DNA of 64,000 nt, from the NCBI RefSeq assembly GCF_900116295.1, contig NZ_FPAF01000008.1:98471-162470 (forward strand), written 5' to 3'. This stretch comes from Bacillus sp. 103mf (GTDB lineage Bacteria > Bacillota > Bacilli > Bacillales > Bacillaceae_G). A program made the position numbers and the translations under genes. Below the pieces are notes generated by a model. It worked only from the letters and a program-made list of their open reading frames with translations, was not told the origin of the DNA and did no database searches. This document shows, in pieces, positions 1 to 64,000 of the stretch; within the stretch, counting starts at the first letter, position 1, and each line of letters opens with the position of its first letter.

Positions 1-10
1 CCATATAAAA

Positions 11-248
11 AAGCCCCTCAATCCTAAAAAGGACGAGGGACTCCCGCGGTACCACCTTTATTAGCTACAATTTCATAGCTCTCTTTATAATTCGAATAAC
101 GTCGAAACAACCGTCAAAGCCTACTCAGTTCGGCTTGCAGCTCCAGAGCCCATTCTATATTTTTCCCTTACTGATTTTCACCAACCATCAGCTCTCTATG
201 AAGTTCCAAATATGTACTCTTCTCTATCATCGCTTTTTCTTTTATTTT
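11..248 (-). promoter_or_regulatory. T-box leader, probably tRNA-Trp specific
   Basis: On the minus strand the leader reads an AGTA loop-E half, then GAA followed by UGG in the specifier position, the T-box core GGTGGTACCGCGG, and a G/C stem with a T run (about 11-42) as the terminator. An extended -10 (TGGTATAAT, TATAAT at 255-260) lies just upstream. T-boxes read uncharged tRNA and let transcription continue when the amino acid is short. UGG would mean tRNA-Trp, so the gene to the left, outside the window, is probably trpS or a tryptophan gene. The class is clear; the specifier is my reading by eye. Confidence 0.85.
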
Positions 249-379
249 CCCCTCATTATACCACAATATTTTTTTAGATAAAAGGGAACTTTCTGTCTTA
301 TTAAGCAGGAATTTTCCTTTTTTTAGCTAATTATATATAAGTTCACGGAAAAGATTCATTCAACTACGGAGGATTTATT

Positions 380-1534
380 ATGGTAAAATACATTTCAATT
401 CTGGGATCAACTGGTTCGATTGGGACGTCAGCTCTAGATGTAGTTTCTGCTCACCCAGAACATTTTCAAATTATTGGTTTAACTGCAAATGAAAATATTG
501 ATATGCTAGAACAACAAATCCAAACATTTCAGCCGCGTATTGTAAGCGTAAGTACGAAAGAATTAGCAGATACACTACGCTCACGAATTTCTACTAGAGT
601 AAAGGTTGTATACGGAGAAGATGGCTTGATTGAAGTTGCTACACACCCCGATAGTAATCTTGTCTTAACTTCCGTCGTTGGTGTAGCAGGACTGCTTCCA
701 ACAATTGAGGCCTTAAAAGCGAAAAAAGACATTGCGATTGCGAATAAAGAAACATTAGTGGCAGCAGGTCATATTGTTACAGAATTAGCAAAGAAAAATG
801 ATTGTCGCCTTATTCCAGTAGATAGTGAGCATTCTGCTATTTTCCAATGCTTAAATGGTGAAAACAATAAAGAAATTGAAAAGTTAATTGTAACAGCGTC
901 TGGCGGTGCATTTAGAGATAAAACACGTGAAGAAATGAAACTTCTCAAAGCGAAAGATGCACTAAAACATCCAAACTGGCTCATGGGAGCAAAATTAACA
1001 ATTGACTCTGCAACATTACTAAATAAAGGATTTGAAGTAATGGAAGCACGTTGGTTATTTGACGTTCCCTATGAAAAAATTGATGTTATGATTCATAAAG
1101 AAAGCATTATTCACTCTCTTGTAGAGTTTGTAGATGGCTCTATTATGGCCCAGCTTGGGGCACCTGATATGCGTATGCCGATTCAATATGCATTCCACTA
1201 TCCATCGCGTTTAGCATCTTCTTTTAAAAAATTAAATTTATTAGAAATTGGCAGCTTGCATTTTGAAAAACCTAATTTAGAGAAATTCCCTTGCCTTCAC
1301 TATGCTTATGAATCTGGGAAAATTGGTGGGACAACTCCGGCTGTATTAAATGCTGCTAATGAAATTGCGAATGCTTTATATTTACAAGATAAAATTTCAT
1401 TTTTTGACATTGAAAAAACAATCTATTCTGCATTAGAAGCTCATCATAATGTTGCGAATCCTTCATTAGAAGAAGTATTAGCAGCTGATCAATGGGCACG
1501 TCAATATGCTAATCAATTACTTGTAAAAATGTAA
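380..1534 (+). CDS. dxr: 1-deoxy-D-xylulose 5-phosphate reductoisomerase
   Basis: Converts 1-deoxy-D-xylulose 5-phosphate to 2-C-methyl-D-erythritol 4-phosphate with NADPH, the first committed step of the MEP isoprenoid pathway, in the cytoplasm. The 384 residues are full length for the family. The N-terminal Rossmann signature GSTGSIG is at 9-15, the conserved NKETLVAAG at 122-130, and the metal-binding acidic pair D148 and E150 lies in VDSEHSA. A GGAGG ribosome site sits 7 bases before the ATG. It stands alone, not in the usual frr-uppS-cdsA-dxr-rasP operon. In the B. cereus group this location suggests a second dxr copy, which cannot be proven from this window. Confidence 0.95.
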
Positions 1535-1598
1535 AAATACTGATACGAAAGAAGGAGAATATAAAATTCTCCCTCTTTTCATAAAAGGAGACCTTCAC

Positions 1599-2051
1599 TT
1601 GATTCGAAAATTATCTCCTTCTTCTATTGAAGAAGCTGCGGAAATTTTAGAAGTTCAAATTCCCGCATATAAAATTGAAGCACAGTACATTCAAAACGAT
1701 TCAATTCCTCGATTATATGACACGATTGTTGATATTCAAAATTGTAATGAAATCTTTTATGGATACTTCATTGATAATACGTTAGCTGGATTTATTTCGT
1801 TTCTATATGAGGATGCTGTTGTTGATATTCATCGTCTCGTTGTTTCCCCTACATATTTTCATAGAGGAATTGCAACAGCACTATTGCAACACCTATTTCA
1901 ACTACATGAAGAAACAACAAACTATATTGTACAAACCGGTAAGAAAAATACGCCTGCACTTTCTTTATATAAGAAACATAATTTTATAGAAACAAAAGAA
2001 ATTACATTACCAGACGGTCTCGTTCTTGTGCAGTTAACAAAGCTAAAATAA
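1599..2051 (+). CDS. GNAT family N-acetyltransferase
   Basis: A 150-residue single-domain GNAT acetyltransferase, transferring acetyl from acetyl-CoA to an unknown amine. The acetyl-CoA loop is visible as YFHRGIATALLQHLF (about residues 86-100), followed by the typical C-terminal ALSLYKKHNFIE segment. The start is TTG, chosen because an AAAGGAG site lies 8 bases upstream and no ATG fits. It follows dxr by 64 bases and may be co-transcribed with it. The substrate cannot be deduced. Confidence 0.85.
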   Translation: MIRKLSPSSIEEAAEILEVQIPAYKIEAQYIQNDSIPRLYDTIVDIQNCNEIFYGYFIDNTLAGFISFLYEDAVVDIHRLVVSPTYFHRGIATALLQHLFQLHEETTNYIVQTGKKNTPALSLYKKHNFIETKEITLPDGLVLVQLTKLK

Positions 2052-2061
2052 ATTGATTAAC

Positions 2062-2090
2062 TTGGATAAATATGTTAATTTAATTTATAT
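2062..2090 (+). promoter_or_regulatory. sigma-A type promoter for the c-di-AMP leader
   Basis: TTGGAT, a 17-base spacer and TTATAT precede the conserved riboswitch core by only a few bases, so transcription would start near 2097 at the P1 stem. It sits directly after the stop of the acetyltransferase gene. Confidence 0.5.
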
Positions 2091-2232
2091 AACCTTTCGC
2101 TTAATCCAAATTTCGGAACGGGGAAACCACTTCTGTGGCATTTGCCACTTGGGGCGAATCTTTTTTTTAGTAGGGATACTCTCACATTCCGAGTCCGACA
2201 GCTAACCTCGTAAGCGTATTGAGAGAGGAAGG
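2091..2232 (+). promoter_or_regulatory. c-di-AMP riboswitch (ydaO-yuaA class)
   Basis: Hallmark blocks of the ydaO-yuaA family appear in order: CGCTTAATCC, GGAACGGGGAAACCAC, TTGGGGCGAATC, and near the end CCGACAGCTAACCTCGTA followed by AGCG, which can pair with the opening CGCTT. Family members bind cyclic di-AMP and usually switch off genes for wall hydrolases, osmolyte uptake or K+ transport. Here the next gene is a 47-residue ORF at 2330. The expression platform could be the hairpins at 2226-2264 and 2271-2310. Confidence 0.92.
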
Positions 2233-2270
2233 TGCTTTTTACTTATGCTACAAAGCGTTCCTCCTTAACT

Positions 2271-2310
2271 CTAACAATATGTTTTTTATTTACTACAAGT
2301 ATATTGTTAG
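2271..2310 (+). promoter_or_regulatory. hairpin just upstream of the small-ORF ribosome site
   Basis: A perfect 10-base inverted repeat (CTAACAATAT with ATATTGTTAG) encloses a T-rich loop. It ends 4 bases before the AAAAGGAG ribosome site of the small ORF at 2330. It has no T run after the stem, so it may control RNA stability or translation instead of terminating transcription. An overlapping imperfect stem lies just upstream at 2226-2264. Confidence 0.45.
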
Positions 2311-2329
2311 ATAAAAGGAGATGATTTTC

Positions 2330-2473
2330 ATGTTACGTATATCTGACCATGAAAAGAAAACAATGGAGCAAAGAGAAAAATTAGAACAACACCGTCCGTA
2401 TTATACAATAAAAACAGCAAGTTGCATTCAACATAAATATTTTATGCAACATATTGTTCAGTATAGAAAGTAA
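2330..2473 (+). CDS. 47-residue ORF under a c-di-AMP riboswitch
   Basis: An ATG-started ORF of 47 codons with a strong AAAAGGAG site 9 bases upstream, followed by a strong terminator. The product is hydrophilic and basic, begins MLRISDHEKKTMEQREK and has a single cysteine. No signal peptide or membrane segment is seen. It is the only gene between the riboswitch and the terminator, so it is the apparent target. I recognise no family. It may be a genuine small protein or the truncated start of a larger lost gene. Confidence 0.55.
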   Translation: MLRISDHEKKTMEQREKLEQHRPYYTIKTASCIQHKYFMQHIVQYRK

Positions 2474-2474
2474 G

Positions 2475-2517
2475 AAAATAGCGGAAGCATTGCATTACTG
2501 CAATGCTTCCGCTATTT
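2475..2517. terminator. bidirectional intrinsic terminator
   Basis: A near-perfect inverted repeat with the arm AATAGCGGAAGCATTGCA and a 4-base loop, with A and T runs on the two sides. It ends the riboswitch/small-ORF transcript and the converging regulator gene on the minus strand, whose stop codon it overlaps. Confidence 0.9.
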
Positions 2518-3060
2518 TATATAACTTGAACTCGCTTTTTTCTTCGCTCGATGCCTTTTTACTTTTGCAATTGTTCCGCAAGCTCGTCCCCCTTCTCCTT
2601 CAGCGTACATACCGCACCAACGTTTACTACTGTTACGAGATTGATCGTAAAACACCCATTTACAATCTGGACAAGCTTTTAATCTCCCCCACTGTTTGCT
2701 TGTAATGGCAGAGATAATAATCTGCAATATAAATGTATATAAATTTTCCTCACCAATTGCTTGATATGTAATGCCGTTTGATTCATCGTCAATCATTACT
2801 TGCAATGGATATTTTTCAAACAACGGCTGTAACGGCTTCTGTTGCTCCACCGCCTCACGAATCGTATCTCGGAAATTTTGCACTTCTTTCACTGAATCAA
2901 AAAGAAGCTTTTCATTCCACTGCTCAATCATAAACTGATGTATATCTTCTTCCGATTCAAAAAAATCAATTGGTTCTCTCGTCTCATTTGGTATTCTCCA
3001 TGTATTTAAAAGCGCCCTTATACTTTCTAACATCTCTGGTGCAGTTTGGTTGTTACTCAA
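2512..3060 (-). CDS. CGNR zinc-finger (ABATE domain) transcription regulator
   Basis: An approximately 182-residue protein with an N-terminal ABATE-like stress-response domain (NTW near residue 16) and a C-terminal zinc-finger region containing CPDC and then WCGM and RACGTIAKVKRHR. The CGNR motif is atypical: the usual CxxxxCGNR spacing is widened by a glycine-rich insert and CGNR has become CGTI. The TTG start at 3060 is chosen because GGTGGTG lies upstream and the ABATE domain normally begins near the N-terminus; a longer reading to 3114 has no ribosome site. It diverges from the MFS gene at 3173 across a palindrome, so it probably regulates that transporter and itself. Confidence 0.8.
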   Translation of the reverse strand: MSNNQTAPEMLESIRALLNTWRIPNETREPIDFFESEEDIHQFMIEQWNEKLLFDSVKEVQNFRDTIREAVEQQKPLQPLFEKYPLQVMIDDESNGITYQAIGEENLYTFILQIIISAITSKQWGRLKACPDCKWVFYDQSRNSSKRWCGMYAEGEGGRACGTIAKVKRHRAKKKASSSYIK

Positions 3061-3124
3061 AATCACCACCAACTTTCCATAGTTTACTTTATCTCTTATT
3101 TTCAGTATAATCATAACATAAAAA

Positions 3125-3156
3125 TGTTAACCGTTATAATTTTTAGATGGTTAACA
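3125..3156. promoter_or_regulatory. palindromic operator between divergent regulator and MFS gene
   Basis: TGTTAACC and GGTTAACA form a perfect 8-base inverted repeat separated by 16 bases, with a TATAAT -10 (3135-3140) between the arms on the plus strand. Such placement across a promoter is typical of a repressor operator. The likely binder is the adjacent CGNR protein, by position only. Confidence 0.5.
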
Positions 3157-3172
3157 AAAAGGAGTGAATACT

Positions 3173-4360
3173 TTGAGATCTTTTTCATTACCTATTCGTT
3201 TTGTATTATTTTCTTCTTTTTTTATGACGCTCGGTCATTTTGCTGTGATGGCTTTTTTAGCTATCTATTTATCTAATTTTTTACATTTTTCCGCTATGCA
3301 AGTTGGTACAATTTTAACCGCCCTTACGATTACCTCTCGAATATTCCCATTACTTACGGGAATACTTGCAGATCGGATTGGCTATATTACCATGATGATA
3401 ACCGGAATGACTTTACGAGGTATTGGTTTTCTTTCTTTAGGAATATTTTCTGGATTTCACCCCATTATACTTGCAACAATATTCATTGGATTTGGAACAG
3501 CTTTCTATGAACCTTCTGCACGCGCTGTCTTTGGCTCTCAACCAGCTCATATAAGAAAAGATACCTTTACATACCTAAATCTCTTTTTAAACGGCGGAGC
3601 AATTATTGGGCCGATTGCAGGGAGTATACTACTTCAATGGAATCCTATGTATCCATTTATATTTACCGGATCACTCATGTTCGTTCTAGCATTCCTGTTC
3701 TTTCTTCTTAGATCTCACTTTCATGTTACTGTGCATAAAACGCAACTTTTAACAGGAATAAAAGCAGCCGGACAAAACAAACACTTTCTATCTTTTTCAC
3801 TCATCATGGTGTTTTTTTATACGATGTTTACACAACTTACAGTTGCACTACCACTTCATATGAATAATATAAGCCACGATCAAAACTTAGTAGGACTCGT
3901 CATTACAACAAACGCCATTACAGGTTTTTTATTTATGATTGCATTTAAATATCTTTTCAAAAAATATCATGCACTTTCTCTTGTAAAGTATGGTGTATTA
4001 CTAATGGGGTTATCTTTTCTTCTTATCCCATTTTCTTTTCATCCAAATTGGCTACTAGTGTGTGTCATTTTATTTACGATTGGAGAAACGCTTGTATTAC
4101 CTAATGCCGATATTGCTGTAGCAAACTTTAGCAACGAACAATACACAGCAACCTATTTTGGTTTCTTCCAGCTATCACTAGCGCTTGGATTTACTATCGG
4201 AAACTATACAGGAACTTTCTTTACGAAGTATTGGCAAAATATGAGTTTTCCTTGGATTATTTTTGGTCTTTTAGGCATTGCTGGATTTTCACTTCTTCAT
4301 TTTTTAAATCGAACTGTTAAAACAGATGAAAATCTATTGCATATAAACCAGAGTATGTAA
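3173..4360 (+). CDS. MFS transporter, drug-efflux type
   Basis: A major facilitator superfamily transporter of about 395 residues with 12 predicted membrane segments. The loop 2-3 signature of the family is seen as GILADRIGYITMMITGM near residues 65-81. It is similar in style to the MdtH/YfmO group of proton-driven efflux pumps; the substrate is unknown. The TTG start is preferred over an upstream GTG because GGAG would overlap the GTG but stands 8 bases before the TTG. It is divergent from the CGNR regulator, and a terminator overlaps its stop codon. Confidence 0.85.
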   Translation: MRSFSLPIRFVLFSSFFMTLGHFAVMAFLAIYLSNFLHFSAMQVGTILTALTITSRIFPLLTGILADRIGYITMMITGMTLRGIGFLSLGIFSGFHPIILATIFIGFGTAFYEPSARAVFGSQPAHIRKDTFTYLNLFLNGGAIIGPIAGSILLQWNPMYPFIFTGSLMFVLAFLFFLLRSHFHVTVHKTQLLTGIKAAGQNKHFLSFSLIMVFFYTMFTQLTVALPLHMNNISHDQNLVGLVITTNAITGFLFMIAFKYLFKKYHALSLVKYGVLLMGLSFLLIPFSFHPNWLLVCVILFTIGETLVLPNADIAVANFSNEQYTATYFGFFQLSLALGFTIGNYTGTFFTKYWQNMSFPWIIFGLLGIAGFSLLHFLNRTVKTDENLLHINQSM

Positions 4361-4383
4361 CATTTTTACATACTCTGGTTTTA
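4346..4383 (+). terminator. intrinsic terminator of the MFS gene
   Basis: AACCAGAGTATGTAA pairs with TTACATACTCTGGTT across a 5-base loop and is followed by TTTTAC. The stop codon lies inside the left arm. Confidence 0.8.
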
Positions 4384-4494
4384 CTTTCACATATGTTAAG
4401 TTAATCTACACAACAACCAAAAATACCCTTTTATTTATATATTTGTTACAATATAAAGGGGCAATAAATTACTTCGAAAGGAATGAAACATGTC

Positions 4495-4905
4495 ATGACA
4501 AAAGAAACAAACAAATCCCGTATTATTTTCATGACTTTAGTTTCCGCGTTATTCTTCTGTTCTTTATTGGTTGCGGCTTCACTTTCTCCACTTGCTGATT
4601 CCGGGCCTAACGCCAATAAGTTTGGTACTTTTAATATGTGGGTAAGTATAGGTATGGTTCTTGCGTTTTATATTCTGCCTTTAATTTTATATATAGTCGG
4701 AGTGCACATCATGAAGCTCGTTATGGCCGTATTTTGTGGATTTGGACTTCTTATGTGCCTGACTACACTCGTAGTCATTTTAACGATGGAGATATCCCCT
4801 ACTTTACTAGTACTTTGCATAGCTACTTTAATCGTGAATGTTATGTGGTATTTCATAGCTTTTCGTTCCTCATCAAAGCCGAATCATCAAAAACGCTTTA
4901 TCTAA
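4495..4905 (+). CDS. four-TM membrane protein (DUF5391-like)
   Basis: A 136-residue integral membrane protein with four hydrophobic segments and a basic tail (SSKPNHQKRF). The conserved-looking LSPLADSGPNANKFGT follows the first segment. From memory it matches the Bacillus DUF5391 family, whose function is unknown. The ATG at 4495 is chosen because AAAGGA at 4477-4482 overlaps the upstream in-frame ATG at 4483, which would make that start hard to use. It is a single gene with no regulator beside it. Confidence 0.7.
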   Translation: MTKETNKSRIIFMTLVSALFFCSLLVAASLSPLADSGPNANKFGTFNMWVSIGMVLAFYILPLILYIVGVHIMKLVMAVFCGFGLLMCLTTLVVILTMEISPTLLVLCIATLIVNVMWYFIAFRSSSKPNHQKRFI

Positions 4906-4984
4906 TATAACAAGTTATTTACAATACAACCTGTTTTAAGGAGCTACTAAAATGAAAATTACATTTGTAAAAGTTGAGGTGTTA

Positions 4985-5090
4985 AGACTCTGACCGTTTC
5001 TATGCATGGCCAGATGCTCTCGTCCGCCTAAAAAGAAAGAGTGTTTTTATCTCGATTCTTTAATTTGTATTTATATAGGATTTAACTTCG
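4985..5090 (+). repeat. dispersed repeat, copy A (5'-truncated)
   Basis: Shares the core CTGACCG(C/T)TTCTATGCA, GGCCAG and CTAAAAAGAAAG with copies B to E, and the terminal TTTAATTTGTATTTATATA. The left half present in copies C and D is missing. Just upstream, a good ribosome site (AAGGAG) and ATG at 4952 open a 13-codon ORF that stops at 4993 inside the repeat, suggesting the element cut off a former small gene. Confidence 0.75.
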
Positions 5091-5133
5091 CTAAAACTTA
5101 CACAGCGGTAGATGTTGCTAATTTCTTGTATTC

Positions 5134-5850
5134 TTAGAATCTCTTTTTCTTTGCCTTTATAATTAAAAAACTTGGTTGTTTTAAGAGCTTTTCATAAGAT
5201 GATGGGTAATTTCTTCTAAATTCTTCCGTAGGGATCGGTTCAATCATTTTTTCAATTTCAAAATGATGAAGTGTATCATTGATAATGTCTTGCAGTGGTC
5301 GGCGGTAAAAATACATGTCAACATATTTACCGCTTTTCTTCCATCTATCATGAAGAAATTCACGCTTAAAGTATTCTTTATTCTCTGAAAGATGAATATC
5401 CATTGTTGGATGATGAACGGAGAACAAAAATGTTCCACCTGGCTTTAATAGCCTCACAAATTCAGCAAATGTTCGTTTCCAATCTGCAATATAGTGAAGA
5501 GCTAACGAGCTGACAATACAATCATATGTACTGTCTGCAAAAGGTAACGCATTTTCAAAATCTAGTTGATAAACCTCTACCTTCTCCCCTATTCTTCTTT
5601 TTGTAGCCGCAACCATCTCGCTACTAACATCAATCGCGGTTACATTTGCTCCCCTATTTAGAAACTGTTCTGTATACCATCCTGCTGCACACCCAGCATC
5701 GAGTACATGTATTCCTTTTATACTGCTAGGCAACTGACTCATCATAGCCGGACGTTCATAATCTGTATTATACGGACTCTCAAAATCGACTCTATGTTCA
5801 TAATGACTAGCTAATATATCGTATGCATCAATAATTTGCTGTTTATTCAT
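5134..5850 (-). CDS. class I SAM-dependent methyltransferase
   Basis: A 238-residue Methyltransf_11-type enzyme using S-adenosylmethionine on an unknown small molecule. Motif I is seen as VLDAGCAAG (residues 49-57), the acidic end of strand 2 as AIDVSSEM, and the later motif IVSSLALHYIADW and LLKPGGTFLFSVHHP are in place, so the fold looks complete. The start at 5850 is chosen because GGGGGATGG lies just ahead of it; the longer reading to 5889 runs through the ribosome site. Monocistronic; repeat copy A lies downstream. Confidence 0.88.
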   Translation of the reverse strand: MNKQQIIDAYDILASHYEHRVDFESPYNTDYERPAMMSQLPSSIKGIHVLDAGCAAGWYTEQFLNRGANVTAIDVSSEMVAATKRRIGEKVEVYQLDFENALPFADSTYDCIVSSLALHYIADWKRTFAEFVRLLKPGGTFLFSVHHPTMDIHLSENKEYFKREFLHDRWKKSGKYVDMYFYRRPLQDIINDTLHHFEIEKMIEPIPTEEFRRNYPSSYEKLLKQPSFLIIKAKKKRF

Positions 5851-5933
5851 ATTCCATCCCCCTCTCGTTCTAAAAGACGTAATTTTCATTTTTATTATAT
5901 TTTTAAATAATTAGGAATATTTACCATAAACAT

Positions 5934-5977
5934 TAAAAAGAATCCATTTTGAAAAAAATTGTTCAAAATGGATTCTT
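5934..5977. terminator. hairpin between methyltransferase and VOC gene
   Basis: AAGAATCCATTTTGAA pairs with TTCAAAATGGATTCTT. It lies in the upstream region of the methyltransferase gene and past the 3' end of the VOC gene, so it can end transcription of the latter on the minus strand. Confidence 0.65.
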
Positions 5978-6114
5978 ATCCAACAGATTTAAGATTGATC
6001 ATTTTCTACTTGTATTGCTTCATAATTGTACCCTTTAGTTCATTGAACTACCCACACCTACCGTTTCGCGCTTGAGGTGAGGGTCTTCTCGCTAGGCATG
6101 ATTAAAAATGGTAG

Positions 6115-6498
6115 TTATTCACTCTTTTCCATGACTGCAAAGTAATTTTCTTCACTATCTGCAAAGTTAAATACTCTACCAGAAGGCATATTTACAATTT
6201 CTCCGACTGTAACATTTTTATTTGATAAGTCGTTATGTAATTTATCGAGATTTTTTGAGAAAAACATTAAAGAAGGTGTACCAAGGTTTAATTTAGGTTC
6301 CATTTTGGAGATTAATTCCTTATCGTGGAGTATAATACTTGTTTCTGCATCATTTGTTGGGGCGATTTCAATCCATCTCATTCCTTGACCGTTATCTTCT
6401 TCAGAAATTACACTAAACCCTACTTTTTCAGTCCAAAAATTCACTGCCTCATCTTGATTATTTACATACAACATAATTTGACCGACTTTATTAATCAT
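6115..6498 (-). CDS. VOC family (glyoxalase/bleomycin-resistance fold) protein
   Basis: A 127-residue single vicinal-oxygen-chelate domain. It has the paired beta-alpha-beta modules with KVGQIMLYVNNQDEAVNFW at the N-terminus, EKVGFSVISE, and PSLMFFSKNLDKLH near the middle, ending in FNFADSEENYFAVME. The late E is a usual metal ligand position. Members range from lyases to antibiotic-sequestering proteins; the substrate cannot be told. GGGGGA lies 7 bases before the ATG. Confidence 0.85.
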   Translation of the reverse strand: MINKVGQIMLYVNNQDEAVNFWTEKVGFSVISEEDNGQGMRWIEIAPTNDAETSIILHDKELISKMEPKLNLGTPSLMFFSKNLDKLHNDLSNKNVTVGEIVNMPSGRVFNFADSEENYFAVMEKSE

Positions 6499-6868
6499 TA
6501 ATTTCCCCCTAAATGTTTTGGCGTTCTTAATTTAATTTCTACAATCACCACAAATAATCCTTTTTATCTAAACTTCTCCAAACTCTACACCAATTTTATT
6601 AAAAAGCCTTATTCTATTAAATGGCCCGTTTGTGGAACCAAAAACCTGCATACCAATACAGGTTTTTTAATCAAACCTTATTATAAATTATCCATCTTTT
6701 TCGTTCTTTTTGTTCTGAGGAATAAAAGAATATGAACTAAAACTTTGTTTAGCACCTTCTAGGAATAGTACCCACAATGTAGAAGGAATTTAATGTTATT
6801 TCTTAACCCTCAAGGTAGTATCAGCTTAAAACACGTAGATATTTGCGGATATACCTTTTTTCGAACTA
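6499..6868. other. intergenic region with one hairpin
   Basis: 370 bases without a gene. AAAACCTG and CAGGTTTT form a hairpin followed by T residues at about 6648-6676, which can serve as a terminator. The remainder is AT-rich and shows nothing else I can support. Confidence 0.5.
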
Positions 6869-7756
6869 TTACGTCATGATTGTCAGATGTCCAATTTGAT
6901 TACACTCTTCAGCGAACCAAATATCACCATCCGGACAAATCGCGATACCATGCGGCTCTGCATTCTTTGTAGGTATCACATATTCTGTAATAACTCCTTC
7001 AATTGTAATTCGGCTGATTTGGTTACCGCCCCATTCCGTGAACCAGAGATCCCCATTCTTCCCGGATATGATGGCATGAGGGCGAGCGTCCGGCGTTGGT
7101 ATAACAAATTCACTGACCTCGCCTAAGGGCGTAATTCTACCGATTTTATTACCCATGATTTGCACAAACCATAATGCTCCGTCGGTTCCGCTTGTAATAC
7201 CAACTGGCCCAGAGTTAGGTGTTGGGAGCGGATATTCCGTCACCTCACCTTTGGTGGTTATTTTCCCAATCGTATTGTTCTGATTCTGTGTAAACCATAA
7301 TGCCCCGTCTGATCCCGAAGTAATAAAAGAGGGAAATGATTTTGGATTAGGCAATTCAAATTCGGTGATTTCCCCTGAATTTGTGATTCTTCCGATCCTA
7401 CCGCTATTCATTTCTGTAAACCATATTGCTCCATCAGGACCTTCCGTTATGCCAAAAGGTGCAGCTTTCGCCGTAGGGAGTTCATATTCTGCAAAAAGAC
7501 CGTTCATCGACATTTTCCCGATCTTACTCGCGTTATATTCTGTAAACCATAATTCGCCAGTCCTGTCCGAAATGATTGACATAACTCCTGCATTCGGTGT
7601 CGGAATGGAAAAAGAATTTATTTCACCTTTAGCATTTATTCGTCCGATTCGATTCCCCTTCTGTTCCGTAAACCACAATGCCCCGTCTTTTCCAGCGGTT
7701 ATTCCGTATGGTCCTGAATCTTTATTAACCGGATATTCTTGTATCGTGATTCTCAT
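6869..7756 (-). CDS. vgb: virginiamycin B (streptogramin B) lyase
   Basis: Linearises streptogramin B antibiotics by an elimination that opens the ester bond of the cyclic depsipeptide; Mg2+ dependent and cytoplasmic. The 295 residues form a seven-bladed propeller built of about 42-residue repeats of the type [15 protein letters not shown]. The catalytic set of the Staphylococcus enzyme is preserved with a one-residue offset: H227, E267, H269 and E283. The ATG at 7756 follows GGGAGG by 8 bases; the longer reading lacks a site. It lies 23 bases after the vat gene on the same strand, giving a two-gene streptogramin A+B resistance operon. Base composition looks richer in G+C than the neighbours, suggesting acquisition. 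Confidence 0.92.
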
Positions 7757-7779
7757 ATCATTTACCTCCCAATAAAGCA

Positions 7780-8415
7780 TCATAACTGCTGTTTCATTTT
7801 TCTCAGTGTATCCAAATCTCCACTTACGATGGCGCCAATATACTGGTTAATAAGTTCGATATCGTAATCCCACCATTTTATGTCCAATAATTCTTGAATG
7901 ACCTCTGGTGCGAAACGCTTTCGTATTTCCCTGGCAGGATTTCCACCAACTATAGTATAGGGTGCAACATCCTTTACGACTACGGCTTCAGCGCTTATAA
8001 TTGCCCCGTCACTGATGCGCACACCCGGCATAATAGTTGCACGTCTGCCGATCCAGACGTCGTTACCAACAATCGTATCCCCTTTAATCGGCAATTGTTT
8101 TAAAGATGGCGTGTGTCTTTCCCAGCCGTTGCCAAAAATGTTGAATGGAAAGGTTGATCCATCCATTCTGTGGTTACCGCCATCCATCATAAACCTGACT
8201 TCGGGGGCAATTGAACAAAACTTGCCGATTATCAATTTTGTCCCAATGACTTCATAATGGTACAAGACTTGATCCTCGAACAATTCTCCGTTCAATGCAT
8301 CGTAGTAGGAGTAATCTCCAGCTATGATATTAGGCTTTGTTATTGTGTTTCTAATGAACTGTACATTTGTATTTCCGGGTATTGGATACTTATCATTTGA
8401 GTTTGGTCCCATCAT
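7780..8415 (-). CDS. vat: Vat-type streptogramin A O-acetyltransferase
   Basis: Acetylates the free hydroxyl of streptogramin A (virginiamycin M, dalfopristin) from acetyl-CoA. It has a left-handed beta-helix xenobiotic acetyltransferase fold with hexapeptide repeats such as [18 protein letters not shown]. The catalytic histidine lies in GGNHRMDGS, and [16 protein letters not shown]-like and [11 protein letters not shown] segments match VatD closely. The start at 8415 gives 211 residues, close to VatD (209), with GAAGGA 9 bases upstream; a TTG-started longer form to 8454 has no ribosome site. First gene of the vat-vgb pair. Confidence 0.9.
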
Positions 8416-8584
8416 TAACATCATTCCTTCAACAGAATTCAATTCATCATTCAACTGTCATGCGAAATTCGGAGGAACGCCAAGATTATACACATTTAAT
8501 CGTTCTCTCTTTATTTTCAAACATTTTTGTCATCTTTATTATATCAGGAAAATACACCCAGAAGAACATAAATATCCCACGCAA

Positions 8585-8884
8585 TCATAACCACCATAAT
8601 ATCCCAGATATGAAACGACGTGCATCTTTTACATTTCGCCTGCCAGTAACCATATCATGCATCAAATTTAAAGCCATAAAATCTGCTGCTTCTTGATCAC
8701 ATTTAGCCGTAGCTTCACCAGCAGTTCGATCTATATATAAACTTGCCATCAAACTGTGCCAAATAATCAAGATGGAGAGTCGGAAAATTATGAGGTACCG
8801 TATCAAGATGAACAACCGTACGCTTCCAAGGGCCATTGTTATGTCAAATAATTCTTCTAGAACTTGCTTCATTAGGTAAACCAT
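8585..8884 (-). pseudogene. decayed gene with frameshift and nonsense codon
   Basis: Two protein-like segments lie in different minus-strand frames. The first, upstream, contains KRTVVHLDTVPHNFPTLHLD in one frame, preceded by a stop at the position of RRII. The second, DRTAGEATAKCDQEAADFMA and then LNLMHDMVTGRRNVKDARRF, is in another frame. Joined, they read as one acidic soluble protein, so a full gene has been broken by at least one frameshift and one nonsense change. The ancestral family is not recognised. Confidence 0.55.
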
Positions 8885-8945
8885 ATTTATTGATTAAAAT
8901 CGGACGTTTTTTCTATTTTTACATAAAAAACCAAAGAAGCAGCAA

Positions 8946-10265
8946 CTATACAGTTGCTGCTTCTTCTTGTAAATCCATTTTACGAATTTCGATACGTTTA
9001 ATTTGATGTACGTCTTTTTCTAAAACTTTAAATTCATATCCTTCTGTTTCAACAAATTGTCCTTCTTGAATTTCGTGATTTTGTGTCATCACCCAGCCGC
9101 CAATTGTATCAACTTCTACTTCATCAATGTGTAATCCAAATAAATCTTGAATCTCACTAATCAATACTTTGCCGTCAACGATTTTATGATGCTCGTCAAC
9201 ATGATGAATTGGGGGATGCTCATCTTCATCATATTCATCACGAATTTCACCAACAATTTCTTCTAATATATCTTCAAGCGTCACAATTCCCGCTGTCCCG
9301 CCATATTCATCATATAACACAGCCATTGGAATCCTCTTCTTTTGCATTTGCAGAAGCAAATCATGGATTGGAATTGTCTCCATTACTTCAATAATAGGAC
9401 GCATAAATGTTTTGATAGATTGTAGGTCTTCTTTGTCGTTTTTCATATAACGAATAAAGAAATCTTTTACGTTCACCATACCGATAATATCATCTTTATC
9501 TTCTCCAAAGATCGGGTAACGTGTATACTTTTCACTTCGGATAACTTTCATATGATCTTCTACTGAATCTTCAAGATAGAAACCAACGATTTCTGTGCGC
9601 GGCACCATAATCTCTTTTGCAATGCGATTATCAAATTCAAAAATATTGTTTACATATTTATACTCCGCCTGATTAATTTCCCCATTTTCATAGCTCTCTG
9701 AAAGAATTAAACGTAATTCTTCTTCCGAGTGTGCTACCTCATGCTCAGAAGCTGGTTTTAATCCGAATAAACCAGTTACAAGACGCGCCGATTTATTTAA
9801 CATCCAAATAAACGGGAACATGATTTTGTAAAACATAATAAGCGGTGCTGCAAACAACATTGTAATTGTCTCTGCCTTTTGAATTGCTACTGTTTTCGGT
9901 GCTAGCTCACCAACAACAACATGTAAAAAGGTAACCGTTGCAAATGCAAGAATATACGATACTGAATTCGCAGCTGCTTCTGGAAAATGTAAATCTTGAA
10001 ATAACGGTTGTAATAATCGATGAACCGTAGGCTCTCCAAGCGATCCGAGCGCAAGAGCTGTGATAGTAATCCCTAACTGACATGCCGATAAATATTCATC
10101 TAAATTTGCTGTTACCTTTTTGGCTGCTAATGCGCCTCGTTTTCCTTCTGCAACAAGTTGGTCAATACGGCTTGAACGCACCTTAACCATAGCAAACTCT
10201 GCTGCCACGAAAAATCCAGTAAATGCGATTAAAATCGCAATCATAACTAAATTAAATATTTCCAA
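8946..10265 (-). CDS. HlyC/CorC family membrane protein (DUF21-CBS-CorC)
   Basis: A 439-residue CNNM-type protein: an N-terminal DUF21 membrane domain with about four segments (residues 1-200), a CBS pair (about 215-345, with IMVPRTEIVGF and GTAGIVTLEDILEEIVGEI) and a C-terminal CorC_HlyC transporter-associated domain. Relatives are implicated in Mg2+ or other divalent metal efflux, though many are still called hemolysin-like. A TTG start is used with GGGGG 8 bases upstream. A MerR regulator gene lies 120 bases upstream on the same strand and could be co-transcribed. Confidence 0.9.
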   Translation of the reverse strand: MEIFNLVMIAILIAFTGFFVAAEFAMVKVRSSRIDQLVAEGKRGALAAKKVTANLDEYLSACQLGITITALALGSLGEPTVHRLLQPLFQDLHFPEAAANSVSYILAFATVTFLHVVVGELAPKTVAIQKAETITMLFAAPLIMFYKIMFPFIWMLNKSARLVTGLFGLKPASEHEVAHSEEELRLILSESYENGEINQAEYKYVNNIFEFDNRIAKEIMVPRTEIVGFYLEDSVEDHMKVIRSEKYTRYPIFGEDKDDIIGMVNVKDFFIRYMKNDKEDLQSIKTFMRPIIEVMETIPIHDLLLQMQKKRIPMAVLYDEYGGTAGIVTLEDILEEIVGEIRDEYDEDEHPPIHHVDEHHKIVDGKVLISEIQDLFGLHIDEVEVDTIGGWVMTQNHEIQEGQFVETEGYEFKVLEKDVHQIKRIEIRKMDLQEEAATV

Positions 10266-10388
10266 AGAATTCCCCCTAGTTCGAAAACTAAGGTGTCCAC
10301 CTCCTGTATGAATAGTTGCTTTTTTTACTCTCTACATTTAGAAAATAAAACGCTATACAGAAATTAAAAGGGTGGATAGCTCTATCTA

Positions 10389-10796
10389 CTATAAAAGTAA
10401 GATAAGAGATTGTATTAAAGCTGTCGTCTGAGTTGATAAATGTTTCGTTAGTTTTTCGCGCTGTGAATCTGTTAACCCATCTAATAACGGTTTTAATTCT
10501 ACTAATTCCGTCTCCAAACGGTGGATACGCTCTGTTACATCATTTACTTGTTCCGAAACGTCTTTATTAACACCGAGCAGCTTTTTTTTCTCCTCGATCC
10601 TATCCTTAATTTCAGAAAGCGGTATATGCATTTCTTTACATCTCTCAATAAAACGTAATGTTTCAATTGCTGTTTCGTCGTAGTAGCGATAATTAGATTG
10701 AGATCGCTCCGCTTTCAAAATACCTAGATTCGTATAATAATCAATCGTTCGTTTCGAAACATGAGCCATGTGAGCCAACTGTCCGATTCGGTACAC
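10389..10796 (-). CDS. MerR family transcription regulator
   Basis: A 135-residue MerR protein with the winged helix-turn-helix at the N-terminus (IGQLAHMAHVSKRTIDYYTN and YRYYDETAI) and a coiled dimerisation helix (about 75-110). No metal-binding cysteines are seen in the effector region, arguing against a classical metal or redox sensor. The GTG start has a GGGAAGG site 11 bases upstream. It precedes the HlyC/CorC gene on the same strand, which is a plausible but unproven target. Confidence 0.87.
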   Translation of the reverse strand: MYRIGQLAHMAHVSKRTIDYYTNLGILKAERSQSNYRYYDETAIETLRFIERCKEMHIPLSEIKDRIEEKKKLLGVNKDVSEQVNDVTERIHRLETELVELKPLLDGLTDSQREKLTKHLSTQTTALIQSLILLL

Positions 10797-10915
10797 CTTC
10801 CCAACGACCTTCCCTCCCCATATTTGTTACAAACATCATACAATACATAAACTGTACAGTCAAACGTTATGGTTGGGAATAATAGTTTATAAAAATATTA
10901 AGATTCATTTTCTTC

Positions 10916-10965
10916 TGTACAAAAGAAGCAGCTACAAATATGCTGTAGAATAGCTTCTTTTTCTT
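10916..10965. terminator. hairpin beside repeat copy B
   Basis: AAAGAAGC and GCTTCTTT flank an inner CTACA/TGTAG stem and a T run follows on the plus strand. It could end transcription downstream of the isochorismatase gene or of repeat B. Confidence 0.45.
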
Positions 10966-10969
10966 AATA

Positions 10970-11125
10970 AATTGCGCTATGCAAAATACAACAGGACCGC
11001 TACTTGCTTTCTCCCTTTGTTCTAATGGCAGAAAAAGGCCCTGACCGCTTCTATGCACGGCCAGATTCCCTCGTCCTCCCCTAAAAAGAAAGGGTTTTTA
11101 TGTCGTTTTTTCAACTTGTATATAC
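10970..11125 (+). repeat. dispersed repeat, copy B
   Basis: Contains ATACAACA(G/T)GACCGCTAC, CTTGCTTTCTCC, GGCAGAAAAAGGCCCTGACC and the CTAAAAAGAAAG/TTTTTATGTCG end found in copies C to E; the extreme left end is missing. The right end runs into the isochorismatase gene, whose last codons and stop are encoded by the repeat terminus read on the minus strand. Confidence 0.8.
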
Positions 11126-11673
11126 ATTTCATTTGATAAAAATTCTGTTGTTTTTATTACTTTCGCAAACATATTATTTAAGGCACTCATGAATGCCACA
11201 TGAACATGTTTAGCCTGAATCGTTTCATTATTAAATACAAGATCTTTTGTCGTGCAAGCGTCTTCAATTACTGTGCATTCGAACTCTAAATCGCTGGCAG
11301 CTCTAACTGTTGTATCAATACACATATGTGTCATCATTCCACATATCACCAAGTGTTCAATCCCCTCTCGCTGCAGTAACTGTAATAAATTAGTTTTTCG
11401 AAAACTATTGGGATAATTTTTTTGTACAACATATTCATTTTTACGAGGCGCTACATGAGGATGAATTTTTACACCTTCTGTATTCGGAAGAAAAAAAGTA
11501 GCCCCTTCTTTTACTGAAATATGTTGCACATGAAATACAGATAGGTTCGCTTTTCTAAAGAAATCTAATACCTTTTCTGCATTTTCTACCGCTTTTAATG
11601 GCTCATGTAATTCACATCTGCCACCTGGAAAGTAATCATTTTGAATATCAATTAATACAAGTCCTGTTTTCAT
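11098..11673 (-). CDS. isochorismatase-family cysteine hydrolase
   Basis: A 191-residue cysteine hydrolase with the complete catalytic triad D9 (VLIDIQNDYF), K85 (VVQK) and C118 (MMTHMCIDTT), plus the usual cis-peptide before the cysteine. Members hydrolyse amides such as nicotinamide or other small substrates; this one is not assigned. It is divergent from an Lrp/AsnC regulator gene at 11799, a pairing also seen in other Bacillus. The C-terminus after FLSNE is provided by repeat copy B, so the protein end is not ancestral. ATG start with GGAGGG upstream. Confidence 0.88.
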   Translation of the reverse strand: MKTGLVLIDIQNDYFPGGRCELHEPLKAVENAEKVLDFFRKANLSVFHVQHISVKEGATFFLPNTEGVKIHPHVAPRKNEYVVQKNYPNSFRKTNLLQLLQREGIEHLVICGMMTHMCIDTTVRAASDLEFECTVIEDACTTKDLVFNNETIQAKHVHVAFMSALNNMFAKVIKTTEFLSNEMYIQVEKTT

Positions 11674-11798
11674 TATTAGCCCTCCAATATTTTGAAAATT
11701 AAGTTATAATCTAATTATAGAGCTTTATCAAGTTAGCTGTAACATTCCCATGAAAGACTTTAACGTCATATGATTTCACCATGAAAGGGTTTAGAAAT

Positions 11799-12224
11799 AT
11801 GATTGATTCAACAGATTTGCAAATTCTTGATTTACTTAAGAACAATTCACGAATGCAGTGGAAAGATATTGGTAAAAACGTTCATATGACAGGTCAAGCT
11901 GTTGGAAACCGTATTCGAAAAATGGAGGATGAAGGAATAATAAAAGCGTATACCATTTTAGTAGATCATTTGAAATTAGGTATGCAGTATACTGCTTTCA
12001 TCACAGTTTTTATGAAGACAAATGAACACTCTACATTCACATCATTTATAACAAAAGAAGATTCCATCGTAGAAGCTCATAAAATTAGCGGTGAAGGATG
12101 TTATTTCCTCAAAGTACAAATAGACTCCCAAGAAAGCTTACATAACTTATTAAACGAAATTTTAAGATTTGGTAACTACCGGTTAAACTTATCCATTCAT
12201 CACATAAAAGAAAATTCTTTATGA
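11799..12224 (+). CDS. Lrp/AsnC family transcription regulator
   Basis: A 141-residue Lrp-type protein: helix-turn-helix at the N-terminus (DLQILDLLKNNSRMQWKDIG then GQAVGNRIRKMEDEGIIKAY) and a RAM ligand-binding domain. The ATG at 11799 is preferred as AAAGGG lies 9 bases upstream and the helix-turn-helix begins at once; an in-frame ATG at 11781 overlaps that site. It diverges from the cysteine hydrolase gene and probably regulates it in response to an amino acid-like ligand. Confidence 0.88.
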   Translation: MIDSTDLQILDLLKNNSRMQWKDIGKNVHMTGQAVGNRIRKMEDEGIIKAYTILVDHLKLGMQYTAFITVFMKTNEHSTFTSFITKEDSIVEAHKISGEGCYFLKVQIDSQESLHNLLNEILRFGNYRLNLSIHHIKENSL

Positions 12225-12237
12225 ATGATAAATAAAG

Positions 12238-12273
12238 AAAACAAGGGTGGTTTAAATGCCATCCTTGTTTTTT
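12238..12273. terminator. intrinsic terminator between converging Lrp genes
   Basis: AAAACAAGGGTGG pairs with CCATCCTTGTTTT and runs into a T tract on the plus strand and an A/T tract on the other side, so it can serve both converging regulators. Confidence 0.85.
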
Positions 12274-12291
12274 CATAGCTTATTTTATTCG

Positions 12292-12750
12292 TTACATTTC
12301 ATCTGGACTATAATAATCTAACACATTATTGCCTATTCCTACTTCTGAAAAAATAACATGTGTAACTGTTTCAGCAAATTTTGAAACATCATCAATAAAC
12401 ATTTCTATTTCTTGAAAGCTTCGAACAGAAATTTTCACTACATAACTAGCAGGCCCTGCTACGCGATAACAAAAAACAGCTCTTGGATAAGCTTTCATGT
12501 ATGCTCTAAATCTTTCACACTGTCCATTTTTTGTTTTCACTTCTAATACAGCATGAATATGAAAACCTAACTTATCATAATTAATTTTTGTCGTATACCC
12601 TTCAATAATCCCCTCATCCTCTAACTTCCGAACTCTTTCAGCCACAGAAGGCGCAGACAAATTAACTTTTTTAGATAGTTCACGAATAGAAAGACGAGAA
12701 TTTTGAGTTAAACATTGTAAAATTTGTGCGTCAATTACATCTACTTTCAT
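12292..12750 (-). CDS. Lrp/AsnC family transcription regulator
   Basis: A 152-residue Lrp protein with IDAQILQCLTQNSRLSIREL and SAPSVAERVRKLEDEGIIEG forming the helix-turn-helix, then a RAM domain. It is only moderately similar to the converging Lrp at 11799, so not a recent duplicate. The ATG at 12750 has AGAGGA 9 bases ahead. A DUF1272 gene starts divergently at 12889 with the promoter region shared; whether it is the target is unknown. Confidence 0.88.
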   Translation of the reverse strand: MKVDVIDAQILQCLTQNSRLSIRELSKKVNLSAPSVAERVRKLEDEGIIEGYTTKINYDKLGFHIHAVLEVKTKNGQCERFRAYMKAYPRAVFCYRVAGPASYVVKISVRSFQEIEMFIDDVSKFAETVTHVIFSEVGIGNNVLDYYSPDEM

Positions 12751-12888
12751 TTGTAATATTCCTCTCATAAATTCGTTTTAAACACAAAGAAAAATCTTAA
12801 AATACATTATGAACAGAAAGGAAACTAATTCCATCCTATATTATCATATAATTATAAAATTTATTTCCCTATGTAAGGAGGAAACCCC

Positions 12889-13062
12889 ATGGCACTAGAA
12901 ATGAAAAAAAATTGTCAAACTTGTAATACTGCCCTTCAAGGAGATTCAGAAGCATACATATGTGTATATGAATGTACCTTTTGCTCACCTTGTACAGAAA
13001 ACACAAATCACGTCTGTCCAAATTGTGGTGGTGAATTAGTCCGAAGACCGAAAAAGAAATAA
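12889..13062 (+). CDS. DUF1272 small zinc-ribbon protein
   Basis: A 57-residue cysteine-rich protein beginning MALEMKKNCQTCNTAL, with CxxC at 9-12, then YECTFCSPC and CPNCGGEL near the C-terminus, ending in a basic RRPKKK tail. This matches the DUF1272 family, a probable small zinc-binding protein of unknown function. AAGGAGG lies 8 bases before the ATG, and a terminator follows closely. Confidence 0.85.
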   Translation: MALEMKKNCQTCNTALQGDSEAYICVYECTFCSPCTENTNHVCPNCGGELVRRPKKK

Positions 13063-13076
13063 CGGTTTTACGTAAC

Positions 13077-13116
13077 AAAAGCGCAAAAATCCATAAGATT
13101 TTGCGCTTTTGTTTTT
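13077..13116 (+). terminator. intrinsic terminator of the DUF1272 gene
   Basis: AAAAGCGCAAAAATC pairs with GATTTTGCGCTTTT, followed by GTTTTTTC. Confidence 0.85.
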
Positions 13117-13127
13117 TCAAAACTTGA

Positions 13128-13328
13128 TTTATATATCCATTTTAATTTTCCGACATATAAGTCGCTGCTATGAAGAATACAACATGACCGCTACTTACTT
13201 GCTCCTTTTGTTTTAACCTTGCCTGTGGCAGAAAAAGGCCCTGACCGCTTCTATGCACGGCCAGATGCTCTCGTACACCTAAAAAGAAAGAGGAGTTTTA
13301 TGTCGATTTTTTAATATATATTTATATA
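13128..13328 (+). repeat. dispersed repeat, copy C (full length)
   Basis: About 185 bases bounded by TTTATATA on both sides (13128-13135 and 13321-13328), which could be a target duplication. The ends are imperfect inverted repeats (TTTTAATTTTCCGACATA against TATGTCGATTTTTTAA), and an internal CTGACC/GGCCAG hairpin is present. It codes for nothing recognisable. The form resembles a MITE or a B. cereus-group bcr element, but I cannot assign the bcr number. Confidence 0.8.
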
Positions 13329-13345
13329 GATCATTTAAAAGTTTT

Positions 13346-14170
13346 TTATTTATGTAATAACTTTCCTTCAAGCGCCTCAATATACCTTTTCGCTGATTTT
13401 TGAACAGCTTCATTTGCTTTTTCCTTCACAATTCCATGAAATGCATTATACAATCGATTAAACTTCAATTCTTTTACTTTCTCAGCCATTTCTTTCACTT
13501 TCCATGCTGGCAATGGAATGAGATTCGGATAACTGTACATAAAGCTTACCCATCTTGAATCAGCGACAACTTGAATAATATCTCCAGTTAATAGAACTCC
13601 TCTTCCCTCATCCCCATTTTTCCAATGTAAAACAGAACCACCGCTAAAATGCCCACCTAGACGGTATAATGTTAAACCCTCTGAAATTTCCATAGATTCT
13701 CCAGACCAAAATATGATACGCTCACTTGGACGTATTACCCATTCCTTATCATCTTCATGAATATAAATCGGAACATCAAATCGTTCTGCCCATTCTACTT
13801 GTGTTGAATAATAATGCGGGTGTGATAAAGCAATTCCATGAATTCCCCCTAGTTCATTTATTCTTTCTACAGTCTCTTCATCAATATATGTAACACAATC
13901 CCATAACAAATTATATGAATCCGTTTGGACTAAATAAGCATTTTGACCAATCGCAAACTTCGGTTTTGTTGTGATGCTATATAAACTTTCTTCTTCTTTT
14001 ACAATCTCATTCTTATATGTTTTGCTTTGCTGTAGACTGTCTAACGTTGTCCATGATTGTCCCATTGGATTTACATATTGACGTTCTTCATTACAAATTA
14101 CACAATTTACAGGTGGTTCATCGTAAAGCGGATATTGTACACCGCATGTGCTACAAACATAATGCTTCAT
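13346..14170 (-). CDS. MBL-fold metallo-hydrolase with N-terminal zinc ribbon
   Basis: A 274-residue protein with a rubredoxin-like CSTCGVQYP and CVICNEE ribbon at residues 6-30, then a metallo-beta-lactamase fold. The usual HxHxDH motif appears degenerate as LSHPHYYST, with later metal-site segments GGHFSGG and LTGDIIQV and the distal AFHGIV. It is probably a hydrolase of unknown substrate. The ribbon-plus-MBL architecture recalls rubredoxin-linked MBL proteins. ATG start with GGGGAAG upstream. Single gene next to repeat copy C. Confidence 0.8.
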   Translation of the reverse strand: MKHYVCSTCGVQYPLYDEPPVNCVICNEERQYVNPMGQSWTTLDSLQQSKTYKNEIVKEEESLYSITTKPKFAIGQNAYLVQTDSYNLLWDCVTYIDEETVERINELGGIHGIALSHPHYYSTQVEWAERFDVPIYIHEDDKEWVIRPSERIIFWSGESMEISEGLTLYRLGGHFSGGSVLHWKNGDEGRGVLLTGDIIQVVADSRWVSFMYSYPNLIPLPAWKVKEMAEKVKELKFNRLYNAFHGIVKEKANEAVQKSAKRYIEALEGKLLHK

Positions 14171-14433
14171 CTTTATTTCACTTCCCCTTCTACAAACGTT
14201 CGTTCTTTTTACAGAATATCACAAAATAAACTTTCAAACCAACGTTTTTTTGACAATTTTAAAATGATAGAATATTTTAATTATTATTTTGTTTGTTATA
14301 TAAAAATAATAATTATCATAAAATATCATGTGATACACTACAGAAAGAAAGCGCTTAACAAACAAAATTAATTAAATTTTCTATATAATAAAAATGATAG
14401 AGAAAATAAATTTACGAAAAATTCATTTTTGTC
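14171..14433. other. AT-rich divergent intergenic region
   Basis: Very AT-rich spacer between the divergent hydrolase and brnQ genes. It contains an AATTTTCTATATAAT stretch that weakly resembles a CodY box (consensus AATTTTCWGAAAATT) around 14370-14388, which would suit a branched-chain amino acid transporter, but the match is poor. Confidence 0.3.
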
Positions 14434-14461
14434 TTGCATAATAATTTATTTTTGTTATTAT
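14434..14461 (+). promoter_or_regulatory. putative brnQ promoter
   Basis: TTGCAT, a 16-base spacer and TATTAT lie about 80 bases before the GTG start of brnQ. Confidence 0.45.
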
Positions 14462-14542
14462 CGTAGTAATTCGACAAAAAGTGACTTTGTATCATAATTG
14501 TTGTGCAAAAGATTCAAAATATTTAAATTTGGAGGTTTTTTC

Positions 14543-15910
14543 GTGTCAAAAAATGTGCAGACATCACATATTTTTGTGATTGGGCTTATGCTCTTTGCCC
14601 TTTTCTTTGGAGCAGGTAATTTAATTTTCCCTGCTATGTTAGGACAAACAGCAGGAAGTAACGTATGGGTTGCTACCGCTGGATTTTTAATTACAGGAGT
14701 TGGCGTACCACTACTTGGTGTAATAGCATTCGGTGTTTCTGGTAGTGATGACTTACAAGCAATGGCAAGTCGCGTACATCCATTGTTTGCGAGTATATAT
14801 ACATTTATTCTGTATTTAGCAATTGGCCCTCTTTTCGCTTTACCAAGAGCAGGAAGCGTGTCATTTGAAATAGGTGTAAAACCATTCGTAGGAGAAAATA
14901 GCGGTCATTTACCTTTAGTTATTTTCACTATTCTGTTTTTCGGCATTACTTGTTTACTCTCTTTAAATCCAACAAAGATTGTTGATGTTGTCGGAAAGTT
15001 TTTAACTCCGATTAAATTATCATTTATCGGTATTTTAGTTGTTACAGCTGTTATAAAACCAATCGGTGACATTGAAGCGCCAACACAAGAATTTGTTACA
15101 AATTCCTTCTTCAAAGGCTTTCAGCAAGGCTATTTAACAATGGATACTCTCGCAGCATTCGTATTTGGTATTATCATTATTAATGCGATTAAAGCGAAAG
15201 GTGTAAGTGACAAAAAAGTGGTTATCAATGTTTGTATAAAAGCATCGCTTATTGCCGCTGTCGTATTAATTTCTGTTTACACTGCACTTGCATTTATGGG
15301 CGCTTCTAGTGTTTCTAAATTAGGACATTTAGAAAATGGCGGAGAAGTTTTATCAAAAGTTGCAAATTACTACTTCGGTTCTTTAGGAAATTTATTATTA
15401 GGAATGATGATCACTGTAGCTTGTTTAACGACAAGCGTTGGGCTTACTACAGCGTGTTCATCCTATTTCCATAAAGTATTTCCACAAATATCATACAAAA
15501 CATTTGCTGTTATTTTAGCTATTTTCAGTGCTTTCATTGCAAACCTTGGCTTAACAGAGCTGATTACCATATCTGTACCTGTATTAACAGCGATTTATCC
15601 TTTAGCGATTGTGCTAATCTTCTTAACGTTTTTACACCGAGTGTTTAAAGGAAGATCAGAAGTATATCAAGTAAGCCTACTGTTCACTTTTATTGTAAGT
15701 CTCTTCGATGGACTAAATACGGCGAATCTAAAAGTTGAAGCAATCAATTCTTTATTCTCTCACCTATTACCTTTATATGATGCTGGATTAGGATGGATTA
15801 TGCCAGCACTTATTGGAGCGGTATTAGGCTATGGAATTAGTTTATTACGAGCGAAGAATACTTCTGATGTAGATACTTCTCATGATCTTGCACATAAAAA
15901 AACATCCTAA
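14543..15910 (+). CDS. brnQ: branched-chain amino acid transport carrier BrnQ
   Basis: A 455-residue LIVCS-family secondary transporter for leucine, isoleucine and valine, with 12 predicted membrane segments. The family opening MLFALFFGAGNLIFPAMLG is at about residues 15-33, and PRAGSVSFEIG follows segment 3. The GTG at 14543 is chosen since GGAGG stands 7 bases upstream; the reading from 14498 adds residues ahead of the ribosome site. Monocistronic with its own terminator. Confidence 0.93.
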   Translation: MSKNVQTSHIFVIGLMLFALFFGAGNLIFPAMLGQTAGSNVWVATAGFLITGVGVPLLGVIAFGVSGSDDLQAMASRVHPLFASIYTFILYLAIGPLFALPRAGSVSFEIGVKPFVGENSGHLPLVIFTILFFGITCLLSLNPTKIVDVVGKFLTPIKLSFIGILVVTAVIKPIGDIEAPTQEFVTNSFFKGFQQGYLTMDTLAAFVFGIIIINAIKAKGVSDKKVVINVCIKASLIAAVVLISVYTALAFMGASSVSKLGHLENGGEVLSKVANYYFGSLGNLLLGMMITVACLTTSVGLTTACSSYFHKVFPQISYKTFAVILAIFSAFIANLGLTELITISVPVLTAIYPLAIVLIFLTFLHRVFKGRSEVYQVSLLFTFIVSLFDGLNTANLKVEAINSLFSHLLPLYDAGLGWIMPALIGAVLGYGISLLRAKNTSDVDTSHDLAHKKTS

Positions 15911-16002
15911 ACTTGTTAATTTTATTTAGATTCAAGAAATTTGCATCAATATTTGTTTCAACAAGAATAAATATATAATGTTACACATTATATAAGAATA
16001 AA

Positions 16003-16053
16003 AGAAGAGGATAGATACAAGCAGAATAATTCTGTATGTTCTATCCTTTTTTT
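16003..16053 (+). terminator. intrinsic terminator after brnQ
   Basis: AAGAGGATAGATA pairs with TATGTTCTATCCTTTT and is followed by a T run. Confidence 0.75.
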
Positions 16054-16130
16054 GTACCACAAATGACCTCATTAATAATAGAAAAATCTATCTTCATTAC
16101 GACAATCCTTATAATAACTGTTAAGTGACA

Positions 16131-16182
16131 AAAAAGTTGTTTAGTTTACAATAAAGTCGTTTAAAAAATAATAAAGTTGTTA
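16131..16182 (+). repeat. three AAAGTYGTT iterons with a 20-base period
   Basis: AAAGTTGTT, AAAGTCGTT and AAAGTTGTT start at 16133, 16153 and 16173, exactly two helical turns apart. The fuller unit ACAATAAAGTCGTTTA recurs at 49488-49635 and, inverted, at 50365-50460. Regular spacing suggests protein binding sites such as recombinase arm sites. The rest of 16183-16440 holds no recognisable gene. Confidence 0.55.
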
Positions 16183-16448
16183 AATAAATGCGGGTCATTC
16201 TATTTAACAATCGGGCCATAATTTGGAAGAGTCAAGGCTTCCAGATAGGCTAGGGGCTCTCTAATCTAGGAGTTAAAGCCAATCCCCCCTATTAAGAAGG
16301 CAAACAGCACCTTTTGAAAAGTTTGTCTTATACTTGTCGTCCCTAAACAAGGTGCTTGTATATTTATATAGGATTAATTAATAAAGGGATTAGGTTTTAA
16401 AGTTCATTCTCTTTTTATTGAGTACATTCCGGTTTAAGTTGTAATTAT

Positions 16449-17360
16449 TCAGTAAAGGACACGCCATAAATAAAAGGTAGCGTATGATTCCCAGTTTTTC
16501 CATGGAAACGATATTTCTAAGATTTCAGCTTTCGTAGGCTTTCGGTCCATATTACGTAATATTTTTATCGAATTAATAAGACCCACATCATCGATTGGAA
16601 AAGCTGTCTGGAACCTGAGGCAGCGCATTAGAACATAATTGGCTGTCCAAGGACCGATGCCTCGTATTTTAATTAAGTTTTTTTCAGCATCTTTAAAGTT
16701 CATTTTCATTAATTTCTCCTTCGATAATTCTCCACTTGCCATTAACCTGGCAATTCCAATGATATATTCACTTTTTTTTACCGTCATTTTAATATCTGCT
16801 AGGTCAGTAGGTGTTAACAGTGCAATTCGTTCGTACGGTGGGAACACCCAATACTTTTTACCATTCCATTCGATGGAATCGCCAAATCCTTCTACAAATT
16901 GCTTCTTTAAGGAGTACGCGAACGCTAAGTTAATTTGTTGCCCTAAAACTCCCCAACATAAAGCTTCAAATAAGTCGGGAATGCCGACGACTCGCAAACC
17001 ATAGAATTTTCGGGCAGGCATTTTAAGTAATGGATCTGCTTTTGCCATTTCATAAAATGGGGTTAAATCGTTATCAAGATCAAACCATTCACGAATATAT
17101 TTTACAATCTCTTCCCGTTGCCACTTTTCAATAGGCCTAGAATCATTTAAGAACTGAATAATCATTTGTTTATTATCGATTACTCTTACCTGTACCAAGG
17201 ACCGAATTCCCCCAATGGCTATGACTCTTGTAATGATACCATTCTCGATTTCATACATGCATTCATTTTTTTCCCTTGTTAGATAGCCTAGGTTAGCATT
17301 CATGTCAAACTCTTCAGGTAATGTAATAATAATATCATCATTGACTTCATGCCATTTCAC
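16449..17360 (-). CDS. alkA: AlkA-type DNA-3-methyladenine glycosylase
   Basis: A 303-residue HhH-GPD glycosylase that excises alkylated bases such as 3-methyladenine. The helix-hairpin-helix LIKIRGIGPWTANYVLMRCL is followed by the catalytic aspartate in PIDDVGL (D256/D257); VLGQQINLAFAYSLK is the family's earlier helix. Length is normal for B. subtilis AlkA. ATG start with GGGGGATG upstream. Divergent from the 2OG oxygenase and ada genes, as alkA is divergent from adaAB in B. subtilis. Part of the alkylation-repair cluster. Confidence 0.9.
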   Translation of the reverse strand: MKWHEVNDDIIITLPEEFDMNANLGYLTREKNECMYEIENGIITRVIAIGGIRSLVQVRVIDNKQMIIQFLNDSRPIEKWQREEIVKYIREWFDLDNDLTPFYEMAKADPLLKMPARKFYGLRVVGIPDLFEALCWGVLGQQINLAFAYSLKKQFVEGFGDSIEWNGKKYWVFPPYERIALLTPTDLADIKMTVKKSEYIIGIARLMASGELSKEKLMKMNFKDAEKNLIKIRGIGPWTANYVLMRCLRFQTAFPIDDVGLINSIKILRNMDRKPTKAEILEISFPWKNWESYATFYLWRVLY

Positions 17361-17470
17361 TTTTTCATCCCCCTCATCTTAATACTATCTCCTATAATAT
17401 TCACAAAATAATTAGAAGGAAAACTCACACTGATTGAAGTTTTACTTTATCACATAATAATCTTGATTAA

Positions 17471-17531
17471 TTTCGTTATCTTGCTATTACATTCTAAATA
17501 CCTTACTTTTTCCTATTTATGAGGTTATAGT
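17471..17531 (+). promoter_or_regulatory. putative Ada-activated promoter 1
   Basis: TTTCGTTATCTTGCTATTAC then ATTC (17471-17494) is nearly identical to the motif at 18291-18314. It is followed by TTACTT (17503-17508), a 17-base spacer and TATAGT (17526-17531). Motif start to -10 is 55 bases in both places. A partial copy, ATCTTGATTAATTTC, lies just upstream at 17458. The opposite strand has GCAAGA, also found in the E. coli Ada box. An activator site abutting the -35 fits methylated Ada. Confidence 0.6.
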
Positions 17532-17568
17532 GTTAGTTATCAAGAATGCTAAATAGGAAGGGATAAAA

Positions 17569-18282
17569 ATGGTTCAAGATATAAAAACACGTGTTAAAAG
17601 CTTAAATTGGGATTCAATTCAAAACGAATTAGATGAGCAAGGATTTGCAAAGCTTCCAGCAATATTAACAAAAGATGAATGTGACTTCTTCATAGAACTT
17701 TATAGTGAAGAAGGATCATACAGAACGACAATCAATATGACGAGATATCGTTTTGGGAATGGGGAGTACAAATACTTTTCCTATCCATTACCCAAAATCA
17801 TCCAAAGTTTAAGAGAATCCTTTTATCCAGAGTTGGCTAAAACAGCAAATCGATGGTTGAGTTATTTAAAGAAACCAGAACAGTTTCCAGATCATCTTCA
17901 AGATTTTTTGAAAACATGTGAAGAATATGAACAAACTAGACCAACACCCTTAATTTTAAAGTATGAAAAAGGCGGGTTTAATTGCTTGCACCAAGATTTA
18001 TATGGAGACGTATTTTTCCCATTTCAAGTAGTGTTTGTATTAAATCAACGAGATAAAGACTTTTGCGGTGGAGAATCCCTATTAGTGGAACAAATTCCTC
18101 GTGCTCAGAGTAGGGGGCATGTGATTACTTTGGAACAAGGTGGTGCGCTGATCTTTCCTACTAACCATAGACCTGCTCTAGGTAAAAAAGGATATTACAA
18201 AAATACGGTTCGTCACGGAGTAAGTACGGTTACTTCTGGAGAACGATACGGTCTTGGAATCATTTTTCATGATTCCAAGTAA
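17569..18282 (+). CDS. 2OG-Fe(II) oxygenase in the ada cluster
   Basis: A 237-residue non-heme iron, 2-oxoglutarate dependent oxygenase. The iron triad is visible as H141-x-D143 (CLHQDLYGD) and H216 (TVRHGVS), with R226 (ERYGLG) placed to bind 2-oxoglutarate. It resembles the COG3826 group, not canonical AlkB. It is transcribed alone from a promoter carrying the same motif as adaA, so a role in reversing or signalling alkylation damage is likely but is inference. ATG start, with an AGGAAGGGAT site upstream. Confidence 0.85.
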   Translation: MVQDIKTRVKSLNWDSIQNELDEQGFAKLPAILTKDECDFFIELYSEEGSYRTTINMTRYRFGNGEYKYFSYPLPKIIQSLRESFYPELAKTANRWLSYLKKPEQFPDHLQDFLKTCEEYEQTRPTPLILKYEKGGFNCLHQDLYGDVFFPFQVVFVLNQRDKDFCGGESLLVEQIPRAQSRGHVITLEQGGALIFPTNHRPALGKKGYYKNTVRHGVSTVTSGERYGLGIIFHDSK

Positions 18283-18290
18283 ATATTAAA

Positions 18291-18351
18291 TTTCAATATC
18301 TTGCTATTTCATTCCTAGAATTGTACATTCTGAATTTATAGGGAGTATATT
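18291..18351 (+). promoter_or_regulatory. putative Ada-activated promoter 2 (adaA operon)
   Basis: TTTCAATATCTTGCTATTTC then ATTC (18291-18314) repeats the motif found before the 2OG oxygenase gene. TATATT at 18346-18351 is the -10, again 55 bases from the motif start. TTGTAC (18321-18326) is the -35 but the spacer is 19 bases, a weak basal promoter that would need an activator. The resulting leader is only about 13 bases and still holds GAGGTGA. Confidence 0.6.
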
Positions 18352-18370
18352 GTAAGGAGAGGTGAGATAA

Positions 18371-18991
18371 ATGCCGGATAGTATCAATAATGAATTACAA
18401 GAGAGCCATGATCATAGAATTTTGAATGACGTGGACATGATGACAAATGAAAAGTGGCAAGCAATTATAGACAATGATGCTTCGTACAATAATCAATTTT
18501 TCTATGCTGTAAAGACCACAGGGATCTTCTGTAAACCGTCATGCAAATCTCGCGTTCCGAAAAAAGAAAATGTACGTATTTTCCCAAACGCAGAACAAGC
18601 TCTCCGTGCAAATTTTCGCCCTTGTAAACGTTGTAAGCCTACTAATGTGAGATTGCCTGATAATGAATGGGTGATACTTATCACAGAATACATTGATAAA
18701 AATTTTACAGAAAAATTAACTCTAGAAACGCTATCAGATATTGCTCACGGGAGTCCCTATCATTTGCATCGAACGTTTAAAAAGATTAAAGGCATCACGC
18801 CAGTTGAGTATATACAACAGGTTAGATTAAACGCGGCTAAAGAGTATTTGATTCAGACAAATAAAGCGATTGCGGATATCGCCATATGTGTGGGTATGGC
18901 TAACACGCCCTATTTTATTACCTTATTTAAAAAGAAAACCGGACAGACGCCAGCACAATTTCGTCAAATGAGCAAAATGGAGGAAATGTAA
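18371..18991 (+). CDS. adaA: AdaA methylphosphotriester-DNA methyltransferase/activator
   Basis: A 206-residue sensor of DNA alkylation. The N-terminal Ada zinc domain has C54, C58, C85 and C88 (FCKPSCKS and RPCKRC); C54 corresponds to the E. coli methyl acceptor C38. The C-terminal half is an AraC-type double helix-turn-helix (YHLHRTFKKIKGITPVEYIQ). After accepting a methyl group from a phosphotriester it activates repair genes. Similar in length and layout to B. subtilis AdaA (211). First gene of an operon with ogt/adaB, a radical SAM gene and an Ada-zinc gene. Confidence 0.93.
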   Translation: MPDSINNELQESHDHRILNDVDMMTNEKWQAIIDNDASYNNQFFYAVKTTGIFCKPSCKSRVPKKENVRIFPNAEQALRANFRPCKRCKPTNVRLPDNEWVILITEYIDKNFTEKLTLETLSDIAHGSPYHLHRTFKKIKGITPVEYIQQVRLNAAKEYLIQTNKAIADIAICVGMANTPYFITLFKKKTGQTPAQFRQMSKMEEM

Positions 18992-18992
18992 A

Positions 18993-19526
18993 ATGGAAAC
19001 AAAGAATAAACCAACCGTTTATTGGTCTTTACTAAAGTTTAAGGATTGGAAATTTTATATTGCTTCAACCTCTAAGGGTCTATGCTATGTAGGTTCACAG
19101 AACAAACCATTCGAAGAATTGTGCGAATGGGCTAAGAAACGCTTTCCAGGAAGTCCTCTTATTGAAGATGGTGAAAAGCTTGAACCTTATGCGGTTGAAA
19201 TCACCCAGTATCTAGAAAGAAAAAGGAAAACCTTTACTGTTCCATTTGATTATAATGGGACAGCATTCCAGCTTGCAGTCTGGAACGCACTTTGTGAGAT
19301 TCCATACGGACAGACGAAGTCCTATTCCGACATTGCAAATTATATAAATAAACCAGCAGCTGTTCGTGCTGTAGGGGCAGCCATCGGAGCTAATCCAGTA
19401 TTAATCACCGTACCGTGTCATCGTGTAGTAGGAAAGAATGGATCATTAACTGGCTATCGTGGCGGATTAGAAATGAAGACACTGCTTTTGGATCTGGAAA
19501 GACAAGCTTCTTCCAGCAATGAGTGA
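18993..19526 (+). CDS. ogt: methylated-DNA-protein-cysteine methyltransferase (AdaB/Ogt)
   Basis: A 177-residue suicide enzyme that removes methyl from O6-methylguanine and O4-methylthymine. The active-site PCHRVVG has C142, preceded by the DNA-binding helix YSDIANYINKPAAVRAVGAA. It starts one base after the adaA stop, with its GGAGG site inside the end of adaA, so translation is coupled. Equivalent to adaB of B. subtilis. Confidence 0.93.
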   Translation: METKNKPTVYWSLLKFKDWKFYIASTSKGLCYVGSQNKPFEELCEWAKKRFPGSPLIEDGEKLEPYAVEITQYLERKRKTFTVPFDYNGTAFQLAVWNALCEIPYGQTKSYSDIANYINKPAAVRAVGAAIGANPVLITVPCHRVVGKNGSLTGYRGGLEMKTLLLDLERQASSSNE

Positions 19527-19562
19527 TTATTGCCGTACAATGAAGGAAAAGGAGGTTCCGTC

Positions 19563-20381
19563 ATGAAAAGTGAATTGTTCTATAAAAACCCGAAAACCAT
19601 TCTTAATAAAGGTACAGGCTTTCTTTCTGGATATACTCATTCACTAAATCCTTATACAGGCTGTTCATTTGGGTGTTCATATTGTTATGTACGCCAAATG
19701 CCTGTATCCCTTTTTCGAGAAGGGGAATGGGGAAATTGGGTCGATGTTAAAAATGGAGCTGCGAATTTACTAAGCAAGGAGCTTCATCGTGCCAAAGCCA
19801 AAGGGAATGTAACCATTTTTATGTCATCAAGCACAGACCCGTATCAACCAGTAGAGTATAAGGAAAAAGTAACGCAATCTCTACTAAAGGTTATGGTAGA
19901 AGATCCCCCTGACTTCTTATTAGTACAGACGAGGAGCCCGCTTGTAAGTCGAGATATCGATTTGCTGCAGCATTTAAAAGATAGAGTCCGGGTAAGTATG
20001 ACAATTGAAACGGATTCGGAAACGATACGTAAACATTTTACTCCAGAGGCACCTCCTATTCAGGCACGCTTTAAGACATTGGAAAAATTAGTGGATGCGG
20101 GAATACCGACCCAAGTGGCGATAGCACCCATATTACCGAGTGGGGAATATTTTCCTGAGAAATTGAAGCCATTCGTCGATCGGATATGTATTGATGACTA
20201 CTTTATGGGCGATGGCAGTGGAGGAAAACGGACGAGAAAACTTGGAATTGAAAAAAAATACGCCCAACTTGGTTTAGAAGAATGGTATGGACCGCAAGTT
20301 ATTAAAAAAGTATATAACAGATTTATAGAAACCTTTCCGGAAAATCAGGTTTATGTGAGCCAGACAGGGTTCGAACCGTAA
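19563..20381 (+). CDS. radical SAM protein, SplB-related (COG1533)
   Basis: A 272-residue radical SAM enzyme with the cluster motif C34-x3-C38-x2-C41 (GCSFGCSYCYV) near the N-terminus and MSSSTDPYQPVE after it. It belongs with the SplB/Rv2578c-like group but is shorter than spore photoproduct lyase (about 340) and lacks its N-terminal part. The ATG at 19563 follows AAGGAGG by 8 bases. Its place between ogt and an Ada-zinc protein, inside an ada operon, suggests a DNA-repair reaction not yet assigned. Radical SAM membership is certain; the role is inference. Confidence 0.85.
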   Translation: MKSELFYKNPKTILNKGTGFLSGYTHSLNPYTGCSFGCSYCYVRQMPVSLFREGEWGNWVDVKNGAANLLSKELHRAKAKGNVTIFMSSSTDPYQPVEYKEKVTQSLLKVMVEDPPDFLLVQTRSPLVSRDIDLLQHLKDRVRVSMTIETDSETIRKHFTPEAPPIQARFKTLEKLVDAGIPTQVAIAPILPSGEYFPEKLKPFVDRICIDDYFMGDGSGGKRTRKLGIEKKYAQLGLEEWYGPQVIKKVYNRFIETFPENQVYVSQTGFEP

Positions 20382-20400
20382 AAAAATAGGAAGTAATTGC

Positions 20401-20694
20401 ATGTATAAAGATAATGAGAAAAGTGCTGAAAATAGAAAAAAGACATTCACCCTGTTGGGTGCCGATATGCATCCATATCAAAGTGATACACCGGGTATTT
20501 TTGGTGGGTATCGACTGAGTAAATTATATGGAAGATTAGATTGTCCCTCAGCGCTTAGAGCTATAGCAAAAGGTGGATACGTTAAACATCGCGTGTTTTT
20601 TGCCGATGAACAGACGGCTATATCGGCAGGTTTTAGACCATGTGCAGTTTGCATGTCTGAAAAATATGCACGATGGAAGAAAAAGAAAAGATAA
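20401..20694 (+). CDS. stand-alone Ada-type metal-binding domain protein
   Basis: A 97-residue protein resembling the Ada zinc domain alone. C48 (GRLDCPSALR), H63 (YVKHRVFFADE) and C81/C84 (RPCAVC) line up with the Ada four-cysteine site, but the second cysteine is replaced and a histidine may serve. There is no helix-turn-helix, so it could repair methylphosphotriesters or bind metal without regulating. Last gene of the adaA operon, 19 bases after the radical SAM gene; GGAAG lies ahead of the ATG. Confidence 0.75.
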   Translation: MYKDNEKSAENRKKTFTLLGADMHPYQSDTPGIFGGYRLSKLYGRLDCPSALRAIAKGGYVKHRVFFADEQTAISAGFRPCAVCMSEKYARWKKKKR

Positions 20695-20697
20695 GAG

Positions 20698-21001
20698 GTG
20701 CTGTATTTCTTTTCTCTACTTCACTATCCGCTTGTTCAATCGACTCCCCTCCACCTTTTTTGCTTTTCGATTTTGTTTGTATCCGTTTTGCCTTCTCCCA
20801 AGGAGGTACCTCTTCTTTCTTCGTAGGAGTTTCAGGAACCTCCCATCCATCCGTAATATGCGGCCGCTCTTATTTCAATAATTCTTTCAATATAGTTTGC
20901 GTATATAGCGCACCGCTTGCTATAAACACAGCAAGTAATAAACAAATACTAACTAAAAGCATCTGAAATACAAAACGCTTTCGTTTATATATCATACTCA
21001 T
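20698..21001 (-). pseudogene. broken third gene of the moxR-DUF58 operon
   Basis: On the minus strand ATG at 21001 opens MSMIYKRKRFVFQML and a membrane segment to KELLK, then an in-frame TAA at 20870. Past the stop the same frame goes on in protein-like sequence (ERPHITDGWEVPETPTKKEE, then VPPWEKAKRIQTKS) until it collides with the 3' end of the ada operon. In related operons a transglutaminase or DUF4129 membrane protein follows DUF58. This looks like a truncated remnant of such a gene. No good ribosome site is seen. Confidence 0.5.
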
Positions 21002-21045
21002 GTAGGATCAATAACAATAAAAACTATTGATTATCCCCCTCTACT

Positions 21046-22146
21046 TTATTTCACCACTTGCAGCCATCCCCCATGTTTTTCAGGTGGATTCCCTATAATA
21101 ATCGGAATTGCTCCAGCCTCTTGCTGGCGGAAACCTGTTTGATAAAAAAAGGAAGAAGATAACGGAACATCTCGATCTGTTAAGGACGATAATAATTGTA
21201 ATGTTTTGTGCAATTGTTTTCGGTATTTACCAGCCGTTATATGGACAATTCCGTTTTCACACATACTATTCACCCATAGTTCAAAGGAACAATCTTGCGC
21301 TATTAGTTCCCGGCAAACGCCCGCTGTTACTTCGATTAAATACTCTATATCAGTACGCAGTGTATAACCCGTTGAACCTAATACATTTAAATAGACCGCA
21401 TACCGATCACCTTGCGTATATTCATACTTTTTTGCACTTAATACACCTGTTTTGGCAGTGGCTCCCCAATGAATGGCACGAAATGACTCCTGTTCGTATG
21501 CCTTTACTCCAATGATTTTCGTTTCATCATAAAGAGGCGAAACAGCTGCAGTGCGAAATCCGTGCTTCCAGCTGTTTGTTTCCGGAATATTTACTTTGAC
21601 AATGCGAGGATATATACGAAAGCACGGCATATTCTCTTTCCTTATTGGGATGTGAATGGTAATAAGATGAAATGGATCAGACAGAATGATTTCGGCTTCT
21701 TGCCAGCTATGTAGTCCTCTTTGCTGTGCTGATACATGTAAATCTATGTCTAACGTTTCCTGTTTTTTCAGCTGCAAAGGAATACGATAAGAATGAACAG
21801 ATTGCTCTAATTCTCCTTCTAACCATTCCCATTTCATCTGTTCATCTGAGCGAAACCGAAAGGCAACTTCAAAAATCGGCAGTTTTGTTGGATTTACAAT
21901 ACGTACACGGCAATACCCGGTCTCATCAATAAAGAGACGTTCATGTTGTTGTGTTATTTCACAATATATTTGTGAAGCTTTCCGAACATACCAATGAGCA
22001 AAACTAACCATAAGCAAATAGAAAAAAGCAAGTACAAACAGAAAGAAATGTTGTACAAAGAGCCACATTAGTATTGTAATAAAGACGCCGATCCCTGCAA
22101 CATACGTTTCTACAAACGGACGTTTCATTATTAATTTCTCTTTCAT
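21046..22146 (-). CDS. DUF58 domain protein
   Basis: A 366-residue protein with two N-terminal membrane segments (about 15-55) and a DUF58 domain marked by SFRAIHWGATAKTGVLSAKK around residue 220. DUF58 proteins pair with MoxR ATPases and are thought to help assemble or activate membrane or secreted complexes. Its ATG overlaps the moxR stop in an ATGA arrangement, so the two are translationally coupled. The partner gene expected downstream is broken (20698-21001). Confidence 0.87.
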   Translation of the reverse strand: MKEKLIMKRPFVETYVAGIGVFITILMWLFVQHFFLFVLAFFYLLMVSFAHWYVRKASQIYCEITQQHERLFIDETGYCRVRIVNPTKLPIFEVAFRFRSDEQMKWEWLEGELEQSVHSYRIPLQLKKQETLDIDLHVSAQQRGLHSWQEAEIILSDPFHLITIHIPIRKENMPCFRIYPRIVKVNIPETNSWKHGFRTAAVSPLYDETKIIGVKAYEQESFRAIHWGATAKTGVLSAKKYEYTQGDRYAVYLNVLGSTGYTLRTDIEYLIEVTAGVCRELIAQDCSFELWVNSMCENGIVHITAGKYRKQLHKTLQLLSSLTDRDVPLSSSFFYQTGFRQQEAGAIPIIIGNPPEKHGGWLQVVK

Positions 22147-23072
22147 ACATTCTCCACTGGAACAGCTACTTGCTCCAAAATCTCTTTCATTACATATGCT
22201 TTCGTCGTTTTCATATCTCCTTCAATACTAAGAGTTAATCGGTGAGCACAAACCGGCTCTGCTAGCGTATAAAAATCATCAGGTGTACAAAATTCTCTTC
22301 CCTTTAATAGCGCACGGGCTTGTGCTGCTTTCATAAAAGCTAATGAACCACGCGGGCTCACCCCGATTTCAACGAGTTCATGCTGACGTGTCTTTTGCAC
22401 AATATCCAATAAATAATCTTCCACTTCTTCATGAATTTCCACCTGCTTTGCTTTTTCTTGTAGAGAAAGAATATCCGCAAGAGACACAACACTTTGTAAG
22501 CTGCGCAGCGGGTCTTGCTGGCGGAAACGCCGTAACATCTCCTTTTCGTGCACTCGACTTGGGTATCCTTGCCTGATCGTTAATAAAAAGCGATCTAACT
22601 GCGCATCGGGAAGCGGAAAAGTACCGGCAGACTCTAGCGGATTTTGCGTAGCAAGTACAATAAACGGCTGCGGCAATACATGCGTCTCCCCAGCAATCGT
22701 AACGGTACGCTCCTCCATTACTTCTAATAAAGCAGACTGTGTACGCGGAACGGCACGATTAATTTCATCGACTAACACGATATTAGCGAAAATCGGCCCC
22801 ATCCTCGTTTTAAAATCAGATTCTTTCATGTCGAAATACTCTAAACCTACTACATCTCCTGGCAATGTATCTGATGTAAACTGTACACGCTGAAATTTTC
22901 CATCTATACTTTTCGCAAGACTTTTCGCTAATGACGTCTTCCCCGTTCCTGGAACATCTTCTAATAAAACATGTCCATTTGCTATTAATGCAATCATCGC
23001 TAAATCAATAACCTCTTCTTTTCCTACAATCACTTGCGAGACATTTTTTCGAATTCTTTCTAAAATTGACAT
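22143..23072 (-). CDS. MoxR family AAA+ ATPase
   Basis: A 309-residue AAA_3 ATPase, chaperone-like and cytoplasmic. Walker A is EDVPGTGKTSLAKSL (about residues 38-52), Walker B IVLVDEINRAVPRTQSALLE, and sensor 1 lies in FIVLATQNPLE. Full length for the family. ATG start with AAGGATGAAGAGGG upstream. First gene of the moxR-DUF58 operon. Confidence 0.93.
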   Translation of the reverse strand: MSILERIRKNVSQVIVGKEEVIDLAMIALIANGHVLLEDVPGTGKTSLAKSLAKSIDGKFQRVQFTSDTLPGDVVGLEYFDMKESDFKTRMGPIFANIVLVDEINRAVPRTQSALLEVMEERTVTIAGETHVLPQPFIVLATQNPLESAGTFPLPDAQLDRFLLTIRQGYPSRVHEKEMLRRFRQQDPLRSLQSVVSLADILSLQEKAKQVEIHEEVEDYLLDIVQKTRQHELVEIGVSPRGSLAFMKAAQARALLKGREFCTPDDFYTLAEPVCAHRLTLSIEGDMKTTKAYVMKEILEQVAVPVENV

Positions 23073-23245
23073 ACCCTCTTCATCCTTTCTCTTCCTATAG
23101 ATAATTTTCTGTTTTTTCTGATATTTATTTGTAGTATAGCAAAATTCATGTACTAACTCCTTATTTTTTTGAGATTTTTTGTAAAATAAGTTTTCTTCTT
23201 ACATATACTGAATTATAAAAAATACAATTCATTCCAAAAAAACAT

Positions 23246-23274
23246 TTGCAAAAATAATTTAAATACTGTATATT
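23246..23274 (+). promoter_or_regulatory. thrS: promoter of the thrS T-box leader
   Basis: TTGCAA (23246-23251), a 17-base spacer and TATATT (23269-23274) give a good sigma-A promoter, with transcription starting near 23281 just ahead of the first T-box. Confidence 0.7.
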
Positions 23275-23299
23275 ATGAATCAACATACTAATGCTATAA

Positions 23300-23552
23300 A
23301 AAAGCAACGAAAAGGACACGAGATATTCTTACGGTTTTACAGAGAAGGAAGAATTGCTGAGATCTTCCTAAACGCAGGAGAATATACTTACCACCTTGGA
23401 GCTGTATTGGGGAAACAGAGTATCCAATGCCGTAGACGCTACGTTACAGCGAATGGAGCCATCGACGCTTTTTTAAGTACGATGGGAATCTGGGTGGAAC
23501 CACGGGTTTTAACGCACTCGTCCCTGTTTTAGGGATGAGTGCGTTTTTTATT
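23300..23552 (+). promoter_or_regulatory. threonine T-box 1 of 3
   Basis: A complete T-box leader: stem I region, a specifier loop with ACC in CTTACCACCTTGGAGC (a threonine codon), the T-box core GGGTGGAACCACGGG (23492-23506), and a terminator of ACGCACTCGTCCCT paired with AGGGATGAGTGCGT followed by T's (23511-23549). Uncharged tRNA-Thr would favour antitermination. Confidence 0.93.
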
Positions 23553-23577
23553 TTCTTAATTCCATATAACAATTAGC

Positions 23578-23824
23578 TATGAAAAGGACACGAGATATTC
23601 TTACGGTTTTACAGAGAAGGAAGAGTTGCTGAGATCTTCCTAAACGCAGGAGAATACACTTACCACCTTGGAGCTGTATTGGGGAAACAGAGTATCCAAT
23701 ACCGTAGACGCTACGTTACAGCGAATGGAGCCATCGATGCTTTTTTAAAGTACGATGGGAATCTGGGTGGAACCACGGGTTTTAACGCACTCGTCCCTAT
23801 TTTAGGGATGAGTGCGTTTTTTAT
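23578..23824 (+). promoter_or_regulatory. threonine T-box 2 of 3
   Basis: An almost exact copy of T-box 1 with the same ACC specifier, core (23764-23778) and terminator (23784-23823). It differs by a few substitutions and one extra A in the run before the T-box core. Spacers between copies are also conserved, showing recent tandem duplication. Confidence 0.93.
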
Positions 23825-23850
23825 TTTCTTAATTCCATATAACAATTAGC

Positions 23851-24096
23851 TATGAAAAGGACACGAGATATTCTTACGGTTTTACAGAGAAGGAAGAATT
23901 GCTGAGATCTTCCTAAACGCAGGAGAATACACTTACCACCTTGGAGCTGTACTGGGGAAACAGAGTATCCAATACCGTAGACGCTACGTTACAGCGAATG
24001 GAGCCATCGATGCTTTTTTAAGTACGATGGGAATCTGGGTGGAACCACGGGTTTTAACGCACTCGTCCCTGTTTTAGGGATGAGTGCGTTTTTTTA
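23851..24096 (+). promoter_or_regulatory. threonine T-box 3 of 3
   Basis: Third tandem copy, with ACC specifier, core GGGTGGAACCACGGG and terminator (24057-24095) ending 24 bases before the thrS start codon. Transcription must pass three terminators to reach thrS. Confidence 0.93.
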
Positions 24097-24119
24097 TATT
24101 ATGAAATGGAGTGATAATG

Positions 24120-26042
24120 ATGAGTAACAAAATGATTCAAATTCGTTTTCCAAATGGTCGTGAACAGGAGTATATGAAAGGAACTACATTAGAGGCAATT
24201 GCAGAATCAATTAGCCCTGGATTAAAAAAGAAAGCTATTGCCGGAAAAGTGAATCAGCAACTATTTGATTTACGCAGAAGCATACAAGAAGATGCAGAAA
24301 TTGAGATTTTAACTTTAGAATCAAAAGAAGGCTTAAACGTAATGCGACATACAGCAGCCCATATATTAGCACAAGCCGTTAAAAGAATACACGGCCACAT
24401 CAACTTAGGCGTTGGCCCTGTTATTGAAAATGGATTTTATTATGATACGGATCTTCCAAATAGTATTGCAGTTGAAGAGTTAGTTCATATTGAACAAGAA
24501 ATGCAAAAAATTATTGATGAAAATTTGGAAATTCAACGAATTGAAGTAAGCCGCGATGAAGCAAAGCAAATATTTGAAGAGCTCGGTGACCATTTAAAAC
24601 TAGAGCTATTACAAGATATCCCTGCTGATCAAAACATAACTCTTTACAAACAAGGTGAATTTTTAGACTTATGCCGCGGACCACATTTACCATCTACTGG
24701 TTTTATGAAAGCTTTTAAATTAACAAATGTTTCAGGAGCATATTGGCGCGGTGACAGTAATAACCAAGTCCTTCAAAGAATATATGGGGTTGCCTTCCCT
24801 TCTAAAAAGGAACTAGATGAGTATGTAATCTTTTTAGAAGAAGCCGCAAAACGCAATCATCGTAAATTAGGTAATGAATTGGAATTATTTATGTTCTCTG
24901 AAGAAGCGCCAGGAATGCCATTTTATTTACCAAAAGGACAAATTATCCGAAATGAAATGGAAGCTTTTTTAAGAGGGATTCAACAAAAGCGTAATTATCA
25001 AGAAGTTCGTACTCCTTTTATGATGAATCAAAAACTATGGGAAAACTCCGGTCACTGGGACCATTATAAAGAGAATATGTATTTCACAGAAGTGGATCAT
25101 GGAAAATTTGCCTTAAAGCCAATGAACTGCCCTGGCCACATGCTAATGTTTAGAAATAAACTGCACTCTTATCGTGATTTACCCGTTCGAATGGCTGAAT
25201 TTGGGCAAGTCCATCGTCATGAATTTAGCGGTGCTCTAAATGGACTTCTTAGAGTTCGTACATTCTGTCAAGATGATGCCCATATTTTTGTAACACCTGA
25301 ACAAATTGAAAATGAAATAAAAGAAGTGATTGATTTAATCGATTATGTATATCGTACATTCGGTTTTGAATATGAAGTTGAGCTCTCTACAAGACCGGAA
25401 AATTCAATGGGAGACGACGAGTTATGGAACAAGGCGGAAGGCGCCCTGCAAAATGTACTAGAACAACTAAATTTCCGCTATAAAATTAATGAAGGTGACG
25501 GAGCGTTTTACGGTCCAAAGATTGACTTTCACATTAAAGATGCTTTAAATAGAAGCCATCAATGTGCAACTGTACAGCTCGATTTCCAAATGCCGGAGAA
25601 ATTTAACTTAAGCTATATTAATGAAAAAAATGAAAAGCAACGTCCTGTTGTTATTCACCGTGCTGTATTCGGTTCACTTGACCGTTTCTTCGGAATCTTA
25701 ATCGAACATTTTGCCGGAGCATTCCCAACATGGTTAGCTCCCGTTCAAGCGAAAATCATTCCTGTATCTGCCGAAGTACATGAACAATACGCAAAAGAAA
25801 TAGAAGAAAAGTTAAAAGATGCTGGAGTGCGAGTAGAACTTGATCTTCGCAACGAAAAACTTGGTTATAAAATGCGAGAAGCGCAAGTTCAAAAAATCCC
25901 ATATGTCCTTGTTGTTGGCGATCAAGAAGCCGAGCGTAACGAAGTAAACATTCGAAAATACGGAGAACAACAATCTAAAGCTGTACGATTTGACGAATTC
26001 TTTGCAAATATTCAGCAGGAAATTCAAAATAGAAGGTTATAA
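24120..26042 (+). CDS. thrS: threonyl-tRNA synthetase
   Basis: Charges tRNA-Thr. Domains in order: TGS (about 1-62), the editing/SAD domain with RHTAAH near residue 77, the class II catalytic core with MNCPGHMLMF and the C-terminal anticodon-binding domain. About 640 residues, full length. The ATG at 24120 is 8 bases after GGAG; an ATG three bases earlier is also possible. The triple T-box leader recalls B. subtilis thrZ, the threonine-starvation inducible second enzyme, so this may be the thrZ-like copy. Confidence 0.95.
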   Translation: MSNKMIQIRFPNGREQEYMKGTTLEAIAESISPGLKKKAIAGKVNQQLFDLRRSIQEDAEIEILTLESKEGLNVMRHTAAHILAQAVKRIHGHINLGVGPVIENGFYYDTDLPNSIAVEELVHIEQEMQKIIDENLEIQRIEVSRDEAKQIFEELGDHLKLELLQDIPADQNITLYKQGEFLDLCRGPHLPSTGFMKAFKLTNVSGAYWRGDSNNQVLQRIYGVAFPSKKELDEYVIFLEEAAKRNHRKLGNELELFMFSEEAPGMPFYLPKGQIIRNEMEAFLRGIQQKRNYQEVRTPFMMNQKLWENSGHWDHYKENMYFTEVDHGKFALKPMNCPGHMLMFRNKLHSYRDLPVRMAEFGQVHRHEFSGALNGLLRVRTFCQDDAHIFVTPEQIENEIKEVIDLIDYVYRTFGFEYEVELSTRPENSMGDDELWNKAEGALQNVLEQLNFRYKINEGDGAFYGPKIDFHIKDALNRSHQCATVQLDFQMPEKFNLSYINEKNEKQRPVVIHRAVFGSLDRFFGILIEHFAGAFPTWLAPVQAKIIPVSAEVHEQYAKEIEEKLKDAGVRVELDLRNEKLGYKMREAQVQKIPYVLVVGDQEAERNEVNIRKYGEQQSKAVRFDEFFANIQQEIQNRRL

Positions 26043-26048
26043 TACAAA

Positions 26049-26104
26049 AAGAAACCGCAAGAAGGCCAAGAGATATAATTTGAACCTTTTTGCGGTTTCT
26101 TCTA
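26049..26104 (+). terminator. intrinsic terminator after thrS
   Basis: AGAAACCGCAA pairs with TTGCGGTTTCT across a loop of about 30 bases that itself may fold, followed by T's. Confidence 0.7.
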
Positions 26105-26171
26105 TTTGCTAAGATTGTTTCATATTTTTGATGCTCCTTATTCCACTAAAGCGCCTGTTAGTTCAAGAAGA

Positions 26172-26681
26172 TTAATTGTTATTTTTATAGTAGAAGATGG
26201 TAGCAGCTAATTCACCATTTTTAGATTTCGCATAGTTAGGAATCCGTCCAGCTTGAATATAACCTAATGAAGTATATAGTTTATTGGAAGGGTCTCCTTC
26301 TCTTGTATCAAGAACTAATAATGACCTATCCTTCTGTTTTGCTATTTCTTCAGCCCTTTGCATAAGTAAACGACCAATACCATTACGTCGATAATTAGGG
26401 TGTGTCATTAATTTTGCGATTTCAGCTCTATGGCTTCCATTCTGCTTCGTCGATAATTGTAACTGTACACTTCCAACAATTTGATTGTTTAATTTAGCAA
26501 CAAATAAAATCACTTCGGGGCTAAGAACGGTTTCCCAGTACTTCTCTGCATCTACTTTTCCTATTGGTGGTAAAAATCCAATCGAAGCCCCATCTTCTAC
26601 GACCTTTATTAAAAGTTCCGAAAGCTCATTAAGATGTTCTTCAATTAAAAATAATTGTTCAATTTTCACATCAATATCCAA
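26172..26681 (-). CDS. GNAT family N-acetyltransferase
   Basis: A 169-residue single GNAT domain. The acetyl-CoA loop is HPNYRRNGIGRLLMQRAEEIA, and the later LYTSLGYIQAGRIPNYA is typical of the group acetylating small amines or antibiotics. The TTG at 26681 is preferred because AGAGGTGA lies 5 to 6 bases ahead; GTG at 26690 overlaps that site. Substrate unknown. Confidence 0.83.
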   Translation of the reverse strand: MDIDVKIEQLFLIEEHLNELSELLIKVVEDGASIGFLPPIGKVDAEKYWETVLSPEVILFVAKLNNQIVGSVQLQLSTKQNGSHRAEIAKLMTHPNYRRNGIGRLLMQRAEEIAKQKDRSLLVLDTREGDPSNKLYTSLGYIQAGRIPNYAKSKNGELAATIFYYKNNN

Positions 26682-26724
26682 GACAATCACCTCTATTTTA
26701 AATTAGCAGTTAAATAAAGTAAAA

Positions 26725-26965
26725 CTTCCATCAGCCCTCACCAATCGGGCTTTTACGGGCAGTTATCCCCCACCTATCTTCTTTAGAAAAGCGGAAGCGG
26801 CTCGCTCAGAAGCGCAGGACGTTGGAGTCCCCGACAAAGAGGCGCTTTTCGCCTCGTCGGAAGGGGCAAAACAACCGGAGATTCTAGCCGCTAGAGCTGG
26901 ACAACGCTTCTCTCTCAATCTTGAGGTGGGGGGCTTACTGCCCACAAATAGCCGGATAAAAATTA
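26725..26965. repeat. large hairpin-forming dispersed repeat
   Basis: About 240 G/C-rich bases standing out from the AT-rich flanks. GGGCAGTTATCCCCCACCT (26757-26775) pairs with AGGTGGGGGGCTTACTGCCC (26924-26943), enclosing further stems such as GAGGCGCTTTTCGCCTC. The right end, GGGGGCTTACTGCCCACAAA then TAGCCGGATAAAA, recurs as a short fragment at 36130. I read it as a structured B. cereus-group repeat. A 60-codon reading frame inside it on the minus strand is not credible. Confidence 0.75.
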
Positions 26966-27050
26966 GGTGTATCTGTGTTGCCTATCTAATTTCATAAAAT
27001 AACCATTCGGATATGTGACCATTTTCCATTTAAACTAGAAACATTTCACA

Positions 27051-27160
27051 CAACTATCCTGCACCTTTAGTGAAATAACAGAGTGTAGTTAATTTTAGTA
27101 CATCTTTTTTATAAACATTAAACTTTTTTCAAAACAGTACAACTTTGTTTTAATTCAATA
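27051..27160 (+). repeat. dispersed intergenic repeat (CAACTATCCTGC type), copy 1
   Basis: CAACTATCCTGC, CATCTTTTTTATAAACA and GTACAACTTTGTTT appear in the same order in the region 58637-58775. It is non-coding, between the hairpin repeat and the kinase gene. Confidence 0.5.
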
Positions 27161-27211
27161 AAAACATAATTTGAGCTTCCTTGCGCTTTCTTTTATTTGC
27201 ACCATTTATTT

Positions 27212-27736
27212 TTAACTATTAATATATGTAACCACTTCATTTATATAACAATCTAAAGGTTGTCCAGAATCAACAATCAAATAATGAGAATCAGATGGTT
27301 TTTTACTATTTTCAACCCATTCCTTAAATAATTCTTCTGATTCTACATACTGAATTTGACTAATCATTTGCTTCCGATTTTTTAATCGATTATCAATTTC
27401 TTGCATATCATTCAAATAACATTCCACATATTTGTATTTTGCATGATGTTTCTTAGCCACAGCTGTCCCCTTCTCCACCATTTCTACATACAAACAAGGA
27501 CTATCAAGTATCACATCATGCCCTTGTGACAGATGAAAATCTATTAGCGCCCACTCAATATCATACGAAATTTTACCAGCAAGTCTTGTATCAATATCAT
27601 CTACCCCAAAAGATTCTAGCAGTGCCGTTTTCACAATATCATGGTCTATTATAATAGCACCTGTCATTTTTGCTATTTCCCTAGACAAAGTTGACTTACC
27701 CGAACCTGGAAAACCTGACATTTGTAGAAAAAACAT
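27212..27736 (-). CDS. P-loop nucleotide kinase-like protein
   Basis: A 174-residue AAA/zeta-toxin-like kinase with Walker A GFPGSGKST at residues 8-16, DHDIVKTALLESFG next, and the lid-like RLKNRKQM. It probably phosphorylates a small molecule; no antitoxin gene is present beside it, so a toxin role is unlikely. The ATG at 27736 follows AGAAGGGG; the longer reading to 27757 runs through the site. First of a run of minus-strand modification genes. Confidence 0.8.
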   Translation of the reverse strand: MFFLQMSGFPGSGKSTLSREIAKMTGAIIIDHDIVKTALLESFGVDDIDTRLAGKISYDIEWALIDFHLSQGHDVILDSPCLYVEMVEKGTAVAKKHHAKYKYVECYLNDMQEIDNRLKNRKQMISQIQYVESEELFKEWVENSKKPSDSHYLIVDSGQPLDCYINEVVTYINS

Positions 27737-27848
27737 ATAAATACCCCTTCTATACACTTTAGTCTTTTATTGTTTAACTCAGCTTTTTAACACAGAGAAT
27801 ATAAATACTTTCTACTCATACAAATTTCTATCATTATTATCAAGTAAA

Positions 27849-28304
27849 TTAAAAATAATCTTTCATCAATTCCTTCATCCATATCGGAGAACGAGTATCT
27901 TCTCTTGAATCAAATTCTGATATATACGGCTTAATATCCAGAACTGGCGTCTTATTATTAGCATCTAATCCTTTTACAATCATTACATTATCTTCAATTG
28001 ATACAATCTCAACAGTAGAAATTCCAATAGGATTCGGACGATACTTTGTTCTTTGTGCAAAACAACCCTTTGCATCTAAAGCTTCTATCCCTCTCGGTTT
28101 TCTAATCCAGGACTGCGTTTTTTCCTTAAATTGATCCATATAAAAAATAACTATCGCATGTGAATATTCTTCTAATCCAACTAGCCCATCTTTATATTCT
28201 GGATGAATTATGATTGTTGAAACAACCTCTCCCCACCGTTCATATACCTTTTCATCAATCATTGATGCTACTTCACCTATAGGAGACATATTTATTAAAT
28301 TCAA
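27849..28304 (-). CDS. trmO: tRNA (N6-threonylcarbamoyladenosine37-N6)-methyltransferase TrmO
   Basis: Methylates t6A37 in some tRNAs using SAM. A 151-residue UPF0066/TrmO fold with the hallmark RPNPIGIS near residue 92 and VLDIKPYI near 122. The TTG at 28304 has GAAGGAAC 5 to 8 bases upstream; an in-frame ATG at 28289 is farther away. It lies 60 bases after a methyltransferase gene on the same strand. Confidence 0.88.
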   Translation of the reverse strand: MNLINMSPIGEVASMIDEKVYERWGEVVSTIIIHPEYKDGLVGLEEYSHAIVIFYMDQFKEKTQSWIRKPRGIEALDAKGCFAQRTKYRPNPIGISTVEIVSIEDNVMIVKGLDANNKTPVLDIKPYISEFDSREDTRSPIWMKELMKDYF

Positions 28305-28364
28305 TTTTTGTTCCTTCTTTCTTTACATGGTGTACACTTATCGGCAGTAAATAAAATATCTTCC

Positions 28365-29243
28365 TCATTTGTTTACAACCCCAAAAGTAATTTTCATACT
28401 TGGAGCATAGTTTAAAGAGGAATTTATGTTGAATACCTCAGAAAATCGTAGTTCTGCTTTATACTGTTCATATGCTTCATTAAATGTGGCCCCTCGGTTT
28501 ATTAAACGTTCAATAAATTCTTCTCTTTCAGCGGGAGCTATACCTAGTCCTTCTTCTTTGAGAGAATCATATAATCTCTGCTTATCTGTTTGATTTGCGT
28601 TAGAGTCAAGAAAATTAACTTTATCGCTAACTCGACAATCAATATTTTTTACACCTAAATTACTTAAGTATGTCGGTAATTTGATACCCATGTTTCCATC
28701 TTTTCCATTTCGTTTTGCATCTTCTTCAAACAGTTTCTGAAGAAAACCAAGCTGAATAATTTCTGATTGATTGTATTCACTAAGATTATACGAAGACATA
28801 TTAGAGATCCAATGCGGTTCAAAACATATGATCTTCCCTTTATTAACAACCGAATGAATCATTTTCTGCAACATTTTTATTGGATCAGTCATATGTAGTA
28901 GAAAAGCATGACAAACTGCTATATCATATTTACTCTCTAATTCAATTTCAGTTACATCAGCCACTATGAATTCAGCTTCATAGGGAAGGGTTTGAAACAA
29001 TTTTTTTGCATCATTAATCAATTTCTGTCCTTTATCAATACCTGTATATCTTGAACCTATCGGTAACAGTGGTAATAACTTAAATCCTAAATAACCATAC
29101 CCACAACCGTAGTCAATAATATGTACAGGCCTAGAAATTTTCCAAACTGAATTCACTAAAAATCCTAAATAGTCATCGTTATAATATAAATCTCTTGTAT
29201 TTTTTAAATAATCTAACTTATTATCCCAATAATAATCTTCCAA
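28365..29243 (-). CDS. class I SAM-dependent methyltransferase
   Basis: A 292-residue enzyme with motif I HIIDYGCGYGYLG at residues 41-53, the acidic strand-2 end GIDKGQ, and IAVCHAFLLHM as the following motif. The C-terminal third (about 200-292) is an additional helical region likely to select substrate. TTG start, with AAAGGAG 9 bases upstream and no ATG available. Substrate not recognised. Confidence 0.83.
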   Translation of the reverse strand: MEDYYWDNKLDYLKNTRDLYYNDDYLGFLVNSVWKISRPVHIIDYGCGYGYLGFKLLPLLPIGSRYTGIDKGQKLINDAKKLFQTLPYEAEFIVADVTEIELESKYDIAVCHAFLLHMTDPIKMLQKMIHSVVNKGKIICFEPHWISNMSSYNLSEYNQSEIIQLGFLQKLFEEDAKRNGKDGNMGIKLPTYLSNLGVKNIDCRVSDKVNFLDSNANQTDKQRLYDSLKEEGLGIAPAEREEFIERLINRGATFNEAYEQYKAELRFSEVFNINSSLNYAPSMKITFGVVNK

Positions 29244-29314
29244 TATAATAATCTCCTTTCTCTACATTTAGTTAGTATTTTCAGTTTGTATAAAATTCGT
29301 CAACAAAAGTGAAA

Positions 29315-29447
29315 TTAAATATCTTTATCTTCTTTATCTAATAAACGTTTCATATCGTTTCTAAAAAACTTCAGTTCATTTTTTGTTTTAATTAGTTCAT
29401 ACATATAGAATAAAAAATAATGCTAATAACGTTAAGACTCCAATCAT
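29315..29447 (-). pseudogene. frameshifted small single-TM protein
   Basis: ATG at 29447 with a GGGATGTGAG site opens MIGVLTLLALFF, a membrane helix, then meets a stop. Removing one T from the T6 run lets the frame continue as LFYMYELIKTKNELKFFRND to a stop at 29315, giving a 44-residue helix-plus-basic-tail protein. Either a homopolymer slip broke it, an assembly error is present, or slippage makes both forms. Confidence 0.5.
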
Positions 29448-29538
29448 AATACTCACATCCCTTTTATATTGTGGTTTTATTTTACAAAATGGGGCTGTAC
29501 TTGTTGTAAAATTGAGATCAAATGTCTCTAAGTGTAAC

Positions 29539-30291
29539 TTAATTCATTGTTTTTCTAAGCCGATCCGCTATAACTGACAACAAAAACTTCGGTAATACAA
29601 GCTGCCGTTTTATTCTCTTCGGCTGTGTTACCAATCTATATAACCATTCTGTTCCTGTATCTCTCATAACTTTTGGAGCTCTTTTTACATTTCCTGATAT
29701 AATGTCGATCATCCCTCCAATGCCAATGGATAAAGGTACATTTAGTTCTTGAAGATTATTATAGATAAACATCTCTTGCTTAGGAGAACCGAGGCCTACA
29801 AGCAGCAAATGCGGTTGAAACTGTTTCATATGACCTTTAACTTCTTCGATCTGTTCTTTATCTATAAAACCGTGTTGTCCTTCAAAAATAGCATGCGGAA
29901 AACTCACTTTTAAATTTCCAATCGCTTTTTCATTGTTTTCTGGTGAAGCGCCAAAAAGAAATACGCGATATCTATTTTGATTACAATAATCTATTAAGTC
30001 ATACGTTAAATCTGCACCTGTCACCCGCTCTTTCAACTGTCCATTTAAAATTTTCGAACCGAGTATAATGCCGATTCCGTCAGCTGTGATTATGTCTGCA
30101 GATAACAAAATATTTTTGAAGTGTACAGATTCAGACGCTGTCTCTTTCGCAGACATTACAATTTCAGGATTGGCAGTAACGATAAATCTAGGTTTCTCGT
30201 TCTTTTCTGATAACCAATCTTTTAGTATATGTACTACCTGTTTATACTCCAAACTACAAAATGGTATTCCTTTTATATATTGTTGTTTCAT
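29539..30291 (-). CDS. WecG/TagA/CpsF family glycosyltransferase (GT26)
   Basis: A 250-residue enzyme of the TagA type, which adds N-acetylmannosamine or a related sugar to an undecaprenyl-linked acceptor for teichoic acid or capsule-like polymers. Conserved segments: TANPEIVMSA (about 39-48), SADIITADGIGIILGSKIL (active-site aspartate), GERVTG-like KERVTGADL, and LLVGLGSPKQEMF. The C-terminal helices that bind the membrane are present. No other polymer gene is nearby, so it is an orphan here. ATG start with AAGGGAATTCG upstream. Confidence 0.88.
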   Translation of the reverse strand: MKQQYIKGIPFCSLEYKQVVHILKDWLSEKNEKPRFIVTANPEIVMSAKETASESVHFKNILLSADIITADGIGIILGSKILNGQLKERVTGADLTYDLIDYCNQNRYRVFLFGASPENNEKAIGNLKVSFPHAIFEGQHGFIDKEQIEEVKGHMKQFQPHLLLVGLGSPKQEMFIYNNLQELNVPLSIGIGGMIDIISGNVKRAPKVMRDTGTEWLYRLVTQPKRIKRQLVLPKFLLSVIADRLRKTMN

Positions 30292-30445
30292 TTCTTAAAT
30301 CGAATTCCCTTCATATGTTTCTATCATTATGTAAATTTCCGCTTCAAACTACCATCATAGTACTTATGATAGCTAATATGTATCATATTTTAAAACACCT
30401 ATCCATACATTCATCAGTCGCGTACACCCTTTTTAAAAGTAAAAG

Positions 30446-30991
30446 TTAAAAATTAAAATTACGAATAAGGAATTGAAGCTCTTGTTTTAATTCCTTTTTT
30501 TCACATTTCTCTTTAGTCTGTAAGGAGATTTTATCTGCTTCCATTAAGAAATATTTCAATTGCAAGTAACTGCTTAATGGAAATTCGTGTTCGGCCCATA
30601 ATCTTTGATAACCCACAATTCCATATCTAAGTAATATTTTATCCGCTTCTATTATAACCATTTTAACAAAGTCAAGAAAATTACAAGTGGCATCTACAAT
30701 GGTTACGCCTTCCTTTCCCTTAATATAGTCTAGTGTGTCATTATATTCTGTTATAGTTAAGAATAGTTCCTTGCTGTCTTGAAGCTCGAGTCTCCAACCT
30801 AATCCATGGGGCTCTTCCTCCCATAAAAAAGTTACAACACGTTCTTCACCACTTGATAAGTCAGTTAAACCACCTAATAAATCTCCAAATGCATCAGTTA
30901 TATAACTGGGACTAAATAAAATTTTTTGGGAATTTAGTTCAATAAATCCGTTTGCCCAACCGGTACCAATTAACTCATATTTAAATTGCAT
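30446..30991 (-). CDS. uncharacterised 181-residue protein
   Basis: No family recognised. A soluble, acidic protein beginning MQFKYELIGTGWANGFIELN, with a WEEEPHGLGWRLEL segment near residue 56 and a charged, lysine-rich helical tail (KEKCEKKELKQELQFL). The ATG at 30991 is certain because CGGAGG lies 6 bases ahead; the longer reading to 31060 lacks a site. No signal peptide. It lies between PhzF and TagA genes without obvious linkage. Confidence 0.7.
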   Translation of the reverse strand: MQFKYELIGTGWANGFIELNSQKILFSPSYITDAFGDLLGGLTDLSSGEERVVTFLWEEEPHGLGWRLELQDSKELFLTITEYNDTLDYIKGKEGVTIVDATCNFLDFVKMVIIEADKILLRYGIVGYQRLWAEHEFPLSSYLQLKYFLMEADKISLQTKEKCEKKELKQELQFLIRNFNF

Positions 30992-31074
30992 ATATACCTC
31001 CGACATTATTAATCTTAAAATGTGGCTCTCGTTCTTCACATAAGTATGATTATTAATCATTAATATTTCTTAAT

Positions 31075-31941
31075 TTATATAAAAATATATACCTCTTGAA
31101 AATTAGAAGCAAAGCCTCCTACTTGAACATCTGTAATATTACCAAGGTCAGTAGATACATTTACAACAATTTCTGAAGGCTTATTCATTACATGCCCTTG
31201 CTCAAAGGTGAAGGTATTATATTTTTCAAATTTTTTATTATGTTTTATTAAATAACATGCTAGTGCCGCATTTGATGTACCAGTAGCGCTTTCTTCTGGA
31301 ATACCAAACAAAGGTGAAAAATTTCTACAATGCGCTGTGGAATTATATAACGTTTCCAATGTAAATACATGATAACCTGTTACATTATATCTTTTACTTA
31401 TTTCAGCAACCCTTTTCATGTTAGGAGAAATCTTTAACAGGTCTGAAAGTCCTCTTACAGGTATAATGATATCACGTAAACCTGTAGACACAATTTGAAT
31501 GGGCATATCTGGTATTAATTTTTCTTTATCGAAACTTAAAGATTTCATAATTTCTTCACAGGGAAGTGTTTGAAGAAATTCCGGAAGATTTTGCTGTAAA
31601 GAGATTATTTTATTGTTATGTACCTCTACACTTAGTACCCCTGCTTTCGTTTTTATCGAGTATATCTTTGAGCTCATTCCTATAATCTGAACCAATAAAG
31701 AGAAAGTAGCGATTGTAGCATGTCCGCATATAGCAACTTCTTCATTTGGTGTAAAATATTTAATTTCATAGTCTGTATTTACAGAAGGAAGTACAAAGGC
31801 AGTTTCGGAAAAATTTAATTTATTTGCAATAGCTTGCATAGCTTTTGTTGTTAAACCCTTTGTGTCTAAAACAACCCCAGCCGGATTCCCACCTTTTCCG
31901 TCTTTAGTGAAGGCATTTAACATATATGCTTTAATCTTCAA
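31075..31941 (-). CDS. PhzF family isomerase-like protein
   Basis: A 288-residue PhzF-type protein of the diaminopimelate epimerase fold, made of two similar halves. GGNPAGVVLD near residue 17, the catalytic-glutamate segment NFSETAFVLPS near residue 43, EVAICGHATIA and later ESATGTSNAALACYL are all present. TTG start with AAAGGAG 10 bases ahead. It shares about the same layout as the second PhzF gene at 51573 but with many differences. Substrate unknown; no phenazine genes are present. Confidence 0.87.
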   Translation of the reverse strand: MKIKAYMLNAFTKDGKGGNPAGVVLDTKGLTTKAMQAIANKLNFSETAFVLPSVNTDYEIKYFTPNEEVAICGHATIATFSLLVQIIGMSSKIYSIKTKAGVLSVEVHNNKIISLQQNLPEFLQTLPCEEIMKSLSFDKEKLIPDMPIQIVSTGLRDIIIPVRGLSDLLKISPNMKRVAEISKRYNVTGYHVFTLETLYNSTAHCRNFSPLFGIPEESATGTSNAALACYLIKHNKKFEKYNTFTFEQGHVMNKPSEIVVNVSTDLGNITDVQVGGFASNFQEVYIFI

Positions 31942-32080
31942 TCCTGTTATCTCCTTTTCCGACTGACATATATATTCCGTACAGAGTTAACGTAAAAAAG
32001 CTTGTACTTCCTTCATTTTGGTTTATACTTTCTTCTTTATTAGATTTTGTTAAGGAATAATTTGTCTCTAGAATCTCCCT

Positions 32081-32827
32081 CTACTCCATATGCTCCTCAT
32101 ACAATTGAACAACCTCAAGCGAGTTATCCAACTCCTGCAGCCTTTTCACTAAACTTTCCACACCAAATATTTCTGTAAATGTATGACTGCCTACAATAAG
32201 ATTAATCTTTTTAAACTGTGCATACTGAACTGTATATAACGTCTTTTCTCCCGTAATGTATGTATCGCAGCCGCTGTCCAACGCTGCTTGAATATGATCA
32301 GTTGAATGACCTGCTCCTGTTATAATACCAACTCGTTTTACTTCTTTATCATTATTTTTCCACGCCTTCACCTTTTCACCTAGTTTATTCTCTACTTTTT
32401 CTACAAGCTCTGCAAACGGAATTGGATTTGTATATTCACCAACGCCAGGTAATTCTTCATCGTCACAAGAAGAATACGTTATTATTTCATCAATTTCGAT
32501 TGTATGAAATAACGAAGTACACGTTCCGAATTCAACAAAATCTAACGGTGAATGCACCCAAAAATGATTGATGTTATATTCTTTCAGTTTTGTTGCACAA
32601 GCTTCTTCCATTCCGTATAGAAACTCCCATGCATCATGATGCGTTATCATCATATCTACATTCTCTTTCTTTGCTTCTTCAATCGTTTCAAGTGTTAAAT
32701 TAGTAGCATAACCAATCTTATGAAAATGTTCATTGCTTACGTTTGTTATCCCAAACTGATCACCGTACTTACGTAAATGTTCTCCAAATAGTTCCTCAAT
32801 GTATTGGTTGAATTGTTTTATATGCAT
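32081..32827 (-). CDS. Nif3-like dinuclear metal-centre protein
   Basis: A 248-residue member of the Nif3/DUF34 family with metal-binding MITHHDAWEF (about 62-71) and the C-terminal site region DTYITGEKTL, GSHTFTEIFGV. Family members bind two metal ions; annotations as GTP cyclohydrolase 1 type 2 are uncertain. It is shorter than YqfO-type members because it lacks the inserted domain. ATG at 32827 with AGGGGAGA upstream. It follows the ABC ATPase by 38 bases on the same strand. Confidence 0.85.
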   Translation of the reverse strand: MHIKQFNQYIEELFGEHLRKYGDQFGITNVSNEHFHKIGYATNLTLETIEEAKKENVDMMITHHDAWEFLYGMEEACATKLKEYNINHFWVHSPLDFVEFGTCTSLFHTIEIDEIITYSSCDDEELPGVGEYTNPIPFAELVEKVENKLGEKVKAWKNNDKEVKRVGIITGAGHSTDHIQAALDSGCDTYITGEKTLYTVQYAQFKKINLIVGSHTFTEIFGVESLVKRLQELDNSLEVVQLYEEHME

Positions 32828-32865
32828 ATTTTTCTCTCCCCTTAATATTCTCATTTCCGCAAAAA

Positions 32866-33507
32866 TTATAATTCAATGACTCTATCGCATACTTGTGCTA
32901 CATATGGATCATGCGTGACAATAACAATTGTTTTTCCCTCTTTATTTAGATTTTTTAAAATTTGTATAATTTCATTTCTATTAGAATCGTCTAAAGATCC
33001 TGTTGGTTCATCGGCCAATATTAATTCGCAAGGCTTTAGGAGTATCCTTGCTATGGCGACTCTTTGTTGTTCACCACCTGAAAGCTCGTGTATTTTTTGC
33101 TGTAATGATACGCTCCTCAGCCCAACTTTTTCTAGGGCGACTGTTTTTAGTTCTTTCTTTTCCTTCTTTGTTTTTTTCGCATAAATCAAGGGAATTTCTA
33201 AATTTTTATTTACAGTATCATTGTCGATGAGTGCGTAATTTTGAAAGAGATACGACATTTTCGTTCTCAGAAGCTTATTTGCTTTACTAGAGTTCATACT
33301 AGGACTCTCTTCACCAAACAATTTAACAACTCCGTTATCTGGATTTTCAAGCATTCCCATAATATTAAGAATCGTTGTTTTACCAGATCCGCTTTTTCCA
33401 GTAATCGCAACCATTTCCCCTTCACAAATTTTTAAATTGAACTCATCTAGAATTGCATGATTTCCATAACTTTTACAAATATCTATCAGTTCGCATATAT
33501 ATTGCAT
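32866..33507 (-). CDS. ABC transporter ATP-binding protein (lactococcin-972 type)
   Basis: A 213-residue ABC ATPase with Walker A GKSGSGKTT (about 37-45), the signature LSGGEQQRVAIARI, and Walker B LILADEPTG. The set of features and its partner resemble the putative bacteriocin-export ATPase linked to lactococcin-972 loci. It starts 9 bases after the membrane-protein gene and must act with it. The role in export or self-protection is inference from the partner. Confidence 0.85.
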   Translation of the reverse strand: MQYICELIDICKSYGNHAILDEFNLKICEGEMVAITGKSGSGKTTILNIMGMLENPDNGVVKLFGEESPSMNSSKANKLLRTKMSYLFQNYALIDNDTVNKNLEIPLIYAKKTKKEKKELKTVALEKVGLRSVSLQQKIHELSGGEQQRVAIARILLKPCELILADEPTGSLDDSNRNEIIQILKNLNKEGKTIVIVTHDPYVAQVCDRVIEL

Positions 33508-33516
33508 TCGTTTCTA

Positions 33517-35718
33517 TTAACCTCCTTTTATTACCGTTGTTTTTTTTCTTTGCTCTATAGTGATTAATGCGATAATAGACGCGGTAAATTCAATTAAAAT
33601 AAGGACAGCCACCACCGTAAGCAATTTCAGATCAAATTCTTTTTTTACGATGAAGCAAATCGATAGTTGTACGACCCACGTCAATACAAATAACAACATG
33701 TATCCCTTATATGTTCTAAAAAAACCTACGCCAAATAAGCGATGCACCACTATTTTCTGCTGATTTTTATTAAAATATATAATCATATTTTGTGTAACCA
33801 GAAATAATATGCCGACAATTAGTCCACTAGTAACCGTCAATAACATTTTCATTGTTTTTTGCAGATCGTATATATCTTTTAAAATATATTGATCAACTGT
33901 TACAAGATATTTTAAATTATCATCTAGTCCTAACCTTTTAAGTTCTGGCTCCAAAGCCTTATAAGTTAATCCTGCATCTCTGTCAATTAACTTAATCTTT
34001 AAAGGATCGTTCGCCCCTCCGCCTAATATAAGATCTCTTTCTCCAACAAAACTATTCTTCTCTGTCATTACCTCTATAATTTCATCTCTAATTTTGTTAT
34101 TGTCAGATTTATATACATCTGGATTGAAACTAAAGATCTCCTGATTATTCTTTATCCAAATAATGTCTATTTTTCGATTACGTAAATGATTCGGGACCTC
34201 TCTATGCATTCTTTTTTCTTCATATTCTATTGCTGGCTTTCTCCATTCTCCAAAATAACGAAGAATTTCTTTTTCCCTGTTCTGGTATTTTTTAGGTACT
34301 AATAAAATCCAGTTTTCTGTATCTTCAGAAACTTGCACTTGCTTATTATGTATATCGTATAGCGGAAATTCGAGAAGGTAATTATTATTCACTTTAATTG
34401 ATCGGATTCCTTTGTAATCCTTATTTGTTAGATTTAGTTCTTCATACTCCTCGGAATCAATCAACACCGCTCCCATTTTATTTAATATAGGATAAAGCTC
34501 ACCATTTATTATTGACACCGTTTTATCCATCCCTTGTTGAACTTCTTCATTCCCACCAGAAAGCGGATAAAAGACACCATAATCTTTGTTTTTCTCCCAG
34601 TTTTTTAAATTCTCTTGTTTTTCTTTCACTGTAATATATTGTTCTAAAATAGACGCCCCTAATAAAACAAATATTATTGAACAAGTAACTTTCAATAGCG
34701 AATTTAATACAAATATACCTTTTGTATCTTTTCTATTTTTAATCATTTGATTGACTTTAATTTTAGAAATATAAAAATATGAAACGAAAGATAATACTGT
34801 AATGATAAGATACGTTTTACATTGATCAAACACAATGGTGTAGATAAACCCTGAAGTTACATTTTTTACGAAAGCAGTTGCAAGTAAGGAAATACCTAAC
34901 GATAAAACAAACATACTAGCAATGGTTTTACCTATAACGATAAACCATAAACGCACATTCGATACGCCGTGCATTTTTATAACACCAATTCTTTTCGCTT
35001 CGTTAAATACATAATAAATGAGAAAACATAGGAGCACGGTAAACACCATATACTGAATATAGGATAAAGAATTAATTGGTGAACCGAAAGCCTCTTCGTT
35101 ATTACTAAGATTCCGTTTAAAATCGTCAGCAACAATATACTGTTTCGGCTTAAAATGTTGATTTAGCTTTTTAGAGAAAAGCTTTAAAAATGCATCGTAT
35201 GATTTATCATCTACTACTTCTACGACATATCGTCCTGCCATAGGTAAGTGTTCATATGACGTTTGAAGCGGTTTAATTGTAATCTTATGATTATCCCCAA
35301 AGTCCTTTATAACCCCTTTTTGGTTTGTATCCTTCGTATGTACTGTCGATAAAAAAGCATCACCTTGCAATGTGTCTTTCGGCTTTAATATATTCCCGCT
35401 ACTTACCTGAAACTGTTTGAAATATGCCGTTTTAGTTGTTAGTAACACATACTTCAAAATTTCTGCCTGTTCATCTTTGTGATACGTAACATTAGTACGA
35501 AAAATATTTGTATGTGACTCCTTTGCTGCATCAAGCAATATAGGATAAATTTCACTAGGATTACTAAAAAGCATCACATCTGGGATAACGAACTCTTTAC
35601 CTATCCGCTGTTCTACCTTTTCCATTTTTTCAAATTCTTTATGATCGGTTTGTTGAAATGCAATAAACCCTGACAATATAGAAGCTACAATAAGAAAAAA
35701 CACAACAACTTTTTTCAT
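33517..35718 (-). CDS. bacteriocin-associated integral membrane protein (DUF1430 type)
   Basis: A 733-residue membrane protein: an N-terminal signal-anchor helix, a large extracellular region (about 35-235), a block of membrane helices (about 236-375), a second extracellular region and three C-terminal helices. This FtsX-like, seven-helix architecture matches the putative immunity proteins of lactococcin-972 loci. The ATG at 35718 follows GAGGAGG. It forms an operon with the ATPase at 33507. No bacteriocin precursor ORF was found upstream, where a dispersed repeat lies instead. Confidence 0.78.
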   Translation of the reverse strand: MKKVVVFFLIVASILSGFIAFQQTDHKEFEKMEKVEQRIGKEFVIPDVMLFSNPSEIYPILLDAAKESHTNIFRTNVTYHKDEQAEILKYVLLTTKTAYFKQFQVSSGNILKPKDTLQGDAFLSTVHTKDTNQKGVIKDFGDNHKITIKPLQTSYEHLPMAGRYVVEVVDDKSYDAFLKLFSKKLNQHFKPKQYIVADDFKRNLSNNEEAFGSPINSLSYIQYMVFTVLLCFLIYYVFNEAKRIGVIKMHGVSNVRLWFIVIGKTIASMFVLSLGISLLATAFVKNVTSGFIYTIVFDQCKTYLIITVLSFVSYFYISKIKVNQMIKNRKDTKGIFVLNSLLKVTCSIIFVLLGASILEQYITVKEKQENLKNWEKNKDYGVFYPLSGGNEEVQQGMDKTVSIINGELYPILNKMGAVLIDSEEYEELNLTNKDYKGIRSIKVNNNYLLEFPLYDIHNKQVQVSEDTENWILLVPKKYQNREKEILRYFGEWRKPAIEYEEKRMHREVPNHLRNRKIDIIWIKNNQEIFSFNPDVYKSDNNKIRDEIIEVMTEKNSFVGERDLILGGGANDPLKIKLIDRDAGLTYKALEPELKRLGLDDNLKYLVTVDQYILKDIYDLQKTMKMLLTVTSGLIVGILFLVTQNMIIYFNKNQQKIVVHRLFGVGFFRTYKGYMLLFVLTWVVQLSICFIVKKEFDLKLLTVVAVLILIEFTASIIALITIEQRKKTTVIKGG

Positions 35719-35785
35719 GACATCCTCCTCTGTCATATTTTAGTATATTTTTAGAAAAATGGAAACATTAGGGTGGATATTGTCT

Positions 35786-35990
35786 ATATATATAAATTCA
35801 TTTTAATTTTTCGACATATAAGTCACTGCTATGCAGAATACAACATGACCGCTACTTGCTTTCTCCTTTTGTTTTAAACCTTGCATGTAGTAGGAAAAGG
35901 CTCTGACCGCTTCTATGCATAGCCAGGTACTCTCGCTCGCCTAAAAAGAAAGCGGGTTTTTATGTCGATTTTTTAATTTATATTTATATA
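35786..35990 (+). repeat. dispersed repeat, copy D (full length)
   Basis: Same organisation as copy C: left end TTTTAATTTTTCGACATA, middle ACAACATGACCGCTACTTGC, CTGACCGCTTCTATGCATAG and the right end TATGTCGATTTTTTAATTTA, flanked by TATATA stretches. It lies just upstream of the DUF1430 gene start region. Confidence 0.8.
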
Positions 35991-36129
35991 GCTTTATTTT
36001 TCACTTCAAAATGAAATCTATTAGTAGCTAGCAGCTATAAAGATATTCACTAAACTTGTACATAATAATTCGAAAATTATTGAAAATAAAATTCGAATTA
36101 TATAGAATAAAATAAAGTGAAACTTTAAT

Positions 36130-36172
36130 CAGTGGGGGTATTACTGCCCCAAAATAGCGGGATAAAAAAGGA
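36130..36172 (+). repeat. fragment of the large hairpin repeat
   Basis: GTGGGGGTATTACTGCCC then AAAATAGCGGGATAAAA matches the right end of the element at 26725-26965. It sits directly before the ribosome site of the ArsR gene and may form part of its leader. Confidence 0.6.
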
Positions 36173-36181
36173 GGCCAAACA

Positions 36182-37225
36182 ATGAAAGTAATGAACCTTA
36201 ATGCAACAAGAGAAACGTATTCTGTTCAAATTAAACATTCGATTTTTTTCGAAATGGGATTAGGTATTGCGGCTTTTACGTATTACGATTTTCACCATAC
36301 TTTTGAAAAACCGATAGAGTATTGGAAGGAGATTGAGAAAAAATTACCTGCGGCCGTTCGCGAAGCACTACAGTATACACACAAGCACAACACATGGTTC
36401 GCTTTGCTGCAATTACTTCACTCTCGTATTTTTGATTCTCTTGAAAGTTTCTTTCATTTTCTTGATGAACTAACTGAAGAGGAATTACGTTGGCACTCTC
36501 TTCCTTATATCGGATTACAGCATGAAGATAATCGGCAAAAAGCATCCCAGCAAGACAGTGCAGCTATTGCTTCCCTTATAAAAGCTTGCCAACATCATAA
36601 ATTCTTTCCAGCATATATGAAACATATTTCATCTATCGATACTTCCTTGCTTAAACAACATTTAAAAATCATTTCTGAAGGTTGGTATGAAACTGTGATA
36701 CAACCTAATTACATCGAGTTTACCAGTATGCTTGAACGTGATGCCCAGCAAAAACGTGCGCTTCAATCAACATATCATCCAGAAGAGCTTGTCAAATATA
36801 TAACCGGTAGTCCGTATCAACCTGAGCCTTCTATTCATCAAGTTATACTTATCCCGCAATATGTGTATCGGCCTTGGAATGTAGAAACAACTTTACCAGG
36901 GATGAAAGTATTTTATTATCCAATCTCAGACAATAATGTGAGTTTAATCGAAGATCCTTATTCTCCACCTTCTACATTAGTTCATAGTTTTAAGGCACTT
37001 GGAGATGAAACGCGATTAAAAATTATAAAGTTGCTAACAGAAAGAGATCACTCACTTCAAGAGCTAACCGAGCAGCTTAAAATTCCAAAAACGACTCTTC
37101 ATCATCATTTGTCTTTACTTCGAGCAGCTCGCATCATTAATGGCAAAGGTTCTCGGTATTATATACAGCTTGATCATTTAACTTCTCTCCAAGAAAAATT
37201 ACAGCGTTTTCTAGAAAAGAGGTGA
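36182..37225 (+). CDS. ArsR-type regulator with long N-terminal domain
   Basis: A 347-residue protein whose last about 85 residues are an ArsR/SmtB winged helix (SFKALGDETRLKIIKLL then IPKTTLHHHLSLLRAARII). The N-terminal about 250 residues are a helical DUF5937-like region with no metal-binding cysteines, so it is unlikely to be a metal sensor. Four bases separate its stop from the MFS gene start, so it probably controls that transporter. ATG with AAGGAGG upstream. Confidence 0.82.
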   Translation: MKVMNLNATRETYSVQIKHSIFFEMGLGIAAFTYYDFHHTFEKPIEYWKEIEKKLPAAVREALQYTHKHNTWFALLQLLHSRIFDSLESFFHFLDELTEEELRWHSLPYIGLQHEDNRQKASQQDSAAIASLIKACQHHKFFPAYMKHISSIDTSLLKQHLKIISEGWYETVIQPNYIEFTSMLERDAQQKRALQSTYHPEELVKYITGSPYQPEPSIHQVILIPQYVYRPWNVETTLPGMKVFYYPISDNNVSLIEDPYSPPSTLVHSFKALGDETRLKIIKLLTERDHSLQELTEQLKIPKTTLHHHLSLLRAARIINGKGSRYYIQLDHLTSLQEKLQRFLEKR

Positions 37226-37229
37226 AAAA

Positions 37230-38462
37230 ATGAAGGAAAATCAACATGTATTTACCAACCGTTCTTTTTTATGTTTATGGCTCGGGGAAACCATTTCTGA
37301 ACTAGGAGGAGCGATAGGCGCTCTATGTAATTCGTTATTATTGTATGAATTGACCGGGTCAAAGTCCGCTATGGGAACGCTATGGCTAACGTATTTTATC
37401 CCGTCTTTAATTCTTCAGCTGTTTATCGGCCCGTTCATTGACAGGATAAGTCGTAAATATATTATGCTGTGGGCTCAAATTTTAAGAGGAATGGTGTTTT
37501 TTATACCCGTTCTTCTTATGTTTTCAGGTCAGATTGAGATATGGAGTTTGTTCATTATTCAAATCGTACTTGGAATTCTGCAACCTCTATATGTTCCTGC
37601 TGCGTCAGCCCTGCTTCCTACAATTGTCGAACATAATAAACTGACACAAGCAAATGCTTGGCTTGACGGTACAGTCCGAACAATGAGCTTCTTAGCTCCT
37701 ACACTAGGAGGGCTCATCATTGCTTACATAGGAGCTTCATCTACTTATATAATGGTAGGAGTTTTATTTCTTATAAGTGCAAGTAGCCTTGCTTATCTTC
37801 ATGAGCCTTCCGTTACACACGATAGTAAAAAGGTGACTTGGTTAAAACAAATCATTTCTGGATATCAATATTTTTTCAAGCAACGTACGCTTATATGGCT
37901 TGGCTTCTTTACTTCTTTAGTTCAATTTAGCGTTGGGGTAACAATGGTAATCAACGTTCCATATATAATAGAAGAATTAAGCGGAACATCTTTTTCATAT
38001 GGTATTTTTATGGGGAGTTTTCCTTTCGGTTATGTAATTGGTTCTTTTCTAGTCGGAAAATGGGGAAATACATGGCCGCAAAGATATGTTATGCTTTCTG
38101 GTCTACTTATGGGCGGGTTATCCTTTTTCTTACTTGGTTTTGTAACCTCCTTTCCTCTTGCTGTTTTATGCGAAATTCTTGGAGGTATTTGTTTCCCGTT
38201 TTTCAATATTTATCAAACGAGTCTTCTTCAAAAAATCGTTCCTTCTCATCTTATGGGACAAATATTTTCTGTTCGACTCTTCTTGATCCGAGCAACTATG
38301 CCTTTAGGGATTTTATTTGCAGGGCAAATTGTCGAAATATCAGGTATCCGTTTTTTGTATATCATGATTGGTAGCTTTATTATGATTCCTGCTTTATTTG
38401 GTATGTTACTTCCCTTCTTTTCCTTTTTAGATGAGGAGAATGATAGCGTTACTAACACGTAG
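37230..38462 (+). CDS. MFS transporter
   Basis: A 410-residue transporter with 12 predicted membrane segments. The family loop is seen as GPFIDRISRKYIMLWAQILR near residue 70. The MFS_3-like organisation suggests efflux of macrolides or other drugs, but specificity cannot be read. GAGGTG precedes the ATG, overlapping the end of the ArsR gene, so the two form an operon. Confidence 0.87.
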   Translation: MKENQHVFTNRSFLCLWLGETISELGGAIGALCNSLLLYELTGSKSAMGTLWLTYFIPSLILQLFIGPFIDRISRKYIMLWAQILRGMVFFIPVLLMFSGQIEIWSLFIIQIVLGILQPLYVPAASALLPTIVEHNKLTQANAWLDGTVRTMSFLAPTLGGLIIAYIGASSTYIMVGVLFLISASSLAYLHEPSVTHDSKKVTWLKQIISGYQYFFKQRTLIWLGFFTSLVQFSVGVTMVINVPYIIEELSGTSFSYGIFMGSFPFGYVIGSFLVGKWGNTWPQRYVMLSGLLMGGLSFFLLGFVTSFPLAVLCEILGGICFPFFNIYQTSLLQKIVPSHLMGQIFSVRLFLIRATMPLGILFAGQIVEISGIRFLYIMIGSFIMIPALFGMLLPFFSFLDEENDSVTNT

Positions 38463-38535
38463 TTTTCTTTATGTTATCCAAAAGATAGTATAATTTTATT
38501 AGGAAATATATTTACACTAAGGGGGATTTTTACCA

Positions 38536-38979
38536 ATGAATAATTTAAAAATGACTTTGCTAGAACATGAAGTTCCATTTGATATTATTCATCACGAAAA
38601 ACAAATACGTACCGCCCAAGAAGGTGCAGATTATTTCGGAATTGAGATTGGTCAAACGGCTGCAACATTAGTGATCAAGTCAGAAAAAGATTTTTTTGCG
38701 GTTATTGTTTCTGGAGCTCGCGGACGTGTAAATTTACAAGAAGTATCGGGAATTTTAAGATGCAATCAATTGAAAATGGCGACTCCGCAAGAAATTAAGC
38801 AAATAACTGGATACAATGTTGGCAGCGTATCTTTAGTTCTTCCACTACCTTGTATCTTAGATAGAGGACTTATGTGCTATCCATTTATTTACGGAGGTAC
38901 AGGCGAACCAACATCAACGTTGAAGATTGACCCAAATGCGTTAGAAAACATAAATCAAGTTACTGCTTTTCTCGATTAA
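38536..38979 (+). CDS. YbaK/EbsC family aminoacyl-tRNA deacylase
   Basis: A 147-residue YbaK/ProX-fold protein that would hydrolyse mischarged aminoacyl-tRNA. The invariant lysine lies in TLVIKSEKDFF (K48 region), and GGTGEPTSTLKID near the C-terminus is typical of the fold. GGGGGAT lies ahead of the ATG. Which tRNA it edits cannot be told. A hairpin of AGAAGAT and ATCTTCT with T's follows at about 39068-39115. Confidence 0.83.
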   Translation: MNNLKMTLLEHEVPFDIIHHEKQIRTAQEGADYFGIEIGQTAATLVIKSEKDFFAVIVSGARGRVNLQEVSGILRCNQLKMATPQEIKQITGYNVGSVSLVLPLPCILDRGLMCYPFIYGGTGEPTSTLKIDPNALENINQVTAFLD

Positions 38980-39067
38980 GGTAGTGACTCAAGAAGTTCA
39001 CCTTTTTTCAGTACTGTTCCCATACCATCTAATAAAGTAACAAGTGGATTTATCAGAATTATAGAAA

Positions 39068-39115
39068 CGAAAAGAAGATGAACATCTATTTACAATAGGT
39101 AGTTATCTTCTTTTT
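39068..39115 (+). terminator. hairpin after the YbaK gene
   Basis: AAAAGAAGATGAACATCTATT can pair with AATAGGTAGTTATCTTCTTTTT, followed by further T's. Confidence 0.6.
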
Positions 39116-39306
39116 CTCTTTAAAAAGATTTTTTAGTATTCATTTTCTATTATTTAGATTGGTTTGGTAAATATTTTTTATATGAATCACTTTTTTAATA
39201 GAAAATACACATAGTAAAAACGAATCTAACTTATTTCGTTTTTATTACATCGAAAACTATTGGAGATTTCTTCCATACCCTGAAAACAGCTAAGTATTAT
39301 TTACAC

Positions 39307-39498
39307 TTAAGAACAACACATTATCGCCTTATTAAAGGCATCTTCAGGAATATACACTTTATTGTCTTTAATTTTATATGGAATATGATTTTTTTCAAGA
39401 ATACCTGTATTAACAGAATCTACAGTGTCACCCCATCGTACATATTTACCACTGTAGCCTTTTGGGTAAAAAAACACTACTAAAAGAACAGAAAACAT
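39307..39498 (-). CDS. small exported or membrane-anchored protein, possibly frameshifted
   Basis: 63 residues: a hydrophobic start (FSVLLVVFFYP) then a hydrophilic domain GKYVRWGDTVDSVNTGILEK and a CC near the C-terminus. No ribosome site precedes the ATG. Upstream, GGAGAGG with a TTG opens MGKKRIAF in another frame; one inserted base would join it to the main frame as a normal signal-anchor protein. So the gene is probably intact in relatives and shifted here, or the ATG form is a remnant. Confidence 0.5.
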   Translation of the reverse strand: MFSVLLVVFFYPKGYSGKYVRWGDTVDSVNTGILEKNHIPYKIKDNKVYIPEDAFNKAIMCCS

Positions 39499-39604
39499 AA
39501 AAATAAAAATGCGATTCGTTTCTTTCCCAAAATTTTCACCTCTCCATTCATAATATAGCTATATAGAATTCATAAGTATGTTAAATATAAGTAGTCTGTA
39601 CACC

Positions 39605-39622
39605 CATGCCCATCAACTTAAG
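39605..39622 (+). mobile_element. IS231-type terminal inverted repeat, solo
   Basis: CATGCCCATCAACTTAAG matches the IS231 terminal sequence as I remember it. No transposase follows; the rest of the element has gone. Confidence 0.6.
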
Positions 39623-39735
39623 CATCCTCTCTACTTCGTCATAAAGTTTTAATGCTTAAAGATAAAATAAAAAAGCCCTGACACTCAAATTTTTTAAAGT
39701 TAATGATATAGGCCTGATTTATAAAGTATAAACTA

Positions 39736-40596
39736 CTATTTATGAACCGTCACAATTACTCCGTCCATATTGTTCCCTGAAATTTCATAATGCTGATTTA
39801 CCGGGACATTAATGGTCGTATTTTTTGAAACTTTATAATAAGAAACCTTATACTTTTCTCCCCCAACATTAGTTGAAATCTCCTTTTTTTCCTTCAAGAA
39901 ATCTAAGTATTCTTCTAAAGTAAATTTCTTTTTTTGCATGATTGCACTATGAGGCAAACCGACGTAACGTATATGCCATGGCTCATATTGAATTCCTGTA
40001 ATATTACTTTTATTTTTCGGATAGCGTAAAACAAAACCGTATTTCCATACATTGTCTTCAATCCATTTTCCTTCAGGGGCTTTCTCCATTTTCATTTGAG
40101 TAGACCCTACATCAAGTGATAGCCCTAAATTATGTTCACTATATCCTGCTGGCAATGCATAATCAGAACCCATTTTTTCATATAGATTCCTTTGTTCTTT
40201 AAAATCCCGATAACCGCTACTGATCAAAAAATAATGAACCCCTTCTTTTTCTGCAGCATCTACAATCTTCAAAAAATTCCTCAAAATATCCTTTGATAAA
40301 CGAAGATTTCTATCATGCACTACATATCCTCTTACTAATTCCGTATTTTGAAATACATTTATAATATCAGACCTTATGCTATCTTTCTGAACAGGATAAT
40401 CTTTATTGACTAATAATAAATCACCCTTATAAATTTGTTCTTTTGTAATCTCTTTCTTTTCAGTATTTGTAGAGTTTGCCTTATCACCTTTTTCTGCGAT
40501 TTTAACATCTACTCCATTTTGAAATAATGGTGCAATATAAATACCGACACATACTGTGCACAATATAAAAAGAGAAATAAATACCCACTTTTTCAT
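39736..40596 (-). CDS. vanY: VanY-type D-Ala-D-Ala carboxypeptidase (M15B)
   Basis: Removes the terminal D-alanine from peptidoglycan precursors, a membrane-anchored extracytoplasmic zinc peptidase. 286 residues, with an N-terminal membrane anchor (about 5-25), zinc ligands H155 and D162 in SEHNLGLSLD, the catalytic E205 and H208 in EPWHIRYVG. A C-terminal extension of about 60 residues (after KEEI) follows the peptidase domain. Third gene of the vanR-vanS-vanY cluster, 83 bases after vanS; ATG with AAGGAGG. Confidence 0.88.
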   Translation of the reverse strand: MKKWVFISLFILCTVCVGIYIAPLFQNGVDVKIAEKGDKANSTNTEKKEITKEQIYKGDLLLVNKDYPVQKDSIRSDIINVFQNTELVRGYVVHDRNLRLSKDILRNFLKIVDAAEKEGVHYFLISSGYRDFKEQRNLYEKMGSDYALPAGYSEHNLGLSLDVGSTQMKMEKAPEGKWIEDNVWKYGFVLRYPKNKSNITGIQYEPWHIRYVGLPHSAIMQKKKFTLEEYLDFLKEKKEISTNVGGEKYKVSYYKVSKNTTINVPVNQHYEISGNNMDGVIVTVHK

Positions 40597-40678
40597 TCCT
40601 AGTTCCTCCTTGACCTAACTTACGTATAGGATAGAAAAAACTATTTAAATAAATAGTGGGGTAAACTTTAAATTTTTA

Positions 40679-41797
40679 TTAAATTATTAAATGAGATTCC
40701 ACGTCATCGTCTTTCGGTAACCTCACTTCAAATATTGTTCTTATTACATTACTTTCTGCAGAAATCGTCCCATTATGCTGTTCCACAATATTTTTCGCAA
40801 TAAATAACCCAAGGCCCGTACTATCCTGCTGTTGAGTTCTTGCTTTGTCTCCTGTATAAAACATATCAAAAAGATACGGTAAATCTTCCTTTGGAATGCT
40901 ATCTCCATAATTAATAATTTGTACAACAACTTTTCCATTATCAATATACCCGTTGATATCAACAAATTGTCCATCATATCCGTAGCGAATTGCATTCGTT
41001 AAAAGATTTTCAAATACTCTTGCTAATAATTTCCCATCTCCATTAATAGTTAAGTGAGGATTCACATTCATTCTGGCTACTAAGTCTTGTTTCTCTAATA
41101 ACGGATATAATTCTTCATCTAACTGTATAAGTAATTCACTTATATCAATTGGTCTCTTTTCCAGCTTCAGCATGCCATAGTTCATTCTTGTTATTTCAAA
41201 TAATTCATCAATCAAGCTCTCAAGTCGTTGAGATTTCGTAAAAGCAATAGTAGAAAAATGTTTAATTTGTTCCCTCGTCAAATTCTCATCTTTAAGAATT
41301 AAATCTAAATAACCCAAAACAGATGTTAATGGTGTTCTTAAATCGTGAGCCAGATTGACAACTAACTGATCTTTACTGCTTTCTGCAAAATCTCCTCTTG
41401 CTACCGCTTCTTTTAACTTTTCACTTGCTAGGTTAATTTCGTGTGCGATATCCCCAAACTCGTCATTCGATGAAATAAGAACTCGGTTTGTAAAATCACC
41501 GTTAGCAAGATGATGAATCCCATTAGAGATTTCATGAAAATACTTCAAATATGGTCTGGTAAGAAAGAAGAAAAACAAAATAGATAAAGGAATAAATATA
41601 ATTAAAAAGAAATTAATGTCTCCAATTTCTCTTATCGTTGAACGGAATTGAGCTAAAGGATCCTCATAACGAACCACTTTTTTATAGTAGAGTTGTAGCC
41701 CTTTGTAGATCATATACGTTACGCTACCAGCTAGTATCATACTTAACGCAAATAGTGCGATCATTTTTGAACGAAAGCTTCTTATCATTTTAGTCAT
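40679..41797 (-). CDS. vanS: VanS-like sensor histidine kinase
   Basis: A 372-residue membrane kinase: two membrane helices (about 12-32 and 61-80) around a short extracellular loop of about 28 residues, HAMP (about 82-135), HisKA with H151 in LVVNLAHDLRTPLTSVLGYL, and an ATPase domain with NLLTNAIRYG and TGLGLFIAKNIVEQH. Its ATG lies 8 bases inside the vanR gene, so translation is coupled. It probably senses glycopeptides or wall damage. Confidence 0.9.
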   Translation of the reverse strand: MTKMIRSFRSKMIALFALSMILAGSVTYMIYKGLQLYYKKVVRYEDPLAQFRSTIREIGDINFFLIIFIPLSILFFFFLTRPYLKYFHEISNGIHHLANGDFTNRVLISSNDEFGDIAHEINLASEKLKEAVARGDFAESSKDQLVVNLAHDLRTPLTSVLGYLDLILKDENLTREQIKHFSTIAFTKSQRLESLIDELFEITRMNYGMLKLEKRPIDISELLIQLDEELYPLLEKQDLVARMNVNPHLTINGDGKLLARVFENLLTNAIRYGYDGQFVDINGYIDNGKVVVQIINYGDSIPKEDLPYLFDMFYTGDKARTQQQDSTGLGLFIAKNIVEQHNGTISAESNVIRTIFEVRLPKDDDVESHLII

Positions 41798-42488
41798 TGA
41801 AAGTATAACCTACCCCCCAAACCGTTTTTATCAATTTATTCTTTCTTTTATCTTCTCCAAGTTTTTTCCTTAAGGTACGTATATGTACCATTACTGTGTT
41901 TCTACCTTCGTAATAATCTTCTGCCCATACTTGTTGAAAGATATTTTCCACACTGTATACTTTCTTCGGATGACTTGCTAATAAATATAAAATATCAAAT
42001 TCCTTTGGAGTTAATTCAATTGGTTCTTCATATACACTAACTGTCCGTTGTTCAGGATAAATGACTACTCCACCAATTTCTAAAACTGATTTATTGTCCT
42101 CTGCTTTCGGTTGATTTAACATTAAAAATCGGCGTAATTGCGCATTTACACGGGCAACTAATTCAATCGGAGTGAAAGGTTTCGTCATATAATCATCTGC
42201 ACCTATTACAAGTCCTGTCACCTTATCAAAATCAGATGTTTTTGCACTTAAAAAAATGATGGGCATATGATATTGTGCACGAATTTGACGCGTTACTTCA
42301 TAACCGTCCATTTTAGGCATCATAATATCTAAAATCACCAAATCAATTGGTTGAGAGTGAATAACACGAATAGCTTCTTTTCCATCAGCTACTTTAATAA
42401 CATGGTAGTCTTCTTTTTCTAAATGTATCGCAATTAAATCAGCAACTTCTATCTCATCGTCAGCTATTAAAATTGAAATTCGATTCAT
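41790..42488 (-). CDS. vanR: VanR-like response regulator (OmpR family)
   Basis: A 232-residue OmpR/PhoB regulator. Receiver domain with D10/D11, the phosphorylated D54 (LVILDIMMPK), a conserved lysine in MTKPF, and a C-terminal winged helix with ELTPKEFDILYLLASHPKKV and WGVGYTF. ATG with AGGAGTGGAG. First gene of the vanR-vanS-vanY set. Partner genes vanH, vanA/B and vanX are absent, so it cannot give true vancomycin resistance by itself. Confidence 0.9.
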   Translation of the reverse strand: MNRISILIADDEIEVADLIAIHLEKEDYHVIKVADGKEAIRVIHSQPIDLVILDIMMPKMDGYEVTRQIRAQYHMPIIFLSAKTSDFDKVTGLVIGADDYMTKPFTPIELVARVNAQLRRFLMLNQPKAEDNKSVLEIGGVVIYPEQRTVSVYEEPIELTPKEFDILYLLASHPKKVYSVENIFQQVWAEDYYEGRNTVMVHIRTLRKKLGEDKRKNKLIKTVWGVGYTFND

Positions 42489-42679
42489 TTTACTCCACTC
42501 CTATATCATTTCGTTTCTATTCTATTAGCGCTCTAAAAAATTTGCTCATTATATATTTTCATACACCCGATTTTATACTAGTCCACTCTGCTTTTACAAT
42601 AGGGAGATACAGTCGAGATACGTGTAAAACTAGATCATAGTACTAGGGAATCTGACTTCCAGTTTAGTGATCTCATCAT

Positions 42680-42850
42680 AAATGCCCTTCAGCTTAAGAT
42701 ATTTTAATACCCAAAAGTACTTAAAAACCTTTATTTTTTCTAAACAAGCTAGATTAGAAAGGATGGCGCTTTTTATCTGTCTGTTTCTATATCTGACGAG
42801 ATCTTGCTAGAAATATTAGTTTTGTGCAACGAACCAATAAGTATCAAGCA
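42680..42850 (+). mobile_element. decayed IS231-family remnant (5' end)
   Basis: AATGCCCTTCAGCTTAAGAT resembles an IS231 end. It is followed by GGATGGCGCTTTTTATCTGT and TTTCTATATCTGACGAG, then ATCTTGCTAGAAATATTAGT, matching the 5' part of the IS231 transposase remnant at 59130-59315 with an internal deletion of about 55 bases. No usable ORF remains. The stretch from 42850 to 43371 is otherwise noncoding, with mosaic AT-rich sequence. Confidence 0.6.
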
Positions 42851-43371
42851 AATGTATGAATGAACCAATTTGTTTTGAGTATAGACGGGAAATGGCTGTC
42901 GGCAAGCATTTGATAGTTAAGTAAGCAACATGCACGATTCTGGAACAACACATTTAAGGGATTAAAAACAACTTACAGATCCTTATTCTACAGAAAATAA
43001 AAATAAATCCATAAAAAAAGTCTAATCAAAATAGATTCGTTACTTTTTAAATGAATATTTAGTTTTATAAAAAAGTTTAATCAAAACACATTTAGAATTC
43101 TTTAATTGAAAAGATAAAGCATCGCATCTTTTTATAAATGTAGTGTAGTGCCGAAAACAGCTGTTCTTTACCGTTTAAAACACTTACAGGGGTCACAACA
43201 TATGCCATCAAGCTAGTGAAAAGAAATACCCCAAAACAGTAAAATTGACATCTCCGGAGTAAAAATGTACAAAATTATTGCTTTTCTAGCTTGAGAGAGA
43301 GATGGCGGGAACACATATAATATAAAAAAGGATGACTATCTGTATGTTAAAATATAACAGGGAGGAGGATT

Positions 43372-44448
43372 ATGAATATAAAAAAGATTGTGATTTCTAT
43401 TATAACTCTATTTGCTTTCATTTTCTTTGCTACTATAGTGAGTTTTTTATATTTTTCTTCTGCAAGTAAAGGGGACAAAGTTATACAAGAATACATAAAA
43501 GACAAATACGGCATTGATGTTATCGTAACAAAACAGGGCGACATAAATGAAGCGAATTTAGGACACACTTGGCACACGGTTCAAGTAAAAGATAACAAGA
43601 ACATTCAGTTTCGTGTAGAAGTGACCGGTTTCTTTTTTTCTACAATAATAGGTGATGAATATGAATATGGTAGAAAGACATATGAAGCGTATAAAGAATT
43701 TAAACCTCTTTTAAAAGAAATTGAAACGTTAGGATACACCACAGTATCTGATGAAAATGTAATTCAATATATTATTGATGATAGTGAGATTAAGAATGAG
43801 GGCATTAATTTTGAAGATAGAAAGATTGATGAAGAAAGACCAACAAATGAATTGCTATTAACTTTAAAAGCGATCCCTAAGATTGATTATAGTCAATTTG
43901 AAACTAAAGAACTCGAACGACTATTTGCTCTCTTACAACTTGTTCAAGGCAATAACAAACAAATAACAAAAATTGAAATACTTGATAGCAAAGATAAGTC
44001 GCATGGATTGCATTTAGAAAATATACAGCAAATCACATCGAAAGACCAATTGTTATCTGTAATGAAAAATGTCTCAGAAGAGTACTGGACATATTTAATT
44101 CGTACACAGATCCATGACAAAATCAAAGAAGTTGAAAATGGACATGTAGCGTTCAAAAAAATTTCCTGTACTCATATAGAAAATGGAGAATGCAAAGTTT
44201 ACGAAGCTACTTTAGAATTTAAAAATAACTCGTTGCAATATAAGAAAAATCCACAGTTAATCGACGACATCTATAAAGTAGTTTCTTTATTGCAAGCAGA
44301 AAAACCTAACAAAACAATTAGTATGGAGCTTATCAATACGGGAAAATCATTCTATGCAAAACATTTTCCTTTTGACACATTGCAAACAAGAGAGGATATT
44401 GAAGCCATTGTAAAAAAATATTTAGTTGAAGATCCGTATAAAAATTAA
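43372..44448 (+). CDS. uncharacterised membrane-anchored protein
   Basis: A 358-residue protein with one N-terminal membrane helix (about 7-27) and a large, charged extracytoplasmic domain. Not recognised beyond similarity in style to B. cereus-group anchored proteins. It contains repeated lysine/glutamate-rich alpha-beta stretches and one CTHIENGEC pair that could form a disulphide. GGGAGGAGG lies 2 to 8 bases ahead of the ATG. Monocistronic with a terminator after it. Confidence 0.7.
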   Translation: MNIKKIVISIITLFAFIFFATIVSFLYFSSASKGDKVIQEYIKDKYGIDVIVTKQGDINEANLGHTWHTVQVKDNKNIQFRVEVTGFFFSTIIGDEYEYGRKTYEAYKEFKPLLKEIETLGYTTVSDENVIQYIIDDSEIKNEGINFEDRKIDEERPTNELLLTLKAIPKIDYSQFETKELERLFALLQLVQGNNKQITKIEILDSKDKSHGLHLENIQQITSKDQLLSVMKNVSEEYWTYLIRTQIHDKIKEVENGHVAFKKISCTHIENGECKVYEATLEFKNNSLQYKKNPQLIDDIYKVVSLLQAEKPNKTISMELINTGKSFYAKHFPFDTLQTREDIEAIVKKYLVEDPYKN

Positions 44449-44472
44449 AGTTTTTAAATTTTGTTCTTAGAA

Positions 44473-44524
44473 ATACAAAAAGAAGCCATTTTGAAAATAG
44501 ATTAATCAAAATAGCTTCTTTTTT
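44473..44524. terminator. bidirectional hairpin terminator
   Basis: AAAAAGAAGCCATTTTGA pairs with TCAAAATAGCTTCTTTTT; it serves the converging genes at 43372 and 44506 and overlaps the end of the latter. Confidence 0.8.
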
Positions 44525-44859
44525 CCTCTATACTGAATAAAATCCTCATGATGAGTACTTACTCGCTCTCCATATTCGTCTGACAGTTCTTTTTGTTCTT
44601 CATCGCTTATTCTTTTTTCAACACACGTTATCTCTTTATCATGTCTTGGAGTAATATTTCCTTCCCCTTCTACAAAAGGTGATAAGACCCCTGCGGTAAG
44701 ATTTTGCATGCCCTCACTGACTTTTTTATAACTTTTCGCAAACTTCGCCAATTCTTGCATATCTTCAGGACTTAACTTTTCAACCGCACTTACTACTTCG
44801 CTTTTATTTCCTTTTTCGAATGCTTCTAACACACTCTGAATCTTACTGTGCGTCTTCAA
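44506..44859 (-). CDS. uncharacterised soluble protein
   Basis: About 117 residues, mostly helical and charged, beginning MKTHSKIQSVLEAFEKGNKS, with a single conserved-looking cysteine in ITCVEKRISDEE. TTG at 44859 is preferred because GGGAGG precedes it by 8 bases; GTG at 44868 overlaps the site. No family recognised, no signal peptide. Ends inside a bidirectional terminator. Confidence 0.65.
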   Translation of the reverse strand: MKTHSKIQSVLEAFEKGNKSEVVSAVEKLSPEDMQELAKFAKSYKKVSEGMQNLTAGVLSPFVEGEGNITPRHDKEITCVEKRISDEEQKELSDEYGERVSTHHEDFIQYRGKKKLF

Positions 44860-45033
44860 TAGATTCACCTCCCTTATATGTTTTCTTGTTTTTCAATTCA
44901 TACCATATTGTTATTCATATAATATATAACGACTTACTAAAAACAAAATACAACACAAAGAATTATTTCGACAAATCAAAAATTAAAGGACTAGATTAAT
45001 TACAATCCAGCCCCTAAACTTGTTCTTACTGCT

Positions 45034-45948
45034 TTATTTCTGTTTGAAATATCGAATTGTTTGAAATGATTCCGTATCAAATAATTGGACCTTATCTTTG
45101 TCAAAGTACCGAATTGTATACGGTATTTCTTTTCTTGCGTCCTCTAGCAATTGACCACCTTCATATGCTTCTTTAATATGAAGAGCTAACTTATATCCAT
45201 TAATATTATAATCCCAAGTACCTTTGAAGTAATCTGTTTTATTCGGATACGTACCTTTCACATAACACTCAAATGTTCCATCTTCCTTCAATATAAGAGA
45301 AACAGTGAGATTACCATCTTTTTCAAAACCCCAAGTACCTACTAATTCTTTACCGTCTTTTGACAAGTTCTTTCTTACTGTTGTCAAATCTATTCCGGCT
45401 GCTTTATCCAAATCATTTAAGTCCTTTGCAGATATAGTACCGTCCCCTATTTTTACTTCACCTGCAATATTGTTAAAGAATTTATCCCAATACTTATCAG
45501 CTTCATACATTTCGTCTTTTGCTTTGTCCGCAAGACTCTTATCTCGTTTAGAGTAAGCTTCTTTGCAAAGTTTAAATGCTTTTTCAAAATGACCCATTGA
45601 TTTTTCAACGTTCTCTTGCGTTTCTTTATATTCACTCGGAGCTTCAATTGCTAAAAACTTATCTACTACTTTTTGAAGTTCATCTAGTTTTTTATAAAAC
45701 TCCTCTTTTTCTTTACTACTTTTATTCTCTTTTGCTGCTAACTTTGTAAAGTCCGCAAATATTTTGTTAAACTCCTTACATAAATCAGCTATCTTTTTTG
45801 GGTAATCCTCTTTTGAAACCTTTTCCTTTTTGATTGACCGTTGTGTTTCGGCAGTTTTATTCTGTTTTTCTGTTGATACTTTATTTACCCCACAACCACC
45901 TAATAACATTAAAGGAATCACAACTGCTAATGCTTTTTTCATTTTCAT
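45034..45948 (-). CDS. lipoprotein with C-terminal DUF3994-like domain
   Basis: A 304-residue lipoprotein: signal peptide with lipobox LLGGC (cysteine about residue 19), a lysine-rich helical region (about 45-190, coiled), then a beta-rich domain with ELVGTWGFEKDGNLTVSLIL and KGTWDYNINGYKL that recalls lipocalin-like domains and the DUF3994 family of the B. cereus group. Anchored to the outer face of the membrane. Function unknown. ATG start with a GAACGAAAC stretch ahead and no strong ribosome site. Confidence 0.75.
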   Translation of the reverse strand: MKMKKALAVVIPLMLLGGCGVNKVSTEKQNKTAETQRSIKKEKVSKEDYPKKIADLCKEFNKIFADFTKLAAKENKSSKEKEEFYKKLDELQKVVDKFLAIEAPSEYKETQENVEKSMGHFEKAFKLCKEAYSKRDKSLADKAKDEMYEADKYWDKFFNNIAGEVKIGDGTISAKDLNDLDKAAGIDLTTVRKNLSKDGKELVGTWGFEKDGNLTVSLILKEDGTFECYVKGTYPNKTDYFKGTWDYNINGYKLALHIKEAYEGGQLLEDARKEIPYTIRYFDKDKVQLFDTESFQTIRYFKQK

Positions 45949-46421
45949 GTTTCGTTCATACCCCTTTTCTACTGTATGAAATGTTAGAACGAACCATTAC
46001 TCTTTTTCGTATTTAACGTCTTCTCAAAAGAAGTCCCCATCTTCAAGCACGTAACGAGCAAGAAGTGCACCTCAATTGTTAGGCACAGCTTAACTGATTT
46101 GTAAGAACTACCAACTGTTCATATGATGAATCCGTTTCACATCTGACATCTTCACTTGCTTATACGATTCAGATGGATTTTAGATCTTTTTCGTTTAGTA
46201 ATTCTAACAATGAGGCTGTCCCATAAGTCAGGGTAATTTTAAAAAAGAACTATTGAAAAGGGAAAGAAACATCTATTAAATACTTCCTTTGAGTTGAATT
46301 AGCTAAGTACGTTCATATGATTTGACTAATTTTAAAATTCAACCATTAAACGTGGACAAATATACAGTCAGTTAAAATCGTGCAGAATAGATTTACATCG
46401 AAAACTATTGATCAATTTGAC
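45949..46421. other. long intergenic region with faint IS-like end
   Basis: About 470 bases without a gene. GAGGCTGTCCCATAAGTC at 46212 looks like a terminal repeat I have seen near transposases of IS1182 type, but no transposase fragment is visible. ACATCGAAAACTATTG occurs here (46395) and at 39247. Confidence 0.35.
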
Positions 46422-46880
46422 TCATAAAATTGTATAATCATCAAAATATTGATCAATACTTTGCAATTTTTCTACTTTAAAATTTGTAATAGCAAAAGAA
46501 GTACCATCTAACTCTAACTTTTCATCTAAAATAATTATGTTACTATCTTTATCAATAAGAATAAATGAATAAACACCCTCAATAGTGGCTGTTACTTTCC
46601 CTAAAGCTTTTTTATTCAGCCATATAGACAACCCTGCAAACAAGGTAGCAGTCACAATTACTTTACGATCTATAAATTCAACATTTATATAGTCTGGTCC
46701 GTCAACATCAAATAGCTCCACGTAGTCACATTCTGAACCCCTATACACTTCCATAAAATAACAAATAAAACTACTTATAAATTTTTCTTTGTTATTCAAA
46801 TTCCCCATTATTTCAGTACTTTCGTTCAGTATAAATTCTTCCAATTTTTCGCTCTTAAATAATACATCATGTACTCCCAT
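46422..46880 (-). CDS. uncharacterised 152-residue protein
   Basis: A soluble acidic protein starting MGVHDVLFKSEKLEEFILNE and ending in a DDYTIL tail. The mid-region YINVEFIDRKVIVTATLFAG is beta-rich. The ATG at 46880 is chosen because TAGGAGG lies 8 bases ahead; the longer reading to 46940 extends into repeat copy E. Not recognised; no membrane segment. Confidence 0.65.
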   Translation of the reverse strand: MGVHDVLFKSEKLEEFILNESTEIMGNLNNKEKFISSFICYFMEVYRGSECDYVELFDVDGPDYINVEFIDRKVIVTATLFAGLSIWLNKKALGKVTATIEGVYSFILIDKDSNIIILDEKLELDGTSFAITNFKVEKLQSIDQYFDDYTIL

Positions 46881-46899
46881 AACTTTTCCTCCTACAGAA

Positions 46900-47103
46900 G
46901 GTATATATATATAAATCCAACTTGACTTTCCAACACACAAGTCGCCGCCATGCTGAACAAAACATAACCTGCTATTTTTCTCTCTCTTTGTTTGAACTTC
47001 GCATATGGCAGGAAAAGGCTCTGACCGCTTCTATGCATGGCCAGATGCTCTCGCCCACCTAAAAAGAGGGGTTTTATGTCGGTTTTTAATTTGTATTTAT
47101 ATA
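46900..47103 (+). repeat. dispersed repeat, copy E
   Basis: A more diverged member: ends AACTTGACTTTCCAACACAC and TTTATGTCGGTTTTTAATTT, core CTGACCGCTTCTATGCATGG, CCTAAAAAG. It is flanked by ATATATA and lies right upstream of the gene at 46880, as copy D does for its neighbour. Confidence 0.75.
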
Positions 47104-47174
47104 TTTTATCTCCCTTATTATAATATAGTGAAATAAAAGGTACATTCCGCTTAATCGTTTTTTATATTTATGAA

Positions 47175-47222
47175 CAAAAAAGATAGACGAAGTAGAAGAT
47201 TCTACTACTCTATCTTTTTTTG
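47175..47222. terminator. bidirectional intrinsic terminator
   Basis: AAAAAAGATAGA with TCTATCTTTTTT, and an inner AGTAGAAGATTCTACT stem. It lies past the end of the O-antigen ligase-like gene. Confidence 0.85.
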
Positions 47223-47277
47223 TATTATGAATTATTTAGCCTTAAATTCAATGACTTGAGTTTCATTTATTTTTCTA

Positions 47278-48666
47278 TCATTCAATTTCTAAATCCACAA
47301 TTAAATATGCAAAAATTACAACAAAATAAATACTTACTCCAGGAGCTGTTAATACATGACCTGCTATAAACGCAATACCTAAACTTAATGCTAGCGAGGT
47401 TGCTAATAATCCGTATTTTACTGTAAATACCTCTCTAAACCTAGTTATTAGCACGAAAAGAATTTTTACACCAAAGTATAAAAATGGAATTAAAAGTAGA
47501 GCAAAACCGATAATTCCAAATGCATAGAACCAATCATGGAAATCTCTTTCAATTAGCTTCGGACCCGGATTCTCTTTGAAATTTCCAGCATATCCCATGC
47601 CTAATAATTTTTGAGGTGTTGGAGCTTCTGTATAGTAGTCTTTATACGTTTTCTCAAATACCTCACGTCCACTGAAAATAAGCGCTTGTGTTTCCTCTTT
47701 CTTCTTTATTTCTTTTTCCTCTTGTGTAACAGGAGGTTTATGGTGTTGTTTACCTTCTTTCTTTTCCTCTGCCTCTTTCATCTCTTGTTTATTCTCAAGA
47801 AATTGGAAATGAAACCCCATATTTTTGAGGAATGGAGAAAACGGTGTATACGCTAATACTCCAGCAAAAACAACAGTTGCAATGATACCGTTCAGTAAAT
47901 ATGGTTTCTTTTTTCTATCTTTACGCTGTAAAAATGCTTGAACATAACACATAAACACAGCAACAATTATTGTACCAAAAATGGCCCCAACTCCCACCTT
48001 TGTACCAATAGAAAATAATGACAAAATCATTAAAAGAGAAGGAATCCAAAAATAACTCTTTGCTATACTTGTTGTTTTTTCAATTGAGTATAGAACAACA
48101 ATTGGGCATACCACTGCTAAAATGGAACCTAATTCATTCCCTGCATAGAACCAACCGCGTGAACCGATTTTCATAGACGTGTAACTATTATAATCCGTTC
48201 CTGTTGCAATCGAAATAACCATGATTGCATTTATAATTAATGTTGAATATACGATATAAATACGCATTTTTGAATACGTATTTATTTTATTTTTTAATGA
48301 TTTAAACACAAAGATGTAACAAGTAAGCATAATGAGTGGGTATAAAGATTTTGCTATAAATTTAATTTCTTCCCCCAATATGATAGGGCTTTTGACAAAT
48401 TTATTATTTACAAAACCTGCCGCACAAACAATCCCAACTACTATTAAGTATATGATATATTTACGATTCTCTTTTTCTCTTGCTTGAAGCAAAATATAGA
48501 TTCCACCAAGAGCCATTACAAATAAACGCGTAATAACTCCAATTGTTGTATCAATTTTTAAAACCATAATACAGAATGATGTGAGTAAATCTAAAATCGG
48601 TTGTAACATAATGAAAATCAATAAAAAATTTTCAAATTTATTACTTAAACTATTATTCTCTAACAT
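47278..48666 (-). CDS. O-antigen ligase-like (Wzy_C) membrane protein
   Basis: A 462-residue protein with about 12 membrane helices and a large charged extracytoplasmic loop (about 285-335, glutamate/lysine-rich) before the last helices, as in WaaL/Wzy_C proteins that polymerise or ligate glycans. A motif RDFHDWFYAFGIIGFALL fits the conserved (D/H)xxxxxxxxxGxxG part of the family. ATG with GGGGGTTTGGG just ahead. No other glycan gene is adjacent; the TagA-type enzyme lies 17 kb away. Confidence 0.8.
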   Translation of the reverse strand: MLENNSLSNKFENFLLIFIMLQPILDLLTSFCIMVLKIDTTIGVITRLFVMALGGIYILLQAREKENRKYIIYLIVVGIVCAAGFVNNKFVKSPIILGEEIKFIAKSLYPLIMLTCYIFVFKSLKNKINTYSKMRIYIVYSTLIINAIMVISIATGTDYNSYTSMKIGSRGWFYAGNELGSILAVVCPIVVLYSIEKTTSIAKSYFWIPSLLMILSLFSIGTKVGVGAIFGTIIVAVFMCYVQAFLQRKDRKKKPYLLNGIIATVVFAGVLAYTPFSPFLKNMGFHFQFLENKQEMKEAEEKKEGKQHHKPPVTQEEKEIKKKEETQALIFSGREVFEKTYKDYYTEAPTPQKLLGMGYAGNFKENPGPKLIERDFHDWFYAFGIIGFALLLIPFLYFGVKILFVLITRFREVFTVKYGLLATSLALSLGIAFIAGHVLTAPGVSIYFVVIFAYLIVDLEIE

Positions 48667-48758
48667 CCCAAACCCCCATAATTATCATATCTCACTTTAT
48701 ACAACTTACAATAAACCTTTCACTCGTCTCAAATACTCATTATAAGTAAACATTAAGT

Positions 48759-48801
48759 AACTCCAAAATATACAATAACAGTTGATTTTGGAGTTATTTT
48801 T
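48759..48801 (+). terminator. hairpin with T run upstream of 48838
   Basis: AACTCCAAAAT pairs with ATTTTGGAGTT and is followed by ATTTTTTG, only about 35 bases before the start of the next reading frame. Confidence 0.65.
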
Positions 48802-48837
48802 TGTTTGCTTCACTTTTTTTCGGTACTCTGCAACTAG

Positions 48838-49368
48838 ATGGTAAATTCATTGACTCGGGCACAACAACCATATACTACCATTATTTATACTATTTTTCCA
48901 ATTTCATTTGTATTTAACATAAGTGCCACAAAACAACTCAATCCTTTAGAAAGCCAGTTAATGTCTTTTATGACTGGTTTGCACGTAGGCGAACCGAAAC
49001 AAGCCGTTGAATTGTGGATATTAGGCGTGAATAATCGAAGCGGTGCTGTTCAATATGCGATGTTGTCCCCTTCGCTTCAGAAAGAATCAAGGATAAAATT
49101 TGAGCAAACTCACTGGGTGACAGGTCAGTCAAGCCCTTGGGTTAGTAATTTTCGTTTTACCAAAGTAGAAAAGCTTAGCGAATCCAGAATGCGGTATACC
49201 GTTAAATATGATTTAGAGATCTCATATGCAGATTTTGGTAGTGGGCAGAAGATTATAACCGTGGAAAAGAATCTAGAACCATTTAGAGAGTATTGGTTTA
49301 TTTCATCAATAACAACGAAATATAATCAATGGGAAGCATTTACCCCAGCCGAGACAGTTTTAAAATAG
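48838..49368 (+). CDS. N-terminally truncated uncharacterised protein
   Basis: A 176-codon frame whose first about 30 residues (to FNISATKQ) look like noncoding sequence, while the rest (NPLESQLMSFMTGLHVGEPK onwards) reads as an authentic domain with NNRSGAVQYAMLSPSLQKES and WFISSI near the end. No ribosome site precedes the ATG and a terminator lies directly upstream. It is probably the C-terminal domain of a former longer protein, perhaps a membrane regulator; I do not recognise the family. Confidence 0.5.
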   Translation: MVNSLTRAQQPYTTIIYTIFPISFVFNISATKQLNPLESQLMSFMTGLHVGEPKQAVELWILGVNNRSGAVQYAMLSPSLQKESRIKFEQTHWVTGQSSPWVSNFRFTKVEKLSESRMRYTVKYDLEISYADFGSGQKIITVEKNLEPFREYWFISSITTKYNQWEAFTPAETVLK

Positions 49369-49487
49369 AGCATTGCAGTTTCTCCTTTTTGATAAAAAAT
49401 TAAATAAAGGGTAAAGTTTGTGAATAAATTCACTTAAACAAACGTGTGCGTTAATAAAAATAGAAAACAAATCGGACCACTGTGTAA

Positions 49488-49640
49488 TGATAATAAAGTT
49501 TTTTAATTTCTACGCTATAAACACGCATAACACCGTCCGAACAATCGAACGATGTTTAGAATAATTGTTTAATTTTATTTATCCTTCTCTAATTTTTAAA
49601 AAATCAGCAACAATAAAGTTTTTTAATAAGTTAAGTATTC
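49488..49640 (+). repeat. AATAAAGTTTTTTAAT direct repeats, left of deaminase gene
   Basis: ATAATAAAGTTTTTTAATTT at about 49488 and ACAATAAAGTTTTTTAATAA at about 49616 share their core with the 16131 iterons and, inverted, with 50365-50460. Otherwise 49369-49716 is AT-rich without coding potential. Confidence 0.5.
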
Positions 49641-49716
49641 TTCTGCAATAGTGGAACAATTGGATGAAATTTTATTTTTTAAAATTAATTTAAAAAAGTA
49701 GTTCTCCATGATAATT

Positions 49717-50268
49717 CTAAGTATAAATAATATTGTAAGTAGGTTTGATAACTCCATTAGAATACTGTTTCATGTCCACTAACTTTAATTTAAGACGTGG
49801 TTTTACGCTACCAAATAGAGAAATACCTTCACCGACTATAATTGGATTAACCTTTAATACTAATTGATCAATAAGTTTATGTTTAAACAACGACCCAGCC
49901 AATTCTCCGCCTCCACACAACCAAATTTTACCGTTATATTGTTTTTTGAGGTTCTTAATAAACCCTATAGCATCTCCTTTAATAAGTTCAACTTCCTCGT
50001 TTGCCTCAAACTGTATGGAGTTTGAAAATATGTAATGTTTTATGCCCTTATATCCAGGTTCACCAGGTTTAGCACCGAATTGAAACCCAAACTCATATGT
50101 TTTCCCCCCCATCAACACGGCATCGTATTCCTGAATATCTGCTAAAAAGTCTGGGACATGATCCCCCTCAAATAAAAAGAGAGAATTATTAATATTTCCT
50201 TCTATCATACCTTGATCCGCAATAAAATTGTCCAGTGAAACCGCAACATGATAAATCAATTCAGCCAT
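49717..50268 (-). CDS. RibD C-terminal/dihydrofolate reductase-like protein
   Basis: A 183-residue single domain of the dihydrofolate-reductase fold: VAVSLDNFIAD at the N-terminus, AVLMGGKTYEFG as the NADPH loop, and IWLCGGGELAGSLFKHKLID in the second half. Such proteins are NADPH-dependent reductases of unknown substrate. ATG with TTGGAGG ahead. The gene lies between inverted copies of an ATAAAGTT repeat and may be a small mobile cargo. Confidence 0.8.
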   Translation of the reverse strand: MAELIYHVAVSLDNFIADQGMIEGNINNSLFLFEGDHVPDFLADIQEYDAVLMGGKTYEFGFQFGAKPGEPGYKGIKHYIFSNSIQFEANEEVELIKGDAIGFIKNLKKQYNGKIWLCGGGELAGSLFKHKLIDQLVLKVNPIIVGEGISLFGSVKPRLKLKLVDMKQYSNGVIKPTYNIIYT

Positions 50269-50364
50269 TCAGTCATTCCTCCAAGATAATGAATTGCCTA
50301 ATTAATTCTATGAAACCAGCTTAATTTCCTTTATGTATTAATCAAACTGCTCAGTTAACTGAAT

Positions 50365-50460
50365 AAACTTTATTTCGTTAATTGAATACCATCACTGACA
50401 TTTTTAAATAACTTTATTGTAAATGTAACGACTCCTTTGGAAATTCAACAATTTTATTGT
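50365..50460 (-). repeat. inverted AACTTTATT repeats, right of deaminase gene
   Basis: AATAAACTTTATT at 50364, TAAATAACTTTATTGT at about 50404 and ACAATTTTATTGT at about 50447 are the reverse complement form of the left-hand repeats; the middle one matches ACAATAAAGTTATTTA in full. Confidence 0.5.
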
Positions 50461-50471
50461 CATTTTACAAC

Positions 50472-50505
50472 CACAACATTTTAGATATGTCTAAAATGTT
50501 GTGAT
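50472..50505. terminator. hairpin terminator
   Basis: ACAACATTTTAGA pairs with TCTAAAATGTTGT over a 4-base loop, followed by GATCCTTTT. Confidence 0.7.
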
Positions 50506-50572
50506 CCTTTTAATATCAAACGATACACTTACCTAACCTAAAGATAACTTTTAAGGCTCTTTTATATATATT

Positions 50573-50992
50573 TCATTCAAATACCATAACCCAATATCTT
50601 TCTCCCGTTTCTCCTTCTTCAACAACTTTCTTCCAACCTTTATTTTCATAGAATTTCATTGCTTTTTCATTTTTAGATACGCACTTCAATCTTAACGGTT
50701 TATTCATTTTTTCTATGGAGGCATGAATCAACGCTCCACCAACACCCTTACCGAAAAAATTAGGATGAACAAATAAATTATGTATAAAGTTTTCTGGCAA
50801 ATATAAAGAAGCAAATCCAAGAATACGATTATTCTCTTCTGCTAAAATAATAAATTCTCCTACAGTATCCTTATCAAAATCTTCTAGAGTCATTTCCTCT
50901 ATATCCGCCCAATGGAAACTTTTACGACGTGATTCTAAATATATCAACCTTAAAGCAGGGTAATCTAAATTATTTGCTACTCTAATATTCAA
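50573..50992 (-). CDS. GNAT family N-acetyltransferase
   Basis: A 139-residue GNAT enzyme with NFFGKGVGGALIHASIEKM as the acetyl-CoA loop and AMKFYENKGWKKV after it. TTG start with AGTGGAAAT upstream. It lies 33 bases after the NUDIX gene on the same strand and is probably in an operon with it. Substrate unknown. Confidence 0.83.
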   Translation of the reverse strand: MNIRVANNLDYPALRLIYLESRRKSFHWADIEEMTLEDFDKDTVGEFIILAEENNRILGFASLYLPENFIHNLFVHPNFFGKGVGGALIHASIEKMNKPLRLKCVSKNEKAMKFYENKGWKKVVEEGETGERYWVMVFE

Positions 50993-51025
50993 ATTTCCAC
51001 TCTCACTTTCTTTTACATAATGAAT

Positions 51026-51532
51026 TCAATTTTTAATTTTATTCAGTTCTTTTAAAACAAAATTTTCTCGATGTATCCACCAATTACGTTCACATTGATT
51101 AATGATTTTTTCATTTTGATTAATCGCATCATTAAGCCTCACCCATTGTGGTGTAAATTCTTGTTCAAGCTCATAGTCTTCTAATTTTTGAGTGGTTTTC
51201 TCACCATCCACTTCACAAAAATAATAATGTGATGTCATTTGAAATATAGCATTTTCATCATATTCATCTATATATCTTTCAACGACCACACCCATTTTAT
51301 TTCTAATTGCACAGTTAAGATAGCCTGTCTCTTCAGCTACCTCTCTCATTAATCCTTCTGCATGGCTTTCATTCTTTTCAATTCCACCTCCAGGAAATAT
51401 ATAATCCCCCAAGTTAGAATGAACGAGAAGAATCTTATTGTTTTGAATAATAATAGCTCTAACAGCTTCTCTGTAGTTGATCTTAACTTTGTTTTCATCA
51501 ATAATTTCTGAAATTCCTAATAATGCATTCAA
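51026..51532 (-). CDS. NUDIX hydrolase
   Basis: A 168-residue pyrophosphohydrolase acting on a nucleoside-diphosphate-linked compound. The Nudix box is complete: G49 to G70 as GGGIEKNESHAEGLMREVAE then ETG, fitting Gx5Ex7REUxEExGU. TTG start with GGAGG 11 bases ahead. It is followed by a GNAT gene and preceded by a PhzF gene on the same strand, a likely small operon. Confidence 0.88.
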   Translation of the reverse strand: MNALLGISEIIDENKVKINYREAVRAIIIQNNKILLVHSNLGDYIFPGGGIEKNESHAEGLMREVAEETGYLNCAIRNKMGVVVERYIDEYDENAIFQMTSHYYFCEVDGEKTTQKLEDYELEQEFTPQWVRLNDAINQNEKIINQCERNWWIHRENFVLKELNKIKN

Positions 51533-51572
51533 AATCTAAATACCTCCATCCGTTAACAATTGCCAAACATTT

Positions 51573-52469
51573 TTATAAAGTAACTTCAAACCCGTCCACA
51601 TACACCGCACTTCCCGAAATCTCAACTTCTAAAATACCATTCCATTCTTTTCTCACCACTACTCTCACTCGTCCATCTTTCCCCATTTCGTGCCCTTGCT
51701 CTATTAAGAACTCTTTTTCCTCTTTACATTCCTTATCGATAAACGTAACGTAATATGCCCCCATAACGCCGGAAGCTGTGCCCGTTACTGGGTCTTCTAT
51801 TGTACCCGCATATGCTGATGAAAAATGACGTGCATGCATGTGAGCATTTGAGTCGTATGTTTCGAAACAGAAAGGGTGAACCGAAGCCCGGGGCATTTCT
51901 TTTAAGATAGATGGGAATAACTTGTTGTTAGGTTTCATCTCTTTAAACGACGCAAGCTTTTTCACTGGAACTAATAGAGTCCAATTCCCTGTACTTCCAT
52001 ATACAATTGGTAAGTTTTCTTCTAAATCATTCTCATGTAAACCTATGGAAGCAGCTAACTCTTCTCTTGAACCATCAAACTTTTGAAACTGTGGATTTGC
52101 TTGTTTCATCATTATGTATGGTCTTCTATCAGAATTTAGCTTCACTTGTATTGGTAAAATTCCTGCTTTCGTTTCAATTGTAAAGTTTCCTGTCTCTTTT
52201 ATGAAGCCTCTAGTTTGCAATGCGTAAATGGCAGCTACAGTTCCGTGACCACAAAGATCCATTTCATACCCTGGCGTAAAATAACGAATTCTCCAATCCG
52301 CTACGCTTGATTGCATTAAAAAGGCAGTCTCGTTAAATCCTACTTTATAAGTTATATTTTGCATCTCATCATCTGTTAATTTGTCAGCATGTAAAACAAC
52401 TCCTGCTGGATTTCCCTTATTTGTTTTATTGCTAAATGCATCATAATGATAAACTTTTACTGTATGCAA
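51573..52469 (-). CDS. PhzF family isomerase-like protein
   Basis: A 298-residue PhzF protein: KGNPAGVVLHADKL, catalytic-glutamate segment VGFNETAFLMQSS, YEMDLCGHGTVAAIYAL, and DPVTGTASGVMGAYY in the second half. Start set at TTG 52469 because GAAGGG lies about 9 bases ahead and family proteins begin directly with VKVYHYDAF; ATG 52478 overlaps the site. Second PhzF of the window, not closely similar to the one at 31075. Confidence 0.87.
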   Translation of the reverse strand: MHTVKVYHYDAFSNKTNKGNPAGVVLHADKLTDDEMQNITYKVGFNETAFLMQSSVADWRIRYFTPGYEMDLCGHGTVAAIYALQTRGFIKETGNFTIETKAGILPIQVKLNSDRRPYIMMKQANPQFQKFDGSREELAASIGLHENDLEENLPIVYGSTGNWTLLVPVKKLASFKEMKPNNKLFPSILKEMPRASVHPFCFETYDSNAHMHARHFSSAYAGTIEDPVTGTASGVMGAYYVTFIDKECKEEKEFLIEQGHEMGKDGRVRVVVRKEWNGILEVEISGSAVYVDGFEVTL

Positions 52470-52508
52470 TGGATTCATCCCTTCGTCACATAAGATTCAA
52501 AAAATTTA

Positions 52509-52850
52509 TTACTTCAAACTTCCCATATATACTAATCCATTAGAGCGGTTGCCATTCATCGTCACATATTCTACTTTTTCATATTCTAACTGCTGAAAAT
52601 TGCTTGTCCATTCTTTTACTCGTTCCTCATGATGATGACGTAAAACTGCACCATCAGCTAACTCAAATACACCGTACAAATTCATGAATTGATTTTGTTT
52701 CAACTCAAGTAACGTTCTTCCATATCCACATCCATAATCTAATATGGCCGCTTCTTTGTTCACATATTTTGAAAACCAATCAAATTGAAAAGGTGTAGTA
52801 AATTGTTTTTCATTCGCTACTTCATTCCAGTATTCTTTTTGGTGATTCAT
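52509..52850 (-). pseudogene. internally deleted SAM methyltransferase
   Basis: A 113-codon reading frame. The N-terminal part has the intact methyltransferase motif I (ILDYGCGYGRTLLELKQNQF), then jumps directly to YGVFELADGAVLRHHHEERV, which in intact relatives is the extreme C-terminal segment. About 80 residues with motifs II and III are gone, without a frameshift, possibly by recombination between short repeats around LYGV. The product cannot be an active class I methyltransferase. ATG 52850 after AAGGGA. Confidence 0.65.
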
Positions 52851-52870
52851 CTCTTGCATTCCCTTCATTA

Positions 52871-53101
52871 TTATGTAATATAGACGCTTCTATTTTTTTC
52901 ATCTTGTTGAGAATGTTTAATCCTATCATAATTATCATTAAATATTTTATCTAATAATTTCAATTTCTTGTTGTTAAAAATCTCATTAATTATACGAATC
53001 TTTTTATTCTCATCGGTGTTTTTAAAATGTATATCATTGTTTTCTATAGGTTTTCCAACAGATAAAATGGTACTTGAATGATTTTCGTAATATTGACAGT
53101 A
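52871..53101 (-). pseudogene. C-terminal fragment of a lost gene
   Basis: An open frame of 76 codons without any start codon, reading HSSTILSVGKPIENNDIHFK and later KKIRIINEIFNNKKLKLLDK, ending with a stop 20 bases before the methyltransferase remnant. Composition is strongly protein-like; a stop lies immediately upstream. The family is not recognised. Confidence 0.45.
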
Positions 53102-53160
53102 TCAATCATTTGTAATTCCCATATAAATAATTGAAATACACTACGCATAGAGGTGAGATT

Positions 53161-53658
53161 ATGAATGCTTCTTCATTTTACTCTATTGTAATCATAATTA
53201 CTGCGTTGGTCTTATGGTGGAGAACTAGGGCAATGTATCGTCCAATTAAAGGAAATGGAATCCGTCTTCTTTTACCCATATTATTTCTACTATTACCTAG
53301 TCTTTTCACAATTCTGAATCCAAATGCACATGCCGCTGCCTGGGAATGGATTTGTGCAGTTATCTTTGGATTCCTTTTGTCAATTCCACTTATTTGGACC
53401 ACTAACTATGAACTCCGATCAGATCAGCATATTTATGCTGTAAGAAACAAGAGCTTTATCATTACCTTTCTTATCGTATTTATTGTCCGATTTTTATTTC
53501 GTGATTATTTAAAATGGCTAGGTCCAGAAACAGAAGTAGCACTATTTATGACTGTAGCGCTGGGATATATCTTACCTTGGAGGATTATCTCTTTCATTAA
53601 ATTTCGTCAACTATACAAAAATCGAATCCGAACTAACGATAACATTGACTTCCGATAA
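53161..53658 (+). CDS. CcdC-like membrane protein (YneJ family)
   Basis: A 165-residue integral membrane protein with five hydrophobic segments and the family opening RTRAMYRPIKGNGIRLLLP after the first helix. CcdC proteins are linked to cytochrome c biogenesis in Bacillus, though their role is unclear, and no ccdA lies beside this copy. The ATG at 53161 follows GAGGTGAG; the longer reading from 53131 has no site. Confidence 0.8.
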   Translation: MNASSFYSIVIIITALVLWWRTRAMYRPIKGNGIRLLLPILFLLLPSLFTILNPNAHAAAWEWICAVIFGFLLSIPLIWTTNYELRSDQHIYAVRNKSFIITFLIVFIVRFLFRDYLKWLGPETEVALFMTVALGYILPWRIISFIKFRQLYKNRIRTNDNIDFR

Positions 53659-53700
53659 CACTGATTCTGGAAATGAAAAGTCCCAGAATCAGTGTTATCG
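53652..53700. terminator. strong hairpin after CcdC
   Basis: ATAACACTGATTCTGG pairs perfectly with CCAGAATCAGTGTTAT across an 11-base loop. There is no T run, so it may act as an RNA-stabilising or factor-dependent end for the converging genes. Confidence 0.6.
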
Positions 53701-53749
53701 CTTGGCTTGTTAGGAAGAAATATCACTTATAAAAAATCATTTACACTTT

Positions 53750-54814
53750 CTATGTTAATTGAATATTGTATTTTTCTAATAAATCTTTAAAAGCGGGTCT
53801 TTCATTTCCATTTCGTCCAATAACATGTGTGGCAGTCACTAATGAGTTCAAAACAGCCTCTTCAGTAGCCTCGCCAATAGCTCGAAATGCTAAATCTATA
53901 TCTTCTTCATGAATCATTGGAACCGAAATGCAATGTGCAGTTTTTTCATGGGATATTTTTGTAGCTGTTGAAAAACCAATTACCACCTCACCACTTCCAG
54001 TTGTAATGATAGAACCAGTACGTGATAAGCCTGTTATAGTTCTTTTTATAATCCGGTTTAGCTGCCTTTCTGATACGGGAAGATCTGTTCCAACAATTAT
54101 AATAATTGAACCCTTATCTTGTTCCTCACGTGACTGAAGAATAGCATCTCTCAATTCTTCTCCAACAGCTTTTCCATTCACTTTTAAATCACTCAAGATT
54201 CCAAAGTTAGACAACACTAAAACACCCATCGTATAAGTTCCATGTTCCATTCTCATTAATCTGGAGGCAGTACCAATACCACCTTTTAATGAATAACACA
54301 GCATTCCAGTACCTGCTCCAACAGTGCCTTCTTGAACTTCGGATGAGGCATTGTTTAATGCTTGAATAACATGTTCTTTAGTTATAAATCTAGCTCGAAC
54401 ATCGTTTAATAGCATGTCGTTGCATTCACATACGATTGGATTAACAGTCCCAGTCGTTCGTCCTATTTCTGGATTATGTTCTAGCATATATTCAATTAAT
54501 GCATCTGCAGCTGTTCCGATACTTAATGTATTCGTTAAAATTATGGGAGATTCTAATGTACCTAACTCATTGATTTGTATGGTCCCCATAGTCTTGCCAA
54601 ACCCATTAATTACATAGCTTGAGGCAATTAGTTTTTCCTTAAATATATTGCCTTGATGAGGAAGAATAGCTGTGACACCTGTTTGTATATCCTTATCACT
54701 AAGAGTTACATGCCCAACAGTAACTCCTTCAACATCTGTAATAGAGTTATAGTAGCCTGTTTCTAAGCGTCCTATTTTCACACCATAATCTCTTATTCTT
54801 TTTTGACTAAACAT
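53750..54814 (-). CDS. P1 family (DmpA-type) aminopeptidase
   Basis: A 354-residue member of the DmpA/BapA family, which self-cleaves between G and S/T to expose an N-terminal nucleophile and then removes N-terminal residues, including beta-amino acids. SLKGGIGTASRLM near residue 190 carries the expected cleavage and nucleophile region; EGVTVGHVTL near the N-terminus and GTDLPVSERQLNRI are also conserved. ATG at 54814 with GGAGG 8 bases ahead; the longer reading runs through the site. Confidence 0.85.
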   Translation of the reverse strand: MFSQKRIRDYGVKIGRLETGYYNSITDVEGVTVGHVTLSDKDIQTGVTAILPHQGNIFKEKLIASSYVINGFGKTMGTIQINELGTLESPIILTNTLSIGTAADALIEYMLEHNPEIGRTTGTVNPIVCECNDMLLNDVRARFITKEHVIQALNNASSEVQEGTVGAGTGMLCYSLKGGIGTASRLMRMEHGTYTMGVLVLSNFGILSDLKVNGKAVGEELRDAILQSREEQDKGSIIIIVGTDLPVSERQLNRIIKRTITGLSRTGSIITTGSGEVVIGFSTATKISHEKTAHCISVPMIHEEDIDLAFRAIGEATEEAVLNSLVTATHVIGRNGNERPAFKDLLEKYNIQLT

Positions 54815-55224
54815 AAATAAGCCTCCATTTTTCCAAACAAATGTGTTCAAATCAGATTATAGTTGGTTCTATTTTTACGAAAAATATTCTTTAGGACAGA
54901 CCCTAAAGAAACTTGTTGCTAATTCTTTCAATAAAGAAGGTATGTCCAAACCACAAAAAAAATAACGAAGCAACACATTCCACACCGCTAATCCACTATA
55001 TAGAAACAACGATTGAACATTTCCTTTTATTGTTATTCATCTTATAATATATAAAAATCCTCTCATTCCAGGAATGATATAAACTACAATTGAATAGCTA
55101 CATGAGACTGTATTCATAAAAAGAACATATTTACAACACGTGACACCTTTTTAATGTATAAGTAAAAAATATAAATCATTCATCTATTCATTTTTGAAAA
55201 AATACTTTGAGGAGAAATTTATAT
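54815..55224. other. intergenic region, no gene seen
   Basis: About 410 AT-rich bases between divergent genes. A small hairpin, TTCTTTAGG with CCTAAAGAA, is at 54888-54911. Nothing else is supported. Confidence 0.5.
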
Positions 55225-55632
55225 ATGACATATAAACGTAATCGATTACTGTACGCAATGATGACCATCATTGTAATTGTATTAGGACTATGCTCAAGAA
55301 AAATTGCTCATGTGTTACCACATATTTTGAATACATACTTAGGAGATACCCTGTGGGCGTTAATGATTTTTATTAGTTTTGGATTTATTTTTAAAAGCGT
55401 TCAAACAAAAGTTATTGCGTTACTTGCCATATCGTTTTGTTATATCATTGAGTTCAGCCAATTGTATCATGCTGGTTGGATTGATCATATTCGCGAAACA
55501 ACTTTAGGTGGATTGATATTAGGTTATGGCTTTTTATGGAGTGACTTATTGGCTTATGCGATAGGCATTGGAATAGGTGTGATAAGCGAAATGTTATTTG
55601 TATGGATTCGAAAACCTAGCAATCTCAATTAA
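55225..55632 (+). CDS. DUF2809 membrane protein
   Basis: A 135-residue protein with four to five membrane segments; IEFSQLYHAGWIDHIRETTL and LGGLILGYGFLWSDLLAYAI are the conserved stretches of DUF2809. Function unknown. The ATG at 55225 follows GAGGAG by about 9 bases; the longer reading includes that site. Confidence 0.82.
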   Translation: MTYKRNRLLYAMMTIIVIVLGLCSRKIAHVLPHILNTYLGDTLWALMIFISFGFIFKSVQTKVIALLAISFCYIIEFSQLYHAGWIDHIRETTLGGLILGYGFLWSDLLAYAIGIGIGVISEMLFVWIRKPSNLN

Positions 55633-55740
55633 ACTAGCTTCTAGAATCGAATTCTTACACATAGCCAATACGTAAAAACTTAGAGTTTCTATGTATTGGC
55701 CCATATTTCTTGAAAACATCCATTACTTGTCTATCGCTCA

Positions 55741-56421
55741 TTAATCTCGTTTTTTGTTATGTTTTTGTACCAAAACTCCTTTTTCGATAGATAAAAAGTC
55801 AAATTCGGCTACAAAACCTTTTCCTTGTGGACTACAAGCATATACTCCGCATTGAAATACTTGTCCCTCAGTATCCTCCATTAATCTCGCAATACGTAGT
55901 TGAGTCCACTCGCGTTCCATCAGTTCACTTATTGAAAATGTTTTATCTTCTTCAACTTCCAAAAATTCGACGATATAATCTCCAGATTCCCTACGAATAC
56001 GAAAATATAAATCTAATAGCCCCTGAGTATAATTTTGAGTAGACCAATCTGAGTATCCGTGATTTGTAACAACTGCTCCAAGTTTACATGAACCATTTGG
56101 TTCGTATTCAATAGATGTTTTGATCCAACAATCTTTAGAAAAGCGAACCATTAGTCCCGCTTGATCATATTGATGCACAGGGTATGATCGTACTCTAGTC
56201 GTAATAATGACATCCTCATTCATCTCTGTATAAAGAAAATGCCCATTGTCAATAGCAAAACCATAGTGAGTTTTTTGCCAATAATCAGTCATCTCATTAG
56301 GTTCAATGATAAGGCCAGCATTTTCCTTTTTTATGTTCCAATTCTCTGGTTGACAATACCACTTTAAATCCGAATGAATCGTATCACTTCGAAACGATTC
56401 ATATAATGCTAATGAATTCAT
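55741..56421 (-). CDS. DUF1349 (concanavalin-like fold) protein
   Basis: A 226-residue cytoplasmic protein with no signal peptide. Regions such as YDQAGLMVRFSKDCWIKTSI, SDWSTQNY and FFRIRRESGDY-like segments fit the DUF1349 family, a jelly-roll related to the accessory domain of glycosidases; most members are of unknown role. ATG with GGGGGATATATT ahead. Confidence 0.8.
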   Translation of the reverse strand: MNSLALYESFRSDTIHSDLKWYCQPENWNIKKENAGLIIEPNEMTDYWQKTHYGFAIDNGHFLYTEMNEDVIITTRVRSYPVHQYDQAGLMVRFSKDCWIKTSIEYEPNGSCKLGAVVTNHGYSDWSTQNYTQGLLDLYFRIRRESGDYIVEFLEVEEDKTFSISELMEREWTQLRIARLMEDTEGQVFQCGVYACSPQGKGFVAEFDFLSIEKGVLVQKHNKKRD

Positions 56422-56527
56422 CTAATATATCCCCCTAAATTCTTCTCAATTATTACCATAATAATAATTTTATCAAATATTCCAATAAACATAAAATGTC
56501 TCATAATTTCTTTCTTGTTCTTCTACT

Positions 56528-56547
56528 CATGCCCATCAACTTAAGGA
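56528..56547 (+). mobile_element. IS231-type terminal inverted repeat (left)
   Basis: CATGCCCATCAACTTAAGGA, oriented inward. Its inverted partner is at 59390-59409, next to a transposase remnant, so the two bound a segment of about 2.9 kb with a permease and an Lrp regulator gene. Confidence 0.6.
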
Positions 56548-56610
56548 TGGAAATAAACTGAACTTTCGTGTAGCTAAGTTCAAACGTTCTTAAAAATGAA
56601 ATGAAAGGAA

Positions 56611-57909
56611 CTACGCTTCTTCTTCACAATATTTCTTCCTTTTTTCTCTCCAAGTGATATATACAATACATGAAACGGCTACAATGATTGGAATCGCGAT
56701 AAAAGAACCGATGAAAGGATAAGCTGCAAGACAAAGTATACAAGCTATCACAGCTAACACCTTACCCAAGACATTTGTAATCAACTTAACTCCAGCTGCT
56801 GTGCCAACAACATAAGTGGCGATTGCTAATGAGTTAGGAATAAATACTAACTGTTCTAATCCAATGTCAAAGATAAAACTTAACAATAAACCCATTGCTG
56901 CAATCGATCCTACTAATAAAACCGCACGACTAGGGGTTAAATATTTTTCGTTAATGTGATCCAACCATGACGGTGCTAGGTGTTCATGAGATAAGGAATA
57001 ACCTAACCGACTCATACTCGCAATAAACGCGTTGTTTGTGCCTAAACATATAATAAAAGCGAGAATTGCTGTTACCCAGACACCATTTACCCCTGCAACT
57101 TTTTCCACAACTTGGGCTAGTGCTGCATTATTCATAGCCTGATTAACAGTTTGTTCTCCTGTTGAATAGGATTCCGTACCAATCACAGCCAAAATAATAC
57201 CAAAGTACAAAACACCGATTATAACAATAGCTCCCCATGTAGATCGCATAATGTTTTGTTTTCTTGGGTTTTTAAATTCTGGTGCTAAGCTGGAGATAGC
57301 TTCCCATCCAAAAAATGACCAAAAAATAAGCATTGCAGCTTGACCAATTGGAATGAGGCTGTTCTTTGTAATATGGAGTGTTATACTCTCAAGGTTAATA
57401 ACTGGAAAAGCTAACACTGATGTACTCAATAAAATAAAAAATGTAAGCCCGGCCAAACCTAATTGAACTTTCCCACTTGTTTGTAATCCCACATAGTTTC
57501 CGATAACCGCAATGATGAGCAATACGCTTGCAATGACATAGGCAGCAAAATGTGGCAAGTTAAATGCAAAAGCTATGTAAGTCCCACCTGTTAATGAGAC
57601 AATGATTTGCCCTACACTTCCTGCAATGAAAAAAAACCATCCAGAGAGAGCACCTACATAATGCCCAAAAGCTTTATTTGCAAAAGTCAATATTCCTCCT
57701 GAACTTGGGAAATCAATTGAGAGAAAGGCAAATGTACAGGCTAATGGAATACTAAGAAGTATCATCATGGTCCATGAAATTAATGCGTTTGCTCCCGCGA
57801 TACCAGCTGTCATACCAGGCAATATTAAAATTCCTGATCCTAAAACAGCTCCGACATATAAGGCGATTCCTTGTGGAACTGAAATGGTTTGCTTCAATGA
57901 TTGTGACAA
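56611..57909 (-). CDS. APC family amino acid permease
   Basis: A 432-residue APC-superfamily transporter with 12 predicted membrane helices; the family start GIALYVGAVLGSGILILPG and FSFFGWEAISSLAPEFKNPR-like (IFWSFFGWEAISSLAPEFKN) segments are clear. It likely imports an amino acid. TTG at 57909 is favoured because GGAGAGG lies 9 bases ahead, though ATG 57915 is possible. Divergent from an Lrp gene, and the pair is enclosed by IS231-type ends. Confidence 0.87.
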   Translation of the reverse strand: MSQSLKQTISVPQGIALYVGAVLGSGILILPGMTAGIAGANALISWTMMILLSIPLACTFAFLSIDFPSSGGILTFANKAFGHYVGALSGWFFFIAGSVGQIIVSLTGGTYIAFAFNLPHFAAYVIASVLLIIAVIGNYVGLQTSGKVQLGLAGLTFFILLSTSVLAFPVINLESITLHITKNSLIPIGQAAMLIFWSFFGWEAISSLAPEFKNPRKQNIMRSTWGAIVIIGVLYFGIILAVIGTESYSTGEQTVNQAMNNAALAQVVEKVAGVNGVWVTAILAFIICLGTNNAFIASMSRLGYSLSHEHLAPSWLDHINEKYLTPSRAVLLVGSIAAMGLLLSFIFDIGLEQLVFIPNSLAIATYVVGTAAGVKLITNVLGKVLAVIACILCLAAYPFIGSFIAIPIIVAVSCIVYITWREKRKKYCEEEA

Positions 57910-58063
57910 AATCATCCTCTCCTTACTATTTATGTATAACTGTATTATAGAAGGTTATTTACTTATTTTATATAAACCATTGAATATTTCAGACTGTTGA
58001 AACTTTATGTTTTGAATAAATAACAATATAATTATTTACAATTAGGAAAAGGAGAGGATAACT

Positions 58064-58507
58064 TTGGATAACATTGACCGAAAAATATTAGAACTCCTTC
58101 AGGAGGATGGACGAATAACAATTATTCAGTTATCGAAAAAATTGAATCTTAGTCGTCCTAGTGTAAATGAGCGATTACGGCGATTACAAGAAAATGGGGT
58201 CATTCAAGGTTTTACAGCACGTATTTCTCATGAGGAAATTGGAAAAAGTACACTTGTAATCATTCAAATAGGAAACTTAAAAATAGAGTGCCACCGATTT
58301 GAGGAGATAATTAAAGAGGAAATGGATATTCTAGAGTGTCATAGGGTGACAGGAACAAATAGCTATTTTATGAAGGTAGCAGTCGCTTCAATGAAAGATG
58401 TAACAGCCCTCGTAGATCGACTTATTCCTTTCGGACAATTAAACACATCTGTAGTACTTTCATCACCTATTATGTATCGCCCTTTGCTCCCTGTTAATGG
58501 TTACTAA
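58064..58507 (+). CDS. Lrp/AsnC family transcription regulator
   Basis: A 147-residue Lrp-type regulator: helix-turn-helix IDRKILELLQEDGRITIIQL and SRPSVNERLRRLQENGVIQG, then a RAM domain (about 60-140). TTG start with GGAGAGG upstream. It diverges from the permease gene across 154 bases and probably controls it in response to an amino acid. The third Lrp gene of the window. Confidence 0.88.
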   Translation: MDNIDRKILELLQEDGRITIIQLSKKLNLSRPSVNERLRRLQENGVIQGFTARISHEEIGKSTLVIIQIGNLKIECHRFEEIIKEEMDILECHRVTGTNSYFMKVAVASMKDVTALVDRLIPFGQLNTSVVLSSPIMYRPLLPVNGY

Positions 58508-58636
58508 GTTTCACTTAAATTGAAAGTCACCACTCTATAGATTCAGTTTTTTATTATTGAACGAACGATTAACAAGTTAAGAAATGTATTTCTCCTCAAA
58601 ACGAAAAAACTGTTGATATTTTTTAACCAATATTCT

Positions 58637-58775
58637 ACAACTATCCTGCTCCATTAGTTCAATAAAAAGGATGAAATGAAATCCCTTCGCCACTTAAATA
58701 AGTTATTTCAGTTCATCTTTTTTATAAACAGTACGACTTTCTTACAAACCGTGCATCTTTGTTTCAAACCGACAA
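58637..58775 (+). repeat. dispersed intergenic repeat (CAACTATCCTGC type), copy 2
   Basis: Shares CAACTATCCTGC, CATCTTTTTTATAAACA, GTGCATCTTTGTTT order with the copy at 27051. It lies between the Lrp gene and a 33-residue ORF. Confidence 0.5.
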
Positions 58776-58792
58776 TGTAAGCATTTAAGTAT

Positions 58793-58894
58793 TCAAAATG
58801 ATCCCCATAATGAATAAACCATGCCACCAACAAAAAATGCTAAACCTAAAGCAAAAACAATCAAAGCGAGTATTCCATTTTTATTATTTTCCAT
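58793..58894 (-). CDS. 33-residue small membrane protein
   Basis: ATG with AAGGAG 8 bases ahead opens MENNKNGILALIVFALGLAF, a hydrophobic helix, and ends in GGMVYSLWGSF with a TGA stop. Short, single-helix proteins of this kind are common and poorly described. A plus-strand reading frame over the same DNA is a shadow. It is inside the IS231-bounded segment. Confidence 0.55.
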   Translation of the reverse strand: MENNKNGILALIVFALGLAFFVGGMVYSLWGSF

Positions 58895-58942
58895 AAAATT
58901 GTCTCCTTGTAATTTTATATTTGTTTCATTTTTTATACTAAA

Positions 58943-58976
58943 AAAACCTTTAGTCGTAATTATGGCTAAAGGTTAT
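58943..58976 (-). terminator. hairpin terminator on the minus strand
   Basis: AACCTTTAG and CTAAAGGTT form a stem with a T run on the minus strand. It would insulate the 33-residue ORF from transcription coming from the transposase remnant. Confidence 0.6.
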
Positions 58977-59129
58977 TATCATCATACTTCTCAGTTTATA
59001 AAAGTTTATATTCTCCATTTTAAAATTTAGAAGCATATAGTCCTAACGAATGTTTCTAATTCTAATTAAGATTGATAAATTGCTTAGTGTATATTTTCGT
59101 TAAAATGTAGGTGGGACCACATCCAATAT

Positions 59130-59315
59130 TTACTGTTGTGTAGCAACATTTGAGCTCATCCATACACATAAAGCGACTAAATCTTTTGCTTGGTACTTAC
59201 TAGTTCGCTGCACAAAACCAACATCTCTAGCAAGATCTCGTAAGATATTTGGGGATAAGAAGCTTTGAATTTCTTGAGCAAATAGTTGTAATTCATCAGA
59301 TACAGAAATAGACAT
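59130..59315 (-). pseudogene. IS231 family transposase, N-terminal remnant
   Basis: 61 codons: SISVSDELQLFAQEIQSFLS, then ILRDLARDVGFVQRTSKYQA and LVALCVWMSSNVATQ, matching in style the start of the IS231 (IS4 group) transposase, which is normally about 480 residues. The DDE catalytic domain is missing. The IS231-type end TTCTTAAGTTGATGGATGTG is 75 bases upstream of its start (59390-59409), as in a normal element. Confidence 0.75.
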
Positions 59316-59389
59316 ACAAAAACGCCATCCTTCCCTATGATTCTACAGAAAGAATAGCGTATTTTTTCATTTTGGGAGCTTTATAAAAT

Positions 59390-59409
59390 TCTTAAGTTGA
59401 TGGATGTGT
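59390..59409 (-). mobile_element. IS231-type terminal inverted repeat (right)
   Basis: TTCTTAAGTTGATGGATGTG is the reverse complement form of CATGCCCATCAACTTAAGAA with two changes. It belongs to the transposase remnant and pairs with the end at 56528. Confidence 0.6.
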
Positions 59410-59562
59410 GTCCCCCCTTCCAAGGTATCATTTTCCTCATAAAAGTGTATATTTGCAACCTATTAACATTTGAGAATCGGGTGTAACTAATCGCTTATCA
59501 ACAACCTTTTCAGAGAAAGAAAAATGCCCCTTTTCTATCAGTTAAAAAATATTCATTTGTAA

Positions 59563-60399
59563 TCAGCCCTTTAAAAATGATAGCAGTGCTTCATTAAATT
59601 CTTTGGCATGTGTTGCATTAAACCCATGTGGACCACCCTTTATTAAAGCTACCTTAGAATTAGGAATTGCTTCATGCGTTAGCTTTCCACTATATTCAAA
59701 TGGAACAGTTGCATCTGAATCACCATGAATAACAAGGGTAGGTATATTAAACTTGGCTAAATCTTCTCTGAAGTCCGTTTTGCTGAAAGCAGCGATACAA
59801 TCTAGTGTTCCTTTAGGCGATGCACCCGCTGCAATATCCCTATTGTAAAGTCGAAATGGTTCACTGACTAAGTCAGTTCGATCTCCAGCAGTAAAAAATC
59901 CTTTCGTAAACTCATCAAGAAATGCTAGGCGATCATTTTTTACTCCATTTTCAAACTCTTGAATTGCTGCATCATCTAATACTCCCTCAGGATGATCTGC
60001 TGACTTGTAAAGAAATGGTGGTACAGCTCCTGCAAATACAGCCTTCTCTACTCTATTTGTTCCATAGTTTCCGATATAGCGAGCTACTTCTCCACCACCC
60101 ATTGAAAATCCGACCAGTGTGACATCTTGGAGATCCATATGCTCTAGTAACAGATGTAAATCAGTAGCAAACGTATCATAGTCATAACCGTTCCATGGCT
60201 GAGAAGATTTCCCGAACCCTCGACGGTCATAAGTTATGACTCTGTATCCAGCCTCAACGAGAGCAAGAACTTGGTATTCCCAAGATCGACCACTTAATGG
60301 CCAACCGTGAATGAATACTACTGGCTTCCCTGTGCCATGATCCTCATAATATAGCTCAATGGGTGCTTGATTTTCGGTTCCTACAGTAATTTTTGCCAT
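59563..60399 (-). CDS. alpha/beta hydrolase (chloroperoxidase-like)
   Basis: A 278-residue alpha/beta hydrolase: oxyanion region VFIHGWPLSGRSWEY (about 31-45), nucleophile elbow GFSMGGGE (serine about residue 98), VIHGDSDATVPFE with the acidic residue, and GGPHGFNATH with the catalytic histidine. This is the cofactor-free haloperoxidase/arylesterase group. ATG 60399 follows GGAGG 7 bases before; the longer reading to 60444 includes the site. Substrate unknown. Confidence 0.87.
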   Translation of the reverse strand: MAKITVGTENQAPIELYYEDHGTGKPVVFIHGWPLSGRSWEYQVLALVEAGYRVITYDRRGFGKSSQPWNGYDYDTFATDLHLLLEHMDLQDVTLVGFSMGGGEVARYIGNYGTNRVEKAVFAGAVPPFLYKSADHPEGVLDDAAIQEFENGVKNDRLAFLDEFTKGFFTAGDRTDLVSEPFRLYNRDIAAGASPKGTLDCIAAFSKTDFREDLAKFNIPTLVIHGDSDATVPFEYSGKLTHEAIPNSKVALIKGGPHGFNATHAKEFNEALLSFLKG

Positions 60400-60494
60400 T
60401 CTTCTACCTCCAAAAAATATTCTAATATATATCCTTTTCTTCAATAATCCGGATGAATCTCGTAACCTATTTATGCACGTCTATGTTGTGGACT

Positions 60495-60599
60495 CTAAGC
60501 ATGAAACTCTATTGTTCCGCTGAATTCATTTTCTGTTTTTGTAACAATTCCCCATCTAATACCTTTTTCATCATGAAATAATTGCTGAACATTCCTCAT
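60495..60599 (-). pseudogene. GNAT acetyltransferase fragment
   Basis: 34 codons reading FHDEKGIRWGIVTKTENEFS then GTIEFH, which is the central part of a RimJ-like GNAT domain, with nothing before or after it. Leftover of a deleted gene. The remaining sequence of 60400-60885 holds only short inverted A/T-rich repeats near 60690-60730. Confidence 0.45.
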
Positions 60600-60885
60600 A
60601 TTCAATTCTAATAACAAAAATAGGTGACTATCAATATTGTTCTATCTATAGAATGTATAGGTAAAACCAATCAATTTTATGGTAAAAATAACTATAGTTA
60701 CCATCTATGAAAATTATAGATAATTTAGAATTGATTAATGAATTGGTTTTCAAATACTATAAATTTGTATAGCGCTTCATGTTCTGTGAATGCTGCTATA
60801 ACTAATATAACGAAACTAGGAATTTATGATAATATTCCACTGTTTAAACTTTCTTCGATTACTTAATTTTTAGGAGGAATACATA

Positions 60886-61530
60886 ATGTCTGATCTCTAT
60901 TCTCGTATTAACAAAGATGATGCTGTCGTTCTTTTAGTGGATCATCAAACTGGCCTTATGTCCGGACTAGTACGTGACTATGGTGTTAATGAATTCAAGA
61001 ACAATGTTTTAGCTCTTGCTCACACTACTAAGTTTTTTGATTTACCAGTTATTTTAACAACAAGCTTTGAACACGGACCTAACGGACCTTTAATGCAAGA
61101 ATTGGTTGATCTATTTCCTCACGCACCAAAAATAGCTCGACCTGGACAAATTAACGCATGGGATAATGATGATTTTGTAAAAGCAATCGAAGAAACTGGA
61201 AAAAAACAACTTATCATCGCGGGCGTAGTTACGGATGTTTGCGTTGCTTTCCCGGCACTTTCCGCTATAAAAGCTGGGTATGAAGTATTTGCTGTTACTG
61301 ATGCTTCAGGAACTTTCAGTAAACAAGTTGCAGATGCTGCCAATACGCGTATGGCACATAGTGGCGTGCAACTTATGAACTGGTTTAGCGTAGCGTGCGA
61401 ATTACAGCGCGATTGGCGCAACGATGTCGAAGGTTTTGGCAATTTGCTTGCTAGTAATCTTCCAGGTTATCAAAATATAATTGGAAGCTATATAGGAGCT
61501 CAGCGAGATCTTAGTAAACAAAATGCATAA
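60886..61530 (+). CDS. YcaC-like cysteine hydrolase
   Basis: A 214-residue isochorismatase-fold hydrolase related to E. coli YcaC. D19 (VLLVDHQTG), R85 (KIARPGQ) and C119 (VVTDVCVAFPAL) take the catalytic positions. ATG with TAGGAGG upstream. First of four genes on the plus strand with a similar sister at 61678. Substrate unknown. Confidence 0.87.
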   Translation: MSDLYSRINKDDAVVLLVDHQTGLMSGLVRDYGVNEFKNNVLALAHTTKFFDLPVILTTSFEHGPNGPLMQELVDLFPHAPKIARPGQINAWDNDDFVKAIEETGKKQLIIAGVVTDVCVAFPALSAIKAGYEVFAVTDASGTFSKQVADAANTRMAHSGVQLMNWFSVACELQRDWRNDVEGFGNLLASNLPGYQNIIGSYIGAQRDLSKQNA

Positions 61531-61677
61531 ATTTAGCGCTGGCTAAATCAGCGCTCCTTTTTAAATTAAGAAGTATAGCAAAGCTTTTATTTTTACGATT
61601 ACAGCTAAAACTAATAGAAAATATAATTGTTTCAAAAAACTTTATTTGAAACAATTTTAAAAAAGGAGAGTTTTATT

Positions 61678-62322
61678 ATGAGTAATTTAGAATTGTTAAC
61701 TCCGGAGAACAGTGCATTAATTTTGATCGATTTTCAGCCTCAAATGACTTTTGGAGTTGCAAGCATTGACAGACAAACATTGATTAATAACGTTATGCTG
61801 CTTGCTAAATCAGCAAAAACTTTTAACGTACCTACTATTCTTACTACAGTTGAAACACGCAGCTTTTCTGGTTATTTTTGGCCACAAATTCTTGACATAT
61901 TCCCAAACCATGAAATTATAGAACGTAGTTCAATGAACTCTTGGGAAGATCCAAAATTTGTTGAGGCAGTTAAAGCAACAGGTAGAAAGAAATTAATATT
62001 TGCAGCACTTTGGACTGAAGTTTGCCTTGCATTCCCTGTGCTTGAAGCAATTAAAGCTGGCTATGAGGTTTATGCAGTTGATGATGCTTCAGGTGGTACT
62101 AGTTTGACAGCACATAACGCTGCTATGCGTCGTGTAGAACAAGCTGGAGCAATTCCAGTGACAGCAATTCAAGTTTTACTTGAATACCAACGTGACTGGG
62201 CACGCAAAGACACTTATGATGCTGTTATGGAAATTGTAAAAGAACACACTGGCGCTTATGGTCAAGGCGTGGAATACGCATATACTATGGTACATGGCGC
62301 GCTTCCAAGCAGGAAAATATGA
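61678..62322 (+). CDS. isochorismatase-family hydrolase (YcaC paralogue)
   Basis: A 214-residue homologue of the preceding gene, with D18 (LILIDFQPQ), R83 (ERSSMNSW) and C116 (LWTEVCLAFPVL); KAGYEVYAVDDASGG matches its sister. The C-terminus is a little different. ATG at 61678 with AAAGGAG ahead; the longer reading has no site. The stop overlaps the ABM gene start in ATGA, so the two are translationally coupled. Confidence 0.87.
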   Translation: MSNLELLTPENSALILIDFQPQMTFGVASIDRQTLINNVMLLAKSAKTFNVPTILTTVETRSFSGYFWPQILDIFPNHEIIERSSMNSWEDPKFVEAVKATGRKKLIFAALWTEVCLAFPVLEAIKAGYEVYAVDDASGGTSLTAHNAAMRRVEQAGAIPVTAIQVLLEYQRDWARKDTYDAVMEIVKEHTGAYGQGVEYAYTMVHGALPSRKI

Positions 62323-62912
62323 AACAAGAAAGAGTAACTGCCGGAGAAACTCATACAAGGAACACGATGAATGCTGGCGGTCCAGTAACAACGATTGTTA
62401 CATGGGAAATTCAAGAAGGTAGAGAAAAACAGTTTGAAACATGGAGACATGAAATCGAAGCTGCCGCTACTAAATTCCCAGGGCATTTAGGCGTAAATCT
62501 AATAGTCCCCAATAACGGATCCAGAGGGTATACTGTTATTTTTCGCTTTGATACGTATGAGCATCTACATACTTGGCAAGAATCAGATATTCGTCGAGAT
62601 TTGTTAAAAAAGGCAGAACAATTTCAAGCTACTAATCCAACTTACAAAACTGAAAGCAGTTTGGCTTATTGGTTTGTTACTCCTAAAACGCCAGTTCCAC
62701 CGCCAAAATGGAAAATGTCTATTGTTACCGTTCTTGGTGTATGGCCTCTTAGCATGTTGGTTCCTAAAGTGATAGGACCTATTATAAAAAATATGAATCC
62801 TATTATTTCAGCTTTTTTTGTTTCTGTATGTATAGTGTCCTTGCTATCATGGGTAGTAATGCCGATTCTCGGTAAAATATTTCATCCATGGTTACAGAAT
62901 AATAGGAAGTAG
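62319..62912 (+). CDS. ABM-domain monooxygenase fused to membrane helices
   Basis: A 197-residue protein with an antibiotic biosynthesis monooxygenase (ABM) ferredoxin-like domain (about 22-110: TTIVTWEIQEGREKQFETWR, HTWQESDIRRD) and a C-terminal hydrophobic part with two membrane helices (about 135-190). This layout is known from ABM-DUF fusions found beside YcaC-like hydrolases. The ATG overlaps the preceding gene by four bases. Role unknown. Confidence 0.83.
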   Translation: MKQERVTAGETHTRNTMNAGGPVTTIVTWEIQEGREKQFETWRHEIEAAATKFPGHLGVNLIVPNNGSRGYTVIFRFDTYEHLHTWQESDIRRDLLKKAEQFQATNPTYKTESSLAYWFVTPKTPVPPPKWKMSIVTVLGVWPLSMLVPKVIGPIIKNMNPIISAFFVSVCIVSLLSWVVMPILGKIFHPWLQNNRK

Positions 62913-62925
62913 ACGAGGTGTGAAC

Positions 62926-64000
62926 ATGAATTTACCGGATATGATCTTATATAACGGAAAAATCACTACCCTTGACCCATCTCAACCTGAGGTATCGGCT
63001 ATCGCCATAACTGAAGGTTTAGTCACTGCAGTAGGTGGAGATGAACTTCTTGATAGTGCCACAGAAAAAACCCAAAAAATAGACCTTAAAAGAAAGAGAG
63101 CTATTCCGGGCTTGAATGACTCTCATATACACGTTATTCGTGGCGGTCTTCATTATAATATGGAATTGCGCTGGGAAGGTGTGCCATCACTTGCTATTGC
63201 TCTGGAAATGCTTAGAGAGCAGGCAAGGCGTACACCTGCTCCTCAGTGGGTAAGAGTAGTTGGAGGTTGGTCTGAATTTCAATTTAAAGAGAGACGGATG
63301 CCAACTTTGGAAGAGATTAATGCTGTTTCTGAATACACGCCTGTCTTTGTGCTACATCTTTACGATAGAGCACTTGTAAATCGTGCAGGGCTGCGTGCAC
63401 TGGGATACACAAAAGATACTCCAGACCCTCCGGGCTGTTTAATTGAGCGGGATAAACGAGGTAATCCAACGGGTCTTTTAATTGCCAATCCTAACGCTTC
63501 TATTCTTTATTCAAGTTTGGGTAGAGCTCCAGTACTTGATTTTGACGACCAGATTAACTCAACTCGCCATTTTATGCGCGAATTAAATAGATTAGGTATC
63601 ACAAGTGCCATTGACGCAGGTGGTGGATTCCAAAATTATCCTGATGATTACAAAGTTGTTGAACATTTAGCCGAGAAGGATCAATTAACTTTGCGTATTG
63701 CGTATAATCTATTTACGCAAAATCCAAATCATGAATATGAAGACTTTGCTTCATGGGCAAAAATTGTTTCTCCGGGTCAAGGAAATGATAAGTATAAAAT
63801 GAATGGTGCCGGAGAAATGTTAGTATTCTCGGCAGCCGATTTTGAAAAATTTCAAATGCCGCGGCCCGAACTAGCTACGGTGATGGAAGCTGACTTAAAG
63901 AAAGTAATTTCTCTATTGGTGGAAAACCGTTGGCCATTCCGTTTACATGCAACTTATGACGAATCAATAACACGTTTCTTAAATGTTTTTGAGGAAGTCA
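62926..64000 (+). CDS. amidohydrolase (YtcJ-like), incomplete at window end
   Basis: The first about 358 codons of an amidohydrolase-3 (YtcJ-like) gene, which usually encodes 550-600 residues. The metal-binding GLNDSHIHVIRGG motif is at about residues 60-72, MILYNGKITTLDP is the typical beta-start and ITSAIDAGGGF follows. ATG with GAGGTG 7 bases ahead, 13 bases after the ABM gene stop, so it ends the operon. Runs off the window. Confidence 0.87.
   Translation, partial: MNLPDMILYNGKITTLDPSQPEVSAIAITEGLVTAVGGDELLDSATEKTQKIDLKRKRAIPGLNDSHIHVIRGGLHYNMELRWEGVPSLAIALEMLREQARRTPAPQWVRVVGGWSEFQFKERRMPTLEEINAVSEYTPVFVLHLYDRALVNRAGLRALGYTKDTPDPPGCLIERDKRGNPTGLLIANPNASILYSSLGRAPVLDFDDQINSTRHFMRELNRLGITSAIDAGGGFQNYPDDYKVVEHLAEKDQLTLRIAYNLFTQNPNHEYEDFASWAKIVSPGQGNDKYKMNGAGEMLVFSAADFEKFQMPRPELATVMEADLKKVISLLVENRWPFRLHATYDESITRFLNVFEEV

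Follow-up and report, generated by a model that had tools for sequence, protein, structure and literature searches.

Why should a Bacillus keep an oxygenase, a radical SAM protein and a stand-alone Ada-type zinc protein among its alkylation-repair genes? Textbook accounts of the Ada response rest largely on E. coli; B. subtilis arranges its genes as adaA-adaB and alkA. In the stretch of Bacillus sp. 103mf DNA analysed here (64 kb, hereafter the window), six predicted ORFs lie where a preliminary description had placed them. Compared with related loci, they appear to form a block of repair genes that moves among soil bacteria and is switched on by methylation damage. Our best reading is that the cluster encodes a putative inducible oxidative dealkylase together with a non-acceptor Ada zinc module. 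A literature search that covered few subscription papers returned no publication describing such a cassette.

The gene cluster and its spread

Pfam identifies all six proteins and thereby bears out the alkylation-repair cluster as first proposed: alkA, oxygenase, adaA, ogt, radical SAM and Ada zinc protein. The three classical genes are present. The 3-methyladenine DNA glycosylase of the alkA type (303 aa, 16449..17360, minus strand) carries OGG_N, HhH-GPD and AlkA_N domains; the regulator adaA (206 aa, 18371..18991, plus strand) combines Ada_Zn with HTH_AraC; and ogt/adaB (177 aa, 18993..19526, plus strand), an O6-methylguanine-DNA methyltransferase, matches PF01035 at E 3.2e-33. AdaA has the make-up of an Ada regulon regulator, its zinc-domain cysteines C54, C58, C85 and C88 being invariant in 9 of 9 aligned sequences. 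Rfam at gathering thresholds gave no match within the cluster.

A block of DNA at about 16395..20698 (no strand assigned) aligns by blastn at 80-94% identity with 24 of 35 related loci, Aneurinibacillus and Brevibacillus among them, while the flanks are not shared. L001 matches over 16395-20698 and L009 over 16416-20689, both at 92%, L013 covers 17442-20698 at 91%, and the L004 alignment extends up to 16213. Because identity is high across genera where no flanks are common, which constitutes our evidence for transfer, we take the block to be a mobile cassette that is also subject to decay; decayed copies are common among the related loci. Pfam finds no recombinase among the six genes, and no repeats of at least 14 nt bracket the block within 15900-21100.

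The preliminary description had made its case depend on linkage to ada beyond chance. This check, run in part, does not refute the idea: adaA and/or ogt accompany the oxygenase in 28 of 30 Bacillota loci, the yardstick, pure arithmetic without a formal control, being that 20 kb make up about 0.4% of a 5-Mb genome. alkA, whole or partial, is found in 22 of these 30 loci.

A candidate operator at two promoters

That the two transcription units share a motif proved correct. A repeat matching at 23 of 26 nt lies at 17469-17494 and 18289-18314; no 26-nt pairing of the two intergenic regions does better, and 1000 dinucleotide shuffles reached 20 at most. Within it we place two candidate AdaA operators on the plus strand, ATCTTGCTATTACATTC at 17478..17494, between the divergent alkA and oxygenase promoters, and ATCTTGCTATTTCATTC at 18298..18314 in the adaA promoter. 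The exact 17-nt pattern occurs in the window at these two promoter sites only; a looser and weaker test that allows three mismatches gives 3 matches in the window against 1.37 expected. Candidate -10 hexamers, read from the sequence and present in most aligned rows, are TATAGT for the oxygenase (17526..17531, plus strand) and TATATT for adaA (18346..18351, plus strand), and both begin 48 nt after the operator start. On the minus strand, TGTGATAAAGT (17444..17454) may serve as the extended -10 of alkA and is mostly conserved in a 22-sequence alignment of the alkA-oxygenase intergenic region.

With up to three mismatches, the motif precedes 29 of 30 oxygenase genes and 22 of 23 adaA genes at nearly fixed distances, in a comparison that left out loci whose match began after residue 1 or had less than 60% identity (among the oxygenases L026 and the five Bacteroidota; among adaA loci additionally L018, L020, L021, L023 and others). 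The sole oxygenase promoter without it, in L024, belongs to the sole Bacillota locus that has no other cassette genes nearby. With up to four mismatches, it stands upstream of all 13 sampled adaA genes of at least 48% identity and of none of the 23 sampled genes for Ada-zinc proteins at 43% or below. A genome-wide check covered seven related genomes that carry the cassette, and all ten exact sites returned from them as loci precede oxygenase or adaA genes. Comparison thus places a common operator at the regulon promoters, and because the motif is kept there and tracks the AdaA clade, a shared AdaA operator specific to this clade is well supported as a prediction.

Matches with one or two mismatches also turned up outside the regulon, in L044, in L061 and in a G005 repeat with many two-mismatch matches. 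In one genome (L047) a one-mismatch motif separates alkA from a gene for a D-2-hydroxyacid dehydrogenase.

The three additional proteins

The oxygenase (237 aa, 17569..18282, plus strand) belongs to the 2OG-Fe(II) family PF09859, Oxygenase-NA, with an E value of 1.3e-76 and 256.3 bits against a cut-off of 26.2. Its HxD...H residues H141, D143 and H216 are as first described and invariant in 19 of 19 aligned sequences. Since PF09859 already carries the name of a damaged-DNA oxygenase, as an annotation name, the protein cannot be called unassigned. Linkage and the clade-specific operator give good support to the earlier idea of an extended adaptive response, but its count of three unassigned repair proteins does not hold. 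Our search for literature on PF09859 activity, which covered few subscription papers, found none.

Judged by its gene neighbours, the oxygenase forms part of Ada operons in several phyla. Among 20 opened plasmid loci, 13 have Ada or Ogt within the flanking sequence fetched; the other seven (two Rhizobium, Burkholderia, Caballeronia, C. campinensis and two Streptomyces) have neither within the fetched 2-5 kb, which we count against our explanation. Among 14 control genomes PF09859 occurs only in C. vibrioides. According to PMC10957082, the predicted 2OG-Fe dioxygenase gene ccna_00745 is the Caulobacter gene most induced by MMS. Given this occurrence, ccna_00745 is probably the Caulobacter PF09859 protein, and a counterpart of our oxygenase is then probably already known to be MMS-induced.

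The stand-alone zinc protein, AdaZn (97 aa, 20401..20694, plus strand), repeatedly adjoins this oxygenase. In the Flavobacteriales, 13 of 196 genomes carry the oxygenase and the same 13 carry full-length AdaZn (p 1.5e-20 if genomes are independent), 32-253 nt from the oxygenase domain. The pair recurs, with PF09859 confirmed in each case, in Rhodococcus, Cupriavidus and two Streptomyces, one of which (L199) has the genes overlapping by 4 nt, so that AdaZn adjoins the oxygenase in four phyla. Because they are found together again and again across bacterial phyla, AdaZn and the oxygenase probably act jointly. The following counts against our explanation: AdaZn occurs in 6 of 30 Bacillota oxygenase loci, four intact and two broken, and it is also found where the oxygenase is missing, in two cases next to HNH-type genes. 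When 29 oxygenase genomes were searched whole, intact full-length AdaZn appeared in only four, in one of them distant from the oxygenase; AdaZn is therefore not essential in Bacillota. A phage collection yielded no more than two records, identical in length and from an uncultured phage, with a weak AdaZn match.

The radical SAM protein is more likely translated from the ATG at 19563, which has GGAGG upstream, rather than from the TTG at 19530 (272 aa from ATG, 19563..20381, plus strand). As first described, it has a CX3CX2C motif, here C34/C38/C41, the canonical radical SAM motif and present in 13 of 13 aligned rows; with a PF04055 match of 5.7e-14 and 53.1 bits against 29.5, it is a member of the superfamily. 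It shares the radical SAM core with spore photoproduct lyase and the COG1533 proteins (PA0069 and Rv2578c families), and matches Pfam SPL (PF20903) at E 1.6e-4 and the lyase structure 4fhg at E 0.4, but it falls under the curated cut-offs of Pfam SPL (21.1 bits against 27) and of all listed NCBIfam models (TIGR04070, 30.1 against 400; rSAM_PA0069, 137.6 against 360). We call it SPL-like. In the tree it falls in the group of ada/ogt-linked copies; the linked members of the family form this one clade plus, probably, a separate recruitment. The 67% identity line for the linked set was drawn after the data had been seen, so the Fisher value is descriptive only. Homologues lie away from ada and ogt in 40 of 49 opened loci, a count against our explanation that includes the unlinked partial G022 protein (67% over 192 residues), which lies outside the linked group. 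A universal adaptive-response role was rejected on this count. Seven of the 40 lie about 2 kb from a gene that we take to be of the Y-family-polymerase type, with no single evident operon.

Could the last two genes simply be passengers at the 3' end of an ordinary Ada regulon, with only alkA, adaA, ogt and the oxygenase doing repair? The low AdaZn count, the incomplete spread of the radical SAM gene (19 of 30 Bacillota oxygenase loci, in one of them as a fragment), the decayed cassette copies and the many radical SAM homologues elsewhere would all fit. However, the radical SAM gene stays with ogt even where the gene order has changed (adaA-ogt-oxygenase-rSAM in L110 and L111; ogt-rSAM, with adaA not nearby, in L106 and L107). 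A Staphylococcus plasmid probably records a second, independent recruitment next to the oxygenase; a single clade is disfavoured at p-AU 0.023, in a test made once the first tree was known. AdaZn pairs with the oxygenase in four phyla. We thus judge the passenger account unlikely. A search by repeats found no convincing shared motif beside hxlAB on that plasmid, whose stretch ends inside hxlA.

The oxygenase might also be a detoxifier induced with the Ada regulon, its substrate being a free nucleotide, RNA or an alkylating small molecule and not DNA. It resembles AlkB (PF13532) as a 2OG-Fe(II) oxygenase with HxD...H ligands in ada gene runs, but PF09859 is a separate Pfam family: the window protein has no PF13532 match at E 0.1, and no solved AlkB or other solved 2OG oxygenase matches the PF09859 profile. 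In some species the gene lies apart from ada. Nevertheless, its recurrent partner has an Ada-type domain, which in one genome shares a single ORF with AlkB, and its neighbours in the examined runs are mostly DNA repair genes; the detoxifier is accordingly a doubtful candidate. AlkB occurs in the same run as the oxygenase in Paracoccus, Acetobacter and 7 of 13 Flavobacteriales, and because some runs carry both, the substrate on our preferred reading is probably a lesion outside the AlkB range.

The Ada-type assignment of AdaZn held as to family but not as to function. It passes PF02805 with 25.4 bits against 23, by a partial match (profile positions 20-63 of 65), aligns with AdaA at an hhalign probability of 94%, and so belongs to the zinc-domain family. 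Among the N-Ada structures 1adn, 1wpk and 1u8b, its profile matches 1adn at E 4.2e-5, and it keeps three of four cysteines (C48, C81 and C84, equivalent to C42, C69 and C72) with the RPCxxC segment. Such likeness would suit a further methyl acceptor, or a sensor of damage, akin to the N-terminal domain of Ada, but all 32 members compared carry Gly at the acceptor position (Cys38 of E. coli Ada; Gly44 here), where two separate alignments place it, and the stand-alone protein has no HTH, which makes that role most improbable; we rejected it as the main reading on the Gly substitution. The retained C48 could still accept a methyl group.

Proposed mechanism and meaning

With the regulons of B. subtilis and E. 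coli (adaA-adaB, alkA; ada-alkB) the cluster shares an AdaA-type regulator with Ada zinc and AraC HTH domains, ogt, alkA in divergent arrangement and a motif at an activator-like position. Unlike them, it adds the PF09859 oxygenase, the radical SAM protein and AdaZn, is mobile, and has an operator specific to its AdaA clade. In E. coli, DNA methyl damage methylates the zinc-bound cysteine of Ada. AdaA would likewise be methylated by such damage, would bind ATCTTGCTATTnCATTC, the operator predicted by comparison, and would activate adaA-ogt-rSAM-AdaZn; from the single intergenic operator it would also turn on the oxygenase and divergent alkA. AlkA and Ogt, whose families act on 3-methylpurines and O6-methylguanine, would repair these lesions. 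The PF09859 enzyme may act as an AlkB-like oxidative dealkylase from which the alkyl group leaves as an aldehyde. AdaZn, lacking the acceptor cysteine, may serve it as a DNA- or lesion-binding subunit, a role suggested by their pairing in four phyla, and the radical SAM protein would be a lineage-specific accessory repair enzyme. Taken together, we consider it fairly probable that the cluster is a horizontally transferred Ada cassette with an AdaA-driven operator, a PF09859 dealkylase with AdaZn as its binding subunit, and an accessory radical SAM enzyme.

At the domain level, the Cada regulon of Caulobacter is similar: as PMC10957082 describes it, cada1/ccna_00746 stands with ccna_00745 under the regulator Cada2, so that a methylation-induced 2OG-Fe dioxygenase is co-operonic with an Ada A-box (zinc-type) protein. 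There the zinc-type domain is fused to a methyltransferase, unlike the stand-alone AdaZn (PMC10957082). A Cada2-like regulator (AraC HTH plus methyltransferase, without the Ada zinc domain) is found in all three scanned Flavobacteriales runs.

A bolder and quite improbable extension is that AdaZn and the oxygenase form a two-part enzyme for backbone repair. AdaZn, with the hold of the Ada fold on methylated phosphates but no suicide cysteine, would present a methyl phosphotriester, perhaps the diastereomer beyond Ada's repair, and the oxygenase would remove the methyl as formaldehyde. We know of no case in which methylation of the DNA backbone is repaired oxidatively and by catalysis; if true, this would be one, spread across four phyla and carried between genera on a cassette.

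Operator, cassette and a protein pair that crosses phyla, the first specific to one AdaA clade and the second mobile, together point to a further repair activity in ada gene runs, which in some species also include AlkB. Because a 2OG oxygenase is here paired with an Ada zinc module lacking its nucleophile, the nature of this activity can be tested precisely and cheaply. The cassette could help to explain how environmental bacteria tolerate natural methylating compounds.

Gene content and a shared promoter motif

The six genes reported for the cluster in the preliminary description are all present and real. According to Pfam they encode an AlkA-type glycosylase (alkA, reverse strand) and, on the forward strand, a 2OG-Fe(II) oxygenase of the PF09859 family (17569..18282; E 1.3e-76), AdaA with an Ada zinc domain and an AraC HTH, an O6-methylguanine methyltransferase (ogt), a radical SAM protein and a small Ada-zinc protein of 97 residues, AdaZn. 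The oxygenase residues H141, D143 and H216, already pointed out before, show no variation among 19 aligned proteins, and the cysteine motif of the radical SAM protein is the canonical C34/C38/C41. Outside the cluster, two tandem T-box leaders (23298-23528 and 23570-23801) lie ahead of a 643-aa ORF at 24111.

A search with the oxygenase yielded 35 loci, 30 of them from Bacillota. Within the fetched stretches adaA and/or ogt accompany it in 28 of these 30, in line with the earlier proposal of a linkage to ada genes; L014, a short contig with alkA only, and L024 are the exceptions. The motif said to be common to two transcription units could likewise be confirmed as a 26-nt repeat with 23 identities upstream of the oxygenase (17469-17494) and of adaA (18289-18314), compared with at most 20 identities when both intergenic regions were dinucleotide-shuffled 1000 times. 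In both promoters we read a -10-like hexamer 48 nt after the start of the 17-nt motif copy (17478 and 18298). Across the related loci including the window, and allowing three mismatches, the motif was found in 29 of 30 oxygenase promoters (83-94 nt ahead of the start codon) and in 22 of 23 adaA promoters (71-76 nt); these counts took only hits from residue 1 that were more than 60% identical, which excluded L026, the Bacteroidota loci and part of the adaA rows. The exceptions are L029 for adaA and, for the oxygenase, L024, the one Bacillota locus without any other cassette gene.

We then scored, at up to four mismatches, a sample of 40 stretches, of which 36 gave an AdaA-like hit. The motif accompanies all 13 AdaA proteins that are at least 48% identical and none of the 23 that are at most 43% identical; among the 13, the copy in L104 has four mismatches, and the best copy in L108 is the one before a broken oxygenase. 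In seven oxygenase-carrying genomes, each of the 10 exact sites among the matches listed precedes an oxygenase or adaA gene, a second adaA-ogt copy (L036) among them. Of the five one-mismatch sites among the matches listed, two precede adaA or the oxygenase, one adjoins alkA and the other two are found elsewhere; a reversed control pattern produced 0-3 hits per strand when up to two mismatches were allowed. Because of this distribution over the clade and over sites before the oxygenase and adaA, the motif behaves as a candidate operator of this AdaA clade. The divergent genes for AlkA and the oxygenase have a single copy between them; towards alkA, TGTGATAAAGT is mostly conserved, and this layout would fit a bidirectional activator site. 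At the level of sequence, the case for a common regulation and linkage of the cassette is strong. In Bacillus sp. OV166 (L047, 1435-2601), the motif with one mismatch is also seen between alkA and the gene for a D-2-hydroxyacid dehydrogenase, and the spacing to a -10-like site is almost unchanged.

Movement and decay of the cassette

Alignments to the window were obtained for 31 of the 35 loci, 24 of these being 80-94% identical throughout. The aligned region is almost confined to about 16395-20698, extending to 16127 in L004. Heyndrickxia L001 is 92% identical over the whole block, Aneurinibacillus L013 91% over 17442-20698, and older relatives (e.g. L018, L020 and L023) reach 72-75%. Beyond the block, the alignments contain just one 247-nt match, 68% identical (L015), and, in three loci, short segments of 60-78 nt around position 5920. 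As judged from these alignments, the block is a unit moving between genera; Pfam revealed no recombinase among the cassette genes, and no repeats bracketing the block were found. Decay is seen as well: L028, L029, L034 and L035 carry a broken oxygenase, several loci have a fragmentary alkA, and in L108 only remnants of the oxygenase and radical SAM genes are left.

The radical SAM protein and a possible formaldehyde route nearby

Radical SAM matches at E 0.001 occur in 62 of 199 Bacillales genomes. We opened 49 loci (G001 via L009, plus eight, plus forty), the remaining matches being weak, and found nine linked to ada or ogt, while 40 showed no such linkage within the stretch fetched. The linked copy of genome G148 is degraded and that of G119 has one in-frame stop; the linked copies other than that of G148 share at least 67% identity with the window protein. 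In a 61-row tree the copy of a Staphylococcus plasmid is placed elsewhere, and the 21 other linked rows, including the window, group together (93/90; 98/92 in a 59-row tree). The hypothesis that the linked copies all form a single clade is rejected with p-AU 0.023 in a test that was run after the first tree had been seen and with long branches present. As far as the trees indicate, the radical SAM gene was probably recruited beside alkylation genes twice, and such recruitment speaks for a role in that setting. In the radical SAM alignment (A3), some Lysinibacillus copies almost match the window protein over columns 1-150 but diverge from it over 151-273, as if recombined.

On the S. saprophyticus plasmid NZ_CP022057.1 (L200, 1750-12195), the oxygenase, radical SAM, alkA, adaA and ogt genes stand together and adjoin hxlA, hxlB, glucose-6-phosphate isomerase and gndA, possibly most of the ribulose-monophosphate formaldehyde route. 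This single case would fit the predicted formaldehyde release by the oxygenase; a motif common to the repair cluster and the hxl genes was not found on that plasmid stretch.

The oxygenase and AdaZn, its probable partner

The nearest experimental parallel comes from Caulobacter, where the gene most induced by MMS is ccna_00745, a predicted 2OG-Fe dioxygenase that is co-operonic with cada1, which has an Ada A-box (zinc-type) domain; the regulator Cada2 is described without an Ada A-box domain (PMC10957082). Since Caulobacter vibrioides is the only one of 14 control genomes with PF09859, ccna_00745 is probably a member of this family, so that an oxygenase of this kind is probably already known, in one species, to be induced adaptively. 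The literature searched contained no description of the pairing of the oxygenase with a stand-alone, acceptor-less AdaZn, nor of the AdaA-clade operator, the mobile cassette or the linked radical SAM group.

A plasmid search with the oxygenase matched 88 records, 44 of them from Pseudosulfitobacter. Among 20 plasmid oxygenase loci picked for variety (16 via the oxygenase search, four via AdaZn), 13 have Ada or Ogt within the 2-5 kb flanks, from which both are absent in the other seven. The gene order ada-oxygenase is found in Azospirillum, Paracoccus and Acetobacter. The oxygenase could be thought of as a mere stand-in for AlkB, but this is unlikely because alkB lies in the same run in Paracoccus and Acetobacter.

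In profile alignments to AdaA and E. coli N-Ada, Gly44 of AdaZn falls at the methyl-acceptor position, and the other three cysteines are retained. The glycine is present in all 32 members compared, as is C81, and C84 in 31 of 32 (the two broken copies were excluded). Given the role of Cys38 in Ada (PMC10957082, PMC4437013), AdaZn is not expected to accept methyl groups in the way Ada does.

PF09859 occurs in 13 of 196 Flavobacteriales genomes, and a full-length AdaZn match (E <1e-30) was obtained in exactly these 13, in each case 32-253 nt beyond the oxygenase domain (hypergeometric p 1.5e-20, which assumes independent genomes, and these are not). Weaker matches turned up in 15 further genomes: in one, the matching fragment contains two stops (E 3e-13), and the other fourteen (E 1e-6 to 1e-5) fall in ORFs 350-380 residues long that resemble Ada itself. 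In seven of the 13, an HTH-and-methyltransferase gene, the oxygenase, AdaZn and alkB stand in line; the run in L190 is interrupted by an SDR-type gene. Three regulators scanned in such runs are single ORFs with AraC HTH and methyltransferase domains and without the Ada zinc domain. For the remaining six, the other queried alkylation genes were not found in the 4.5-8 kb fetched. One Flavobacteriales ORF (L187, 2220-3062, reverse strand) joins AdaZn and AlkB (PF02805 and PF13532), either as a genuine fusion or through an error of one base; in its relative L186 the two genes overlap.

In Bacillales, four of 199 genomes have PF09859 and three a strong AdaZn match, two being shared (p 0.0009). A whole-genome search of 29 oxygenase genomes gave intact AdaZn in four, three times beside the oxygenase and once elsewhere in two copies, and broken AdaZn in two. 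Neobacillus novalis carries two copies off its oxygenase locus (L071, 1483-1800; L072, 784-1200, reverse strand). Six of seven plasmid records with AdaZn were opened: PF09859 lies immediately upstream in Rhodococcus, two Streptomyces and Cupriavidus, and not in Psychrobacillus and Microvirga. From the opened plasmid, Flavobacteriales and Bacillales cases we conclude that the pair recurs in Bacillota, Bacteroidota, Actinomycetota and Pseudomonadota.

The Rhodococcus plasmid (L102, 2060-4255) has a sigma factor, a methyltransferase, the PF09859 oxygenase and AdaZn in a row, so that the pair is perhaps under a sigma factor there instead of Ada. AdaZn-like genes without the oxygenase adjoin HNH endonuclease-type genes in L101 (3938-5014; PF01844) and L112 (4401-5224; HNH_4 just below its cut-off), one of them in a restriction-modification plasmid island, and the AdaZn module may serve nucleases too. 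Within the limits set by Bacillota, where it is often absent, AdaZn is likely a non-acceptor partner of the oxygenase, for which we predict a likely role as an oxidative dealkylase.
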